Shown piece after piece: positions 1-48,000 of a stretch of 48,000 bases of DNA. Numbering within the stretch: position 1 is the stretch's first letter; every line of letters begins with the position of its first letter. Origin of the DNA: a virus; the IMG/VR virus record IMGVR_UViG_3300022916_000026, positions 1-48,000 of that record, one strand, 5' to 3'. Both the position numbers and the translations under genes were made by a program. The notes beneath the pieces were generated by a model, which searched no databases, was not told the DNA's origin, and saw only the letters and a list, made by a program, of their open reading frames with translations.

Positions 1-79
1 TGGTTATGGTGATGGTTTTAGTGTCCATATCCCTCTCCCGGTTCAGGTTCGCTGCCTTGCTGCTGTTTCCCTTGTTCAT
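1..79 (-). CDS. 5' end of an early-type minus-strand gene (partial, runs off left edge)
   Basis: Reading leftward from an ATG at 79, the frame begins MNKGNSSKAANLNRERD and continues past the window edge without a stop. The ATG lies six bases after a strong -10 box, so it could begin a leaderless message. A second in-frame ATG at 28 (MDTKTITIT) has a GGGAGAGGGAT ribosome-binding site and may be the real start. The first codons resemble those of the genes starting at 24746 and 25640 (MNxKxN). The product is unknown. Confidence 0.5.
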   Translation of the reverse strand, partial: MNKGNSSKAANLNRERDMDTKTITIT

Positions 80-130
80 GCCCTAATTATAGCGCCAAAA
101 CTCAACCCGTCAATAGTTTAAGCGCCAAAA
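79..130 (-). promoter_or_regulatory. Minus-strand sigma70-type promoter with twin AGCGCCAAAA sites
   Basis: On the minus strand TTGACG (108-113) is followed after 16 bases by TATAAT (86-91), and the ATG of the leftmost gene starts six bases later. The decamer AGCGCCAAAA occurs at 91-100 and again at 121-130, exactly 30 bp apart. The same core (GGCGC before TATAAT) is found at the promoters near 24754 and 25648, so it probably binds a common regulator. The promoter call rests on near-consensus boxes; regulator binding is inference. Confidence 0.7.
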
Positions 131-141
131 AGTAACATCAA

Positions 142-1140
142 GTGTCGATTTTCGATAAGTTGCCAGACTTATCGACGATCCCCCATCAATGTAAGTCACT
201 GATGGCCGCGATCAAAAACAATGACGATACGATCCACCTCGAAGAGCAAGAAATTCACGAGCTCTCACCCGTCAAGCGCCCTGCCAACCGCCGCCCCAAG
301 CTTTTCCAGAAAACCGGAGATGATCCCATGCCCATGACCCCCGAGCAGAAAAAGATCCTGGCGCCCTACGCCAAGGCCGCCGACGTCTCCGAGGAAGACC
401 TTTTCAAGGCCCTCGAGAAGATGGACGAGGACAAGCAGGAGGCCCTGTTCAAGGCCCTCAAGTCCAAGTCCGCCGAGGCCAAGGCCGCCGAGGAAGGCAA
501 GGAAGAGGCCGACGACAAGGTCGCCGAGATGGAGAAGACCGCCGACGCCAACAAGGCCAAGGTCGAAAAGGCCCTGGAGCTGGTCGCCTCCGACAATGCC
601 GAGGACGCCCTGCCGCTGCTCAACGAGGTCACCGGCAAGAAAGAGATCTTCAAGTCCGAGGATCTGAGCCCGGCCGCCAAGAAGTACTTTGAGAAAATGG
701 AGGCCGACGCCAAGGCCGACCGTGTGCGGATCGAGAAGGCCGAGGCCGAGCTCAAGGCCAACAAGGACGCCGACTCCAAGCGCGTCTGGACCGAGAAGGC
801 CGCCGACCTCAAGGCCCTGCCATCCGCTGAGGGCGTGAAGTCGGGCGACCTGCTCGCCGAGGTGGCCAACAAGGCCGGCGACGAGCTGGCCGGCAAGCTT
901 CACTCCTTCATGAAGACCGCCGACGCCGCCATCCGCGAGGGTGACCTGTACAAGGAGAAGGGCGACAACCGCGACGGCGGGCCTCGCGAGGGCTCCGCCG
1001 AGGCCCTTCTCGAGAAGCGGGCCGCCAACTTCCGCGAGAAGAGCGCCGAGCCCATGAGCTACGCGCAGGCCTACACCGCCTGTCTGCGCGCTGACCCCGA
1101 CCTCGCCCGCCGCGTTCAGGCCGAGCAGGACGCCGAATAA
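142..1140 (+). CDS. Capsid scaffolding protein with XkdF-type N-terminal motif
   Basis: From about residue 63 the protein is almost wholly Ala/Glu/Lys/Asp-rich coiled coil, typical of a scaffold that shapes the procapsid and is then removed. It lies two genes upstream of the major capsid gene. Residues about 39-57 (HELSPVKRPANRRPKLF) resemble the 'SLVDRPANRR' segment that ends XkdF-like protease domains, so the N-terminus looks like a leftover or linker of a protease-scaffold arrangement; the protease itself is at 46786. The GTG at 142 has no clear ribosome-binding site, ATG 202 is an alternative, and in-frame ATG 328 has GGAGA nine bases upstream and could give a shorter scaffold without the motif. 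Confidence 0.75.
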   Translation: MSIFDKLPDLSTIPHQCKSLMAAIKNNDDTIHLEEQEIHELSPVKRPANRRPKLFQKTGDDPMPMTPEQKKILAPYAKAADVSEEDLFKALEKMDEDKQEALFKALKSKSAEAKAAEEGKEEADDKVAEMEKTADANKAKVEKALELVASDNAEDALPLLNEVTGKKEIFKSEDLSPAAKKYFEKMEADAKADRVRIEKAEAELKANKDADSKRVWTEKAADLKALPSAEGVKSGDLLAEVANKAGDELAGKLHSFMKTADAAIREGDLYKEKGDNRDGGPREGSAEALLEKRAANFREKSAEPMSYAQAYTACLRADPDLARRVQAEQDAE

Positions 1141-1164
1141 CCGCCCCCGGGCCAGGAGAATCCA

Positions 1165-1935
1165 ATGAGCGAGCAAATCATCCAGAGCTTCAACGGTAAG
1201 GCCGGGGCCGACCTCTCCAGCTATCAGAATCGTTTCGTCTACATCTCGGGCGTCAAGACCATCGGCCTGTGCACCACCGAGGGCATGAAGGCCGACGCCG
1301 TGCTGCAGGACGAGCCCAGCGCCGCTGGCACCGGCTGCAAGCTGGCCGCCTCCGGGATCGTGTTCGTCCTCTCTGGAGAGGCTGTCACCGCCGGCACCGA
1401 GGTCACCAATGACACCACGGGCCGGGCCATCGTGGCCGGCGCTGGCCAGCCTGTTCACGGCAAGGCCTGGACCACCTGCACCGGCGCCGACGAGTACATC
1501 GTCGTCAAGCTGAGCCTGGCCGGCGCGCTCAAGTACGGCGTGGAATACGCCGCCCCGAGCAACCTGGAGACCGCCGCCTTTGGCGCGGCCGTCGTCAACG
1601 TGTGGGAGGACTACGACCTGATCGCCGCCATCAACACCGCGGCCGTCGGCGCCATCGCCACCGGCCAGCGTGTGGCCCTGCGCGGCGTTCTGGAGATCGT
1701 CAACGCCGACGGCGCCGCGGCCCGCAACTTCCGCTATGCTGACGGCGAGACGCCCGACAACGACGACACCGTCGTCTCCGTCGAGGTTCCCCTCGCGTCC
1801 TCGACCCCGGTTGAGGTTGAGCTTTTCACCGACGCCAGCGGCCAGATCAAGATCGAGTCCGATGACCAGGCCGACCTGACCGCGATCTTCCACATCAAGT
1901 CCTTTCGCTACGTCCACCCGACCGCCTTCGTGTAG
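1165..1935 (+). CDS. Two-domain capsid decoration protein
   Basis: The 256-residue protein follows the scaffold, with a ribosome-binding site (CCAGGAGAATCCA) before ATG 1165. Residues 1-125 look like a DUF2190-type small beta domain seen in phage decoration proteins. The C-terminal half (about 130-256) is a different domain that is clearly similar to the whole next gene product: both have a DLIAAIN/DLLAAVN segment, a RGVLEIVN/HGVWLVN strand, FRYA-G followed by an acidic loop, and an end in F/YRYV. It thus carries a paralogue of its neighbour. It probably binds the outer capsid surface or the threefold axes; that role is inferred from position and family. Confidence 0.65.
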   Translation: MSEQIIQSFNGKAGADLSSYQNRFVYISGVKTIGLCTTEGMKADAVLQDEPSAAGTGCKLAASGIVFVLSGEAVTAGTEVTNDTTGRAIVAGAGQPVHGKAWTTCTGADEYIVVKLSLAGALKYGVEYAAPSNLETAAFGAAVVNVWEDYDLIAAINTAAVGAIATGQRVALRGVLEIVNADGAAARNFRYADGETPDNDDTVVSVEVPLASSTPVEVELFTDASGQIKIESDDQADLTAIFHIKSFRYVHPTAFV

Positions 1936-1946
1936 GGAGCGCTGAT

Positions 1947-2438
1947 ATGATCCTCAAAAAAAGCCTTGCCAGCATCACCACCGAGATCGCCGCTGCCGAT
2001 GCGAACCAGTCGCTCGTGCTCACGGAAAACCTCGAGCTGAAGCGCATGCCTGGCGACATCGTGACCGCCGCGGCGATCCCGGCCGTCAACGCCACCCATG
2101 AGACTTATGATCTCCTGGCCGCCGTCAACGTCGCACTGGCCACCGCCGTCAAGGATCCGATCTCCACCCGGGCCGTTGAGCTCCACGGCGTGTGGCTGGT
2201 GAACAACAACGAGGCCGTGGCGCACGAGTTCCGCTATGCCAACGGCGGAGTGGCCGACGACGACGACTCCGTGATCACCAACACGACCGCCGCCAGCGCC
2301 GCCGTCTACCGCTACCCCGTGATCATGATCACCGACGCCGCGGGCCTGGTGACCTGGGAGGTCGACGACCGCCTCAAGATTGACGGCATCACCTTCCAGC
2401 TCACCGGCTACCGCTACGTCCAGGACGTCGCCGAATAA
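1947..2438 (+). CDS. Capsid decoration-like protein, paralogue of the preceding C-terminal domain
   Basis: A 163-residue protein between the two-domain decoration protein and the capsid gene. Residues about 50-160 match the C-terminal domain of its upstream neighbour (ETYDLLAAVN, VELHGVWLVNNN, FRYANGG, TGYRYVQ), while the first 45 residues are its own. The acidic DDDD loop after FRYANGGVA may bind a cation. Duplication of a decoration domain, one copy fused and one free, is seen directly in the sequence; capsid decoration or stabilisation is inferred from location. ATG 1947 is preceded by AGGGAGC. Confidence 0.6.
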   Translation: MILKKSLASITTEIAAADANQSLVLTENLELKRMPGDIVTAAAIPAVNATHETYDLLAAVNVALATAVKDPISTRAVELHGVWLVNNNEAVAHEFRYANGGVADDDDSVITNTTAASAAVYRYPVIMITDAAGLVTWEVDDRLKIDGITFQLTGYRYVQDVAE

Positions 2439-2445
2439 CCAATGA

Positions 2446-2465
2446 GCCCGGGGGCGACCCCGGGC
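2446..2465 (+). promoter_or_regulatory. Perfect GC hairpin with GCGA (GNRA) loop before the capsid gene
   Basis: GCCCGGGG and CCCCGGGC form a perfect 8-bp stem closed by the tetraloop GCGA. It begins seven bases after the upstream stop and ends 12 bases before the AAGGAG ribosome-binding site of the major capsid gene. No U-tract follows, so it is not a typical terminator; an RNA processing or stability element that raises capsid mRNA is more likely (inference). Confidence 0.55.
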
Positions 2466-2489
2466 GTGTAGTTCAATAAGGAGAGCACC

Positions 2490-3476
2490 ATGCCCCCTCG
2501 CCCCACCCCAGCAGATCGACACTATGACAAGGTGCTTTCCAATGTCGGCCTTGCCTTCTTCCAGAGCAAAGAGAAGTACATCGCAGGAAGGGTCTTCCCC
2601 TCCATTCCGGTCAGCAAGCAGACCGACGCGATCCGCGTGTACTCCGTGGCCGATCTGCTCCGCATCGAGGCCGAAGAGATGGGCGAGGGCACCGCGGCTC
2701 CCCAGGAGACCGGCACCTTTTCGCACATCACCTACGGCTGCAAGAAGTACGGCAAGGGCGATTATCTGACCCCGGCCGACCTGGCCAACGACGACGGCCC
2801 GATCCCGCCCGACCAGATTCTGATCGAGCAGCTGACGCAGGCCAACATGACCAAGATGGAGCGCACCTGGGCCGCGGCCAACATGGCCACCTCCAAGTGG
2901 GACCACGACTGCCAGGGCCAGGCCGCGGGCCCGACCGGCAAGCAGTTCCTGCAGTGGGATAAGGCCAACTCCGATCCCATCCAGGACGTGCTCGACAAAA
3001 AGGACCTGATCCACGACTCCACCGGCTTCGACGCCAACGTCGGCGTTATCGCCCGCGACGCCTTCAACAAGGCGATCAATCACTCCGTGATTCGCGGTCG
3101 CTTCGACTACACCAGCTCCGCGAGCATCACCGCCGAGATGCTGGCTAAGCTGTGGGGCCTCGAGGAGCTGATCGTCGCCTCCGCGATTTACAACGCGGGT
3201 CCCGCTGGCACCCCGAGCTTCACCAAGATCTTCACCAACAACATGCTCCTGGCTCACCGCGCCAAGACTCCGAGCGTGCGCGTTCCCTCCGCTGGCTACA
3301 CCTTCCTGTGGACTGCCCCGACCGGCGCCCCCCAGGGCACCAAGGTCATGGTCCGCCGGATTCCGCGGCCCGAGCTCGGCAACCGCACCGACTACGAGTC
3401 GATCATGTACTGGGATCAGAAGGTAACCGCCGCTTCCCTCGGCGCCTACATGTACGACATGTATAGCAACCTGTAA
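2490..3476 (+). CDS. Major capsid protein
   Basis: The 328-residue protein follows the scaffold and decoration genes and precedes the neck genes, the standard place for the major head protein. It opens with YDKVLSNVGLAFFQSKEKYI and the ...AGRVFPSIPVSKQT... segment typical of a group of HK97-fold phage capsid proteins that lack a long N-terminal delta domain; it ends in MYDMYSNL. It self-assembles into the icosahedral shell around the scaffold. ATG 2490 has AAGGAG upstream. Assignment rests on order, size and the recognisable N-terminal segment; I cannot confirm the exact family without a search. Confidence 0.85.
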   Translation: MPPRPTPADRHYDKVLSNVGLAFFQSKEKYIAGRVFPSIPVSKQTDAIRVYSVADLLRIEAEEMGEGTAAPQETGTFSHITYGCKKYGKGDYLTPADLANDDGPIPPDQILIEQLTQANMTKMERTWAAANMATSKWDHDCQGQAAGPTGKQFLQWDKANSDPIQDVLDKKDLIHDSTGFDANVGVIARDAFNKAINHSVIRGRFDYTSSASITAEMLAKLWGLEELIVASAIYNAGPAGTPSFTKIFTNNMLLAHRAKTPSVRVPSAGYTFLWTAPTGAPQGTKVMVRRIPRPELGNRTDYESIMYWDQKVTAASLGAYMYDMYSNL

Positions 3477-3533
3477 GAAGCAACCCGCCCTCGAGGGGCC
3501 TTCCCCGCCCTCGGGGGCATGGCTGAGGCCCCG

Positions 3534-3944
3534 ATGACCTGGACTTACGACGCCGCTACCAGATCCGACCGCAACCGAGTTCGAGAGAACATCGGCGATA
3601 CGGATACAAGCGATCAGCAGCTTGCCGATGAGATCATTGACGAGAAGCTGACCGACACGGGCAGCGTCAACTCGGCCTCAATCGCCTGCATCAAGCTCCT
3701 GATGGCCAAGTACGTGCGCCTAGTGAGCCAGACCACGGGCCCGATCAGCGTCCAGCACAGTAACCGCCTCGCCGCCTACAAGGAGATGATGGCCCTGCTC
3801 AAGTCCGACGGCCAGTTCGCCGCCGGCTTCTGCGGCGGCATCTCCGTTTCGGACAAGGAGACCCGCGAGGCTGATACGGACACGGTACAGCCGTCCTTCA
3901 CCCGGGGCATGTTCGACAATCCGGCGGCCGGGGCCATTTCATGA
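3534..3944 (+). CDS. Head-tail connector (gp6-like adaptor)
   Basis: The N-terminus, MTWTYDAATRSDRNRVRENIGDT, followed by 'QQLADEIIDEKL', is the usual opening of small helical head-tail adaptors ('...VRxxIGDTD...LxDEEI...'), which attach beneath the portal and close the head. I prefer ATG 3534 (GAGG five bases upstream, homologue-like MTWTY start); ATG 3519 would add five residues. The 3481-3517 spacer after the capsid stop is rich in CCCTCGAGGGG/CCCTCGGGGG repeats and could fold as a hairpin. The gene overlaps the next by four bases (ATGA). Confidence 0.7.
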   Translation: MTWTYDAATRSDRNRVRENIGDTDTSDQQLADEIIDEKLTDTGSVNSASIACIKLLMAKYVRLVSQTTGPISVQHSNRLAAYKEMMALLKSDGQFAAGFCGGISVSDKETREADTDTVQPSFTRGMFDNPAAGAIS

Positions 3945-4447
3945 CGCGCATCAACGGCGAAACGACCGACAAGGACATGGGCCGCGAGAAGCTCCTGCGC
4001 GAGCTTGGGGCCGCCGACGGCGCCACCGTTGACACGGGGATCTTTGACGGGGAGAAGCACCCCGAGAGCCCGGAGTATACCCTTGCCCAGATCCTGGCCG
4101 TGCACGAGTTCGGCACCAAGGACGGTAGAATCCCCGAGCGCTCGACGATCCGGGCCATGCTCCGCAAGAAAGGCAAGGTCTTCGAGCAGAGGTTCGATCA
4201 CTATCTCAAGCTCGTCGCCGAGGGCAAGACCACGATGATCTCAGCCCTGACCGCCTTCGGCGAAGAGACCGCCTCCGAGCTGCGCCGCGAGATCACCGAG
4301 TTGAGAGATCCGCCCCTGGCTGCCTCCACGATCAAGAAGACAGGCCGATCCAACCCGCTGGTTCACACCGGCGTGATGCGCAACAAGGTGCACTCGCAGA
4401 TCACAGTCGGCCTGCGCAAGAAGAAAGCGGGGCAGGTGTCCGTGTGA
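3941..4447 (+). CDS. Virion morphogenesis / tail-completion protein
   Basis: 168 residues with the pattern of Mu gpG-like 'virion morphogenesis' and HK97 gp10-like neck proteins: an early loop, 'LAQILAVHEFGTKDGRIPERSTIRAML' with the characteristic HEFG...IPxRxxxR motif (about residues 50-75), then a long helix and a final 'TGVMRNKVHSQI' strand. Such proteins sit at the head-tail joint or cap the tail tube. Start overlaps the upstream stop (ATGA), and the end overlaps the next gene (GTGA), indicating translational coupling within the neck operon. Confidence 0.75.
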   Translation: MTRINGETTDKDMGREKLLRELGAADGATVDTGIFDGEKHPESPEYTLAQILAVHEFGTKDGRIPERSTIRAMLRKKGKVFEQRFDHYLKLVAEGKTTMISALTAFGEETASELRREITELRDPPLAASTIKKTGRSNPLVHTGVMRNKVHSQITVGLRKKKAGQVSV

Positions 4448-4827
4448 GCTCCTCTGCTATCCAGGTCACCGCGCCCGAGTTTCTCAGCCTGACCGTGACG
4501 CGCGCCACCGCCAAGGACACCTATCCCGACGGCGACGGCGCGACCGGTGCCTCTGCGCCTGTCACCGTGCGCGGGTCCATGACGCCGGCCACCGCCAACG
4601 ATATGAAGCGGCTCGATGACGCCTTTCACACCTCAGAGGCCATGCGGATCATTGCCGTCGACGAGCTGCGCACCGGCAACGATCTGACAGGCTTCGCCGC
4701 CGACCTGGTCGCCTACGACTCCGAGCTATGGGAGGTCCACAGCTGCAAGCGCTGGCCCTGCTACGCGGGCGGTCAGCAGCACTGGGACGCCGTCGCCGTG
4801 CGCATTGACCGGCAGGGGCCGAGCTAA
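4444..4827 (+). CDS. Neck / head-tail joining protein
   Basis: A 127-residue protein with a GTG start overlapping the upstream stop. It contains a beta-rich 'SLTVTRATAKDTYPDGDG...VTVRGSMTPATANDMKRLDD' core and a C-terminal 'LWEVHSCKRWPCYAGGQQHWDAVAVRID' stretch, resembling the phage stopper/joining proteins found between the adaptor and the tail terminator. No enzymatic motif is visible. Its role is inferred from place in the adaptor-stopper-terminator order and general size. Confidence 0.55.
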   Translation: MSSSAIQVTAPEFLSLTVTRATAKDTYPDGDGATGASAPVTVRGSMTPATANDMKRLDDAFHTSEAMRIIAVDELRTGNDLTGFAADLVAYDSELWEVHSCKRWPCYAGGQQHWDAVAVRIDRQGPS

Positions 4828-5390
4828 TGGCCTTCGTTACCACGACCGTCCACAAGGCCGCGATCCGGGCCTGGCTCGTCTCTGAGTGGGAATCCGATGT
4901 TCCTGTGATCTTCGATAAGCAGGGCCGCCGCCCGCCCGCGTCGCCTTACTGCACCGTCAACCTCGACGGCCCGCGCACCCTTGGCGGTGAGCACCGCGGA
5001 GCGATCACGGACAACGGGATCGACCTCGCCGATCCCAACACCGCAGATCAGGCCGTGGCCCTGCACCAAAGGATCGACGCCTCGATCAATATCTACGGCC
5101 CGGACGCCATGGACAGGGCCCGCGGCGCCGTCGAGGCCCTCGGCAAGACGCAGGTTAAAGACAACCTCCGGAGCGCCGGCCTGGCGCCGCCCCATGAGCG
5201 ACCCGATCCGCGCAACCTGTCCGCGCTGGTCAAGACCGCCTTTGAAGAGCGGGCGCAGTTCGATGTTTCCTTCGGCTTTGGCGCCGTCTTCACCGATTCA
5301 TTCCCCTTGATCGAGACTTTCGAGGGGGAGGTAACCCTGTACAAGCCCGACGGCACCGTGCGTTCCGTCTCCAGCTTCGAGGCCCCATAA
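4827..5390 (+). CDS. Neck/tail terminator protein (gp12-like)
   Basis: 187 residues starting at a TAATG overlap. The segment AIRAWLVSEWESDVPVIFDKQ...PYCTVNLDGPR, then a QRIDASINIYGPDAMDRARG alpha/beta region, is the signature of the phage neck terminator family (gp12-like, LIC_12616-type), which caps the tail tube and contacts the head neck. Located directly before the sheath gene, as in many contractile-tail phages. Family recognition is from memory of the pattern, not from a search. Confidence 0.7.
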   Translation: MAFVTTTVHKAAIRAWLVSEWESDVPVIFDKQGRRPPASPYCTVNLDGPRTLGGEHRGAITDNGIDLADPNTADQAVALHQRIDASINIYGPDAMDRARGAVEALGKTQVKDNLRSAGLAPPHERPDPRNLSALVKTAFEERAQFDVSFGFGAVFTDSFPLIETFEGEVTLYKPDGTVRSVSSFEAP

Positions 5391-5400
5391 GGAGATCACC

Positions 5401-6783
5401 ATGTCAGAACGACCCCTCGGCGACATCGTCAACGTACTCATCACCAGGGCCTCCAAGGGCATTAGCCGCGAAGGGTTCGGCCTGGCCGCGCTCGTCGCGA
5501 CCTTGCCCAAGACCGTTACGCGCGAGACCACGCTCACCAAGTCGGCATGGGCGACCACCCTGTCGGGCCTGGGCATCACCTCGGCGTCCACCGGCGACGA
5601 CCTGGCCCTGTACAACGCGACGCAGGACCATTTCTCCCAGGAGCCCAGCCCCAACACGGCTTACCTGATCCTCAACCTGGCCACTCGTCAGGACATCACG
5701 ATCACGGCCTACGACGTGTTGACCACCTACACGATCAACGTGATCGGCGCGGATGGCACCTCGACGCCCTACACCACGATCGCCGCCGGCACCGCCCCCG
5801 CGACCGCGACCGCCCTGGCCGCTGCTGTTGGAGCGCACGCCGAGGTCACCGCCGTGGGCGTGGGTTCCGACGTCCAGATCACCACCGCTGGCGGCCTGTT
5901 CTATGTCACCGGCTCGGTCAACGCCGTTGGCGCTGGCACCATCGACGCCGTGCCGTCCGTGGGCACCTACGAGAACCTCGACACCTCGCTGACCGCCGCC
6001 GCCGCCGTCTCCGACGAGTGGTACGGCCTGATCACCGTGGGCACCTCCGGGCGCCTGCTCGCGCAGCAGACCCTCGTGTCGGCATGGGCCGAGACCAACA
6101 AGAAGCTCTACATCGGCTGTTCCGACGTCGCCAACATCAAAGACACCACCGACGCCGCCGACAGCACCACGATCGCCGCGGTGATCAAGGCTAACGCATA
6201 CAAGCAGTCCTCGTGTTTCTACCATGAGGACGCGGTCACCGAGTACGTTGACGCGGCCCTGCTCGGCCGGTGCCTGCCCCTGTTCCCGGGTACGACCAAC
6301 TGGACGCACAAGGGGCTGTCCAGCGTGACCGCGGGCGACTTCACCGCTACCCAGCGCACGAATCTCGAAGCCAAGCGGTGCCTGTTTTACGAGAGCTTCG
6401 GCGGCTCCGGGCGCACGCAGTCTGGCACCGACGGGCAGAACGGCTACGGCGACTGGATCGACCTGACGCGCCTGAGCAACTGGCTTGAGTCCACCATCAC
6501 GGTCGACCTGGCCAGCCTGCTGGTGACGGTCGAGAAGATCCCATACACGAACCAGGGCGCGCGCATGGTCAAGGGCGTGATCGAGGCCGTCATGCAGGAA
6601 GGCGTCGACAAGGGCGCGATCTCCAATGAGCCGGGCTTCGAGCCGTGGTGCACCGTGCCCGACATCTCCGACGTGGCCACCGCCACCCGGGCCGGGCGCA
6701 CCCTGCCTGACATCAAGTTCGGCTGCTACGCGGCCGCCGCGATCAACCGGCTCAACCCCATCAATGGCACCCTGAGCGTGTAA
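5401..6783 (+). CDS. Tail sheath protein (DUF3383 family)
   Basis: 460 residues beginning PLGDIVNVLITRASKGISREGFGLAAL, the standard DUF3383 opening. The middle (about 110-195) is a Thr/Ala/Val-rich insertion domain on the outer surface, and the C-terminus (NWLESTITVDLASLLV ... RMVKGVIEAVMQEGVDKGAI) is the sheath-handshake region common to contractile sheaths. It polymerises around the tail tube and contracts on infection. AAGGAGATCACC precedes ATG 5401. Followed at once by the tube gene, as expected. Confidence 0.9.
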   Translation: MSERPLGDIVNVLITRASKGISREGFGLAALVATLPKTVTRETTLTKSAWATTLSGLGITSASTGDDLALYNATQDHFSQEPSPNTAYLILNLATRQDITITAYDVLTTYTINVIGADGTSTPYTTIAAGTAPATATALAAAVGAHAEVTAVGVGSDVQITTAGGLFYVTGSVNAVGAGTIDAVPSVGTYENLDTSLTAAAAVSDEWYGLITVGTSGRLLAQQTLVSAWAETNKKLYIGCSDVANIKDTTDAADSTTIAAVIKANAYKQSSCFYHEDAVTEYVDAALLGRCLPLFPGTTNWTHKGLSSVTAGDFTATQRTNLEAKRCLFYESFGGSGRTQSGTDGQNGYGDWIDLTRLSNWLESTITVDLASLLVTVEKIPYTNQGARMVKGVIEAVMQEGVDKGAISNEPGFEPWCTVPDISDVATATRAGRTLPDIKFGCYAAAAINRLNPINGTLSV

Positions 6784-6798
6784 CAGAGGAGAATCACG

Positions 6799-7233
6799 AT
6801 GGCCAACGACGTAAAAACTTACGATGTCTCCGACGCAAACGGGAGCTTTGACGCCCTGGCCTTCACGGGCCTCGCCGAGGGGAGCTTCGGTAAATACGAG
6901 CCGTTCGATACCGAGCCGACCAGGGTGAAGGAGGGCGCCGACAAAGAGGCAGCCTTCATCGTCAACAAGCCCGGCGGCGGCATGTTCCGACTCAAGCTGA
7001 TGTACACCTCTGACGCCAACCGGGTGTTGACCGCCAAGTACTACGCCAAGACCGCCGGCGTCTTCGAGTTCGAGGACAGCCTCGGCAACCGCTGCTTTTC
7101 TCGCCAGGCCATGATCCAGTCCATTCCGCCCGGCCCCGAAGGCGCCGGGGGCGACGGTCCCGAGGATCGGGAGTGGGTCTTCCTGCTCACCAACACCGTA
7201 ATCAAGGCCCCGTCCACCACCACGCCTGTCTAA
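6799..7233 (+). CDS. Tail tube protein
   Basis: 144 residues directly after the sheath. The sequence begins KTYDVSDANGSFDALAFTGLAEG and contains ...ADKEAAFIVNKPGGGMFRLKLM..., a beta-sandwich pattern like DUF3277-type tail tube proteins that stack as hexamers inside the sheath and form the DNA channel. Ribosome-binding site AGAGGAGA lies before ATG 6799. Size and location agree with the family; exact family is moderately certain. Confidence 0.8.
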   Translation: MANDVKTYDVSDANGSFDALAFTGLAEGSFGKYEPFDTEPTRVKEGADKEAAFIVNKPGGGMFRLKLMYTSDANRVLTAKYYAKTAGVFEFEDSLGNRCFSRQAMIQSIPPGPEGAGGDGPEDREWVFLLTNTVIKAPSTTTPV

Positions 7234-7250
7234 ACCAAGGAGGTGCCCCG

Positions 7251-7778
7251 ATGGGGCGCAAGGTTCAAAGTAAGACGCTGACCGTTCGCGATATGGTCTT
7301 CACTGTTACCCCGCTGAGCCCAACCGCGGCCCTGGGTTGCTCCGTGCCGCTTCTCAAGCTCATTGGGGCCCCTGCTGGCGCGCTGTTTGGCTCCGTCGAC
7401 CTGACGGAGGCCAAGGGCGGGGACCGGGGAGCGGCGCTGACTGACGCGCTATCAGCGGGCCTTGGTGGCGCGGTGGCCGCTCTGACCGAGCGGCTCAACG
7501 AGGCCGAGGTGATCTCCCTGGTTCAGCGCCTGCTCGAGGGGTGCACGGTCGAGATGCCGACCGGCGACGGCAAGCTCAGCGTGCTGCAGCTGGCCGGCCC
7601 GCGTGGCGTGTTCGATGAGGTGTTCCGCGGGGACCTATTCTCCATGCTTAAGGTGGTCGGGTTGGCCCTGGAGGTCAACTACCTGGGCCCTTTCGGGGAC
7701 TGGCGGCGCTGGCTCGAGCTGGCGATGAGCTCGATCGACAAAGAAAAAAGCAAGGCCGAAAGCCCGGAAGAAAAGTAG
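7251..7778 (+). CDS. Tail assembly chaperone, zero-frame (G-like) product
   Basis: 175 residues with an ideal AAGGAGGT site before ATG 7251. The protein (VRDMVFTVTPLSPTAALGCS...; ...LQLAGPRGVFDEVFRG...; FGDWRRWLELAMSSIDKEK) fits the phage tail assembly chaperone type (TAC_15-like) that binds the tape measure and recruits tube subunits, and lies between tube and tape measure. The end of the gene has an A6 run (7744-7749); the -1 frame stays open from there to 7978, so a longer G-GT-like fusion is predicted. The zero-frame product ends at TAG 7776. Confidence 0.8.
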   Translation: MGRKVQSKTLTVRDMVFTVTPLSPTAALGCSVPLLKLIGAPAGALFGSVDLTEAKGGDRGAALTDALSAGLGGAVAALTERLNEAEVISLVQRLLEGCTVEMPTGDGKLSVLQLAGPRGVFDEVFRGDLFSMLKVVGLALEVNYLGPFGDWRRWLELAMSSIDKEKSKAESPEEK

Positions 7779-7978
7779 ATCCACTGGCGCTCTTTGGCAG
7801 CACCGAGGGCGCCGCACTGCAGAGAAGGTGGCTCGTGTCAAGGCTCACAATCGCAGGGGTGGCAACACTTCAAGAGGTTGAGACCTACTACTCTCTGCAC
7901 GACGTGGTGCAGGCCAACATCGATCTGACCTACGAGCAAGCCCTGCAGGAAGCTTCAACCCCCGAGGATAGCAAATAG
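7745..7978 (+). CDS. -1 frame extension of the tail assembly chaperone (GT-like)
   Basis: In the -1 frame relative to the preceding gene an uninterrupted reading frame continues through the end of the zero-frame gene to TAG 7976. It encodes ...VDPLALFGSTEGAALQRRW, then LVSRLTIAGVATLQEVE and a closing YSLHDVVQANIDLTYEQALQ, which resembles the C-terminal half of second tail chaperones (W/YSLxDVxxANExL). Slippage at AAA within A6 (7744-7749), ribosomal or by the polymerase, would give a fusion of about 242 residues. The textbook heptamer A AAA AAG is present but out of phase with the zero frame. A weak stand-alone GTG start exists at 7835. Confidence 0.65.
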   Translation, partial: KKQGRKPGRKVDPLALFGSTEGAALQRRWLVSRLTIAGVATLQEVETYYSLHDVVQANIDLTYEQALQEASTPEDSK

Positions 7979-8499
7979 TGCCAGCCCATCGCATACCGCT
8001 CCACCTTCGATTTTGGAGCAAGGTGGACAAGTCTGCAGGCCCCGACTCCTGCTGGCCGTGGCTCGGCTGTACGAGCAACGGATACGGTCAAATCTGGAGC
8101 GAGGGGAAAATGCAGAAAGCGAACCGCGTTGCCTATGAACTGGGCAATGGCGCCACTCCAGGCGACCTGTGCGTTTGCCACTACTGCGATAACCCTTTGT
8201 GCTGCAATCCAAATCACCTCTGGCTGGGGACAAATCAAGAAAACACAGCCGATCGGCAAGCCAAGGGGCGCCAGTCCAGGGGCGACAGCCATGTTTCGCG
8301 CCTCCGCCCCGAGGTAATGAGGCGCGGGGAGGTGCACGGCATGGCAAAGCTTACCGAGGCTCAGGCTGCAGAGATCTTGACCCGGGGGCTTAAGGGCGAG
8401 GCCCCTGCGTCAATCGCCGCCGATTTCCCCGTGTCTCGTCACATGGTTGGGCGGATTGTGTCGCGCAAGAACTGGAAACACCTTGAGGTGGCGGCATGA
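7978..8499 (+). CDS. Free-standing HNH homing endonuclease
   Basis: 173 residues, GTG start overlapping the chaperone stop (TAGTG). Residues about 24-100 form an HNH_3 domain: CWPWLGCTSNGYGQIW, NRVAYELGNG, then CVCHYCDNPLCCNPNHLWLG followed by T-x-x-EN-x-x-D, with zinc-binding Cys and the catalytic His pairs visible. Residues about 122-170 form a helix-turn-helix (ILTRGLKGEAPASIAADFPV, SRHMVGRIVSRKNWKHL), typical of DNA-recognition tails of phage mobile endonucleases. Its position between tail chaperone and tape measure marks it as an inserted selfish gene rather than a virion gene. It ends overlapping the tape measure start. Confidence 0.85.
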   Translation: MPAHRIPLHLRFWSKVDKSAGPDSCWPWLGCTSNGYGQIWSEGKMQKANRVAYELGNGATPGDLCVCHYCDNPLCCNPNHLWLGTNQENTADRQAKGRQSRGDSHVSRLRPEVMRRGEVHGMAKLTEAQAAEILTRGLKGEAPASIAADFPVSRHMVGRIVSRKNWKHLEVAA

Positions 8500-9965
8500 G
8501 CTCCACTGTCATTCGTGAGATCTTCACTCGCTGGGGCTTCAAGGCCGACACCGGCGCGGTGAAGAAGTTCGACAAGGCGATCGGTGCGGCCAAAAAGGGC
8601 GCCGCGCTCGCTGGCAAGGCCATGATCGGGATGGGTGCCGCCGCTGCTGTGGCCGGCGCGGGGATCTTCGCCCTGGTCAAGGGCCAGGCCGAGGCCGCCG
8701 ACAAGATCGCCAAGGACTCCCGCAAGCTCGACGTTTCAGCCGGCACCCTCCAGCGGCTGGCCCTCGCTGCCCAGTTCTCGGGCACGCACATCGACAAGTT
8801 GATCCCGGGGATCAAGAAACTCTCCGTCGTCGCCTACGACGCATCCCAGGGCAGCAAGACCGCCGTCGACTCGCTCAAAGAGCTTGGGATCGAGACGGTG
8901 GACGTTAACGGAAACCTGAAGGACACCGAGGTTTTGTTGCGCGAGTCGCTTTACGCGCTCAGTTCCGTTGAAAACTCCACCCTCAAGGTTGCCTTGGCCC
9001 AAAAGGTTTTTGGCCGGTCTGGCGTGGAGCTCCTGCCCCTGCTCGAAGGTGGCGCGATCGGCCTGGCCGCGATGTTCCGCGAGGCCGACGACCTTGGGAT
9101 CGTACTGAGCGGCAAGGCGTTGAGCGGGGCCGAGGGCTTCATCGACTCCCTGCTCCGGTTTGAAGAGTCGATCCGGGGCGTGGCGATGCAGTTCTCTGCC
9201 GAGCTTTTCCCTGTTTTCGACCGCTACCTTAAGATCGCCAAAGATTGGATCGTCGCCAATAAGAAGTTGATCCAGGGCAAGCTTGAGAAGTGGATCAAGG
9301 CCACGATCAAGGCCATCGAAGGTGTAGACCTCGACGCGGTGATCGTCGGCCTGAAAGTCATGGCTACTCAACTCGGGGTGATTGTTCGCGCAGCAGCACT
9401 GGCCGCACAGGGCCTTCTTGGTATTGTGGGCGTCTTGATGACCCTCGGTAAGTGGATCGGCGAGACGGCCGCGCAGGCGTACCTCTGGTATGAGGCTTAT
9501 GTCGAGGCGACCGACAAGATGGACGCGGCGATCCGGGCCTTCGTGGGACGCGTGTTCGACTGGTTCGCGGCCATGCCAGATCATATTATCCGCGGTCTCG
9601 GGGGCGCAGGGCCGGCCATCGCCGATTTCTTCGGCGGGATCTTCGACTGGATCGCCTTGATCCCCGGGCGCCTTGTCGACGCCTTCGTCGACGGCATCAC
9701 CTCGGCCGCGGCCTGGCTTAAGCCCAACTTGCGCGCCTTTGGAGAGTGGACCAAGTCGGACGCCGCCCGGGCCGCGACCGCGGGGCCTGCCCGGGCCGGC
9801 GCCTCTTCGGTGTCCAACTCGACGCGGAACGTCAATATCACCGCGCCTATGTCGGTCCAGATGGCCGCGGGGACCTCTCCCGTTGAGGCTCGCCGCCTCG
9901 GCTCGGCCGCCGCCGCCGGTGCCGCCACCTATTGGCGCACTGCCGCCGCGGACCTGGAGCGATAA
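8496..9965 (+). CDS. Tape measure protein
   Basis: 489 residues, short for this class, implying a short tail. It starts as a helical region (WGFKADTGAVKKFDKAIGAA), has an Ala/Gly-rich hydrophobic segment at about 28-60 and further hydrophobic stretches near 290-325, and ends in an extended Ala-rich tail. These features, plus location after the chaperones, identify the protein that spans the tube lumen, sets tail length and is ejected into the host membrane. ATG 8496 overlaps the HNH stop (ATGA). Confidence 0.85.
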   Translation: MSSTVIREIFTRWGFKADTGAVKKFDKAIGAAKKGAALAGKAMIGMGAAAAVAGAGIFALVKGQAEAADKIAKDSRKLDVSAGTLQRLALAAQFSGTHIDKLIPGIKKLSVVAYDASQGSKTAVDSLKELGIETVDVNGNLKDTEVLLRESLYALSSVENSTLKVALAQKVFGRSGVELLPLLEGGAIGLAAMFREADDLGIVLSGKALSGAEGFIDSLLRFEESIRGVAMQFSAELFPVFDRYLKIAKDWIVANKKLIQGKLEKWIKATIKAIEGVDLDAVIVGLKVMATQLGVIVRAAALAAQGLLGIVGVLMTLGKWIGETAAQAYLWYEAYVEATDKMDAAIRAFVGRVFDWFAAMPDHIIRGLGGAGPAIADFFGGIFDWIALIPGRLVDAFVDGITSAAAWLKPNLRAFGEWTKSDAARAATAGPARAGASSVSNSTRNVNITAPMSVQMAAGTSPVEARRLGSAAAAGAATYWRTAAADLER

Positions 9966-10657
9966 TGGCCAATGTCGCCCTGATAGCAATCCTGGCCGAA
10001 GAATCCATGGCCGACGGCTCGAGCGATCAGATCTCCGACCTGACGCCCGACGTCTGCGACGCGCGCTCCTACGAGCGCCGCGCAACGGTTACCAGCAACC
10101 CGGTGGAGAAAGGATCCTCTCCGTCCGATCACCGCGTCAAGGCCCCGCTTCTCTTCAAGATGACCGGCTCGTTTCATGAGACCAGGGTAGGCGCCCAGAC
10201 CGACGGGGCCTCGCTGCAGGGCGACGGCGATGTATCTGCGCCGGGCTCGCATTGCCTGAGCCGTGTACAGGCTTGGGAGAAGGCGGACGAAAAAGACACC
10301 CCGCTGACCGTCTACACCGAGCTTGGTATTTACGAAAACATGATGATCGAGGTGTTTGTCGCAAGTCGCGGGATCGGTGACGGCGACTCGGTGCCCTTCG
10401 TGGCCGAGCTAAAGCAGGTTGACATCGTCGAGAGTGAGTCCGGGGCCCTGACCGCCGCGGAGGCCGCCAAGCTCAAGGTAAAAAAGAGGGGCAAGAGTGC
10501 CGCGAAAAAGACGGCCAAGCAGAACGAGATGGATTCCCGCCTTGCCAAAGAGGTCGAGGCTGGCCGCGTGTCTCCCGAGGTGGCCAGCGGCCCGGTTGAC
10601 GCGCAGGCGGTGACAGACCAGGGCAGCTGGTATGATGGAGTGGGGGCCAGGCCATGA
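9965..10657 (+). CDS. Baseplate protein, Dit-like N-terminal domain
   Basis: 230 residues, starting by TAATG overlap with the tape measure. Residues about 10-150 resemble the Dit-like tail protein N-terminal domain of myophage baseplates (DARSYERRATVTSNPVEKGS followed by SDHRVK, ...VYTELGIYENMMIEVF..., FVAELKQVDIVES): a strand-rich tube-adaptor fold. The C-terminal 70 residues are basic then acidic and look disordered. It probably forms the ring joining tube and baseplate hub. Overlaps the plug gene by four bases. Confidence 0.7.
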   Translation: MANVALIAILAEESMADGSSDQISDLTPDVCDARSYERRATVTSNPVEKGSSPSDHRVKAPLLFKMTGSFHETRVGAQTDGASLQGDGDVSAPGSHCLSRVQAWEKADEKDTPLTVYTELGIYENMMIEVFVASRGIGDGDSVPFVAELKQVDIVESESGALTAAEAAKLKVKKRGKSAAKKTAKQNEMDSRLAKEVEAGRVSPEVASGPVDAQAVTDQGSWYDGVGARP

Positions 10658-10986
10658 GCACGCTTTACATCCCCTTGCCCGTGGAGTTGGAGCGCTTCTC
10701 TGTGCGCCCGACGCTTGACGGCGCCGAGTATAAAATCGCCTTCGACTGGAACGATCGCGCGACGCGCCTGGCCGTCTCGATCTTCACCTCCGCCGATGTG
10801 GCCATCGTCCAGGGCCAGGCCGCGCGGGTGGATATGCCGCTGTTCGCCCGCTTCGCCGACTCCCGGCTGCCTGCCGGCTACCTTATGCTGCAGGATACCA
10901 GCGGGGCGCGCCGCGCGATCGAGGAGCTGGCGGACCTCGGCGACCGAGTCAAGCTGGTGTACGTGCCCGCCGAGGACCTCGGATAA
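10654..10986 (+). CDS. Baseplate plug protein (Pam3 gp18-like)
   Basis: 110 residues: YIPLPVELERFSVRPTLDGAEYKIAFDWNDRATR with ...ADVAIVQGQAARVDMPLFARFAD... and '...LPAGYLMLQDTSGA'. This is the pattern of the small plug domain first described in the cyanophage Pam3 baseplate, which closes the tube before contraction. The position between the Dit-like and hub genes is the usual one. ATGA overlap upstream, direct abutment downstream. Confidence 0.8.
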   Translation: MSTLYIPLPVELERFSVRPTLDGAEYKIAFDWNDRATRLAVSIFTSADVAIVQGQAARVDMPLFARFADSRLPAGYLMLQDTSGARRAIEELADLGDRVKLVYVPAEDLG

Positions 10987-11810
10987 TGGGCACTCCCTAC
11001 TTTGACCGCCGCGCCGAGCTCACCGTCGCCCCTGTCTCTGGCGGCCAGGGCCTCAAGGTGTCCAAGCTGCGGATCGCCTTCGACACCAAGAAGACGAACA
11101 CCTCGTCGCCTAACACGGCAACGATCCGCGTGTACAACCTCAACCCGGCGAGCCGGGCCCTGGTGTCCACCGAGGGGCAGGCCGTGATCCTCAAGGCGGG
11201 GTACTTGGGCCTGATGTCCACCGAGGTCGTGGGCATGGTCGATCGCGTCGAGCATGTTATCGCGCCGCCTGAGATTGTCACCACGATCTACGTCAAGGAC
11301 GGCAAGACCGACCTTTATGGCTCGACCTTCTCCCGCTCCTACGCCTCGGGCACGAGCAAGATCCAGATCTTCCGCGACATCTTGGCCGCGATGCCCAACA
11401 CTCAAGTCGGCCAGCTGTCGGCCTCTGGCCTGGACGGCAACATCTCAGGCCCCTTGGTGCTGTCTGGCCGCGCGCGCGTCGTCGCCGACAAGGTGGCCCG
11501 GGCCTGGGGCGTTGAGTGGTCGGTTCAGGAAGGCTTGGCGCAAGCTCTGGACGCCACAAGCCCGCGGATCCCCGTGGTCTCTGCCTGGAAGTTCTCGCCG
11601 ACGTCGGGCCTTCAGGGTGCGCCGGCCAAGACGGACAAGGGGTGCTCCTTCGTGGCCCTGTTGACTCCCGTCGTCGTAGGCGATCCCGTCAAGCTGTCCT
11701 CTGAGACGTTGTCGGGCACCTACAAGGTTCAGAGCAGGGCCAGCAAGGGCGACACCCACGGGACGGGCGCGGGCAGCTGGGTCATTAGCTGCGAGGCGGT
11801 GAGCTTATGA
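10986..11810 (+). CDS. Baseplate hub protein
   Basis: 274 residues with the gp27/gp44-like hub layout: an N-terminal beta domain (RRAELTVAPVSGGQGLKVSK, LRIAFDTKK, IRVYNLNPASRALV), a KAGYLG repeat-like strand, a central helix region (FRDILAAMPNTQVGQL, ARVVADKVARAWGVEWSVQEG) and a C-terminal barrel with ...DPVKLSSETLSGTYKVQSRASKGDTHG.... It would form the trimer that joins tube to spike. The following gene encodes the spike, agreeing with this role. Confidence 0.8.
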   Translation: MGTPYFDRRAELTVAPVSGGQGLKVSKLRIAFDTKKTNTSSPNTATIRVYNLNPASRALVSTEGQAVILKAGYLGLMSTEVVGMVDRVEHVIAPPEIVTTIYVKDGKTDLYGSTFSRSYASGTSKIQIFRDILAAMPNTQVGQLSASGLDGNISGPLVLSGRARVVADKVARAWGVEWSVQEGLAQALDATSPRIPVVSAWKFSPTSGLQGAPAKTDKGCSFVALLTPVVVGDPVKLSSETLSGTYKVQSRASKGDTHGTGAGSWVISCEAVSL

Positions 11811-12634
11811 GCGCCGACCCCCGCGCGAACCAGGGCGATCCAGAGCGCTCCCAGGTCCTCGAATTCCTGATCGACGCCGTCGGGATCGACCTCCGATCGG
11901 CCATGCCCGGCAACATCACCCGCATCGCCGGCACCTCGCCGGCCCGGGTAGATGTCCAGCCCGCGGTGGGCCGCGCCGATCGCGCCTCGACCGACGCCGA
12001 TCAACACGACGCCGTTGTCCGTGACGCCGTGGTCGCCTACCCGCTGTGCGGCAAGGGTGGCCTGTCCTTCGACCTGGCCGTTAACGACCCTGTGCTGTTG
12101 GTCTTCTGTGACCGCTCGGTGGTTGAGTGGGTGGCCGGCGGCGGCACGGGCAAGGTGCTCCCCTCGGATCCTCGCACCCACGACATCACCGACGCCCTAG
12201 CCTTCCCGATCAAGGTCGGCGCGCTGTCCTCCACGGGCGGCCTGTGGCTCGGCTGGCTGCTTTCGTCGCTTAAGCAGACCGACGCCGGGACCATGACCCT
12301 TGAAGCCGTCTCGGGCAAGCTGGGGGCTGCTGCCGCGGACTACATGATCAAGGGGACCACCTTCAACCTGGCCAACAATACCGTGATGATCGCGATCGGC
12401 ACCGGGCTCCTCGCGGTTGGAACTGGCTTCACGGCGGCCGGCGTGGTGTTTCAGACGCTTCAGACCGACCTGTCTGGCAACTTCAACCCGGCAGAAAAGG
12501 CCGCGTTTGGTGTAGGCAAGACCGCCATGGGCACCGCCGCCACGGCTTGCGGGGTGGCCGCCGCCGCCATCGTCGCCTTTGTTATCCCGGCCGCAACCGC
12601 GACTTGGACCTCAACCATCTGGAAGGTGCAGTAA
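11807..12634 (+). CDS. Membrane-puncturing spike (Gp138-type)
   Basis: 275 residues. The N-terminal 60-150 region (PGNITRIAGTSPARVDVQPAV, then a conserved ...VVAYPLCGKGGLSFDLAVNDPVLLVFCDRS segment) is an OB-fold of the Gp138 N-terminal family found in cell-puncturing spikes. The C-terminal part has repeats of Ala/Gly/Thr and several hydrophobic stretches instead of a long beta-helix, so the tip is unusual. It sits on the hub at the centre of the baseplate. ATGA overlap with the hub gene. Confidence 0.75.
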   Translation: MSADPRANQGDPERSQVLEFLIDAVGIDLRSAMPGNITRIAGTSPARVDVQPAVGRADRASTDADQHDAVVRDAVVAYPLCGKGGLSFDLAVNDPVLLVFCDRSVVEWVAGGGTGKVLPSDPRTHDITDALAFPIKVGALSSTGGLWLGWLLSSLKQTDAGTMTLEAVSGKLGAAAADYMIKGTTFNLANNTVMIAIGTGLLAVGTGFTAAGVVFQTLQTDLSGNFNPAEKAAFGVGKTAMGTAATACGVAAAAIVAFVIPAATATWTSTIWKVQ

Positions 12635-13029
12635 TGGCCATGGTATCGCTCAAGCTTGACGCCACCGGCGACCTGTCCCAAGACGATTCCGGGGCCCTGG
12701 AGTGGGTCACGGGCGCCGACGCGGTCAAGCAGCTGCTACAATGCCGACTGCGCCTGTTCCTTGGTGAGTGGTTTGGCGACCTGACGGCCGGCGTTCCGCA
12801 GTATCAGCAGATCCTGGACACCCCGCCGCGCGCCGACGGCACGAGTCAACCGCCAAGCTCGCGGGTGGTCGAGGCCGCGCTGCGCAAGGTCATCCTCGGC
12901 ACGCTTTACGTCGAGGCGATCACCGCGTTTTCCATGGACTTCTCGCCGCAAACCAGGACGCTGTCTGTCACTTTCACCGCTACGACCTCCGAGGGGGTTG
13001 TTGATATCAGCGAGGTTTTCCCGATATGA
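12634..13029 (+). CDS. Baseplate wedge protein gp25/W-like
   Basis: 131 residues from ATG 12634 (TAATG overlap). The sequence LDATGDLSQDDSGALEWVTGADAVKQLLQCRLRLFLGEWFGDLTAGVP contains the family hallmark 'LxLFxGEWFxDxxxGxP', with conserved Glu-Trp-Phe, followed by a QQIL...VVEAALRKVILG helix and a beta end (VDISEVFPI). gp25-like proteins initiate sheath assembly on the wedge. Precedes the J gene as in P2, Mu and related phages. Confidence 0.88.
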   Translation: MAMVSLKLDATGDLSQDDSGALEWVTGADAVKQLLQCRLRLFLGEWFGDLTAGVPQYQQILDTPPRADGTSQPPSSRVVEAALRKVILGTLYVEAITAFSMDFSPQTRTLSVTFTATTSEGVVDISEVFPI

Positions 13030-14483
13030 GCCCTGCACCCTACGGCGTGACCACGACGGGCTTTAGCAAGCCCACCTACGACGAGCTGCTCGGCCTGGTC
13101 TACGACAGCTGGGAGGCCGCCTTTGGTGCTGACGCGCGGCAATCCGCCGAGACCACGGGCACGCCCGACAATAAGATCTGCAAGATCTTCGCCGCTTCGC
13201 GCGCCGAGGATTGGGAGGCCATGGAAGAGGTTTACAATTCCAAGTATCGGAGCACCTCCGACGGGGTCCAGCTGGAAAATGCAGCCGATATCGTGGGGGT
13301 GAACAAGCTGGCCGCGACGCGCTCAACGGTGACCGAGACCTTGATCGGCGCGGTGGCCACCACGATCGCACAGTACGCCCTGGTTAAAACCTCGACGGTG
13401 GGTGACTTCTTCCGCACCACGGCTGCGATCACCTTGTCTGCCTCTGGCGCCGTGCGCTGGGAGATTGCCACTAACGGCGCGCTGGCCACCGGGAACTATA
13501 CCGTCACGGTTGACGGCACGCCCTACACCTACGCGGCCACCGTGCCCGCTGACACCGAGGCCGTGATCTTCGGCGCGCTGGCCGGCACGATCACCGCTGT
13601 CTCGGGCCTAACCGCTGTTTACAACGCGGGCGACGGCGAGCTCGTTGTCACCTCTGACGCCGACGCCGTGACCGGCTTGCCCGTGGAGATCAACGCCTCG
13701 CTGACGGCCAACATGAAATTCAACGAGGTTGGCAACCTGCAGGCCATGGAGTCGGTCGAGACTGGCCCGATCATCGCCTACGCGGGCAACCTGACCGTCG
13801 CTACCCTTACCACAGGGTGGACATCGGCGACCAACACGTTGGCTGCGACTGTCGGCACGAACATCGAGACCGACGCGGAGCTGCGGATCAGGGCCGCGCG
13901 CTCGGTGGCCATCCCGGGCGCCTCGGTTCTTGATGCGATTTACGCCAACGTGGCCGACGTCTCAGGTGTGACCGCTGCCCTGGTGATCTCCAACCGCACC
14001 GAGACGGTGGACGCCAACGGCACCACGGCGAAGTCGATCCACGCGATCGTGTTGGGTGGAACCGACGCGGCCATCGCCGCGCGCCTGTGGGCCGTCGTCG
14101 GGGCCACGTCTGGCATGGACGGCTCGACGACCGAGAATGTTGTCGACGCGCAGGGCGCCACCCAGGCGGTCAAGTTCTCCAGGCCGACTCAGGTGCCTAT
14201 GTCTGTGAGGATCACGAGGACGAACAACACCGAGGAGGAATACCCCGCCAACGGCGACGACCTGATCATCGCCGCGGTGCTGGCGTACGGCAACCTGCAC
14301 TCCATGGGCAACGACGTGATCCCCGATCGCTTCTATGGCTCAGTTTTCGGGGCCTGCTCCGGGACGCTGACTGTCACCGTTGAGGTGAAAAAGACCGCCG
14401 GCGGGGTTTACTCCACTGCACCCTATAGTGTAGACTACGACGAGATCGCTACATTCTCGTCCGGGAGCATCACGGTGGTATGA
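13026..14483 (+). CDS. Baseplate J-like wedge protein
   Basis: 485 residues. The N-terminus PYGVTTTGFSKPTYDELLG with ...DNKICKIFAASRAEDWEAMEEVYNS... is typical of baseplate J (gp6-like) proteins; 'TDAELRIRAARSV...GASVLDAIYANVADVSGVTAALVISN' is the central J domain. An inserted beta-rich domain at about 135-235 (TNGALATGNYTVTVDGTPY...) with Ala/Thr repeats resembles the insertion of the sheath protein in style. It forms the wedge ring around the hub. ATGA overlaps at both ends. Confidence 0.87.
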   Translation: MSPAPYGVTTTGFSKPTYDELLGLVYDSWEAAFGADARQSAETTGTPDNKICKIFAASRAEDWEAMEEVYNSKYRSTSDGVQLENAADIVGVNKLAATRSTVTETLIGAVATTIAQYALVKTSTVGDFFRTTAAITLSASGAVRWEIATNGALATGNYTVTVDGTPYTYAATVPADTEAVIFGALAGTITAVSGLTAVYNAGDGELVVTSDADAVTGLPVEINASLTANMKFNEVGNLQAMESVETGPIIAYAGNLTVATLTTGWTSATNTLAATVGTNIETDAELRIRAARSVAIPGASVLDAIYANVADVSGVTAALVISNRTETVDANGTTAKSIHAIVLGGTDAAIAARLWAVVGATSGMDGSTTENVVDAQGATQAVKFSRPTQVPMSVRITRTNNTEEEYPANGDDLIIAAVLAYGNLHSMGNDVIPDRFYGSVFGACSGTLTVTVEVKKTAGGVYSTAPYSVDYDEIATFSSGSITVV

Positions 14484-15124
14484 GCCTAACGAAACGCACA
14501 GATAGGGCGGCCCAGGCCCAGGCCCTGCTGCCTCAGCAGTTCAAGGACCAGGTCAAGCTCAACGCCATGATCGGCATTGTAGCCGGCTCGAGCGGCTCGC
14601 AAGGGCTTGAAGATGCAGCCTTTGAGGTCCGAGATGAGTGCGACATCGACGGCGGCTCGGGTGTCCAGCTCGACCTCGAGGGCGAGACCGTTGGGCAGGA
14701 GCGGATCAGCGCCGTTGACCAAGAATATCGTGATGCACTGTGGACCAAGGTGGCGATCAACACCTCCCAGGGCAGCCCCGATGAGCTCACCAACGTGGCT
14801 CAACGGATAACAGGGGCATCCGCGGTGCACTTCTTCCGCTACGGCATGGCCCATTGCTGCATTAACTGCATCGGCGTGACGCACGGATCCGAGCTCGCGC
14901 GCTTGGTCAAGGTGGTTCCGGCCGAGGGTTCGCTTGAAGTCAACGCGGGCACGACCTCGACGCCGTTTATCCTTGGCCGCGGGGTAGATGCCGCGGGGAT
15001 CCTCGACTCGACCATGCCCCCTCACCCGTTCGGCGGGCTGGGGTTTGGCAACGTGGATCCAGGCACCGGAATAGCCTCCGGAGGTGGTGAATTCATCGCA
15101 ACCTACGTGGAGGCAGGGACATGA
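14480..15124 (+). CDS. Tail protein I-like / DUF2612 baseplate protein
   Basis: 214 residues, directly after J. The centre 'VQLDLEGETVGQERISAVDQEYRDALWTKVAINTS'-type region (about 57-90) with ...GSPDELTNVAQRITGA... matches the DUF2612/tail-I-like layout linking the wedge to the tail fibres. Residues 112-135 carry three Cys (CCINC). Ends with a Gly-rich GGLGFGNVDPGTGIASGGGE tail. ATGA overlap with the J gene and with the next gene. Confidence 0.7.
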   Translation: MSLTKRTDRAAQAQALLPQQFKDQVKLNAMIGIVAGSSGSQGLEDAAFEVRDECDIDGGSGVQLDLEGETVGQERISAVDQEYRDALWTKVAINTSQGSPDELTNVAQRITGASAVHFFRYGMAHCCINCIGVTHGSELARLVKVVPAEGSLEVNAGTTSTPFILGRGVDAAGILDSTMPPHPFGGLGFGNVDPGTGIASGGGEFIATYVEAGT

Positions 15125-16701
15125 GAAGGCTTTTAATTCTGGCGGTGCTGCTCGTCGCCTGTGGAGAAACCAAGATGGCTGAAACGAGACCAACTTATTT
15201 TGGTGATTTTGCCTCGGCGCCGGTCGGCACCCTTTCGGGCGGCGCGGCTGTGACCGTGCGCCCGCCCGCGGCCACGCGGATCCAGGGTTGGGATGATGGG
15301 GGTTTTGAGCCGCCCGTGAACCAACTGAATTACCAGTTTGACAACTACGCGAAGTGGGATCGCTGGCTTGCGGCTGCCAACGCGCGCGCCGCCTCCTACG
15401 TGGTGGCCGCCTCTACCGGATTGGTGCTCGAAACTGAGTACGACGCCCTGTGCGATGGCGCCGCCGACCAAACCGAGATCAACGCGGCGATCACTGCGGT
15501 GGCTTTTGCCGGCGGTGGCGTGGTCCAGCTCTCCGAGGGCACCTTCACGATCGACGGCACGATCAATGGGGCCGCGTCGGTCGAGCTGCGCATGAGCCAT
15601 GGCACCGTGATCCAGGTCTCGGCCGCGGTCGCGACCAGCTTCAATATGATCACCGTGGATTCCGTGACCAACTTCTGGGTCACAAACGGCACCCTCGACG
15701 GCAACTCGTCGGCTCACGCCCTGTACCATTCCGGGGTTTATGCCACCATCGCGCAGGACTGCGGCTCCAGGCGGGTCCGGTTTGTCAACATGCAGCAAAG
15801 CGCGGTCGGGGCCTACGGGCACGGGGTGCACATCGCCTCTGGCGAGCGCTATCGCTCCGAGTTCGACTTCTTCGACGACTGCGAGGGCGCGGCCATCATG
15901 GAGGCGTCCGGGGTGGATGACACCGCGGTGATTGAGCCCACGGTGGTCGATTGCGGGGCCGCGGCCCACGCCACCGATTCAGGCGGCATCATCCTGGCTG
16001 GCGACGATCCCGCGCTGCTCGGTGGGCGGATCGACGCCTGTTACGTGGCGGGCCTGAGCGTGCGAAGCGCAAGGGGATCCATTGTGGGCCCGAGGATCCG
16101 CGACTCCATCGCCATCGGCCTCGAGGTGACGGGCGACGACAACGAGATCGCCAACCCAATGGTGTACAATTCCGGCACGGTCGGGATCAAGGTGCTTGCT
16201 GGCGCCGACGATAACAAGCTGATGGGCGGCTCTTCCGACACCTCGGCAACTTACGGGGTGCACGTCCTCGGCGACCGCCTGGCCATTGGCGGGGGGTTCA
16301 AGGCCAACGAGTCGGGGCATCACGGGATCTACCTCGAAGAGGCCGACGAGGTAACCGTTAACGGGATCATCGTCGCCGATTCAAGCCAGGCCACGCACAA
16401 CACATTCAGCCACATCTACGTCGAGGGTGGCGATGAGTGCTCGATCACGAACAACAAGACGATCGCCACAGATATCGGCGGGTTTGCTCCTGAATCGTGC
16501 ATCGAAATGGACGGGACGTCCAAGCCGACGAAGCTGAATATCAGCGGGAACCACTTCCCTGACATAAGCCGCCAGACGAGCACCTTTATCACAAGCGGGT
16601 GCGTGGCCAGCACCAACTACAGAACAACTCCGGAATGGGTGGGCTCTGGCGCTGCTGCAAACAACCAAGACGATCCCGTTTACGCCAATTACATGAGGTA
16701 A
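15121..16701 (+). CDS. Tail spike with right-handed beta-helix; possible lipoprotein-signal form
   Basis: 526 residues. From residue about 95 on the protein is a pectate-lyase-like parallel beta-helix: repeated short strands ending in N/D/G turns (FWVTNGTLDGNSSAH, GIILAGDDPALLGGRID, IVGPRIRDSIAIGLEV, YLEEADEVTVNGIIV). The N-terminal GWDDGGFEPPVNQLNYQFDN...KW segment resembles the baseplate-anchor of many tail fibres. Oddly the ATG 15121 form begins MRRLLILAVLLVACGE, a full lipoprotein signal with LVAC lipobox; it has GGAGG seven bases upstream and an ATGA overlap. A second in-frame ATG at 15175 (MAETRPTYFG) also has GGAG and gives a normal fibre start. Confidence 0.8.
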   Translation: MRRLLILAVLLVACGETKMAETRPTYFGDFASAPVGTLSGGAAVTVRPPAATRIQGWDDGGFEPPVNQLNYQFDNYAKWDRWLAAANARAASYVVAASTGLVLETEYDALCDGAADQTEINAAITAVAFAGGGVVQLSEGTFTIDGTINGAASVELRMSHGTVIQVSAAVATSFNMITVDSVTNFWVTNGTLDGNSSAHALYHSGVYATIAQDCGSRRVRFVNMQQSAVGAYGHGVHIASGERYRSEFDFFDDCEGAAIMEASGVDDTAVIEPTVVDCGAAAHATDSGGIILAGDDPALLGGRIDACYVAGLSVRSARGSIVGPRIRDSIAIGLEVTGDDNEIANPMVYNSGTVGIKVLAGADDNKLMGGSSDTSATYGVHVLGDRLAIGGGFKANESGHHGIYLEEADEVTVNGIIVADSSQATHNTFSHIYVEGGDECSITNNKTIATDIGGFAPESCIEMDGTSKPTKLNISGNHFPDISRQTSTFITSGCVASTNYRTTPEWVGSGAAANNQDDPVYANYMR

Positions 16702-16711
16702 GGAGATCTCC

Positions 16712-17152
16712 ATGTCTGTCGAAACCAACTATCCCCGCCCCTTCGGGATTCACCAGATCATCACGCTGGGCAGCGACTTCAACGGCGCCGTGCCGGGCAC
16801 CGTCGCGACCTTCGCCAACGACGTGCTTTCTTACCCCACCGCGATCGTGGGTGGCAAGTTCGATCCGCACTCCGACGTCGAGTACAAGGACAGGGGCGGG
16901 GCGCCGCTCAAGGTGCTGGAGTTCTGGCTTCTCATGGACGGAGGGCAGGCGACCTGGAGCATCAAAAAGGTCACCGCTGCCGGCAAAAAAATCACGATCC
17001 TCGACGAGACCAGCCAGGCCGCGGCCACCGACGTGCTTATCAGCGAGTCGGACGGGATCCGGCTGTTGCCGGGCGAGTGGCTTGAGGTGCTGACCGGTGG
17101 CTGTGCCGCCGAGGTCAACGCGGGCGGCATGTTCGCCCCGGTGGAGGGATAG
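16712..17152 (+). CDS. Small protein of the tail-fibre cluster
   Basis: 146 residues with TAAGGAGA before ATG 16712. The sequence is beta-rich with no enzymatic motif: an FNGAVPGTVATFANDVLSY start, GGKFDPHSDVEYKDRGGAPLK, then LEVLTGGCAAEVNAGGMFAP. It lies between two tail-fibre genes, so it may be a fibre tip, accessory adhesin or fibre chaperone. I do not recognise the family. Confidence 0.5.
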   Translation: MSVETNYPRPFGIHQIITLGSDFNGAVPGTVATFANDVLSYPTAIVGGKFDPHSDVEYKDRGGAPLKVLEFWLLMDGGQATWSIKKVTAAGKKITILDETSQAAATDVLISESDGIRLLPGEWLEVLTGGCAAEVNAGGMFAPVEG

Positions 17153-17154
17153 TC

Positions 17155-18126
17155 ATGGCGTTTTCAAATGGGCAAAAGCTTGGCGGTGGCATCACGGTCG
17201 TTGCGGCCATCGCCGCCGTACTCGCCTCGATGGCGTCCATCCCCGCGACGTATCGCTCGGCCATGGGCCTCGGGTCTGCGTCCGTGGAGGACGTCGGAAC
17301 CGCCAACGGCGACATCCCCCAGCTCGTTGATGTGGGCGGATCGCCTGGCCTTCCCGCTGTCAGTGGTGCCAACCTCACGGCGGTCACCGCCGCAGACACC
17401 GCCCTGGTTGACGGCACCGCAGCGGCCACGGTCAAGGCCGGCGCGGCGCTGGGCGCCACGGCGGTACAGCCATCGGCCATTTCGCCATCAGGCCGTATCG
17501 CCTACCTATCAGACGACGACCTATCTAGCGCCCTGGGCACCGACGACGCGAAGAACGGCACCATCTCGCAGGAGACCGGCTACAAGCGCTTTCAGATCTC
17601 GGCGGTACAGGCGGCGCAGTGGACGCACAATATCAGGACTGCTCCGCAGCGCTATTACACCCTACCGGACGGTGATTTTTTTGCCTACATGCTGGTTGAA
17701 AACAACCACGCCCAGGCGGATTACAGCAGCGTAATTCTAGGTCTAACCTCTTCAACGTCTGGCCTCGAAAACTACTGGGTATTTGCTGCTACTGGGCGGT
17801 CTGTTGCCTCTGCGGGGTATGATTTCCTTTTGCGAGACAACGGGGGAGGCGCATCCACGGTTGGGTCTTTTACCACATTTGCCAACGACTACCGATGGAT
17901 CGGGATCGCTCGCCTCGGGAACGTGGTTTATCAGATGGACTCGGCCAACGCGACCGGCGACGAGCCCGGCCCCAATGACTGGACGACGGCGGCCAATCAG
18001 ACGTGCGCGCCAGGCGGCGGCTACTTCGCTGGCATGTATGACCGGCTTCTTATTGCCGTGTCCGACGAGGGCACCGCAGCGGTTATTGACGTGCATGTCA
18101 GCAAGGTTAGGATCTTCCGCAGGTAA
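17155..18126 (+). CDS. Tail fibre / receptor-binding protein
   Basis: 323 residues. Residues 12-30 are hydrophobic (ITVVAAIAAVLASMASI). Then comes a fibre module, GTANGDIPQLVDVGGSPGLP followed by AVSGANLT, a version of the repeat 'GTAxxNIVQLDxxGKLPAVDGSxLT' known in many tail fibres. From about residue 150 a jelly-roll-like domain (RYYTLPDGDFFAYMLVENNH, ...GFASGLENYWVF-like strands, RWIGIARLGNVVYQMD) may bind the receptor. Codons in 17690-17880 are more AT-rich than in the neighbours, often a sign of exchange at receptor-binding tips. Last gene of the tail cluster. Confidence 0.7.
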   Translation: MAFSNGQKLGGGITVVAAIAAVLASMASIPATYRSAMGLGSASVEDVGTANGDIPQLVDVGGSPGLPAVSGANLTAVTAADTALVDGTAAATVKAGAALGATAVQPSAISPSGRIAYLSDDDLSSALGTDDAKNGTISQETGYKRFQISAVQAAQWTHNIRTAPQRYYTLPDGDFFAYMLVENNHAQADYSSVILGLTSSTSGLENYWVFAATGRSVASAGYDFLLRDNGGGASTVGSFTTFANDYRWIGIARLGNVVYQMDSANATGDEPGPNDWTTAANQTCAPGGGYFAGMYDRLLIAVSDEGTAAVIDVHVSKVRIFRR

Positions 18127-18201
18127 CACCCGCGCACCCAGGCCGGCGACAGGCAGCACACGATAGCGGGAGGCGCCAGGAGGGCGCATGGAGGCAGACA
18201 A

Positions 18202-18519
18202 GTGGCTGCGACACTAAAAGAGCGAATTACCAGGATCGAAACCTTGACCGAGCAGCACACGCCGATCCTGCGCCGGCTTGACGCCGCGCTGCCGTTGGCC
18301 GTTACCCAGGCTCAATGCGAGACGCGACGGCCAACCCCTTTGACCGCCTGGGGCTACTTCAAGCGTGCAACCGCGATCCTGGCCTTCCTCGGGATGCTGT
18401 CGACGGGCGCCGCTGGCGTGCTGCACCTCGCCGGCAAGGAGATCCGCGATCTGGCCGAGCCGCCGGCCTACGCGTCCCCCCGGGCCTCCGTGCCCGCCCC
18501 TCGGGACGCCGGGCGATGA
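18202..18519 (+). CDS. Small membrane protein with coiled coil (XhlA-like/holin-associated)
   Basis: 105 residues from GTG 18202, with GGAGG seven bases upstream. An N-terminal amphipathic coil (LKERITRIETLTEQHTPILR) is followed by a hydrophobic helix (about 54-74: AILAFLGMLSTGAAGVLHLA) and a Pro/Ala/Arg-rich tail. The coil-then-TM layout resembles XhlA-type holin-associated proteins, and it starts the lysis-like cluster between fibre and endolysin genes. Function inferred only. Confidence 0.5.
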   Translation: MAATLKERITRIETLTEQHTPILRRLDAALPLAVTQAQCETRRPTPLTAWGYFKRATAILAFLGMLSTGAAGVLHLAGKEIRDLAEPPAYASPRASVPAPRDAGR

Positions 18520-18680
18520 AGCACCCGACGCCGGGCGACCTTGAGCACCGCGAAGCGACCAGGGCCGTTGTTGGTCGCCTGTACCGCGCGCGACAATTCG
18601 ACCTGTGGACATGGCGCGGGATCTCCCTGCTCGCGTGGGCCGCCCTGCTGGCCTCCGTCGGCTTTGGGTCGGTGGTGTAG
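18516..18680 (+). CDS. 54-residue membrane protein of the lysis-like cluster
   Basis: Start ATG 18516 overlaps the upstream stop (ATGA). The first half is charged (MKHPTPGDLEHREATRAVVG), the second is a single membrane helix (WTWRGISLLAWAALLASVGF) ending at the C-terminus. Small tail-anchored proteins of this kind next to endolysins often are holins, antiholins or spanin parts, but there is no diagnostic motif. Confidence 0.5.
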   Translation: MKHPTPGDLEHREATRAVVGRLYRARQFDLWTWRGISLLAWAALLASVGFGSVV

Positions 18681-18684
18681 GGCC

Positions 18685-18888
18685 ATGGCTCAACCTCGAC
18701 AGGTCGACGCCCTGGACTGCCAACGGTGCCGCTCGCTCAACAGCTTGATCAAAGGCCCGCCTCGGTGTATTGTCACCGGTGACGCAATAACCGAGTGGGT
18801 GGACGTTGAGCCCTGCCTCGGTGAAGGTTTTGAGCCAATTGGGCCCGGAGAGCCGGCCTACTGCCACGGGAGGAGAAGTGCATCATAG
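18685..18888 (+). CDS. Small Cys-rich protein
   Basis: 67 residues from ATG 18685. It carries CQRC at residues 12-15 and further Cys at about 27, 43 and 58, with a His near the end, suggesting a small zinc-binding knuckle or disulphide-linked fold. Its last 11 bases overlap the start of the next gene. No family recognised. Confidence 0.45.
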   Translation: MAQPRQVDALDCQRCRSLNSLIKGPPRCIVTGDAITEWVDVEPCLGEGFEPIGPGEPAYCHGRRSAS

Positions 18889-20221
18889 AGTCTGGACAGA
18901 CGAAAGGCTGGATATCTGCAAGGCCCGCCTTGAAGACGGCAAACACGCAACGATCGGGGCCCTCGTGGTGTGGTGCGGGGACCGGTGGCGCGATGGCCAG
19001 ACGCCCGACGATCGAACCTTCAATCGGGCGTTCCAGGCCAGGCACGGTGTTACCCCTGGGAGTGTGCTCCCCGCGGCGCGCGCAGATCCACCGCCCAAGG
19101 CGCAAGAGAAAAAGATCGAGGTTGATCTCTCCGCCGCCAAGGGCAGGATCACCACGAGAAGCCTGGACATCAAAACGCTCGATCAAGCGCTTGAGGTGGC
19201 CAAGGTCGACCTGTCAACGTGGGATGTTGATCGGCACATCGTCAACAGCTGGGAGGTTACCGGCAAGGACGCCCACGGCAACTTTCAGACCTACACCAAC
19301 TGGCAGGTAAAGGTATGGCTCAAGCGCAAGACCGCCGAGGTGCAGTCGCTCGAGCTCCTCCTGGCGCAGATCGAAAAGGCCGCGCCAAAGCCCGCCAAGC
19401 TGTCGGCTCCACGCAAGGGCAAGGCCGCCCGGATCCTGGAGTTGTCGATCGTTGACGTTCACAACGGCCTTCGGTGCTCCCCTCCTAATTCCGACGGCGA
19501 ATGGAACATGGAGATCTCGCGTCGGGTGTTGCTGGCCACCTCTGCCGGCCTGATCGACAAAGCCAAGGCCTTCGGGCCGTTCCAACAGATCGTGGTACCG
19601 ATCGGTCACGACTGGATGCACATCGACAACATGGCCGGGACCACCACGGCCGGGACAAATCAGCCCGAGGCCGATCAGTGGCACGATATCTGGCTGTCAA
19701 GCGAGCGCCTGGCCATCGAGTGGGTGCTCGCCCTGCGCAAGATCGCGCCTGTCCGCGTGGTCGTGGTGCCGGGAAACCATGACTATGCATCTGGCTTCGC
19801 CATGGGCCGCCTGTTAAACGCCTATTTTCACAACGATCGCCGGGTCGAGGTGGACGCCTCGCCCGATCCGTTTAAGTGGATCCACTTCGGGGTAAACCTT
19901 GTGGGCCTGACTCATAAGAGCAAGGCGCCGATCAGGCTTGCGGCCCTCATGGCCAGCCAACGCCCGCAAGCGTGGGCCTCTACCACTTTCCGTGAGTGGC
20001 ACCTCGGCGACCAGCACCGGACGGGCAACAGCAACCCGACCATGATGGAGGAGCAGGGGGTGAGCGTTGACTTCCTGCCCTCGATCGTGCCCGGTAACGA
20101 GTGGCACAAGCGCAAGTGCTTGAACAATCAGCGCCGGGCGGGGACCGCCCACGTCTGGGACAAGCGCGAGGGGTTGATCTGCAAGTTGACGCAACGCGCT
20201 GTGGTAGGGGCCACCAAGTGA
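18878..20221 (+). CDS. Metallophosphoesterase (calcineurin-like) with N-terminal extension
   Basis: 447 residues using GTG 18878 with GGGAGG upstream. The C-terminal half has metallophosphoesterase motifs in order: ELSIVDVHNG (D-x-H), an Asp/His pair in 'GHDWMHIDNMAG', VVVPGNHDY (GNHD) and later His residues (LVGLTHKSK; HLGDQHRTG). The N-terminal 130 residues are a charged region that may bind DNA. Phage relatives are usually annotated as phosphatase/DNA-repair exonuclease-like; the substrate is unknown. The location inside the lysis-like cluster is unusual for a nucleic-acid enzyme. Confidence 0.75.
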   Translation: MHHRVWTDERLDICKARLEDGKHATIGALVVWCGDRWRDGQTPDDRTFNRAFQARHGVTPGSVLPAARADPPPKAQEKKIEVDLSAAKGRITTRSLDIKTLDQALEVAKVDLSTWDVDRHIVNSWEVTGKDAHGNFQTYTNWQVKVWLKRKTAEVQSLELLLAQIEKAAPKPAKLSAPRKGKAARILELSIVDVHNGLRCSPPNSDGEWNMEISRRVLLATSAGLIDKAKAFGPFQQIVVPIGHDWMHIDNMAGTTTAGTNQPEADQWHDIWLSSERLAIEWVLALRKIAPVRVVVVPGNHDYASGFAMGRLLNAYFHNDRRVEVDASPDPFKWIHFGVNLVGLTHKSKAPIRLAALMASQRPQAWASTTFREWHLGDQHRTGNSNPTMMEEQGVSVDFLPSIVPGNEWHKRKCLNNQRRAGTAHVWDKREGLICKLTQRAVVGATK

Positions 20222-20385
20222 TCGAGGCCGCCTGCAGCTCCGCGGAGAACATCGCCGGGGCCGGCTTTTTGCTGCTGCTCGGCCTGGGCCTCGGCGTGGT
20301 GGCTGGCGTTTGCGCCGAGAAAATACGATCTGCTTTAAACAGGGGCGAGGGCTCCGAGGAGGAATCATGTTTTCCGAGATCTTGA
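20218..20385 (+). CDS. 55-residue single-span membrane protein
   Basis: GTG 20218 overlaps the phosphoesterase stop (GTGA). The product has a Cys near the N-terminus (IEAACSS), one very hydrophobic helix (AGAGFLLLLGLGLGVVAGVC) and a charged tail, and overlaps the next gene by 19 bases. Size and topology suit a holin- or spanin-like lysis component, without diagnostic motif. Confidence 0.5.
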   Translation: MIEAACSSAENIAGAGFLLLLGLGLGVVAGVCAEKIRSALNRGEGSEEESCFPRS

Positions 20386-21083
20386 AGTTGGTGATTCAGC
20401 ACCCGATGGAGGCCATCGGCATCCTGTTGACCGCCCTGTCGGTCGTCTCGAGCGTGCTCAACGCGGCTACCGAGCACTGGACCGAGGTGGAAGAGTTCAA
20501 GGTGTGGCGTCGGCGTGTGCTGGCGTGGATCGAGCGTTTGTCCGTGGTTCAGTCCAAGGGCGCCGCCGGCCTGTTTAAGCTGCCCGGCTTCGACGGGAAG
20601 AAACCGCCCAAGCTTCCGGGCGTCGGCACCCTGTGGACCCTGGCGCTCGTGTTGTGCCTGCCCGCTACCGGCTGCACCGCCGCCCAGCAGGCTATGTGGG
20701 CCGACCTCGGCAAGGGCGCCTTGAAGAACATGGCGCCGGCCGCCGCTGACTCCCTGTGCGCGATCGCCGCGGCCAACTGCGACCGGCTCGGCGGGGATGC
20801 CTGCGTCTCTGCGGTGACCATGGGCTGTCACTATGGAAAGGCCAAGATGGTCAAGGCCCTCGACGACTGGATCAAGGACGGCAAGAAGCCCGACGCCGTC
20901 AAGATGCAGACCGAGGTGCGCGCGGCCATTGCCTCAGATCCCGCGCTGATGCAGTTCAAGGCCCGGGCGATCCCGATGATGAACGTCAAGAAGATCGAGA
21001 CCAAGGGGATCGGCTTCAAGGTGCCGACCAAGGCCGAGGGCGGGGCAGGGGTGACCGACTCGGCGCCGGTGGAGGTCAAATAA
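20367..21083 (+). CDS. Membrane protein with an internal lipobox-like segment
   Basis: 238 residues from ATG 20367 (GAGGAGG upstream). A first hydrophobic helix lies at about 12-30 (AIGILLTALSVVSSVLNAA), then a charged helix (EVEEFKVWRRRVLAWIERL). A second hydrophobic stretch at about 90-106 ends in LPATGC, a good lipobox, although no start codon directly precedes it. The remainder is soluble, with Cys pairs around 130-155. Either it is a two-span membrane protein or a fusion of a small holin-like unit to a lipoprotein-type unit. Location before the endolysin favours a lysis role. Confidence 0.5.
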   Translation: MFSEILKLVIQHPMEAIGILLTALSVVSSVLNAATEHWTEVEEFKVWRRRVLAWIERLSVVQSKGAAGLFKLPGFDGKKPPKLPGVGTLWTLALVLCLPATGCTAAQQAMWADLGKGALKNMAPAAADSLCAIAAANCDRLGGDACVSAVTMGCHYGKAKMVKALDDWIKDGKKPDAVKMQTEVRAAIASDPALMQFKARAIPMMNVKKIETKGIGFKVPTKAEGGAGVTDSAPVEVK

Positions 21084-21084
21084 C

Positions 21085-21204
21085 ATGATCGTTGACGCCG
21101 CCGAGAGGATCCTGGTTGCGCTAGAGATGCGCGTTGATCGCGCCTGGCTCAGTTGCGTGGCGGCGTTTTGGCGTGGATTCGACCGCATAAGGCCCCGGCC
21201 ATGA
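21085..21204 (+). CDS. 39-residue hypothetical protein
   Basis: ATG 21085 to TGA 21202, overlapping the next gene by ATGA and starting one base after the upstream stop. It is an amphipathic, Arg-rich peptide (MIVDAAERILVALEMRVDRA, then WLSCVAAFWRGFDRIRPRP). The tight packing within the cluster is the main support; it lacks any known motif. Confidence 0.4.
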   Translation: MIVDAAERILVALEMRVDRAWLSCVAAFWRGFDRIRPRP

Positions 21205-21341
21205 AAGAAAACGCACCAAATAAAGCGGAGAGCGCCGCTCCTGTCGCGCCCTCTGCGCCGCTGCACCTTGGGTGGGCCCTTGCCGCCCTTCTGGCCCTCG
21301 GCGTCTTGTGCGTCATCCTGGGCTCTCTTCCCTGGAGGTAG
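21201..21341 (+). CDS. 46-residue single-span membrane protein
   Basis: ATG 21201 overlaps the upstream stop (ATGA). A Pro/Ala-rich polar N-terminus (MKENAPNKAESAAPVAPSAP) leads to one hydrophobic helix (GWALAALLALGVLCVILGSL) and the end PWR. It is the last gene before the endolysin and is a candidate holin or holin regulator by topology and position only. Confidence 0.5.
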   Translation: MKENAPNKAESAAPVAPSAPLHLGWALAALLALGVLCVILGSLPWR

Positions 21342-21345
21342 ATAG

Positions 21346-22044
21346 ATGGAATTCGACCGACGGGACCATATTGGTCCCTGCGAGCTACGCTATACCCGAC
21401 ACAAGACGCACGGGCCGCCTCACCCGCCCTACGGCACGAGGAGCAAGCGGGGGCCGCGCACGGTAGGGGCCGCGCCCGGCTTTTGGACGCTTTGCGAGGG
21501 GTGGATGGCTCACCTCGCCGAGGTCTGCCCGGGCGGAGCTCCCGAGATCATGGCAACCGCCGGGTTTCAGGTGTCCAAGGGCAACGCGCGCAACGCTCAC
21601 CGCCGGGGCATCGCCTTCGACCTCGACGGGCTGTTTTGGGTAGGCGACGAGATCGCGCCGGTGATCGCCCTTCGCGCCGACGACGACGCGCGCCGCTACC
21701 TGGCGGTCGAGGCTGGCCTGCGCCAATTCTTCGGCGTGGTGCTCAATTGGTGGTGGAACAAGCACCACAAATGCCACTTTCATGTGTCCGCCAAGGGGGT
21801 CGCCGGGTGGACCGTGCCGCGCCGGGTAGATCAAAAGACGCTGTTCGTGCAGCTGGCGCTGACCAAGGTGCTTGACCGGCCCGTCACCCTTGATGCCCAG
21901 TGGGGCCCTGAGACGCGTGGAGCTGTCGAGGATGTACTGATGGAGGTTGGGCCTGGGGCCCTTGACCTGGCCGCGCCCGGGGCGTGGGAAGCGTTCTGTC
22001 GTGCCGTGGAGCTGGTCGGGTGGGGCACGGTCGAGGCTGGTTAG
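21346..22044 (+). CDS. Endolysin: extensin-like / M15-type peptidase with peptidoglycan-binding tail
   Basis: 232 residues. Residues about 65-150 have the extensin-C/M15-like zinc peptidase pattern: ATAGFQVSKGNARNAHRRGIAFDLDG (H-x(6)-D spacing as in HxxGxAxD) and a later HHKCHFHV (HxH). These would cut the peptide cross-links of peptidoglycan. Residues about 168-200 (LFVQLALTKVLDRPVTLDAQ, WGPETRGAVEDVL) look like a peptidoglycan-binding helix bundle. It has no signal peptide, so it needs a holin, consistent with the small membrane proteins upstream. Its TAG overlaps the stop of the convergent gene (TTAG). Confidence 0.82.
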   Translation: MEFDRRDHIGPCELRYTRHKTHGPPHPPYGTRSKRGPRTVGAAPGFWTLCEGWMAHLAEVCPGGAPEIMATAGFQVSKGNARNAHRRGIAFDLDGLFWVGDEIAPVIALRADDDARRYLAVEAGLRQFFGVVLNWWWNKHHKCHFHVSAKGVAGWTVPRRVDQKTLFVQLALTKVLDRPVTLDAQWGPETRGAVEDVLMEVGPGALDLAAPGAWEAFCRAVELVGWGTVEAG

Positions 22045-22244
22045 GCTCCAGATGTGCCCCCTTTTTCTTCCTTTAGATCGCTCAGGCTCCGACGCTCCAC
22101 GCGCTCACCGCATCGCTTGCACTTCGCCCATCGCTTGCTGGTGACCCTGGTTCCGTGGAAGCACTTTGGGCACATGGCGCCTTGCCAGATCAGCAGGCTA
22201 GCCAACAAGGGCGGGCCGTCTTTATGCGCTAGTGGGTTTCTCAT
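22041..22244 (-). CDS. Small zinc-ribbon protein
   Basis: 67 residues; start ATG 22244 overlaps the stop of the upstream minus gene (ATGA). Two CxxC knuckles (CPKC at about 25-28 and CKRC at about 42-45) separated by a basic stretch form a zinc ribbon, followed by a charged tail. It is the last gene of the long minus-strand operon and ends exactly against the endolysin stop. The role is unknown; such ribbons often bind nucleic acid. Confidence 0.6.
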   Translation of the reverse strand: MRNPLAHKDGPPLLASLLIWQGAMCPKCFHGTRVTSKRWAKCKRCGERVERRSLSDLKEEKGGTSGA

Positions 22245-22669
22245 GTGCCGCCCTTGAGCTTATCCCTGGCGATCCGTTTATCCCTTCGCCTGTTGCAGTT
22301 GATCTTTATGGCTGCGTTTCGCTCCTCGGTCAGTCGCTCGATTTGTTCGTTTTTCTCCTTGACGCGATCCAGTGCGGCGGCGTGGCGCTGCTCCAGGGCG
22401 ACGGCGAGCTCCTGCATGGCATTCGCCCATGGCGTGAAGTAGCCCTTGGCCGAGGCGTCGGTCACCGCTTGATATCGCGCCGCGAGTTCCTCGTCGGTTG
22501 GCTCTGACAGGCTCGGCTCGGCGGCGCGCGCCTCCAGGGCGAAAATATATCGCCTGATGGTGCTCATGGTCGCGGGCCACTCCTTGTCAAGCGGTCCGCC
22601 CTTGCGTATATGCCGGTGGGTTCTTTCTGCGTCGTAGACCCGGGCCGCCTCCTTTCGTCTGTCGCTCAC
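22241..22669 (-). CDS. Hypothetical charged helical protein
   Basis: 142 residues if it starts at GTG 22669, which overlaps the upstream stop (GTGA) and follows the coupling style of this operon. It is mainly helical: RRKEAARVYDAERTHRHIRK, a middle ...STIRRYIFALEARAAEPS..., then a coiled coil rich in Lys/Glu/Arg (DRVKEKNEQIERLTEERNAA). No catalytic motif is seen. Confidence 0.55.
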   Translation of the reverse strand: MSDRRKEAARVYDAERTHRHIRKGGPLDKEWPATMSTIRRYIFALEARAAEPSLSEPTDEELAARYQAVTDASAKGYFTPWANAMQELAVALEQRHAAALDRVKEKNEQIERLTEERNAAIKINCNRRRDKRIARDKLKGGT

Positions 22670-22866
22670 GATCCCGCTCCATCCCCGATCCGCTTCGTCG
22701 CCCCAAGCAACCGCCGCACATGCTCGGCAAAAGAGATCCCCGCGGCCTCGGCCTCCGCCTTGAGCCGTGCGAGCTGGCCGGCTGGATACCATACCGACGG
22801 CCCGCGCTCCTTGCCTTCTCCGAGGTCCGACGCGCAGGGCCGGCCAACCTTGTTTTTTTCACTCAT
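22666..22866 (-). CDS. Ribbon-helix-helix-like DNA-binding protein
   Basis: 66 residues. After a basic, flexible start (GRPCASDLGEGKERGP), the segment SVWYPAGQLARLKAEAEAAG followed by ISFAEHVRRLL has the strand-helix-turn-helix pattern of Arc/CopG-type repressors. Such dimers bind operators and could regulate this operon. Identification is by pattern only. Confidence 0.55.
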   Translation of the reverse strand: MSEKNKVGRPCASDLGEGKERGPSVWYPAGQLARLKAEAEAAGISFAEHVRRLLGATKRIGDGAGS

Positions 22867-22869
22867 GGA

Positions 22870-23127
22870 TCACCTCTTGTGTTTGTCTAACAGGGCCGTG
22901 TAGATCTTGATCGCGTCGGCCTCGATTTTAATTGCAGGGTGGGGCACGACCGCGCCGCGGAGGTCGCGCACGACCGATCCCTCTTCATCGATCCGCTCCC
23001 TGGCCTCGTGCGCCGTGTGGATCTGGACGGCGATCGCGTCCACGATGAGCGCAGGCGTGCGCGGCTTGACTTGGTCCTGCACCGATTTACGTAGCGCGTC
23101 GGAGGGTATGCGTGGTTCTTGGCTCAT
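22870..23127 (-). CDS. Hypothetical protein, weak P27 small-terminase-like pattern
   Basis: 85 residues. The second half, RGAVVPHPAIKIEADAIKIY, recalls the 'GxxVxHPAxxIxxxA...Y' segment of P27-family small terminase subunits and related DNA-binding proteins. It is shorter than those and lies in the early operon, and a better small-terminase candidate is at 39842. It overlaps the next minus gene's end by 41 bases. Function unknown. Confidence 0.5.
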   Translation of the reverse strand: MSQEPRIPSDALRKSVQDQVKPRTPALIVDAIAVQIHTAHEARERIDEEGSVVRDLRGAVVPHPAIKIEADAIKIYTALLDKHKR

Positions 23128-23758
23128 TTAGATCCTCTCTTTTGATGATCCCGGCTTTGACCTCCGGAAAGGGGAAAGATTCTTGAATGCCTGAAAGCTT
23201 GGGCATGACCTGGCGGAAGTTACCCTCGGGCCGCTCGGCGAAGATCTCCTCGGTGATGAGCTGGAAAAACTCGGCTAGCTTGAGATCGTCGGACACCTCC
23301 AGGCTTTCCATGCGCGGGTTCTCGTTGAGGTTCATGGATGTGCGCACCACGATATTGTGTGTTTTTGACCGGATCAAGAGAAACTTGGCGTGGGTCTTGA
23401 TCGCCCTGATGCAGTCGTCGCCGAAGATCTGGCGCATGTGGTGGCAGTAATCCGGCTTGCGGGTCTCGAAGCTGCCGTCTACGATCATGCGGAGCTTGGT
23501 GATCTGGGCCGACTCCATAAGGGCGGCCGACCTAGTCAGATCCGCGTGGGCCGCGGTCCAGGTGCAGATCGTGACCTCGGCGGGCCCTGTCTGGTCAAGG
23601 ATCGCGACCATGGCGTCGATCAGGCTGAATTGGCCGAAGGTCAAGATGAAGGTGTCGGTATTCGGCTCGATCGTGCCGATGGCGTCGGCGGCCTTGGCTC
23701 GCTTTGCGACTCGGATCTCGCGGTATGCGGCGGTCTTGATGGCTCTGGCGCGGGTCAT
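23087..23758 (-). CDS. Phospholipase-D-like (PLDc) protein
   Basis: 223 residues. The C-terminal part carries an HxK motif with downstream residues in PLD order: KTHAKFLLIRSKTHNIVVRT then SMNLNENPRMESLEVSDD, matching HxK(x)4..N..E/D of PLD-superfamily nucleases. The N-terminal part (FILTFGQFSLIDAMVAILDQ) fits the alpha/beta core. With only one HxK it would act as a dimer, like Nuc-type endonucleases. The substrate could be nucleic acid; this is inference. Confidence 0.65.
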   Translation of the reverse strand: MTRARAIKTAAYREIRVAKRAKAADAIGTIEPNTDTFILTFGQFSLIDAMVAILDQTGPAEVTICTWTAAHADLTRSAALMESAQITKLRMIVDGSFETRKPDYCHHMRQIFGDDCIRAIKTHAKFLLIRSKTHNIVVRTSMNLNENPRMESLEVSDDLKLAEFFQLITEEIFAERPEGNFRQVMPKLSGIQESFPFPEVKAGIIKREDLNEPRTTHTLRRAT

Positions 23759-24171
23759 CGGCTCGCCTTGGCGCCAGCCTCAAAGGCATCGCGAAGCAAA
23801 CGAGACCAGGGCTCGACGGCGGGCTGCAGGGCCGCGGGGATCGTCTCCATGTACCAGGTTCCGAACGCCGCCGAGCGCTGGCGGGTCTTTTCGAGGTTCG
23901 CCCGGTGGGCCGCCTCGCGCTCGTCGTGCGCGAGCTTGGCTTCGAGATCCTCAATGGTCGCCGCTGCGCTTGACGTTCCGTGCAATCTCTCGGGAAGCTC
24001 AACCGACCACAGTGGCGCCGCGCCTCCGCCGCCCCTGTAGATCCCGCCGTCGCCGAGGGTGCCGCAAATATCCGCCACCTCTTCGCCGTCCATGTCGGGG
24101 TTGTCCGCGAGGAAGGCCTCAAGGGTTGTCTCTTCTGTTTCGCCGTCGATAGTGTTCAGGATAATATCCAT
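23755..24171 (-). CDS. Hypothetical protein
   Basis: 138 residues, ATGA-coupled to the PLD-like gene that follows it. It has an acidic N-terminus with an 'EAFLADNPDMDGEEVADICG' helix, a Gly loop (DGGIYRGGGGAAPLW) and a long charged coiled coil (TIEDLEAKLAHDEREAAHRA). No family is recognised. The pairing suggests a partner of the PLD-like protein. Confidence 0.5.
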   Translation of the reverse strand: MDIILNTIDGETEETTLEAFLADNPDMDGEEVADICGTLGDGGIYRGGGGAAPLWSVELPERLHGTSSAAATIEDLEAKLAHDEREAAHRANLEKTRQRSAAFGTWYMETIPAALQPAVEPWSRLLRDAFEAGAKASR

Positions 24172-24181
24172 GATAACTCCT

Positions 24182-24550
24182 CTAGATGCTCAAGTAAAGG
24201 CCGGTGTAGGACTCGAAGATCCCGCGCAGCTGGTCGGCGTAGACGCCCGACAGCTCCAGCTTGGTCTCGACCTCAAGGCCGCGCTGCGTGATTTTACAGA
24301 AGGTCAATGAGTAAGTGTCCGAGCTGTCGAGGATGACCTGCAAGCAGTTGGCCTTGCGGCATCCCTTGAACTTGAAGCTCAGGCCGTTGCCCATGTCGAC
24401 GAAGGTGTGCGCGCCGGTCATGGCGACCATGCGGTTGATCCCGCCCATCTGCTGCGCGATAATCTCGGCGATCTCAGGGTTGGAGATCTTCAAGCGGGGG
24501 ACGGGGGCGGTCAAGGCGCGGGCGTCGAAGTTCAGGCTTGTTTGGGTCAT
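24182..24550 (-). CDS. Conserved small mobile-element protein
   Basis: 122 residues from ATG 24550 (GAGGAGC upstream). The pattern 'IIAQQMGG...MTGAHTFVDMGNGLSFKFKG', then SDTYSLTFCKI and 'ELSGVYADQLRGIFESYTGLYLSI', is one I recognise from many phages and plasmids as a widespread small protein of unknown role ('...LGGxxFxxMTGAKNF...NGLSFKL...VYADQLxxIFxxxTGLY'). Its presence in an early operon agrees with that distribution. Function remains unknown. Confidence 0.6.
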   Translation of the reverse strand: MTQTSLNFDARALTAPVPRLKISNPEIAEIIAQQMGGINRMVAMTGAHTFVDMGNGLSFKFKGCRKANCLQVILDSSDTYSLTFCKITQRGLEVETKLELSGVYADQLRGIFESYTGLYLSI

Positions 24551-24554
24551 GGTC

Positions 24555-24746
24555 TTAGAGCTCCTCTGATGCGGTGGCCCTGGCGATAAAACCGGCCTCA
24601 AAGACGGCCTCGTATCCCCGCGCGAACAATCCGCGGCTCACCCACTCACCGGATGCCGTTTTAATCTGCAAGTCAAAGCTGCCGCGCGCGGTTTTAACGA
24701 TCCTGGTTTTCATGGTCTCGGCTCCGGGGTTTTGTTTGCTGTTCAT
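24555..24746 (-). CDS. Small early protein
   Basis: 63 residues if read from ATG 24746 (MNSKQNPGAET), which lies seven bases after a -10 box and would be leaderless. An in-frame ATG at 24713 (MKTRIVKTARGSFDLQIKTA) has GGAG eight bases upstream and gives 52 residues. The rest, SGEWVSRGLFARGYEAVFEA, has no known motif. First gene of the 24182-24746 transcript. Confidence 0.5.
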   Translation of the reverse strand: MNSKQNPGAETMKTRIVKTARGSFDLQIKTASGEWVSRGLFARGYEAVFEAGFIARATASEEL

Positions 24747-24795
24747 GTTAATTATTATAGCGCCACAAGTGGTTAGGTCAGTGATTTTGGCGCTA
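24746..24795 (-). promoter_or_regulatory. Minus-strand promoter with inverted GGCGCTA sites
   Basis: On the minus strand CTGACC (24776-24781) is followed after 16 bases by TATAAT (24754-24759); the ATG begins seven bases later. TAGCGCCA at 24758-24765 and its inverted copy TGGCGCTA at 24788-24795 start 30 bp apart, the same spacing as at the window's left end. A shared repressor or activator is likely; the second site also lies beside an AT-rich stretch. Confidence 0.65.
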
Positions 24796-24819
24796 TTATT
24801 TTCGATTGATGTCGTTTTT

Positions 24820-25131
24820 TTAGTATCCAGGCGGGTTGAAAGATTGACCTTCGGCGGCGAGCTTCTGGGCGCGGATAAATCCGTGCTCAAGGTTGTCGCG
24901 GCGGGTGCGAATGGCGGGCGACCTGGCGACGATCGCAGCGTCATAGGCAAGCTCGAAACGCCCAAGGGCTTCGGCCGCCTCGGCAACTTCGGCGGGCACG
25001 GCGTGGAGAATTGAGCGGGGGATGTCGGCCTTGATCTTCCAGTGGGTGTCTGCTGTGCTTTTGAGGACGGCGGCCTTGTATGCGTCCTTGTAGGCGATGG
25101 CGTTGGCTGCGATTGTCTTGAGGTTGGGCAT
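24820..25131 (-). CDS. Hypothetical helical protein
   Basis: 103 residues, Ala-rich and helical throughout (KTIAANAIAYKDAYKAAVLK, AEVAEAAEALGRFELAYDAA), ending FNPPGY. It is the last gene before the promoter at 24754, probably the end of the transcript that begins at 25640. No motif recognised. Confidence 0.5.
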   Translation of the reverse strand: MPNLKTIAANAIAYKDAYKAAVLKSTADTHWKIKADIPRSILHAVPAEVAEAAEALGRFELAYDAAIVARSPAIRTRRDNLEHGFIRAQKLAAEGQSFNPPGY

Positions 25132-25138
25132 GGGTATC

Positions 25139-25426
25139 CTACCAGTAAGAGACGGTGGTCAACTTGACCTTGATGGGCTTGGGCAGCTCGGCGCCCTTGA
25201 ATCCAGAGGCGCGCGCCGCGTCGAACAGAGCGAGGGCCTCGTCGTCGCTGTAACCGTGCGCGCGCAGGATGTCGCACGACCGCTCGAGGCCAGGCGAGAC
25301 CGAGGCGACGCGGTCGCCGAGCTCCGCGTCGTGGGGCGGGTTGAGCAGGTTAAACTCAAGGCCTCCCTCAAAGCGATCGTGGCCAACAGACTTGACGGAC
25401 AAGGTGTGCTCGTTGGTATGCTCCAT
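25139..25426 (-). CDS. Hypothetical protein
   Basis: 95 residues from ATG 25426, with GAGGAGC nine bases upstream. It includes EFNLLNPPHDAELGDRVASV and 'HGYSDDEALALFDAARASGFKG', a UBA-like helical pattern. Second gene in the 25640-24820 transcript. Function unknown. Confidence 0.5.
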   Translation of the reverse strand: MEHTNEHTLSVKSVGHDRFEGGLEFNLLNPPHDAELGDRVASVSPGLERSCDILRAHGYSDDEALALFDAARASGFKGAELPKPIKVKLTTVSYW

Positions 25427-25430
25427 GGTA

Positions 25431-25640
25431 TTAGCTCCTCGCAAGGCCGAGGGCCTCGCCGTAGAAAAAGGGGACGCCGTCGCCGCGGTCGTTGGTAAAT
25501 CCGAGGTATTCGCGCTGGTTGAAGCTATCCCACTTGGGGCCGACAAATACGACCTTGCGCCCGGTCTGAAGGTGCGTGTAGGTGCGACCGATTTCAAGCT
25601 CGTGCTCGGTGATTTCTTTTGTGTTTTCTTTGTTGTTCAT
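25431..25640 (-). CDS. Small early protein from a predicted leaderless start
   Basis: 69 residues, MNNKENTKEITEHELEIGRT... with a small beta core (YTHLQTGRKVVFVGPKWDSF, YLGFTNDRGDGVPFF). The ATG at 25640 lies seven bases after TATAAT and no alternative in-frame ATG or GTG follows within the first 40 codons, so a leaderless message is the simplest reading. Function unknown; the beta core may be an SH3-like barrel. Confidence 0.55.
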   Translation of the reverse strand: MNNKENTKEITEHELEIGRTYTHLQTGRKVVFVGPKWDSFNQREYLGFTNDRGDGVPFFYGEALGLARS

Positions 25641-25689
25641 ACTGGTAATTATAGCGCCACAATAGCAACGGTCAACCCTTTGGGGCTGA
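25640..25689 (-). promoter_or_regulatory. Minus-strand promoter, strong boxes, leaderless
   Basis: On the minus strand TTGACC (25670-25675), 16 bases, TATAAT (25648-25653), then seven bases to ATG 25640. TAGCGCCA at 25652-25659 matches the sites at 91 and 24758; a weaker TGGGGCTG lies about 29 bp upstream at 25681-25688. Best-conserved member of the three-promoter family. Confidence 0.75.
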
Positions 25690-25722
25690 AAAAGATTCAC
25701 TTAATGTCGTTTTTTTGGAGGG

Positions 25723-26238
25723 TTAGGCGGCTTTGGCGCGGCCGGTCAGGCCGTCGAGGATCCGGCGCAGCTCTGCGGCCTGCTCGTCGGTAAACCTGTA
25801 CCGCTTGCCGTGTCCTTTGCCGCTCGATCGGACATATTTCAACCGGACCTTAGCCAGCGCGACCACGGTTTTGCTGCTGATGTCGTACTCTTTGGCGATC
25901 GAGTTGGCGCTGATCATTCCCTGTTGGACGCTATATCCAAGGCTCAACAGCTTGCCGATCAGGCCTGACTTGCTGCGCCCGATAAACCTGGAGATCTGAG
26001 CCAGGGTCCTGCCGCGCTCGTGCTGCCCGAGCACGTAGTTGATCTCTGCTTTGGTGTACGCCCGGTGCCCGCCGCTTTGGTTATGCCTGGCCGGCGACTT
26101 CAAGCCGATCTTCCTCATGGCGGTGTCCGTTGCGGCCCGGGTGCGCCCAAGGAGGTGCGCCGCCTCTGCCACGGTGTACCATGCGAGCAAGGAGCGCAGG
26201 GCGTCGAGATCTTCGGCGGTCCAAGGGCGGGCGGTCAT
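25723..26238 (-). CDS. Multi-helix-turn-helix DNA-binding protein
   Basis: 171 residues with three HTH-like units: SANT/Myb-like WTAEDLDALRSLLAWYTVAE...LLGRTRAATDTAMRKIGL (5-47), a second unit YTKAEINYVLGQHERGRTLA...IGRSKSGLIGKLLSLGYS (61-103) and a third ISANSIAKEYDISSKTVVAL (108-128) with a basic tail. The W and 'GRT/GRS' turn motif is repeated. Probably a transcription regulator or terminase-like DNA recogniser for the early operon. Confidence 0.65.
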   Translation of the reverse strand: MTARPWTAEDLDALRSLLAWYTVAEAAHLLGRTRAATDTAMRKIGLKSPARHNQSGGHRAYTKAEINYVLGQHERGRTLAQISRFIGRSKSGLIGKLLSLGYSVQQGMISANSIAKEYDISSKTVVALAKVRLKYVRSSGKGHGKRYRFTDEQAAELRRILDGLTGRAKAA

Positions 26239-26525
26239 TTGCTGGGTCCGGTCGGATTCGCCTCAACCGCCCGCGCGACCACGGCGCGAATAAATCGCGC
26301 CTTCGCGGTGAGCTCCCACCGTCCGCGCAGGCAGTCGAGCTGCACAAGCCCGCGGTCTTTCAACGCGTGGATCGCGTCCCAGACCAGTTGCCAGGCCCGT
26401 CCGAGGTGGGCGGCCAGTTCCGAGGAGCACGCCGTGTGCCCGTCCAGGGCGTCGAGGATCTCCGCGCGAAGCGCCGGGAGATCAACGCCGTCGCGGCTGT
26501 CTCTGTCCTCCCTTGCGGATGTCAC
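26235..26525 (-). CDS. Winged-helix protein
   Basis: 96 residues from GTG 26525 (GTGA overlap with the upstream gene); the longer frame to 26585 is less likely. LRAEILDALDGHTACSSELA, AHLGRAWQLVWDAIHALKDR and GLVQLDCLRGRWELT have the helix-helix-wing order of a winged helix, suggesting a DNA-binding regulator. It is coupled by ATGA to the multi-HTH gene downstream. Confidence 0.55.
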   Translation of the reverse strand: MTSAREDRDSRDGVDLPALRAEILDALDGHTACSSELAAHLGRAWQLVWDAIHALKDRGLVQLDCLRGRWELTAKARFIRAVVARAVEANPTGPSK

Positions 26526-27013
26526 CTTGCGCGCTCCTCTTTTTGGATGTCGAACCACGCCAGGCCCACGCCGAGGGCTTGCCATATGTCCTTTTTAACG
26601 CCGTACAGGGGCCCGGGCTGCTTCTTCGTGCCGACCTGGGGCTTTGCCCCGCCCCCCGTGGCCGGGTAGCGGTCCCTGATGGCTTGGGCGATGTTCGCAT
26701 CGTTGGCGCGGGAGCTGTTGCACAGGCGCATACAGGTGTCGGCCTTGCGGTAAATCTTAGTGTAGGGCCGCTGCCATAACTCGATGAATCGCCCGATCCA
26801 CAGGCAGGTCTCGAAGGTGGTAGCCCCTACCGGCATTCCGTAGCAGGCGACCATTTCGATCGCGAGGTGCTCGGCCTGTGACGCGGCAAGCATCGCCCGG
26901 ACAAGCCCGTTACGCTCAAGGCCCATGGCCGCCACCCTCGGCGGGTCCTCCTCTCCGTCAAGGAGAACCCAAGCGCTCTGGGTGGTGCCGGGATCAATGG
27001 CTATAATTCGCAC
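26522..27013 (-). CDS. RuvC-like Holliday-junction resolvase/nuclease
   Basis: 163 residues from GTG 27013. It opens with RIIAIDPGTTQSAWVLLDGE (the first catalytic Asp of the RNase H fold, DPGTT), has HLAIEMVACYGMP (second acidic, Glu) and 'NSSRANDANIAQAIRDRYPA' (Asp in the last helix), the RuvC order. It would cut branched recombination intermediates before packaging and belongs with RecT and the exonuclease upstream. Confidence 0.78.
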   Translation of the reverse strand: MRIIAIDPGTTQSAWVLLDGEEDPPRVAAMGLERNGLVRAMLAASQAEHLAIEMVACYGMPVGATTFETCLWIGRFIELWQRPYTKIYRKADTCMRLCNSSRANDANIAQAIRDRYPATGGGAKPQVGTKKQPGPLYGVKKDIWQALGVGLAWFDIQKEERAR

Positions 27014-27025
27014 GGGGCGGCCTCC

Positions 27026-27838
27026 TTAAAAGTCGGTGCTGTCGTCGGTGGGCGTCTCGTTGCCACCCTCGGCGGCCTTGCGGGCCGCGGTGCGCGCGCT
27101 CAGGCTGGAGATCGCGTCCTGAATCGGGCCGTGCTCGTCGGGGTCCAGGCCCTGCTTGTGCGCCCATGCGACCAGGGCTTTGACAGCGGCCCGCCCGAGT
27201 CCGTCGACCTGGCCGGCCTTGATGGTGTCCCAGGCAACGCGGATCGCCTCGGGCGCTTCGCGGAGCAGGGCCGCGATATCCAGGGGCACCTCTCCGGTCT
27301 CGTCGGCGGCGGGCTCATCCGGCGTCGGGTTGGCCCGCTGGATCGCGTCCAGGGCCTTGGCGCGCTCGTCAAGCTGCATGGTGTACCGCCTGACCATCTC
27401 AGGGGCCTCGCCGTCCAGGCGGTAGATGGTGCCCTCGTTGACCGAGGTGTCGCGCACGGTCACAATCTTGATGCTGCGATCCTTTACCCCGGAGATAATA
27501 AACGCCTCGGCCTCGGCCGCCTTGACTCCCAGGCCGTCGATCCTGGCCTTGAAGTTCTTGGCTACTTCGGCCTTTTCCTTCTCTAGCTCAGAGATCCTTG
27601 TCCTGGTCTCCGCGGCCTCGGTGGCAAATTTGCCGATCTCCTCGTGGGTGAGCTTAACCTCTAGCATCTTGGTGCCGACCCTGCATTGACACGTCTCGGG
27701 GTTGAAGTTCGGAACGGGGATCTCGGGGTAGTCTCCGGCCGCGATGATCTCCGCGTCGCTGGGCTCTTCGGCTGCCAGGGCCCTGTCGAGGTTCTTTTTA
27801 AGCTGCTCTTTGGTGAGTTTTATAACGGTGGTTTTCAT
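27026..27838 (-). CDS. Conserved phage protein with coiled coil (recombination operon)
   Basis: 270 residues from ATG 27838 (GGAG five bases upstream; overlaps an ATGATG pair). After an unstructured start with a CQC, residues about 60-110 are a coiled coil (THEEIGKFATEAAETRTRIS, ELEKEKAEVAKNFKARIDGL), followed by a beta segment (KIVTVRDTSVNEGTIYRLDG). This layout occurs in a widespread phage protein near RecT and exonuclease genes, role unknown. The acidic C-terminus looks disordered. Confidence 0.55.
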   Translation of the reverse strand: MKTTVIKLTKEQLKKNLDRALAAEEPSDAEIIAAGDYPEIPVPNFNPETCQCRVGTKMLEVKLTHEEIGKFATEAAETRTRISELEKEKAEVAKNFKARIDGLGVKAAEAEAFIISGVKDRSIKIVTVRDTSVNEGTIYRLDGEAPEMVRRYTMQLDERAKALDAIQRANPTPDEPAADETGEVPLDIAALLREAPEAIRVAWDTIKAGQVDGLGRAAVKALVAWAHKQGLDPDEHGPIQDAISSLSARTAARKAAEGGNETPTDDSTDF

Positions 27839-27963
27839 CATTTCTCCGTGCTGGTGCGGTGGCCGGCTGGTTTGGCGTTGAAAAGCAGTTGTTGCAAAAT
27901 CTGCAACAACTGACGGGCTGCCTTTTGGCGCTTCAAGCTCCGCTGATACCTTCTCCATGACAT
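27838..27963 (-). CDS. 41-residue basic peptide (tentative)
   Basis: ATG 27963 lies three bases after the exonuclease stop, with GGAGG eleven bases upstream, and the TGA overlaps the start of the next gene. The sequence is basic then Leu/Gln-rich (MSWRRYQRSLKRQKAARQ, LLQILQQLLF), an amphipathic helix. The Leu/Gln part is encoded by the perfect inverted repeat at 27886-27912, so either the peptide or the RNA hairpin may be what is kept. Confidence 0.35.
   Translation of the reverse strand: MSWRRYQRSLKRQKAARQLLQILQQLLFNAKPAGHRTSTEK
27886..27912. repeat. Perfect 11-bp inverted repeat
   Basis: CAGTTGTTGCA (27886-27896) and TGCAACAACTG (27902-27912) are exact reverse complements around a five-base loop. 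On the minus strand the hairpin is followed by CTTTTC, only a weak U-tract. It lies in the 128-base space between the exonuclease stop and the start of the downstream gene. It may be an attenuator, a processing site or an operator. Confidence 0.6.
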
Positions 27964-27966
27964 GGG

Positions 27967-28854
27967 CTAAAAGTCCTCCGCGGCGTCGGGGATCAACTTG
28001 AACCACCGACTGATCAGGCGCTCGCTGCACCCCATGTCGAGCATAGCACGTTCCGCCGCCGCGCGGTCGGGGGCCGCGGGCACCATGTGCTCGTCGGCGT
28101 CGCAGTAGATGAGCTGTACAGCGTTGAAGCTGGCCTGCAGGTCGGCGCGGTCGGGGCCGACCGCCTTGTCAAACCACTTGGCCAGCTTCGGCGCGTGCTC
28201 GCACAGCTGAATCAGGGACTCTTCCTGCATGTCGCCGCCGAGTGCGTCGGAGATGAAGGAGGGGGCGACCGCAAGGATCTTTTTTGCCGTCTTGTCGCCA
28301 AGGCCCTTGATCCCGGGGATGTTGTCGGACTTGTCGCCGCACAGCGCGAGGTAGCCGGTCCAGTCCGTCGATTTAAGGCCGGTCACCGCCTCGCAGTTGT
28401 CCAGGCTGACCAGCTGCTCGTCTTTGTTGCCCATCGCGGGCCTGTACACGTGCACGCCGGGGGCCAGGGCCTGCAAGAGGTCTTTGTCGGCCGAGTAGAT
28501 CAGGCACTGCTCGTGCTCAAGGCTCAGCGTGTACATGCTGTCGTCGGCCTCGACGCCGGGCACCTTGCATTGAAGCACGCCGAGCAAGGGCAGGAGCCGC
28601 TCAAGGGCGGCCACGGCCTCGTAAAAGTCGGGCTCCTTTGGCGGGCGGTCTCCCTTGTAGCCAGGCAGGTACTTGAGGCGAGCCTCGCGGCTGTCGGGGG
28701 CGTCCCAGGCCATCACTGTGACCTCGGGTCGCCAACGCTCGACGGCCTCAAGCAGGCGCCAAAGCGTGCCGCCGACGGTGTCGCCGCCTTTGAATGCGCG
28801 GTAGGCGATCCCGTTGCCGTCGAAGAGGATCACGGGGTAGGTCTTGGCTTTCAT
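27967..28854 (-). CDS. 5'-3' exonuclease / flap endonuclease (Pol I N-terminal type)
   Basis: 295 residues from ATG 28854. Motifs of the PIN/5'-nuclease fold are in order: VILFDGNGIAYRAF (first Asp), VTVMAWDAPDSREARLKYLP with GYKGDRPP (helical arch region), PGVEADDSMYTLS (acidic EADD), CLIYSADKDLLQAL (SADKD) and GYLALCGDKSDNIPGIKGLG followed by DKTA (GDxSDNIPGxxGxGxKTA, the helix-hairpin-helix with last acidic residues). Removes flaps or resects ends for RecT. Confidence 0.9.
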   Translation of the reverse strand: MKAKTYPVILFDGNGIAYRAFKGGDTVGGTLWRLLEAVERWRPEVTVMAWDAPDSREARLKYLPGYKGDRPPKEPDFYEAVAALERLLPLLGVLQCKVPGVEADDSMYTLSLEHEQCLIYSADKDLLQALAPGVHVYRPAMGNKDEQLVSLDNCEAVTGLKSTDWTGYLALCGDKSDNIPGIKGLGDKTAKKILAVAPSFISDALGGDMQEESLIQLCEHAPKLAKWFDKAVGPDRADLQASFNAVQLIYCDADEHMVPAAPDRAAAERAMLDMGCSERLISRWFKLIPDAAEDF

Positions 28855-28858
28855 GCCC

Positions 28859-30025
28859 TTACCCCTCGATCCCAATCTGAGATTTCAAAAAGGCAGGCAG
28901 GGCGGCCTTTGGCTTGCCCTTGGCGGCGTCCTTGGCCGCGCGGATTATCGCGAGCTGCGCCTCGGTCCAGTCGACCGCGCGCACGCCGAGGGCCGCCTCA
29001 ACCTGCTGGCGGGTGATCGCGAAGTTGGCGAGCCAGCTGCAAGCCTTGGCCGCGGGTGAGCCGGCCTCGGGCTCGGACGTGGGCTCGATCGTTCCGGCCT
29101 CGGCGGCCTGGTCCGGGTTGCCCTGCTCCCGGGCCTCGTCGTCCCGGCGCTCCGCGTCGTCGCTGGCCTTTTTCAGCTCGGCGGCGCGGGCCGCCACTTC
29201 GGACTCTTCGTCGCGCGGTGGCTTGCCTGGGTCGGGCTCGGAGGTGCCGTCGCTGTTGAGCTCCGGATCGTCGGGGGGCGGGCCCGGGTCTTGCTGCGGG
29301 TCGGGCGTCGGCTCAACAACGGTGGCCGTTGCCTCGATTACGGCCGGCGGTGCCTCGCGGATGGTGCGCCGCTCCGTTACCCTGGGCGCGGCCGGAGGGG
29401 GGCGGTTGTCGCGGGGCTCCGTGGTGCTGTCGAAGTCCTCGACCTCCTCTGGTGTGTAGACGCCGACGACGATCGCCGGGTGCACGGCGCGCACACCTTC
29501 CGAGATGCACCTCGCGTGCAACATCTGGCGGGGATACTTCTTATAGTTGCCCGTCGCGCCGCCGTTCTTGCTCCCTGCGACCCCTGCATCGAGAAGCTCG
29601 TCAAGGGTTACCCTGATCTCGAGGCCCTCGGGGCAGAAATCGGGGTGGGAGAAGATCCCCTCGCAGGCGGTCGCGGTGCGCTCAACCCACTTGATGCGCC
29701 CACGGTCGGCTTGGAAGTCGGCCTGGATCGCGTCGGCGCGCTTGCTCAGTTTGCCGCTGATAATGTGGTATTTTGCGGCCAGCGCCATGATCGAGGTCTG
29801 CCGGTGCATGGCCTCGAGGGCGAGCACCGTCCCCTGTGCCTCGCTTTGAACGCCGAACATTTTCGACAGGGCCAGAGCCTTGCCCATCCGAAAGGCGTTC
29901 TCGATCGGGTTTCCGTCCATGCGATCATAGACATAATCTCCGCTCCGCGCGAGGTCCGTCCGGTGCTGCGCGGGGACCAAGGCCGCCGCTTTCTCCGCCG
30001 GGGTGCACTTGTCGTCTTTGCTCAT
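28859..30025 (-). CDS. RecT-family single-strand annealing protein
   Basis: 388 residues, GGAGGCGATT before ATG 30025. Residues 30-180 hold the RecT core: 'IENAFRMGKALALSKMFGV', a QTSIMALAAKYHIISGKLS segment and the strongly typical 'YKKYPRQMLHARCISEGVRA' followed by VHPAIVVGVYTPEEVED. From about 195 to 320 there is a long Pro/Glu/Asp-rich disordered linker, then a small C-terminal helical domain (TRQQVEAALGVRAVDWTEAQ). It anneals complementary single strands in recombination together with the exonuclease. Confidence 0.85.
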   Translation of the reverse strand: MSKDDKCTPAEKAAALVPAQHRTDLARSGDYVYDRMDGNPIENAFRMGKALALSKMFGVQSEAQGTVLALEAMHRQTSIMALAAKYHIISGKLSKRADAIQADFQADRGRIKWVERTATACEGIFSHPDFCPEGLEIRVTLDELLDAGVAGSKNGGATGNYKKYPRQMLHARCISEGVRAVHPAIVVGVYTPEEVEDFDSTTEPRDNRPPPAAPRVTERRTIREAPPAVIEATATVVEPTPDPQQDPGPPPDDPELNSDGTSEPDPGKPPRDEESEVAARAAELKKASDDAERRDDEAREQGNPDQAAEAGTIEPTSEPEAGSPAAKACSWLANFAITRQQVEAALGVRAVDWTEAQLAIIRAAKDAAKGKPKAALPAFLKSQIGIEG

Positions 30026-30034
30026 AATCGCCTC

Positions 30035-31450
30035 CTAGAAGTCCACGTCATCGTCGGGGTTGTACGCCTCTGGTTCTTCCTCGGCGGGCGGCTTCACTGC
30101 GATGGCCTCGCCGTCCTTGATCACCGGGTAGCCCTTGGCGTCGACCTCGCCCTTGAACTCTGCGCCCATGTACAGGTGGATCGCCTCTTTGCCGCTGCCC
30201 TCGTCGCCGTCGCCGCGGATAAAGGCGAAGATCTGAAGGTCGTACTTCACGGCCAGCTTGTAGAGGTGCGACAGGTCGTCAAATTGCTCCGCGTCGTCGA
30301 CGAGCATGAACTTGGCACCCTTGGCCGCCGCGATGCTGCAAGCGAACTCTGCGCCCTCGCTGCGACTCATGGAGCCCAGGGCCCGCCCGTTGTAGTACAT
30401 GCCCTTGTCGCGCACCTCCAGGCCGTCGGGAAGCGTCGCCTCCTTGGCGTGGAACTTCCGGGCCTTGCTCAGTTCCTTGACCTTCTTGTCGGCGGCCTCG
30501 GCGGCTGCGACGGCTGCCTTGCGCTTGTCCAGGTCTTTGAGGTAGCGCTCGTAGGCGCCCGCCGCCTCGTTGGTGGCGCTGGCCTGGGCGAATTCGGCCT
30601 CCATGGTCTCCAGAGGCTGCAGGTTCAAGGGCGGGGCCTCGGTCTCCGGCGCGGGCAAGGCCTCGAGGGCCGCCTGCTCGCTGGCGCGGTCCTTGATCAG
30701 CTCGTCGAGGCGTCGACGCCTGAGATCGATCTCTTCGGTGGCCGCCTTGACGCCGCGCTGCGCTGTCGCGATGTCGCGCGCGCGCTGCTCCTGCTCCTGG
30801 TTCCACAGGTTGGCGCGGGTCTTTTCGCCCTGGTTGTTCTCACGGGCCGCCTTGATCCGCGCGTTGAGCTCGTCGACGTCGATCCGGGTCGCCTCGTCCA
30901 CCCGCTCGAGCGTGCCCATGTTGTCGCGCGCCGAATTCTTGGCGGTGCGGATCGCGTAGGCTCGCTGGTAATCCGCCTCGATCTCGTCGCGCTCGTCGCG
31001 CCAGTCCTGCGAGGTCAAGGACTCGACGATCTTGAGCTTCTCGGCGTCGGTCTTGGCCAGGAACTCTTGAGGCCGCCACATGTTGCCGAGGGCCCGGTTG
31101 AGCAGGGTCTGTTGCTTGGGGACCTGGACGCCTTCAGGGTCTTTGACCTCGAGCTTTTTGTGTCCAGCGGAATCGACACGACACGTAGTGACAAACGCGG
31201 TCCAGTCGAAGTAGAGGTGCGCGAACTCGGCGCCCTCTTTGTCGTTGACGGGATCGGGCGGCATCTTGCCATCACGCCCGGCGTGGGCCACCTCGATCGC
31301 GGCCTTGGTGGAGCTCTTGCCCGAGCGGTTGGGGCCCGCGATCTTCACCAGGTGCGGATCCGGGTTGATGATGTGGAGGAATTTTGTCCCCGCGAATTGC
31401 TCGATTTTGCATTCCCTGAGTTTGACTTCAATCTTTTTTCCATCCGCCAT
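30035..31450 (-). CDS. SMC/RecF-like AAA ATPase with coiled coil
   Basis: 471 residues from ATG 31450 (GGGAGATCTA upstream). Walker A is GPNRSGKSS at about 40-48; a long coiled coil spans about 170-345; an ABC-signature-like 'LGSMSRSEG' and a Walker B, KFMLVDDAEQFDDL, follow. The C-terminal 60 residues are acidic. This is the nucleotide-binding plus coil layout of SbcC/RecF-like phage ATPases (gp46-like), likely helping DNA-end processing with the exonuclease and RecT. Confidence 0.8.
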   Translation of the reverse strand: MADGKKIEVKLRECKIEQFAGTKFLHIINPDPHLVKIAGPNRSGKSSTKAAIEVAHAGRDGKMPPDPVNDKEGAEFAHLYFDWTAFVTTCRVDSAGHKKLEVKDPEGVQVPKQQTLLNRALGNMWRPQEFLAKTDAEKLKIVESLTSQDWRDERDEIEADYQRAYAIRTAKNSARDNMGTLERVDEATRIDVDELNARIKAARENNQGEKTRANLWNQEQEQRARDIATAQRGVKAATEEIDLRRRRLDELIKDRASEQAALEALPAPETEAPPLNLQPLETMEAEFAQASATNEAAGAYERYLKDLDKRKAAVAAAEAADKKVKELSKARKFHAKEATLPDGLEVRDKGMYYNGRALGSMSRSEGAEFACSIAAAKGAKFMLVDDAEQFDDLSHLYKLAVKYDLQIFAFIRGDGDEGSGKEAIHLYMGAEFKGEVDAKGYPVIKDGEAIAVKPPAEEEPEAYNPDDDVDF

Positions 31451-31722
31451 TAGATCTCCCTGGGCAGCTTGGCCGCCTGCCGTATCAAAGATGCCGCGAT
31501 CTGAAAGGCGCGGCTTCTGTTTTTGTGTCCCTGTGCCTCGGCGTAGTGTTTCACGTTGGCCGCCTGCATCTCCGCGACCTCGGCGAAGTCGGCCATCCGT
31601 TCGATCTCGCGCAGGGCCCACGGGATCCCGGTCTCCGCGTCCATGAGCTGCGCAAGCTTGGCCACCGCGTCGAAGTTCTCCTTGATTTCAACCTCGATGC
31701 ATTCGTGTTTTTCGTTTGACAT
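31450..31722 (-). CDS. Small hypothetical protein
   Basis: 90 residues from ATG 31722, meeting the ATPase start. No Shine-Dalgarno is present; CACAAT six bases before the ATG could be a weak -10, in the style of the leaderless promoters elsewhere. Mostly helical: FDAVAKLAQLMDAETGIPWA, 'EVAEMQAANVKHYAEAQGHKN', RAFQIAASLIRQAAKLPREI. An upstream inverted repeat at 31751 may control it. Confidence 0.5.
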   Translation of the reverse strand: MSNEKHECIEVEIKENFDAVAKLAQLMDAETGIPWALREIERMADFAEVAEMQAANVKHYAEAQGHKNRSRAFQIAASLIRQAAKLPREI

Positions 31723-31750
31723 GGGGGCATTGTGACGGGGTGGAAGGTTA

Positions 31751-31771
31751 AAGCAATAGGCTATTTTGCTT
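31751..31771. promoter_or_regulatory. AAGCAA...TTGCTT inverted repeat (possible operator)
   Basis: The 21-base site has outer arms AAGCAA and TTGCTT with inner TA/TA symmetry. The same half-site AAGCAATA/TTGCTT forms the palindrome over the promoter at 39706-39742. It sits just upstream of the minus gene starting at 31722 and directly against the stop of the methyltransferase gene. Likely a second binding site of the same regulator (inference). Confidence 0.45.
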
Positions 31772-32632
31772 TTATTTTTGGGATGCGAACATGGGGAGAT
31801 CTGCGTCTCTGGCTCCTGCGCCCGTGACTCGATCAAGGGCTAGGTCTGCGGTCTTCGGGTCCGTCTCGCCTATTATCCAACGGCGGCCGGTATCGCGCGC
31901 GCTGATCGCTGTTGTGCCGGCTCCAGCGCACGGATCCCAGATAAGATCTCCGGGCCGGCTGTGGTCGCTGATGATCGCGCTCATGAGGCTTGGGGGCTTG
32001 CCGCCTACGATTGGCATCTTCTCGGTGCCATAATAGTAGTCGCCTCGATTTGCGCGGCCATATTCTCCGGTGAGTGTTCCCCACCTTGCATATTCCGCGT
32101 TGCGCGGTCGGGCTGTGACCAAGTATGGGGCGTGCTCTTCGATCCATTCGCCCGACGGGGCCTTGACCAGCCATACTGTCCACGAGCTGTGTCCGTCGCC
32201 GGCCAGGCGCACCCTTGAGCCCGGCGAGACGCAAGGGATCGGCGCGAAAACATAACGCCCATGGCGCTTAAGGTGCGATTCCCAGCTGCGCGCAAGCCCG
32301 TGATCGGTCAGGATGCAGATCCACCCGCGCACCATCGGCGCCCAAAGGTCGCAGGCGCGCGCAACGTGGGCGTCGGTCCATGTTGCGTATGTTAGATCGG
32401 ATCGGATCGATTTCTTGTAATTCACACCGCTTTTCGCGTAGGCGTTGCCTGCGTCGTGTCCGCCGTGCGTCCTCGACGAATAAGGCGGATCGGAGATCAG
32501 GGCATCAACCATGCAACTCGGGCCTTCGATCAGGCTGTCACCGTGATAGAGCATCTCTTCGATGCGGCCCGTCTGTCCGCCGCTTCGCGCGCTGGCCTCG
32601 GTGAAGCTTCCGCGCTCGTGTAGGATATTCAC
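31772..32632 (-). CDS. DNA methyltransferase (N6-adenine/N4-cytosine)
   Basis: 286 residues from GTG 32632 with GAGGGGG four bases upstream. The catalytic motif IV is DPPY (DALISDPPYSSRTHGG, about residue 48) and the AdoMet-binding motif I comes last, LIWDPCAGAGTTAISARDTG, giving the order IV...I of beta-class enzymes. The start HGDSLIEG is the usual opening of phage methyltransferases. It probably protects phage DNA from host restriction. Target sequence cannot be read from the protein. GTGA-coupled to the small gene upstream. Confidence 0.85.
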   Translation of the reverse strand: MNILHERGSFTEASARSGGQTGRIEEMLYHGDSLIEGPSCMVDALISDPPYSSRTHGGHDAGNAYAKSGVNYKKSIRSDLTYATWTDAHVARACDLWAPMVRGWICILTDHGLARSWESHLKRHGRYVFAPIPCVSPGSRVRLAGDGHSSWTVWLVKAPSGEWIEEHAPYLVTARPRNAEYARWGTLTGEYGRANRGDYYYGTEKMPIVGGKPPSLMSAIISDHSRPGDLIWDPCAGAGTTAISARDTGRRWIIGETDPKTADLALDRVTGAGARDADLPMFASQK

Positions 32633-32796
32633 GAAACCCCCTCAAGGCCGAGCTGGCGCTTGTCCGTTGTGTGAAATTTGCAGTTTTTTGTCACGGGCCG
32701 TGGTCGAGGTATTGACCTTCCGCGAAGCTTAACATTTTCACACTTCAAGCGGATCCACCCTGTGCATGTGGTGCACGTCTTGGTCGGCACTTTCAT
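32629..32796 (-). CDS. 55-residue zinc-finger-like protein
   Basis: ATG 32796 overlaps the helicase stop (ATGA) and its TGA overlaps the methyltransferase GTG, so it fits the coupled operon exactly. MKVPTKTCTTCTGWIRLKCE... has CTTC (8-11), a third Cys at 19 and 'NCKFH' (39-42), consistent with a small CCC(C/H) zinc site; the remainder is basic. Possibly a nucleic-acid-binding accessory of the helicase or methyltransferase. Confidence 0.55.
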   Translation of the reverse strand: MKVPTKTCTTCTGWIRLKCENVKLRGRSIPRPRPVTKNCKFHTTDKRQLGLEGVS

Positions 32797-34181
32797 TGCT
32801 TCGGTCCTTTGCGCTTGTGGATCTTCTGGTAGTACTCAAAGCCCATGGGGCCCGCGTTGCCAAATGTCACCGTCGGCCCGTCAAAGCCGGCAACGACAAG
32901 ACCGGTCGGGCCGTCTTTTTGCTTGCCCAGGATAACCCCCTTGTATCCCGGGAAGGCCTCGGCGAGATCTTTGGGCGAGTAGATCAACACGATGGTGTTG
33001 GCGCTCTGTTCGATCTTCGCGGAGTGGTACAGATCTTCAATGCTCGGCCTTGCGTCGTGCACCCTGCGCAGCTGGCTAACCAGCACGGTTGCGCAGCCGG
33101 TCAGGCTGTTTGCCAGGTCGATGATGCCGTCCATCACCGCGTCGATCTCTTGCTGGCGATTAAAAACACGCTCGCCCGATCTCATGAGCTGCAGGTAGTC
33201 GATCACAAGCAAATTGGCGTTGAGCTTTTGGACCGCGCGCCTGGTCTTGGCCTTGAATTCCTCGATGGTGGCCGGGATGCGCTCGAAGAAATGGATTTTG
33301 CTATTCCAATAAGTGCTGACGCCTGCATGAAAGTGCTTCATCTGCTCAGGCGCAACGTCGCCGCGCCTGATGTCGCGCGCGTCTATGCCGCTGACCGGCG
33401 ACACCATGCGCGACATCGGGCCCTCGGCTTCGTCCTCAATACTCCAGACCACGGCGCCGCGCTGCTCTTCTTTTGCAACCCTGGATTGTGCGCGCGCATT
33501 GCAGCCGACCAAGTCCTTGACAAAGGCGCTTTTGCCTTGGCTTGACGGCGCGGCCACCACGGTGATCCCTGGGATGATAAACCCACCGTATAGCAGTTTC
33601 TCGTTTAGGTCGCCGATCGGCGTCGGGATCCCGTCCAGTGCCTCAGCTGCCGCCTTTTCCTCGGGCGTCATATTGAGCCGAGCTTGCACCTTGTCGCTGA
33701 TGCCCTTGAGCACCTCCTGTGCCGATCGTCCGGACTCTGCTACCGCGTAGCACTCGGGCGCCTTGGTGGTGACCTCTTGGATCAGGGCGTCGGGCCGTTC
33801 GGCCTCGTATGCCTCGGCTCCGATTTGTCCGCACAGCATGATCAGACGCCTGAGCCCTGCCTTCTCTCTGACGATCTGCGCGTGGTATCCGATCTGCTCA
33901 GCGGTAAAGACGGAGTCTGAGATCTCCATGAGGCGCGCAAGGCCGCCGACGCGGCCAAGCTGGCCAAGGGCCTGAAGCTTATTCTGAATCGCGATGAGCT
34001 CCGGGCGGGTGCCCTCGGCGTCGAGGTCAAGGATTGCGCTCCAGATATCAGCGTGGGCCGGCTGCCAGAAATCGTCAGGTCTCAGATCCTCGACGCGCTC
34101 CAGGGCATCGCGCCCGACCAGCATGGCCGCGCCGATCGTGGCGATCTCGGCAGGCAGGTTGTATGGGAGGGGTCGGGTCAT
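32793..34181 (-). CDS. DnaB-like replicative helicase
   Basis: 462 residues. The N-terminal domain begins NLPAEIATIGAAMLVGRDAL, the DnaB-N pattern. The RecA-like domain has Walker A GxxxxGKS in VVAAPSSQGKSAFVKDLV (about residue 211), a catalytic Glu in 'GAVVWSIEDEAEGPMSRM', Walker B in LLVIDYLQLM and an 'LVSQLRRVHDARPSIEDLYHS'-type arginine region. Hexameric unwinding at the fork, presumably loaded by the initiator at 38572. ATGA overlaps at both ends. Confidence 0.92.
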   Translation of the reverse strand: MTRPLPYNLPAEIATIGAAMLVGRDALERVEDLRPDDFWQPAHADIWSAILDLDAEGTRPELIAIQNKLQALGQLGRVGGLARLMEISDSVFTAEQIGYHAQIVREKAGLRRLIMLCGQIGAEAYEAERPDALIQEVTTKAPECYAVAESGRSAQEVLKGISDKVQARLNMTPEEKAAAEALDGIPTPIGDLNEKLLYGGFIIPGITVVAAPSSQGKSAFVKDLVGCNARAQSRVAKEEQRGAVVWSIEDEAEGPMSRMVSPVSGIDARDIRRGDVAPEQMKHFHAGVSTYWNSKIHFFERIPATIEEFKAKTRRAVQKLNANLLVIDYLQLMRSGERVFNRQQEIDAVMDGIIDLANSLTGCATVLVSQLRRVHDARPSIEDLYHSAKIEQSANTIVLIYSPKDLAEAFPGYKGVILGKQKDGPTGLVVAGFDGPTVTFGNAGPMGFEYYQKIHKRKGPKQ

Positions 34182-34441
34182 TGCATCTCGATGAACAGAT
34201 CGTCAATCGCGTCGCGGAGGGTTCGGCATGGGCCGACGGACTCGATCCCGTTTGTAGCATAATAGCCGTCCGCTTCGCGGCTGAGGGCTATCGACTCGCG
34301 GTCGACCATCTCAGATAGGCGATCTTGAAAGTGCAGGGCTTTGATTGCAAACTCCAACGCCTTGCGCGTTGCGTCCGACAGGCAATAAACAGGGGACCGA
34401 ACCAGGGAGCCGATCGTTTCAATTGCTCCGCGCAGGGTCAC
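34178..34441 (-). CDS. Small hypothetical protein, paralogue of its upstream neighbour
   Basis: 87 residues from GTG 34441 (GTGA overlap, GGAGGTG upstream). Its C-terminus, VGPCRTLRDAIDDLFIEM, matches that of the gene before it, VGPCPTLLDALVELWAEV; the N-terminal helices (LRGAIETIGSLVRS, ATRKALEFAIKALHF) are also of similar type. So the pair arose by tandem duplication. Function unknown. Confidence 0.5.
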   Translation of the reverse strand: MTLRGAIETIGSLVRSPVYCLSDATRKALEFAIKALHFQDRLSEMVDRESIALSREADGYYATNGIESVGPCRTLRDAIDDLFIEMQ

Positions 34442-34710
34442 CGCTGCACCTCCGCCCAAAGCTCGACCAACGCATCAAGCAAGGTTGGGCACGGGCCGAC
34501 CAGGGGGCCGCTCAACCGCCCTCCGCACCGCGCACCCCACCCCTCCGCGCCCTTCCAGAACTTCGGCGCGCTGTGAAGCTTGGTCAGCGCGAGGATGTAC
34601 TCGATCACGGTCATGGCTGCGATCGCCTCGGCGAGGGCGGATGGCAACATGCCGTCCTGGCCGAGGTCGCGCATGTGAGATTCTAGAATCTGGATCGCGT
34701 GGGTTTTCAC
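34438..34710 (-). CDS. Small hypothetical protein, tandem paralogue
   Basis: 90 residues, ATG 34710. Helical N-terminus (IQILESHMRDLGQDGMLPSA, LAEAIAAMTVIEYILALTK), then a WKGAEGWGARCGG loop and the shared 'VGPCPTLLDALVELWAEVQ' end. See the downstream copy. Unknown function; the conserved VGPC-T-L-DAL end may be an interaction motif. Confidence 0.5.
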   Translation of the reverse strand: MKTHAIQILESHMRDLGQDGMLPSALAEAIAAMTVIEYILALTKLHSAPKFWKGAEGWGARCGGRLSGPLVGPCPTLLDALVELWAEVQR

Positions 34711-34714
34711 TTGG

Positions 34715-34906
34715 TCACACCCTTGTGGTCCGGGTTGGCAATGCTCCTGATGCTCTCGCGCGGACCTTGCGGCGGTGCTGGCGGTCCTCGCGCTGGCGCT
34801 CGGCGCGTTCCTTGAGCTCCTGCGTTGAGGTTTCCGGCGGGTTTTTACAGCGGCCTCGCCTGAAGCGAAGCACCGCCTCGCGCGTTGTCTTGCTGAACTG
34901 GCTCAC
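34715..34906 (-). CDS. Small basic protein
   Basis: 63 residues, GTG 34906 overlapping the upstream stop (GTGA). It is rich in Arg/Lys/Glu (FSKTTREAVLRFRRGRCKNP, ELKERAERQREDRQHRRKVR), so probably binds nucleic acid or is a charged helix. Support comes mainly from tight coupling. Confidence 0.45.
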   Translation of the reverse strand: MSQFSKTTREAVLRFRRGRCKNPPETSTQELKERAERQREDRQHRRKVRARASGALPTRTTRV

Positions 34907-35079
34907 GAAATTGCCTCCTTGGCCCGGCGGGCTTGCGCCTCGGGCACGGTAATTGTGTGTCCGCTCAAGTCGTGGCCGACTCGGACGTTGAAGTTTTGAT
35001 CAAGTAGCTTGGTTCTAACATCCATGGCCGCCTCGAAGTCTTTTTTTATCGCGATTTGTTCCCACATTATACACTTCAT
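34903..35079 (-). CDS. 58-residue hypothetical protein
   Basis: ATG 35079 overlaps the DEAH-helicase stop (ATGA) and the TGA overlaps the next start (GTGA). The sequence (MKCIMWEQIAIKKDFEAAMD, VRTKLLDQNFNVRVGHDLSG, HTITVPEAQARRAKEAIS) has a compact alpha/beta look and no known motif. The double coupling makes it likely to be translated. Confidence 0.5.
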   Translation of the reverse strand: MKCIMWEQIAIKKDFEAAMDVRTKLLDQNFNVRVGHDLSGHTITVPEAQARRAKEAIS

Positions 35080-36752
35080 TTCCGCTTTCGTCCTTTTTTC
35101 TTTCCAGCCATCAGGTGGTCAATGATCGTACTGGCCATGCCTTGCGAGATGTTATCCGGGGCCTTGGCGCCAAGCTTGGCGATCAGGTCGAGCTGTTTGG
35201 GGCTCGCGTCTTTGTCGCGCCACTTGCGGGCCGTGTTGACGATCTTTAAGGCTTCATATCTGTGGTTGTGCACACACTCGTCGCCTCGCTTCACCGCCTC
35301 GCGCAGCGTCGCCACCTTGCCGAGCTCAACTTGCTTGGCCTCGTCACGGTAGACGATCATCCACTCGCCGAGGTGGTTGGGCTCCAGGTTGATCCGCTGG
35401 CGCTTGCGCTCCACGCCGTCGACTTCGCTCTTCGGCAAGGCCAGCCTGTACCCGCCCGCGGCCATTTTAAGCCAGGCGAGCTGAGACCAGGTGCCGACGT
35501 CGGGGTGCGTGCCCGTCTGGAAGAACTCGATCTTCTCGGTTATTAGCTTGAGGTCATCAACCGAGGTCACCGCGCCAACGTCGATCCATGGAAAGTCGGT
35601 CTGAATTTGTTCCAGTTCGTCGGCAACTTCGAGGGCTGGCCGCCCCCTCAGATCCATCGGAGGCAAGCCGACAAGGGTTGTCGCGCTGTTCAGCTTGCAC
35701 TTCGCCGAGGTGTCGGCAAAGTCTATCAACTGGCAGTCGACCTTGCCCGGAAAAAGGCGGAGGCCGCGGCCCGCCATCTGTGCATATAAAAGGCTCGATT
35801 TGGTTGGGCGAGCCATGAGCACCGCACCAACGCCCGGGTCGTCAAAGCCCTCTGTCAAAACTCCGCAGTTTGTGACGATCTTCAGGTCACCGCCTGCGAA
35901 CCTCTCCAGGGTCTCGCGCCGCTCAAGCTTTGGCGTGGTGCCGCAGATCATCGCCGCGGGCACCTCGCCGTCGTTGAACGTCTCGGCCAGGCGTCGGGCG
36001 TGCTCAACGTTGACGCAAAAGGCCAGGGCCCGGCGCCCGGCGCACAGTTCACGGTAGGCTTTGAGGATCAATGCGTTGCGCTCGTCGGTGTCGACCGCGT
36101 CGGCCAACTCTTTGTTGACGAACTCGCCGGCCCTGGTGCTCACGCCGGCCAGGCTTGCCCCGGTCTGTACACGGTGCCCGACGATCGGAGAAAGCCACCC
36201 CTCACGGATCCCTTGCTCTATGCCCATCTCAAAGGCTACATGTTCGTACACCTCGCGCAGGCCCACGCCGTCGCCGCGGGTCGGCGTTGCCGTCACGCCG
36301 ATCGATATCGCGCGGCCTCCAGCGGCCACCGCGTCGAGAATATCCCGGTAGCTCTTTGCCACCGCGTGGTGTGCCTCGTCGACGATCACCAGGTCAAACG
36401 GGCCGATCTCGAGCACCGCGGCTAGACGTTTGGGGTGCAGGCTTTGAACCGAGCCGACCACAACATCGGCTCTTCCCGCGAACCGATTACCCTGCTCTAT
36501 CCCAACCGTTCGGCCCGGGCACTGCTGGCGGATCTTCGCCGCGGCCTGGTCGAGGAGCTCCTCGCGGTGGGCCAGCACTAAGACGCGGCCAGGGATATCA
36601 AGCTCGCGGATCGCCGTGGCAAAAATGATCGTCTTGCCTAATCCGGTGGCACACGCAACGAGCAGCCGACGGTGGTCTCGGCTGAGGTGGTCGGCCAGGC
36701 CTGCGATCGCCGCTGACTGGTAGGGGCGAAGGGTGAAGGGGGGCGGGATCAT
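35076..36752 (-). CDS. DEAD/DEAH-box superfamily 2 helicase
   Basis: 558 residues from ATG 36752 (ATGA overlap). SF2 motifs are in order: a Q-motif-like LRPYQSAAIAGL, Walker A ACATGLGKTI (about 44), VVVGSVQSL (Ib), VIVDEAHHA (DEAH), IGVTATPTRGDG (III), 'LKIVTNCGVLTEGFDDPGV' (V) and 'LYAQMAGRGLRLFPGK' (VI with arginine finger). The C-terminal 150 residues have a VWRK/zinc-free accessory domain ending in a basic tail (AGKKKGRKRK). Unwinds or remodels DNA in replication or recombination. Confidence 0.9.
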   Translation of the reverse strand: MIPPPFTLRPYQSAAIAGLADHLSRDHRRLLVACATGLGKTIIFATAIRELDIPGRVLVLAHREELLDQAAAKIRQQCPGRTVGIEQGNRFAGRADVVVGSVQSLHPKRLAAVLEIGPFDLVIVDEAHHAVAKSYRDILDAVAAGGRAISIGVTATPTRGDGVGLREVYEHVAFEMGIEQGIREGWLSPIVGHRVQTGASLAGVSTRAGEFVNKELADAVDTDERNALILKAYRELCAGRRALAFCVNVEHARRLAETFNDGEVPAAMICGTTPKLERRETLERFAGGDLKIVTNCGVLTEGFDDPGVGAVLMARPTKSSLLYAQMAGRGLRLFPGKVDCQLIDFADTSAKCKLNSATTLVGLPPMDLRGRPALEVADELEQIQTDFPWIDVGAVTSVDDLKLITEKIEFFQTGTHPDVGTWSQLAWLKMAAGGYRLALPKSEVDGVERKRQRINLEPNHLGEWMIVYRDEAKQVELGKVATLREAVKRGDECVHNHRYEALKIVNTARKWRDKDASPKQLDLIAKLGAKAPDNISQGMASTIIDHLMAGKKKGRKRK

Positions 36753-37364
36753 ATTACCGGTCCTCCGAGGACACGCCATGCAAGCGCAGCCACCGCCGGA
36801 ACCTGTCCGTTGCCAATGGCCTTAAGTCGGTCAACACGGTTTTTTATCCCCACCGCAACGCGGCTGATCTCCTGCCGTGTTCCTTGCTGCAGTTCGAAGA
36901 GCCGCAAAGCTTCGCCCGCCTCGTCCTCTTTGGTTGAAATTCTGCCCCGCATATCTCGCAGGTCGCAGGCTTCACCTTGAGATGTTTCTTGTGGTGGCAG
37001 GAGGAACACAAAATCTTGACGTTCTCCGGTTCGTTGTTCGTCGGGTCCTTGCGCCCGTGATGCCTGCTCCCTTTCCTGCGGCTGAAATGTCCGTGCATGG
37101 AAATCCGCCCGCGATGACGAGGTTGTCTCGGACTGAATCCCACTGCTCAAAGGCTTCCCTGCATTCTGGGTTGTCCCTTCGGAGCGTCCTGATATCGTCC
37201 CAAATGGGAAACACCGGTAAAACTCCGTCAAGCTGCCGCTGAAGCAAAACTCCTCTGGGATAGTTTTCGACTTCGCAAGCAGCAATTGGAGTGTGTCCAA
37301 GGATGGCGTCGGCAAGGAGTCCACCTCCCGCACCGCAGAATAAGTGGATGGAATACAGACCCAT
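36749..37364 (-). pseudogene. Cytosine-5 DNA methyltransferase broken by an HNH fragment
   Basis: From ATG 37364 the frame encodes the N-terminal part of a C5 methyltransferase: motif I SIHLFCGAGGG, then NLVIAGGFPCTDISAAGKG (motif IV, catalytic PC), up to about 37050. It then loses homology and runs out at 36972. The C-terminal motifs (VGIKNRVDRLKAIGNGQVPA then VAALAWRVLGG) reappear in another frame at about 36850-36749. The middle, with motifs VI-VIII and the target-recognition domain, is missing, replaced by about 200 bases of HNH coding sequence. The terminal stop still couples to the helicase start. Confidence 0.75.
36844..37098 (-). pseudogene. HNH endonuclease remnant inside the methyltransferase
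   Basis: A frame from ATG 37098 (open from 37143) gives MHGHFSRRKGSRHHGRKDPT then NNEPENVKILCSSCHHKKHL, an HNH core (HH, N, C..CHxxxH), followed by a C4 zinc finger 'CEICGAEFQPKRTRRAKLCG' with SSNCSKEHGRRSA. The part that would precede the first His is supplied by methyltransferase codons read in another frame, so the N-terminus has been lost or is improvised. It ends at 36844, just where the methyltransferase C-terminus resumes. Confidence 0.65.
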
Positions 37365-37365
37365 G

Positions 37366-37506
37366 TCATCGCGTCCCCTTGTGCTTAAAAAGCCTCCGCG
37401 CGCCTTCAACGTTGGCTGACGCCTCGATCGCCAGCACGGCGATCCTGTCCAGCATTCGGGTTGAGTGGAGGCGTTCGTTCAACACTTTGTGCGCGCGGAG
37501 GTCCAT
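37366..37506 (-). CDS. 46-residue hypothetical protein
   Basis: ATG 37506 to TGA 37366. The peptide (MDLRAHKVLNERLHSTRMLD, RIAVLAIEASANVEGARRLF, KHKGTR) is a basic helical protein. It directly precedes the broken methyltransferase (start two bases on) and follows the 77-residue gene closely. No motif recognised. Confidence 0.4.
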   Translation of the reverse strand: MDLRAHKVLNERLHSTRMLDRIAVLAIEASANVEGARRLFKHKGTR

Positions 37507-37509
37507 GGG

Positions 37510-37743
37510 TTACTCGCCGGCCTTGGCGAACATGATCTCGACGCGCTGGTCTATCTGGCTCGCCGCCTCCGCCTTCAGGGCCCGCTTCACCGCGGCCTTG
37601 CCGTGGATGGGCACGCCCTCGACCTCGAAGATCTTGGGGTTCTTGGTCGCGTCGATCTTCACGCTGATCGACAGGTCGGGGGATTCCTCCGCCGCCGGGG
37701 CCTGCTGCTCGTCCTGCTCTTCGATGATGTCGCGGTCTTCCAC
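37510..37743 (-). CDS. Hypothetical acidic protein
   Basis: 77 residues: an acidic N-terminus (MEDRDIIEEQDEQQAPAAEE) and a C-terminal alpha/beta part (LSISVKIDATKNPKIFEVEG, 'GKAAVKRALKAEAASQIDQR'). GAGGAAGAG precedes the ATG at 37743. Unknown function. Confidence 0.45.
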   Translation of the reverse strand: MEDRDIIEEQDEQQAPAAEESPDLSISVKIDATKNPKIFEVEGVPIHGKAAVKRALKAEAASQIDQRVEIMFAKAGE

Positions 37744-37779
37744 TCTCTTCCTCCTGTTGCGCGGCTTCGCCGCAGTTAG

Positions 37780-37867
37780 TGGACCGGGCAGGATTTAAAC
37801 CTGCAGTCTCCCGTCGGCGCTTTGTCGTGGAGTCCTCCAGGTGCGGACTCGCTTAAGCTACCGGCCC
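37780..37867 (-). tRNA. tRNA-like element (aberrant; possibly non-functional or type II tRNA)
   Basis: On the minus strand GGGCCGG (37867-37861) pairs with CCGGTCC (37787-37781) as a 7-bp acceptor stem with discriminator A. The T arm is GCAGG-TTTAAAT-CCTGC, a perfect 5-bp stem, but T-loop position 56 is T instead of the invariant C. The D side is abnormal: after TA comes GCTTAAGC with no GG loop. A 6-bp stem GAGTCC/GGACTC then closes a nine-base loop GCACCTGGA, and a 25-base variable region follows. Length is 88 bases; no CCA is encoded. An identity cannot be assigned. Confidence 0.4.
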
Positions 37868-38043
37868 TTAAGACGCCCACCCTCCCCGGCCGCCGGCATG
37901 ATCGCACGGCTCAATAACCGGCCAGATCTCGCGCTTCCTGTGGAGGTTGGAGCTCTCCGCGCCGTCACTGGTCGAGGGTGGACCTTAAATCGCTTTTGTC
38001 CCCGCTCCGGGTCTTGAACCTGCGCCGCCTTGTTGGCTCGCTT
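37868..38043. other. Non-coding stretch with a weak second tRNA-like pattern
   Basis: No convincing gene is seen between the tRNA-like element and the stop at 38044. On the minus strand 37998-38066 shows a T-loop-like TTCAAGA and a D-arm-like GTAGCCCAATGAAAGC, but the acceptor ends do not pair and its 5' part overlaps the coding end of the next gene. CCGGCCGCCGGC (37878 region) and CGGCCAG are GC-rich inverted motifs without a clear fold. It may be a decayed tRNA cluster. Confidence 0.35.
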
Positions 38044-38220
38044 TCATTGGGCTACGCCCTGGGGCTTAATACCTTGCGCCGTGTGAGTGGCCACTACCGG
38101 GAGGGCTTTTCCTTCGGTCGTGCCTCCAGAGCACGCACCCATGTTCGGGCGCGGGGCCAAATCCGGCGCGATCGCTGCCCACCACAGGGCCAGCAACACG
38201 CCAACGAGAATGAAGATCAC
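38044..38220 (-). CDS. 58-residue membrane-anchored protein
   Basis: GTG 38220 overlaps the upstream stop (GTGA) and has GGAGG nine bases before it. The N-terminus is a single membrane helix (MIFILVGVLLALWWAAIAPD) and the rest is a polar tail with one Cys. Function unknown. Confidence 0.5.
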   Translation of the reverse strand: MIFILVGVLLALWWAAIAPDLAPRPNMGACSGGTTEGKALPVVATHTAQGIKPQGVAQ

Positions 38221-38447
38221 GGCTTATCCTCCTTTCTCGGGTAAGACCCGTCCGGCCTGAAGAACCGTGCCGCAGGCTCGCGACGGGTATCGTAAAATCG
38301 CTGCACGTCAAAAAAAGCTTGGTCAGCTCCTCGGCGCGCAAACTTCGGCGCGGGCGGAGGTTCCGGGGCATCGAACTGGGGCGGAAAGCTGGCGTAATAC
38401 GCTGCCGCCTTGTCCGACACCTTCCATGGCTCGCGTTCTTCGGTCAC
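38217..38447 (-). CDS. Hypothetical protein
   Basis: 76 residues from GTG 38447 (GAGGTGAG upstream). Pro/Phe/Arg-rich (YYASFPPQFDAPEPPPAPKF, FFDVQRFYDTRREPAARFFR), probably largely unstructured. GTGA-coupled at both ends. Confidence 0.5.
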   Translation of the reverse strand: MTEEREPWKVSDKAAAYYASFPPQFDAPEPPPAPKFARRGADQAFFDVQRFYDTRREPAARFFRPDGSYPRKEDKP

Positions 38448-38575
38448 TTTCTCACCTCGGCCCGGCGCAAGGATTTGACGCCTAAGCCGCCCGACCTCCG
38501 AAGTAAGGCCACCGCCGCGCCCCGGCTCGGAAAACACGGTGTGCGTTGAGCCAGGCCCATAGGATTTGATTTCAC
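38444..38575 (-). CDS. 43-residue basic peptide (tentative)
   Basis: GTG 38575 overlaps the initiator stop (GTGA; GAGGAG upstream) and the TGA overlaps the next GTG. The peptide (KSNPMGLAQRTPCFPSRGAA, VALLRRSGGLGVKSLRRAEV) is basic. Coupling at both ends is the only support. Confidence 0.35.
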   Translation of the reverse strand: MKSNPMGLAQRTPCFPSRGAAVALLRRSGGLGVKSLRRAEVRK

Positions 38576-39516
38576 GACGTCTCCTCGGCGGCCTTTTCGG
38601 CTTTCATCCTCTCACAGTCGGCTTTGAGCTTTTCCATGTAGGCGAGTTCTGCGGCCGTTGACGGGCGCTCTTCGTCGATGGCCTGACCACCTTGGTCCAT
38701 GTCTCGCTCGATGTGGGCCAGCATTTTGCGCAGCTTGCCGGGTGAGCTCACCGCGTCGGCCATCGGCATCTCGCGGTCGTCGTCTCGCCAGGTCCTGGAA
38801 TTTCCGGAGTAGGCGTGCTCCATGCAACGGCTCACCCTGTCGGCGTACCCCTGTGCGCTCACATTGCCCCACGGTGGGCCGTTGGGCTGGTCGTCCGCCA
38901 TACCCTCTGCGTAGTACTCTGCCCACTTGGCTATCCACTTGGCAACGGTTGAGACGGGTTGGCGGCCCCTGCGCTGTTCGTGCTCGACGTGTTGAGCCGC
39001 GAGCTTTGAAAAAACCGGGTCAAGCCCGGGGCATTTGTTTCCCGTCCCGTCCCGTTGGTCCCGTCCCGTTGGTACGGTCCCGTGTGTTGTTTCACCGTTT
39101 CGTGCTTGTTTCGTAACGTTTCGTGAAACACCCCCTGAAACAGGCGTAACGGTTTCATTGTGGGCAGGCTTACCTTTCCTCGCACGATGGGCCTTGACCC
39201 GTGCGGTGCTGCTAACTGGCTGGTGCTCCTCCCACCCGTGTACGTAGTAGGAGCCGCCAGCCTCTACCACTAAGCCAGCCTCAAGCGCCTTGGCCATGCC
39301 CTGCGCCGCAAGCTCCATGCAGTCGGGTAGGTCTCCCATGTTGGCATACGGTATAAGGAACGCCGGGCCCCACCACGGCGTGATGTCGCCGTCGTCTCGG
39401 TCAAACATTTTGGCGATCCGCCAGGTAGCCCGAGTGATCGATCCGCCCCAGTGTCCAGCCTGAACAAATTTGGGATGGAGGGGGTGGGCCGCGTCGGCTC
39501 TGTACCACTTGCCCAC
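38572..39516 (-). CDS. Replication initiator / replisome organiser-like protein
   Basis: 314 residues from GTG 39516, two bases after the upstream stop. The N-terminal region (VGKWYRADAAHPLHPKFVQA; ...SITRATWRIAKMFDRDDGDI; ELAAQGMAKALEAGLVVEAG; SYYVHGWEEHQPVSSTARVK followed by AHRARKG) has the winged-helix plus 'W..HQ..S..RV..HRA' layout of phage replisome organisers. The middle is a polar linker; 'AKWIAKWAEYYAEGMADDQP' begins a helical C-terminal domain. It lies upstream of the DnaB-like gene and close to the start of the early operon, as expected for origin binding and helicase loading. Confidence 0.65.
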   Translation of the reverse strand: MGKWYRADAAHPLHPKFVQAGHWGGSITRATWRIAKMFDRDDGDITPWWGPAFLIPYANMGDLPDCMELAAQGMAKALEAGLVVEAGGSYYVHGWEEHQPVSSTARVKAHRARKGKPAHNETVTPVSGGVSRNVTKQARNGETTHGTVPTGRDQRDGTGNKCPGLDPVFSKLAAQHVEHEQRRGRQPVSTVAKWIAKWAEYYAEGMADDQPNGPPWGNVSAQGYADRVSRCMEHAYSGNSRTWRDDDREMPMADAVSSPGKLRKMLAHIERDMDQGGQAIDEERPSTAAELAYMEKLKADCERMKAEKAAEETS

Positions 39517-39517
39517 G

Positions 39518-39706
39518 CTAGGCCTGGCCCTTGCCGATCTCTTCGATGCGCTCGCGGACCAGGGCCCGGACCAGGGAACTATTCTGGACCTGGACCCCTG
39601 ATAACTTTTCGCGCCGCGTCTTTTCTTGCATGAGTGCCTTCCATTCAATCTCATCGTCTGGCCACTTCACGCCGATGGTCATCTTCATTTCGTTTTTGTT
39701 TGCCAT
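39518..39706 (-). CDS. Small early regulator (ribbon-helix-helix-like)
   Basis: 62 residues from ATG 39706: MANKNEMKMTIGVKWPDDEI, EWKALMQEKTRREKLSGVQV, QNSSLVRALVRERIEEIGKG. A basic beta start and two helices with 'NSSLVRALVRERI' fit an RHH repressor. It is the first gene of the minus operon, its ATG lies seven bases after the -10 box (leaderless), and a 14-bp palindrome covers the -10, suggesting autoregulation. Confidence 0.55.
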   Translation of the reverse strand: MANKNEMKMTIGVKWPDDEIEWKALMQEKTRREKLSGVQVQNSSLVRALVRERIEEIGKGQA

Positions 39707-39742
39707 GTGAAGCAATATTGCTTAATTAGCTTCGATTGTCAA
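39706..39742 (-). promoter_or_regulatory. Early minus promoter with AAGCAATATTGCTT palindrome
   Basis: Minus-strand TTGACA (39737-39742), 17 bases, AATATT (39714-39719), then seven bases to ATG 39706. A perfect 14-bp palindrome AAGCAATATTGCTT (39710-39723) overlaps the -10 and start region, the ideal place for a repressor. A related site is at 31751-31771. Confidence 0.65.
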
Positions 39743-39805
39743 CTGGTTTCTTTCTTAAAAGCCCGGTTATTTCATCAAAGCCGTTTTATCAATAAAACTA
39801 ATGAC

Positions 39806-39842
39806 TTGACTATGCCTGGTTGTTCGGCTAGCTTGGATCTAA
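39806..39842 (+). promoter_or_regulatory. Divergent plus-strand promoter for the terminase operon
   Basis: TTGACT (39806-39811), 17 bases, TAGCTT (39829-39834), then seven bases to ATG 39842. The -10 is a weak match, but the spacing to the start codon equals that of the minus promoters, and no good Shine-Dalgarno precedes this ATG. Drives the packaging/head arm. Confidence 0.5.
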
Positions 39843-40336
39843 TGTCTGACAACCGCGATAACCCCGAGGTGAAGCATGAGGCGCCTGTAAGCGATGAGTC
39901 GCCCGCTGTGAAAAACAAGGGTGGGCGGCCATCCAAGCTTACTCGGGAGGTGCGTGAGATTTTCGTTGAGGCGGCAAAATGTGGGGCCCATTGGAAGCTG
40001 GCCGCATTTGAAGCGGATGTATCCGTCAGAAGCGCGGAATTGTGGCGCAAGAAAGGAGAGGAGGACCGCGACGCAGGAATTGACTCGAAGGAGGCGCGCT
40101 TTTTTCGTGCCGTCACGCGCGCGCTTGGCAAGTGGGGCCGCGAGAGGTGGACGTCGGCGCAGGACGCCGCGTCTAGTTCGGAGGCGCAGCCCCACCAGTG
40201 GGCCTACACTACGCGCTTTCCTGAGTTCCACCCAAAGCGCCGCGTCGAGCTCACGGGAGAGGATGGAGGCCCCGTCAAGGTTGAATCGAACCCGATCGCG
40301 GAACTCGACGCCGCCCTCGGCGGAAAGCCAGAATAA
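39842..40336 (+). CDS. Terminase small subunit-like protein
   Basis: 164 residues from ATG 39842. After an acidic start it has NKGGRPSKLTREVREIFVEA and 'KCGAHWKLAAFEADVSVRSA', followed by ELWRKKGEEDRD, the 'GRPSK...I..A...G....AA...VS..T...W...G' HTH pattern of small terminase subunits that recognise phage DNA for packaging. The C-terminus (RFPEFHPKRRVELTGEDGGP) also matches such proteins. Directly precedes the large subunit. Confidence 0.75.
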   Translation: MSDNRDNPEVKHEAPVSDESPAVKNKGGRPSKLTREVREIFVEAAKCGAHWKLAAFEADVSVRSAELWRKKGEEDRDAGIDSKEARFFRAVTRALGKWGRERWTSAQDAASSSEAQPHQWAYTTRFPEFHPKRRVELTGEDGGPVKVESNPIAELDAALGGKPE

Positions 40337-40339
40337 CCC

Positions 40340-41758
40340 ATGGGCCTATCCAGAGCCGATCGCCTGCGAGCCATGCCGTGGGCCCATCGTCGCGCGCTGC
40401 TCGATCGCCTCGGCCCCGACGCCTGCGCAGCACTGCGCCTAGATTGGAACTTCTGGGCCAGGCCTGAGCAGCTCGCCCCCGGCTCGAAAGAATCAGCCAT
40501 CGATCGCGACGACTGGTCTTTTTGGCTTATCCTCGCCGGTCGAGGATTTGGCAAGACCAGGGCCGGATCCGAGTGGTGTGTCGAACAGGCAAGGAAGCAC
40601 CCCGGGAGCCACGGCGCGCTAGTTGGAGCGACGGCGGCCGATGTGCGCGACACCATGCTCAGCGCCGGCCAAGAGATGGTCGAGGGTGCGTCTGGCATCC
40701 TGGCCGTGTCTCCGCCCGGCTTCATGCCCGTCTATGAGCCCTCAAAGAGGATCTTAACCTGGCCCAACGGGACAGTTGGCACGCTTTACAGCGCAGAAGA
40801 GCCCGACCGAATGAGGGGGCCTCAGCACCATTGGGGGTGGGCCGACGAGCTGGCGGCATGGAAGCGCCTTCAAGACACTTGGGATCAGCTCATGTTTGGC
40901 TTGCGCCTCGGAAAGTCGCCGAGGATGTGCATCACAACCACGCCGCGCCCCTTGCCCGCGATTAAGGAGCTGATAAAAAATCCGCGTACCGTCGTCACCA
41001 GGGGAAGCACCTACGACAACAGAGACAACCTCGCCGAGGTGTTCTTCGATAGCATCATTTCAAAATACGAGGGCACCCGCCTCGGACGCCAGGAGCTCCA
41101 CGCCGAGCTGCTTGATGACGTTCAGGGGGCGCTATGGAATCTCGCCATGATTGACGCTGCGCGCGTGGTCGAGGAAGAGGTTCCGGCCCTCCTGCGCGTG
41201 ACCGTTGCCGTTGACCCCGCGGTCTCGACCTCTGAAAAATCAGACGAGACCGGGATCGTAGCTGGTGGCGTGGGTCTCTGCAGCTGCAAGGGTTCGCCCG
41301 AACTTCACGCGTTCGTTATGCGAGACCACTCCGGGAAATATTCTCCAAACGGGTGGGGATCCGAGGCCGTTGCGTTGTACAACCGCCTTCAAGCGGATCG
41401 AATCGTCGCCGAGGTGAACAACGGAGGCGACCTTGTCGAGAGCAACCTCAGAACAGTTGACCAGGCCGTGAGCTATAGGGCCGTACACGCATCCCGTGGC
41501 AAGCTGACGCGAGCCGAGCCCGTCGCCGCCCTGTACGAGCAGGGCAAGGTGCATCACGTCGGGGGCGGGTTGGTTAAGCTCGAAGATCAACAGACACAGT
41601 GGGATCCCACCGCCAAGATGAAATCGCCCGACCGGATGGACGCCCTCGTTTATCTCATCACGGACCTGATGATCGAAAACAAGCCGTCCATACCGTCGTC
41701 GGGCCCGTTGAACATTCCGATCCTTGGCGGTAAGCAAGGCTGGGGGGTAGGGCGATGA
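40340..41758 (+). CDS. Terminase large subunit
   Basis: 472 residues. ATPase: Walker A in WLILAGRGFGKTRAGSEW (about residue 65-75) and a Walker-B/catalytic region HHWGWADELAAWKRLQDTWD. The RNase H-like nuclease has VTVAVDPAVSTSEKSDETGI (first Asp), a 'VAEVNNGGDLVESNLRT' strand (second acidic) and 'MKSPDRMDALVYLI' (last Asp). It cuts concatemers and pumps DNA through the portal. The start lies three bases after the small-subunit stop. Confidence 0.93.
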   Translation: MGLSRADRLRAMPWAHRRALLDRLGPDACAALRLDWNFWARPEQLAPGSKESAIDRDDWSFWLILAGRGFGKTRAGSEWCVEQARKHPGSHGALVGATAADVRDTMLSAGQEMVEGASGILAVSPPGFMPVYEPSKRILTWPNGTVGTLYSAEEPDRMRGPQHHWGWADELAAWKRLQDTWDQLMFGLRLGKSPRMCITTTPRPLPAIKELIKNPRTVVTRGSTYDNRDNLAEVFFDSIISKYEGTRLGRQELHAELLDDVQGALWNLAMIDAARVVEEEVPALLRVTVAVDPAVSTSEKSDETGIVAGGVGLCSCKGSPELHAFVMRDHSGKYSPNGWGSEAVALYNRLQADRIVAEVNNGGDLVESNLRTVDQAVSYRAVHASRGKLTRAEPVAALYEQGKVHHVGGGLVKLEDQQTQWDPTAKMKSPDRMDALVYLITDLMIENKPSIPSSGPLNIPILGGKQGWGVGR

Positions 41759-42024
41759 TCCCCCGCGACGCCTGGGATCAACGAGGACGGCAGCGAGGAG
41801 GAAGTGCCCGCATGACCGCAACCGTCATCCCATCCCCGGGCCCATTCGCCGCCGAATGCCCAATCTGTCTGACCCGTGCATGGGACCAGGTCGAGCGCAA
41901 GGGGCTGCACCACGTCGTGTTCCGCTGCAAGGCCTGCGGCCACCGCCTCGACCACAAAACCGAGCCCGCCCTTGATCCCGTAGTCACACCCGTTACGCCT
42001 CCGATCCCTGGAAAGGCTGTTTGA
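41755..42024 (+). CDS. Small zinc-ribbon protein between terminase and portal
   Basis: 89 residues from ATG 41755 (ATGA overlap); a shorter start at ATG 41812 has GAGGAGGAAG eight bases upstream and removes the unstructured 19 residues. Two CxxC knuckles (AECPICLTRAW and FRCKACGHRLD) form a zinc ribbon. Ends in a Pro-rich tail. Function unknown; may assist packaging. Confidence 0.6.
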   Translation: MIPRDAWDQRGRQRGGSARMTATVIPSPGPFAAECPICLTRAWDQVERKGLHHVVFRCKACGHRLDHKTEPALDPVVTPVTPPIPGKAV

Positions 42025-42025
42025 T

Positions 42026-43429
42026 ATGAAGCTCCCCACCGCTAAAAATCTCCTGTCCTCCGCTGCAAAGGTCGCCGCTCCCTACCTTCCTCCTGCCCTC
42101 TCTGCCCGCCTGCTCCCCCGCCAGAAGGCCGCGACCTCTTCGGGCGGGGGCTCCTTAACCCTGCGCGACATGACGCACGAGCTTGGGCGTGGTGGCCTAA
42201 ACGTGGTCGGGGACTACGTGTACGAGGAATGGCTCGAGGAACTCCAGGGCGCGCGCGGGATGGCCATGTACAGGGAGATGAACGATAACTGCCCGACCCT
42301 CGGCGGGATCAACTTGACGATCGGGTCGCTTGTCCGACAGGTAACCTGGGACGCCGAGGCCGTCAAGCCCGACAATCCCGGCTTTGTGTCCGAGCAAGTG
42401 CACGCCGATGACGCCGACTTTCTCCGCGACAACATGACCGGAATGCCCGAGGAATCATGGGATGAAGTGATTGACGACGCCATGACCATGATCCCCTTTG
42501 GGTACGCGCTGCTCGAGGATTGCTTTTACAAGCGCGACGACGGGCGGATCGGCTGGCTTAAGATGCCTGGCCGCGCTCAAGAGTCGATCGAGCGCTGGAA
42601 CTGGGACGAGCGAGGCCTTGCCACGCACGCCTATCAGATCTCGCCCGACACCTACGACGAGATCGAGATCCCCCTCGACAAGTGCACCCACTTCCGCACC
42701 ACGGGCCGCAAGGGCAACCCGGAGGGGCGGAGCTGCTACCGCAACGCATACCCCGCTCACCAGTTTCAGAAGCGACTCCAGGTGATCGAGGCCATCGGGA
42801 TCGAGCGTGACGCCGCCGGCATTCCGAAGATCGGTGTTCCAGAGGATCTATTTCTCCCGGGCGCCACCGCTGATCAGATCGCAATCCTCAACGTGTTCAA
42901 GTCCATCGCGACCGGGATCCACCGCGACGAGCACGAGGGGCTGGTGATGCCCATCGGGTACGACGACAACGGCAAAGATAAATATACGTTCGAGCTGGTG
43001 TCATCGGGCGGCTCCAGGCAGATCAACATCAACGAGGTGATCGTCCGCTACGATTGGGATAAGGCCCGGGCCTTTATGGCGAAGTTCGTCATGCTGGGGC
43101 AGACCGCCGTCGGCGCCAAGTCCCTCGCCGACACGGACACAAACCTGTTTTTCGTGATCCTCGGCGCCTGGCTTAAGAATATTCAACAGACATTCAACCG
43201 CCAGAGCGTTCCGCGCCTGTTCCGCCTCAACGGCATCACCGATCGCCCGCTGCCGAAGGTGGTCTCGGGCGACATCGAATCGCGCGACCTCGGCCCGGTG
43301 GCCGACGCGCTGCTCAAGCTGGTACAGGCTGGGATGCCCGTGTTCCCGAGCAAGGACAACAAGACCGAGGACGCCTTGATGCGCATGGCCGACGTTCCAT
43401 GGACGCCCGAGGGGGGGCTGGTGAACTGA
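42026..43429 (+). CDS. Portal protein
   Basis: 467 residues. Typical portal signatures: WLEELQGARGMAMYREMNDN (start of the wing), 'CPTLGGINLTIGSLVRQVTW', 'GYALLEDCFYKRDDGRIGWL', then 'VIVRYDWDKARAFMAKFVML' with GQTAVGAKSLADTDTNLFFV (stem and clip). This resembles Mu gp29-like/DUF935-type portals. Forms the dodecameric ring for DNA passage. Between terminase and MuF as usual. Confidence 0.88.
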   Translation: MKLPTAKNLLSSAAKVAAPYLPPALSARLLPRQKAATSSGGGSLTLRDMTHELGRGGLNVVGDYVYEEWLEELQGARGMAMYREMNDNCPTLGGINLTIGSLVRQVTWDAEAVKPDNPGFVSEQVHADDADFLRDNMTGMPEESWDEVIDDAMTMIPFGYALLEDCFYKRDDGRIGWLKMPGRAQESIERWNWDERGLATHAYQISPDTYDEIEIPLDKCTHFRTTGRKGNPEGRSCYRNAYPAHQFQKRLQVIEAIGIERDAAGIPKIGVPEDLFLPGATADQIAILNVFKSIATGIHRDEHEGLVMPIGYDDNGKDKYTFELVSSGGSRQININEVIVRYDWDKARAFMAKFVMLGQTAVGAKSLADTDTNLFFVILGAWLKNIQQTFNRQSVPRLFRLNGITDRPLPKVVSGDIESRDLGPVADALLKLVQAGMPVFPSKDNKTEDALMRMADVPWTPEGGLVN

Positions 43430-43620
43430 TGGCTGGCAAAAAAAACCGCGCATCGAAGTTTTCCGACGCGTTCAAAAAAATAGACGCACTTTCCGATGCG
43501 CGCGAGATTATTGTGCGCGCCGTGGTTATTATTCGCCAATCGGTAACGGACGATGACGAGCAAGAGTGGATCTTCGACGCATGTGACTTCCTCGGGGTTG
43601 AGGATGCGGAGGACGTATGA
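43429..43620 (+). CDS. 63-residue hypothetical protein between portal and MuF
   Basis: ATG 43429 overlaps the portal stop (TGATG) and the end overlaps the MuF start (ATGA). A basic beginning (MAGKKNRASKFSDAFKKIDA), a hydrophobic helix (REIIVRAVVIIRQSV) and an acidic C-terminus (DDDEQEWIFDACDFLGVEDA). AT-richer in codon use than neighbours. Unknown role. Confidence 0.5.
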   Translation: MAGKKNRASKFSDAFKKIDALSDAREIIVRAVVIIRQSVTDDDEQEWIFDACDFLGVEDAEDV

Positions 43621-45422
43621 CCACGATCCGCTACCACGCCAAGGCCGCCCCCGTCGCCCCCCGTGTGCGCGCGCGCCAGCGGGCCACCTACGCCGCCGCG
43701 GCCAAGGTAGAAAAGGACCTCGCGCGATATCTGCGCGCCTCCCTCGCCTCGATGCAGGGCAAGGTGCAGATCGACAAGGTGGCGCGCCTGATCGGCGAGG
43801 GCTTGGGACCGTCGGAGATCTTCAGCATTATCGAGCGCACGGGCGGTGAATCAATCGAAGCCATCGCGTCCACCCTGGCCGATGGTGTCGCTGAGGCCGT
43901 TGAAGCTGGGGCCGCCGTTGCTTCCGCCGAAGCTGGTGGGATCGCCGTGGCCACCGCCGAGGGCGCCGCAATCATTGACATGGGCCGCCCGCTGATCGCC
44001 GACTATCTACGCACAAGTTCCCTTGCCGCCGTCGAGGACCTGAGCACGCAAGGGTTCAAGACCGTCAAGGCCGTGATCGACGAGGGCGTCTTGCGTGGGC
44101 GCCACCCCAGGGCGATGGCGCGCGATATCAAGTCGTCGATCTCTATGACCGAGCGAGACACCAAGGCATGGCAGAAGTTCAGGGCTACCCGCCTGGCCGA
44201 GGCCGGCTCAGATCCCGCGATGAAGGCCCGGGCGTTGGCCGCCTCTGACAAGTACGCCGAGGCCAAGATCGCGGCCCGTGCAAAGACGATCGCGCACACT
44301 GAGAGCATGACCGCGATCAACAAGGGTCGGGAGCAGCTATGGGATCAGCTCAAGGAAGACGGGGCGCTGCCCGACGATCAGCGCAAGGAATGGATAACTG
44401 GTTTAGATGAATTAGTGTGTATTGTGTGTGGTCCTCTTCATGGAGAAAAAATCAATGTAGGGGAGTCGTGGGCGCAAGCTGGAGGCCCGGACGTCGAAAC
44501 CCCGCCAGCCCATCCCAATTGTGTGCCTGCCGGCCAGGTGGTCTACGGTCCAGAGATTGAGGCTGTTACTCGCCGGGAATACGCCGGCCCGCTAGTCGAG
44601 ATCAAAACGGCGATGGCCGCAAGCTGCTCCGTCACCCCAAATCACCCGGTGCTCACCCCTCGCGGTTGGGTTGCAGCTGGTGCGCTCCGCGAAGGCGATG
44701 AGGTATTTCTTGGCGGCGCGGGTGAGCGGGTGCTTTCTTTTGTCAACCCATATGGTCAAGACGTTCCATCCAAGATCGAGGAAGTAGGGGATCTTCTTCG
44801 CATCTCGCGCCCTGTGGCGTCCATACGCATGCCATCCGCCGCCGTTGACTTCCACGGCGACGGAGTCCCCGGCGGCCACGTCGATGCTGTAGCGACCTAC
44901 CGCGCACTGGATCGTGACACTATAGCCCGCAGACCTCAGCCACTCGGCGACGAGCAACTCTGCCGGGCTAGAAAATCGACCGTCCCCCTCGCGTGTCTTG
45001 GCTATCTTGCAGCGATGCTCCTCCGAGTGAGTCGATCCGCGCATCGCCTCGTTTGCCGCCTTGGCAAGGGCCTGTCGCTCCTCTTTGCTGGCAAGGGCCT
45101 GTCGAACGAACATACTCTCGCTTCGATTTCTGGGGACAATTCCGCAAGCGAGGAGCCTGGGCCTTATGGCCGATCTGGCGATTCCATATCGCTTCGCGAG
45201 GGCCAGCTCGGAGGCCCCTTCGATGTAAAGTCTCTCGAGTTCACAAAGGGGCACATTGACGCGGGTGAATTTCATCGGGATAGGGTTGCATCTACGCGTG
45301 AATTCAGATATGTTGGGCATGTATACAATCTCCAAACTGCAGAGGGTTGGTTTTCGTGCAATGACATTATCACATCCAACTGCCGCTGTACAGAGGCCCT
45401 TGTGATCAAAAGGAAGAAATAA
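43617..45422 (+). CDS. MuF-like minor head protein containing an intein
   Basis: 601 residues. The extein is 301 + 13 residues: a helical MuF domain ('ARAKTIAHTESMTAINKGRE', EWITGLDELVCIVCGPLHGE and the end PPAHPNC^RCTEALV). MuF proteins bind the portal inside the head. Between HPN and CRC lies a 287-residue intein (residues 302-588): Cys1 in CVPAGQVVYGP, block B with T340-P-N-H343 in VTPNHPVLTPRGW, a DFHGDG segment (411-416), block F VGHVYNLQTAEGWFSCND and terminal DIITSN followed by Cys+1. Penultimate position is Ser rather than His. Splicing restores the conserved HPNCRC. Confidence 0.88.
   Translation: MTTIRYHAKAAPVAPRVRARQRATYAAAAKVEKDLARYLRASLASMQGKVQIDKVARLIGEGLGPSEIFSIIERTGGESIEAIASTLADGVAEAVEAGAAVASAEAGGIAVATAEGAAIIDMGRPLIADYLRTSSLAAVEDLSTQGFKTVKAVIDEGVLRGRHPRAMARDIKSSISMTERDTKAWQKFRATRLAEAGSDPAMKARALAASDKYAEAKIAARAKTIAHTESMTAINKGREQLWDQLKEDGALPDDQRKEWITGLDELVCIVCGPLHGEKINVGESWAQAGGPDVETPPAHPNCVPAGQVVYGPEIEAVTRREYAGPLVEIKTAMAASCSVTPNHPVLTPRGWVAAGALREGDEVFLGGAGERVLSFVNPYGQDVPSKIEEVGDLLRISRPVASIRMPSAAVDFHGDGVPGGHVDAVATYRALDRDTIARRPQPLGDEQLCRARKSTVPLACLGYLAAMLLRVSRSAHRLVCRLGKGLSLLFAGKGLSNEHTLASISGDNSASEEPGPYGRSGDSISLREGQLGGPFDVKSLEFTKGHIDAGEFHRDRVASTREFRYVGHVYNLQTAEGWFSCNDIITSNCRCTEALVIKRKK
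44390..44460 (+). other. AT-rich extein patch upstream of the intein
   Basis: Within the MuF extein, 44401-44460 is only 35% GC (21 of 60 bases), using codons such as TTA, GAT, GAA, TGT, ATT, AAA, AAT, GTA to encode LDELVCIVCGPLHGEKINV, whereas flanking MuF codons are strongly G/C-ending. It lies 60-130 bases before the intein site. It looks like DNA from a different donor, consistent with co-conversion during homing. Confidence 0.6.
44520..45380 (+). mobile_element. Intein in MuF, carrying an antisense homing endonuclease
   Basis: The intein runs from TGT (Cys, codon 302) to AAC (Asn, codon 588), 861 bases, in frame with MuF. Splicing motifs are as given for the MuF entry. No homing endonuclease domain is recognisable in the sense frame between blocks B and F; instead the opposite strand encodes one (44592-45320). 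The insertion site is the codon for the last conserved Cys pair of MuF, a position likely conserved in many phages and so a good homing target. The sense frame has no stop in 861 bases despite antisense coding. Confidence 0.82.
44592..45320 (-). CDS. Vsr-like/EDxHD homing endonuclease, antisense within the intein
   Basis: 242 residues from ATG 45320 with GGAG nine bases upstream. Residues about 26-62 form a helix-turn-helix (LERLYIEGASELALAKRYGI, ARSAIRPRLLACGI). Residues 117-197 carry a Vsr/EDxHD nuclease: SSPAELLVAEWLRSAGYSV (Glu 121), VGRYSIDVAAGDS (Asp 147), VAVEVNGGGWHAYGRHRARD (Glu 157, His 164, Asp 173) and LGWNVLTIWVDK. A linker with NUMOD-like repeats (SEEHRCKIAKTREG) joins them. It lies entirely within the intein on the opposite strand, so it can move the intein but is expressed separately. 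Confidence 0.8.
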   Translation of the reverse strand: MPNISEFTRRCNPIPMKFTRVNVPLCELERLYIEGASELALAKRYGIARSAIRPRLLACGIVPRNRSESMFVRQALASKEERQALAKAANEAMRGSTHSEEHRCKIAKTREGDGRFSSPAELLVAEWLRSAGYSVTIQCAVGRYSIDVAAGDSVAVEVNGGGWHAYGRHRARDAKKIPYFLDLGWNVLTIWVDKRKHPLTRAAKKYLIAFAERTSCNPTARGEHRVIWGDGAACGHRRFDLD

Positions 45423-45676
45423 TGCCAAAGACACTCAAGGAACGAATCACCGCGAAGAAGGAAGAGATCGCCGAGCTGCGCACCGAGGTTGATGCCCTGT
45501 GGGCCAAGGTCGCCCCCGTCCGCAAGAAAATCAAGCGCCTCAACAACAAGGCGATCGAGGCTGGCTGCGAGCTGCTCACCATGCAGCGCGAGGCCGTCGC
45601 CAAGCTGCAGGCCGACCGCGAGGCCGCCGCCGTCAAGGCTGGCAAAAAGGTCAAGCTCAAGGACGGCAAGGAGTAG
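45422..45676 (+). CDS. Small coiled-coil protein
   Basis: 84 residues; ATG 45422 overlaps the MuF stop by one base. Nearly continuous heptad helix (LKERITAKKEEIAELRTEVD, ALWAKVAPVRKKIKRLNNKA, LLTMQREAVAKLQADREAAA) with a basic C-terminus. Possibly a head accessory or a chaperone; unknown. Confidence 0.5.
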   Translation: MPKTLKERITAKKEEIAELRTEVDALWAKVAPVRKKIKRLNNKAIEAGCELLTMQREAVAKLQADREAAAVKAGKKVKLKDGKE

Positions 45677-45679
45677 CCG

Positions 45680-45901
45680 ATGCTGACCGCCGCCCCCTGC
45701 CCGTTCGACCGTGAGCCGGATCCCCTGGCCGACGTGCCCGAGCCGACCGACGAAGATCTCGAGATGATCGAGCGCCGCGCGGAGCGACGCGACGAAGAGC
45801 CCGACGCCTTGGAATCTGAGCTTGATCGGCAGGACACGGATCGCATCATTCGTTCAATCGTGCGCGACGGGTCGATCCCTGGCGACACGGGGAGGTGGTA
45901 G
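45680..45901 (+). CDS. Small acidic protein
   Basis: 73 residues, AAGGAG before ATG 45680. Highly charged (DREPDPLADVPEPTDEDLEM, RRAERRDEEPDALESELDRQ), ending in a DRIIRSIVRDGSIPGDTGRW segment. No motif; position between MuF and the zinc-ribbon/MazG-like protein. Confidence 0.45.
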   Translation: MLTAAPCPFDREPDPLADVPEPTDEDLEMIERRAERRDEEPDALESELDRQDTDRIIRSIVRDGSIPGDTGRW

Positions 45902-45904
45902 ATC

Positions 45905-46789
45905 GTGGGTCTTCCTTGTCCTACTTGTAGTGGTGGCACCTTGTTTCGTAACGACGTGGGCGATCTCGAGTGTCTCGCCTGCCATGCTGTGCCGTACCAC
46001 GGGGGCGTCGAGCCGGAAGGGGCGCCGCCTCAGTCAGTGGAGTTCCAGAGCATGACGGCCCTGCGCCTTGCGGCATCTGTGCGCGTCACAGACGCGCCAA
46101 CGTCCGACCTCGGGTGCGTGGAATGCGGACGGGTGCCGTTTCAAGAGGATCTCCGCCTTCGCCGGCCTGGCTCGAGCATGATGAAATTCAACTGCCCGTG
46201 CGGAAACGAGATCCTTTATTCCCGCGAGGAGGTGCCGTGCCTGCCCAAGATGGGCCGACCGGTGATTGACGCCGACGCGACCCCGGGCGAACAGGCTTCC
46301 GTCGACCACCCTGGCCCCATGCCCGACGAGGGCGCGGGCCTGCATGGCGTGGAGGTGGGGCTTGATAACCCGATCGACTTCGAGGAGCGTGGGTGCACCG
46401 CCGCGGGCCGTTGCGAGCCGCCGACCATCCGCGATGCGACGCCAAGTGAAAAGGCAGCCGGGATCGAGTCGGTCGCCCTGGGAATCAAGGTCGAGCGAGC
46501 CAACCGCGCCGCCACCCCCGAGCCGCCCCCGATCCACCGCCCGGGCCAAGGTGATATTCAAGGCCTCGTGATCGACGACCTCAAGGCCAGGCGCGAGGAA
46601 GGGATCCGCCGCTACGGTACCCCGCTGCAGGCCCACAACGGCCGGGACGCCATGAACGACCTGTACCAGGAGATCCTCGACGCCGCTTGCTACCTAAAAC
46701 AAGTGATCGAGGAGCGGGGACCATGCCGTGCCGAGCCGCCGAAGATCCCTCACCTCGCGGATGTTCGCGACTGGAGTGTTAAACCATGA
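45905..46789 (+). CDS. Zinc-ribbon protein fused to a MazG-like nucleotide pyrophosphohydrolase domain
   Basis: 294 residues from GTG 45905 (GGAGGT upstream). The first 110 residues have several Cys pairs (CPTCSGG, CLAC, CVEC, CPCG), i.e. two or three zinc ribbons. After a disordered linker the C-terminus, DIQGLVIDDLKARREEGIRR followed by YGTPLQAHNGRDAMNDLYQE and ILDAACYLKQVIEERG, matches the MazG-like family dATP/dGTP diphosphohydrolase pattern (DL..R...G...YG..L..xNGR.A..D.YQE.LD...YL). It may cleanse nucleotides or alarmone-like signals in infection. Such a fusion placed in the head cluster is unusual. Confidence 0.65.
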   Translation: MGLPCPTCSGGTLFRNDVGDLECLACHAVPYHGGVEPEGAPPQSVEFQSMTALRLAASVRVTDAPTSDLGCVECGRVPFQEDLRLRRPGSSMMKFNCPCGNEILYSREEVPCLPKMGRPVIDADATPGEQASVDHPGPMPDEGAGLHGVEVGLDNPIDFEERGCTAAGRCEPPTIRDATPSEKAAGIESVALGIKVERANRAATPEPPPIHRPGQGDIQGLVIDDLKARREEGIRRYGTPLQAHNGRDAMNDLYQEILDAACYLKQVIEERGPCRAEPPKIPHLADVRDWSVKP

Positions 46790-47520
46790 CCACGATCGCC
46801 GAAGCAACCGCCAAGCTCCCCGAGCGCGTCACCCTTGCCCTGGGCGCCGTCTCCTTCGACGGCAAGGATCTGACCTACAACCTGCCCTCCGAGGAGCATT
46901 TCGACGCCGCCGCCGCGCACGCCGTGGGGCATGGCGGGTTCCCCATGGAGAAGGCCGAGGAGGTCGCGCCCGAGGCCCTGGCCGTGCCAGACAAGGCCCT
47001 GGCCATGTACGACCTGGTGCTGCTCCGGTGCCGCAAGGCCGCGCCCACGCCCGGCGCCGTGGCAAGCTTCAAGGTGGAGAAGTCCGCCCGCCTACGCGCC
47101 GTGGCCAAAGGCGAGGGCGACGAGTCGCGCGTGATCTACTACGTGGTGACCGCAGTGGAGGACAAGGACGCCCACGACAACGCGATGACCGCCGAGGAGA
47201 TCGCCGAGGGGTGCTGGGATTTCCCGAAGCGCTTCCGGGTCAAGCTTGAGCACGGGCGGCCCGATGCCATGAAGGCCTGGCAGGCCGCTGGCGTGTGCGA
47301 CGATCAAGGCTACCTGTTGGGCGCCGAGATCGTCGAGAACTTCCGCGCCTACTCGCACATCAAGGTCGGCGACGCCTTCCACGAGGGCAAGTCCAACCAG
47401 GACATCCCCGCGGGCTCGCACCTCGCCGCCATGCGCTACCCTGCCCCCGTCTGGCCTGAGTTTCGCGACACAGATCACGGCGTGAGCTGGGGGGGCTATG
47501 CCGCCGAGGTGGACGCGTGA
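46786..47520 (+). CDS. XkdF-like prohead protease
   Basis: 244 residues, ATGA overlap upstream. From about 112 it follows the XkdF-type putative serine protease: RVIYYVVTAVEDKDAHDNAM with TAEEIAEG (normal form '...VYGVVLxPxxxDAxGDxMxxEEI'), a conserved His in FRVKLEHGRPD (about 156), GYLLGAEIVENFRAYS, an IPAGSHLAAMRYPAPVWPEF strand and the terminal HGVSWGGYAAE with a likely catalytic Ser (about 234). It processes scaffold and capsid. The N-terminal 90 residues are extra. The scaffold partner lies at the window's left end. Confidence 0.78.
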   Translation: MTTIAEATAKLPERVTLALGAVSFDGKDLTYNLPSEEHFDAAAAHAVGHGGFPMEKAEEVAPEALAVPDKALAMYDLVLLRCRKAAPTPGAVASFKVEKSARLRAVAKGEGDESRVIYYVVTAVEDKDAHDNAMTAEEIAEGCWDFPKRFRVKLEHGRPDAMKAWQAAGVCDDQGYLLGAEIVENFRAYSHIKVGDAFHEGKSNQDIPAGSHLAAMRYPAPVWPEFRDTDHGVSWGGYAAEVDA

Positions 47521-47777
47521 TCAAGAATCCGAAGCACCTCGACAAGGTTCTAACCGCCGTATTGGCCAAGAAGTGCACGGGCACCGGCAACGTGTACCGT
47601 TGGGCCGAAAACATGAACAACGATCGGATCGTCGCGGAGTTCACCGACGGTGATGTTGAGATCCTGGTTCACTGCAAGAGCCGTGATATTTTCATGGTCG
47701 GCGGTGAGTGGGTGCGCCATGTTGTCCGACAGCTCCTCGTCGCCCACGGCGAGATCAAGGTTCCGGGCCAGCTGTGA
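47517..47777 (+). CDS. Hypothetical protein after the protease
   Basis: 86 residues from GTG 47517 (GTGA overlap). Alpha/beta pattern with NPKHLDKVLTAVLAKKCTGT, RIVAEFTDGDVEILVHCKSR and 'MVGGEWVRHVVRQLLVAHGE'. No recognised family. Tightly coupled to the next gene (GTGA). Confidence 0.45.
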   Translation: MIKNPKHLDKVLTAVLAKKCTGTGNVYRWAENMNNDRIVAEFTDGDVEILVHCKSRDIFMVGGEWVRHVVRQLLVAHGEIKVPGQL

Positions 47778-47953
47778 TCGTTGTCCTTGCCCAAAGCGTT
47801 GCGCGCGAGATCCTCACCGCCGTGGCCATCGCGGTGCTCGCCGCCGCTGGCGTCAAGGCGATCGATGAGGTCGCCGACGAGATAAACCGCCGCCGTTTCG
47901 CAAATGAGCCCGTTCCACCCGAGGTGGAACAGGCGACCAAGGAGACCACATGA
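47774..47953 (+). CDS. 59-residue membrane protein
   Basis: GTG 47774 overlaps the upstream stop. A hydrophobic N-terminal helix (REILTAVAIAVLAAAGVKAI) is followed by a charged tail (EVADEINRRRFANEPVPPEV). With the next lipoprotein gene it forms a TM/lipoprotein pair of the type seen for spanins, yet it sits in the head cluster; this is only a pattern. Confidence 0.45.
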   Translation: MIVVLAQSVAREILTAVAIAVLAAAGVKAIDEVADEINRRRFANEPVPPEVEQATKETT

Positions 47954-48000
47954 AGCCCCTGTGCGTTGTCGCTGTGCTGTCCCTGCTGCTGACCTGCCTG
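47950..48000 (+). CDS. 5' end of a lipoprotein-like gene (partial at right edge)
   Basis: ATG 47950 overlaps the upstream stop (ATGA). The visible 17 residues (MKPLCVVAVLSLLLTCL) are a basic-hydrophobic signal; LLTC could be a lipobox. The gene continues beyond the window. Identity unknown. Confidence 0.4.
   Translation, partial: MKPLCVVAVLSLLLTCL

Follow-up and report, generated by a model that had tools for sequence, protein, structure and literature searches.

Mobile inteins of the canonical kind, such as the Mtu RecA intein and PI-PkoII, combine the two halves of a Hint splicing domain, with its C1, TxNH and N-C chemistry, with a LAGLIDADG or HNH nuclease, and they are inserted in a conserved motif of the host protein. 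Their nuclease is encoded in the same sense frame as the splicing halves, its gene occupying the interval from block B to block F, and it forms part of the polypeptide that is spliced out. EDxHD/Vsr-type homing endonucleases also occur in phage mobile elements, as exemplified by I-Bth0305I, which was deposited as a mobile intron protein. In the case of fractured genes, an EDxHD nuclease is reportedly associated with inteins as a separate ORF, and this ORF is said to physically split the intein. EDxHD nucleases have been tied to split inteins (Dassa 2009, as cited in PMC12350094). Homing endonuclease genes antisense to a self-splicing element are likewise on record, namely in myxomycete nuclear group I introns (I-DsqI, Dir.S956-2), where they are expressed in vivo (PMC9548176). 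Inteins in the MuF genes of Jerseyvirus phages have been mentioned, without an antisense gene (PMC8425127). The preliminary description of the present locus knew of no antisense arrangement for any intein, and no intein with an antisense nuclease was found in the full-text literature searched here; subscription papers fell mostly outside that search, and the absence of an earlier description is unproven.

The window analyzed here, a 48,000-nucleotide stretch of viral DNA, encodes on its plus strand a 601-residue MuF-type minor head protein precursor (43617-45422; Phage_Mu_F at 3e-6, PHROG head protein at 8e-25), which is also recognized by the phageSPP1_gp7 model and several PHROG head families. 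The 287-residue intein proposed to interrupt this protein at HPN^CRC is confirmed by its coordinates, by intein profiles and by invariant splicing residues. It occupies 44520-45380 (plus strand), beginning with C1 at 44520 and ending with an Asn at 45378-45380, after which the +1 Cys opens the C-extein CRCTEALVIKRKK (45381-45419, plus strand). Block B (TPNHPVLT, 44634-44657) and block F (GHVYNLQ, 45315-45335) are both found on the plus strand, and the criteria of a class 1-like Hint intein (N-terminal Cys, block B TxxH, C-terminal Asn, +1 Cys/Ser/Thr) are met. Individual domain matches are weak: MuF residues 310-586 match Intein_splicing at 3e-5, under the curated cut-off, as does intein_Nterm, and the window intein has a Pfam score of 24.1 against a gathering cut-off of 35.8, which one relative (L037) exceeds. 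The intein family profile matched solved inteins in the PDB at an E-value of 5e-10, and a Foldseek search with the AlphaFold2 model of the sense intein returned inteins, the first being that of Mtu RecA (prob 1.00). Both Hint halves are predicted at more than 90 pLDDT, whereas most of residues 134-253 fall below 50. Among 48 aligned relatives, C1, the T/N/H of block B, the H/V/L of block F, the terminal Asn and the +1 Cys are all invariant. The penultimate residue, commonly His, is Ser in the window intein, one of several family members lacking that His.

No nuclease had been seen in the sense frame, and the center of the sense intein indeed has no predicted fold (pLDDT <50), such that the in-frame nested nuclease of a canonical large intein is missing. 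What had been proposed instead, a 242-residue HTH plus Vsr-like nuclease on the complementary strand with a GGAG site of its own, is confirmed by the analysis. The gene (44592-45320, minus strand, within an open frame of 44592-45434) is codon-registered with the sense frame; its ATG is read opposite the His codon of block F, and the Leu-Gln codons of that block lie opposite its Shine-Dalgarno GGAG (45330-45333, minus strand), which precedes the start codon by 9 nt. A helix-turn-helix region at nuclease residues 25-58 (45147-45248, minus strand) is inferred from the predicted structure and from HTH families in relatives, while profiles and fold place a MTES_1575/Vsr-like (EDxHD-type) nuclease domain at residues 119-216 (44673-44966, minus strand). 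The REase_MTES_1575 match of the antisense protein (E 5e-9) is just below the cut-off, with DUF559 and Vsr weaker, and the same model is matched by 45 of 56 family members. Profile searches with the nuclease retrieved 3hrl (8e-9), 3r3p, which is I-Bth0305I (3e-7), and Vsr 1cw0 (0.019); identity to the closest solved nuclease is only about 21%. The AlphaFold2 model (mean pLDDT 89.8) consists of N-terminal HTH-like helices followed by an alpha/beta nuclease, and its top Foldseek match in the PDB is I-Bth0305I (prob 1.00, E 1.5e-3, TM normalized to target 0.62). Failure of the antisense protein to fold as a Vsr-like nuclease would have refuted the proposal; a confident fold is predicted. Residues E121, D147 and E157 are invariant or nearly so, without having been mapped one-to-one on residues of I-Bth0305I. 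In neither the window nor LP31 did a search of the antisense strand around the start of the nuclease reveal a sigma-70-like promoter. The antisense nuclease of L285, a bacterial genome contig, apparently carries three HTH-type repeats before the nuclease domain; one or two are present in other members, which suggests modular DNA recognition.

The locus resembles each of the described systems in part. It shares with canonical mobile inteins the Hint halves and their chemistry, the insertion in a conserved host-protein motif and the placement of the nuclease gene between blocks B and F, but here the nuclease is a separate protein of the opposite strand. It shares with I-Bth0305I the nuclease fold and residence in a phage mobile element, but the nuclease is joined to N-terminal HTH modules and its gene lies antisense within an intein. 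Unlike fractured genes and split inteins, in which the halves occupy separate ORFs, the MuF sense frame is a single unbroken ORF of 601 codons, and the same base pairs are read on both strands. It has its opposite-strand orientation in common with I-DsqI and Dir.S956-2, but these involve an RNA intron whose homing gene sits in a peripheral extension and has no protein-coding overlap with a splicing protein, whereas in the MuF intein the protein splicing motifs and the nuclease share the same codons.

It is now evident that this arrangement is not peculiar to the window. A tblastn search with the antisense protein identified 107 phage records, nearly all matched over at least 80% of its length at 23-36% identity, at loci annotated as head morphogenesis, MuF or hypothetical protein, mostly from the opposite strand; almost all of these homologues are antisense to MuF or other head genes. 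Fifteen of 16 loci inspected have the anatomy of the window, and the remaining one (Acinetobacter phage P1068) is free-standing. In these loci, sense position 3 corresponds to antisense position 1, the nuclease start codon is in most cases read from the bases opposite the block F His (G-H-V-Y-N-L), a GGAG or GAGG is usual upstream within the complement of the N-L-Q/E codons, and a C-terminal G-x-Y/H-x-V-I-x-G motif (EHRVIWG in the window) is the complement of block B. Viral contigs scanned with the window nuclease as a single protein yielded no match, which is explained by its identity of only about 45% to the closest relative identified. A 15-member alignment proved too diverse for collection scans and small sub-alignments were substituted; three such nuclease queries returned 105 loci (102 viral and 3 bacterial contigs). 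Profile classification was applied to 213 loci drawn from viral contigs, phage records, plasmids and genomes, and assigned 211 of them as antisense to an intein. The other two are P1068 (L014) and L132, a mixture whose record is marked UNVERIFIED and has frameshifts on both strands; L059, counted within the 211, is free-standing when inspected closely. Further bacterial-genome loci from a search of Actinomycetota were also antisense wherever block F was readable. The host proteins are of the MuF, Phage_min_cap2 and VG15 types, some of them fused to portal.

In the converse search, MuF inteins lacking the antisense ORF would have counted against the proposal. Loci were picked by the sense intein alone, using either the whole intein or only its N-terminal 135 residues so that the center could not steer the selection. 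Among the matches listed, which comprise 80 of about 535 confirmed per query and 141 distinct loci records, none lacked the nuclease, with a worst E-value of 6e-67. Given that only 80 of these roughly 535 were listed, and that some loci represent the same contig at different flanks, rarer exceptions may exist. Loci from Pseudomonas phages, Aaphi23 and Vibrio phages were at first taken as nuclease-free, and the nuclease proved to be present in them. The two-strand intein architecture is real, conserved and widespread, and apparently undescribed. We consider it likely that these loci form a widespread class in which block F doubles as the ribosome binding site and start of the nuclease, and in which splicing and homing reside in separate products with independent timing.

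An open antisense frame need not encode anything. High-GC genes keep registered antisense frames open by chance, and at 58% GC the overlap in the window could be regarded as a mere by-product of a GC-rich, codon-registered sense frame. The family as a whole refutes this reading, which we can no longer credit to any serious degree. Homologous nucleases occur in loci of 37-45% GC, and in AT-richer phages, namely Aaphi23 (41% GC) and Vibrio 1.113/1.197, stops abound in the registered antisense frame of the exteins, the frame being open across the intein alone. Codon choice in block F also speaks against a by-product: block F could be read in 77 non-redundant members, of which 69 use CAT (giving ATG) for the His and 8 use CAC (giving GTG), where extein usage predicts 30.0 CAT, and the Leu codon is CTC (giving the GAG of the Shine-Dalgarno) in 64 as compared with 18.5 expected. 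At least four consecutive Shine-Dalgarno bases are found 8-11 nt before the start in 56 of the 77. Block B, serving as a control, exhibits no such bias (His CAT in 16/76 vs 28.6 expected, Leu CTC in 14/67 vs 18.2). Across 94 non-redundant loci, the overlap contains no TTA, CTA or TCA codon as opposed to 628 expected from extein usage; this count used loci with both frames open, a filter that dropped only 4 of 98. A synonymous-codon shuffle counting stops was discarded, since in codon-registered frames the codon set fixes the stop set, and pairwise shuffle identities, which ignore common ancestry, were not used either; codon-usage expectations, substitution spectra and per-column tests took their place.

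The substitution spectra are also at odds with a by-product. Differences at sense positions 1/2/3 number 1898/1619/3037 in the N-exteins and 1453/638/877 in the intein middle; over 28 independent pairs, the p1/p3 ratio is 1.66 in the intein middle and 0.62 and 0.58 in the exteins, a reversal seen pair by pair in 27 of 28, with one tie. Wobble has shifted from sense position 3 to position 1, the one that pairs with antisense position 3, and the antisense frame is therefore the constrained one inside the intein. An unconstrained antisense frame, as judged from codon statistics, would likewise have refuted the proposal; codon usage, per-column tests and substitution spectra all find it constrained. 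The computational evidence shows the antisense gene to be real, under selection and conserved. This same evidence bears on another reading, that the antisense transcript chiefly serves as a regulator silencing MuF with the nuclease being incidental. Such an mRNA would be complementary to the center of the MuF mRNA, yet a purely regulatory RNA needs neither a conserved start codon nor a Shine-Dalgarno sequence, and the strong coding constraint on the nuclease extends to its catalytic residues, making a primarily regulatory role very improbable.

Two loci separate the nuclease from the intein altogether. In P1068 (OQ689089.1, 1839-2732), the MuF gene is complete and intein-free, and the nuclease gene lies directly downstream in convergent orientation. 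Its DNA is 34% GC and has 12 stops in the registered sense frame, despite which the ORF is retained, again contrary to a by-product. The P1068 nuclease is sister to L112 (99/94) inside a 100/99 clade of antisense-intein nucleases, and by this position it appears to have left an intein. In L059 (IMGVR_UViG_2811994882_000002, 3994-4675 plus flanks), MuF ends with HPS-CRCTTLPAFGP and a stop, and the antisense nuclease follows; beyond it stands a second N-CRCTTLPAFGP, and over this duplicated C-terminal stretch of 11 codons the DNA of the two copies differs at just 7 nucleotides, all of them third positions. Splicing seems here to have been replaced by a recoded C-extein, which would be a different homing strategy for this insertion site. 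In both loci the antisense gene is kept without sense constraint, and these two derivatives, together with homology, codon constraint and structure prediction, support the claim of a separate opposite-strand protein.

The preliminary description had further suggested that both strands look constrained, reading the nuclease motif E-V-N-G-G-G-W-H from the bases of sense DFHGDG (44847-44864, plus strand). The first part stands, as these bases encode the antisense catalytic strand S-V-A-V-E-V, and D-F-H-G (44847-44858) in particular gives A155-V156-E157-V158; N-G-G-G-W-H is instead encoded opposite the bases that immediately precede DFHGDG on the sense strand. The sense motif, (V/E)DFHGDG in the window and its relatives, is conserved beyond the need of the antisense Glu strand. 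At this site, A155-V156-E157 are 93-100% conserved and sense G-H-F at the same bases 89-95%, with synonymous antisense codons at the three positions fixed beyond expectation (P 1e-11 to 7e-31). Sense conservation also far exceeds antisense need over antisense residues 208-238 (block B, P down to 2e-29) and 1-3 (block F). Dual constraint does not hold for the middle third: antisense residues 26-147 are conserved with the sense residues merely following, and the sense reading of 44904-45263 (plus strand) is unconserved and mostly predicted disordered, at pLDDT mostly below 50. Dual constraint is real but local, and in its center the sense insert seems to be carried along as a passenger that need only stay open.

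Such a passenger, together with the missing penultimate His, could be taken to mean that the nuclease is real but the intein dead, MuF being made truncated or unspliced. This is difficult to reconcile with the invariance of C1, the T/N/H of block B, the H/V/L of block F, Asn and the +1 Cys in 48 relatives, with a sense frame that remains open over hundreds of codons and re-enters the C-extein in frame, or with sense constraint in blocks B and F above antisense need, and a dead intein accordingly appears quite unlikely.

Evidence for mobility comes from relatives, not from the window phage itself. When queried with the joined flanks, 399 of 475 Guernseyvirinae-type records contain at least 80% of the MuF site without interruption, as do 135 of the 158 Gordonia records, and intein-free homologues rejoin in frame at the same site. 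For instance, the MuF gene of ST4 (1044 nt) is shorter than that of LP31 (1860 nt) by 816 nt, or 272 codons, which is the length of the LP31 intein. LP31 and PK1 have antisense nucleases 96% identical and N-exteins 76% identical; conversely, Vivi2 and Angelicage have N-exteins 99% identical and nucleases 83% identical. Such uncoupled identities imply that intein and host gene move separately, and to judge from sequence comparison the LP31/PK1 pattern is a mark of lateral movement. Several MuF insertion sites are used (HPN^C, IN^C, DN^C and STT^C).

Taken together, we hold it very likely that the MuF-type head proteins of these phages carry a mobile intein in which one DNA segment encodes splicing on one strand and homing on the other. 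The sense strand would yield a Hint-type splicing domain with its two halves joined by a mostly unstructured linker, and the antisense strand a separate HTH plus Vsr-like (EDxHD-type) homing endonuclease, whose start and ribosome binding site lie opposite block F, its catalytic Glu opposite FHGD and its C-terminus opposite block B. Presumably, in co-infected cells the nuclease cleaves MuF alleles that lack the intein, repair copies the intein, which thereby spreads, and MuF is restored by protein splicing; these steps are inferred, as there are no data on cleavage, target site, homing or splicing. It may be speculated, in the absence of expression data, that the reversed orientation uncouples the nuclease from the late, high-level expression of a structural gene such as MuF, that the nuclease might then be made early when recombination is possible, and that it is kept out of the head protein precursor. 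It is also conceivable that the nuclease serves chiefly not for homing but for competition between phages, by cutting rivals without the intein, or for attack on host DNA: MTES_1575/DUF559-like nucleases occur in anti-phage proteins as well (NCBIfam ProA match), and any homing nuclease also excludes rival alleles. Strict confinement of the nuclease to the intein, presence or absence at one exact site in close relatives, the HTH DNA-binding modules and the uncoupling of intein from extein divergence all fit homing, and a mainly competitive role is consequently considered unlikely.

If mobile, such inteins represent a second way to build a mobile intein, in which both strands are coding and a splicing motif is re-used as a translation start. 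They are also among the clearest conserved antisense protein overlaps, offering thousands of aligned codons over which the constraint on each strand is measurable. They provide a source of very diverged natural Hint halves with a seemingly dispensable linker between them, as well as new candidate site-specific nucleases with modular HTH domains, and they occur in well-studied, cultivable phages (Jerseyvirus, Kagunavirus and Gordonia phages) in which the nuclease is usually unannotated.

Some members depart from the common layout. In Escherichia phage vB-Eco-KMB36 (L020), an antisense-nuclease intein lies at STT^C, upstream of HPN^C, and the usual site is empty. L003/L004, L027 and L038 have two antisense nuclease matches per MuF gene, apparently reflecting two inteins at different sites; these double matches in one host ORF represent three distinct genes, and were read as two inteins in L027. 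As for annotation, the antisense ORF is listed in PK1 (L010, 1977-2786) and PK2 (L287, 474-1283) as an extra hypothetical protein overlapping the head gene, and it is unlisted in most other records.
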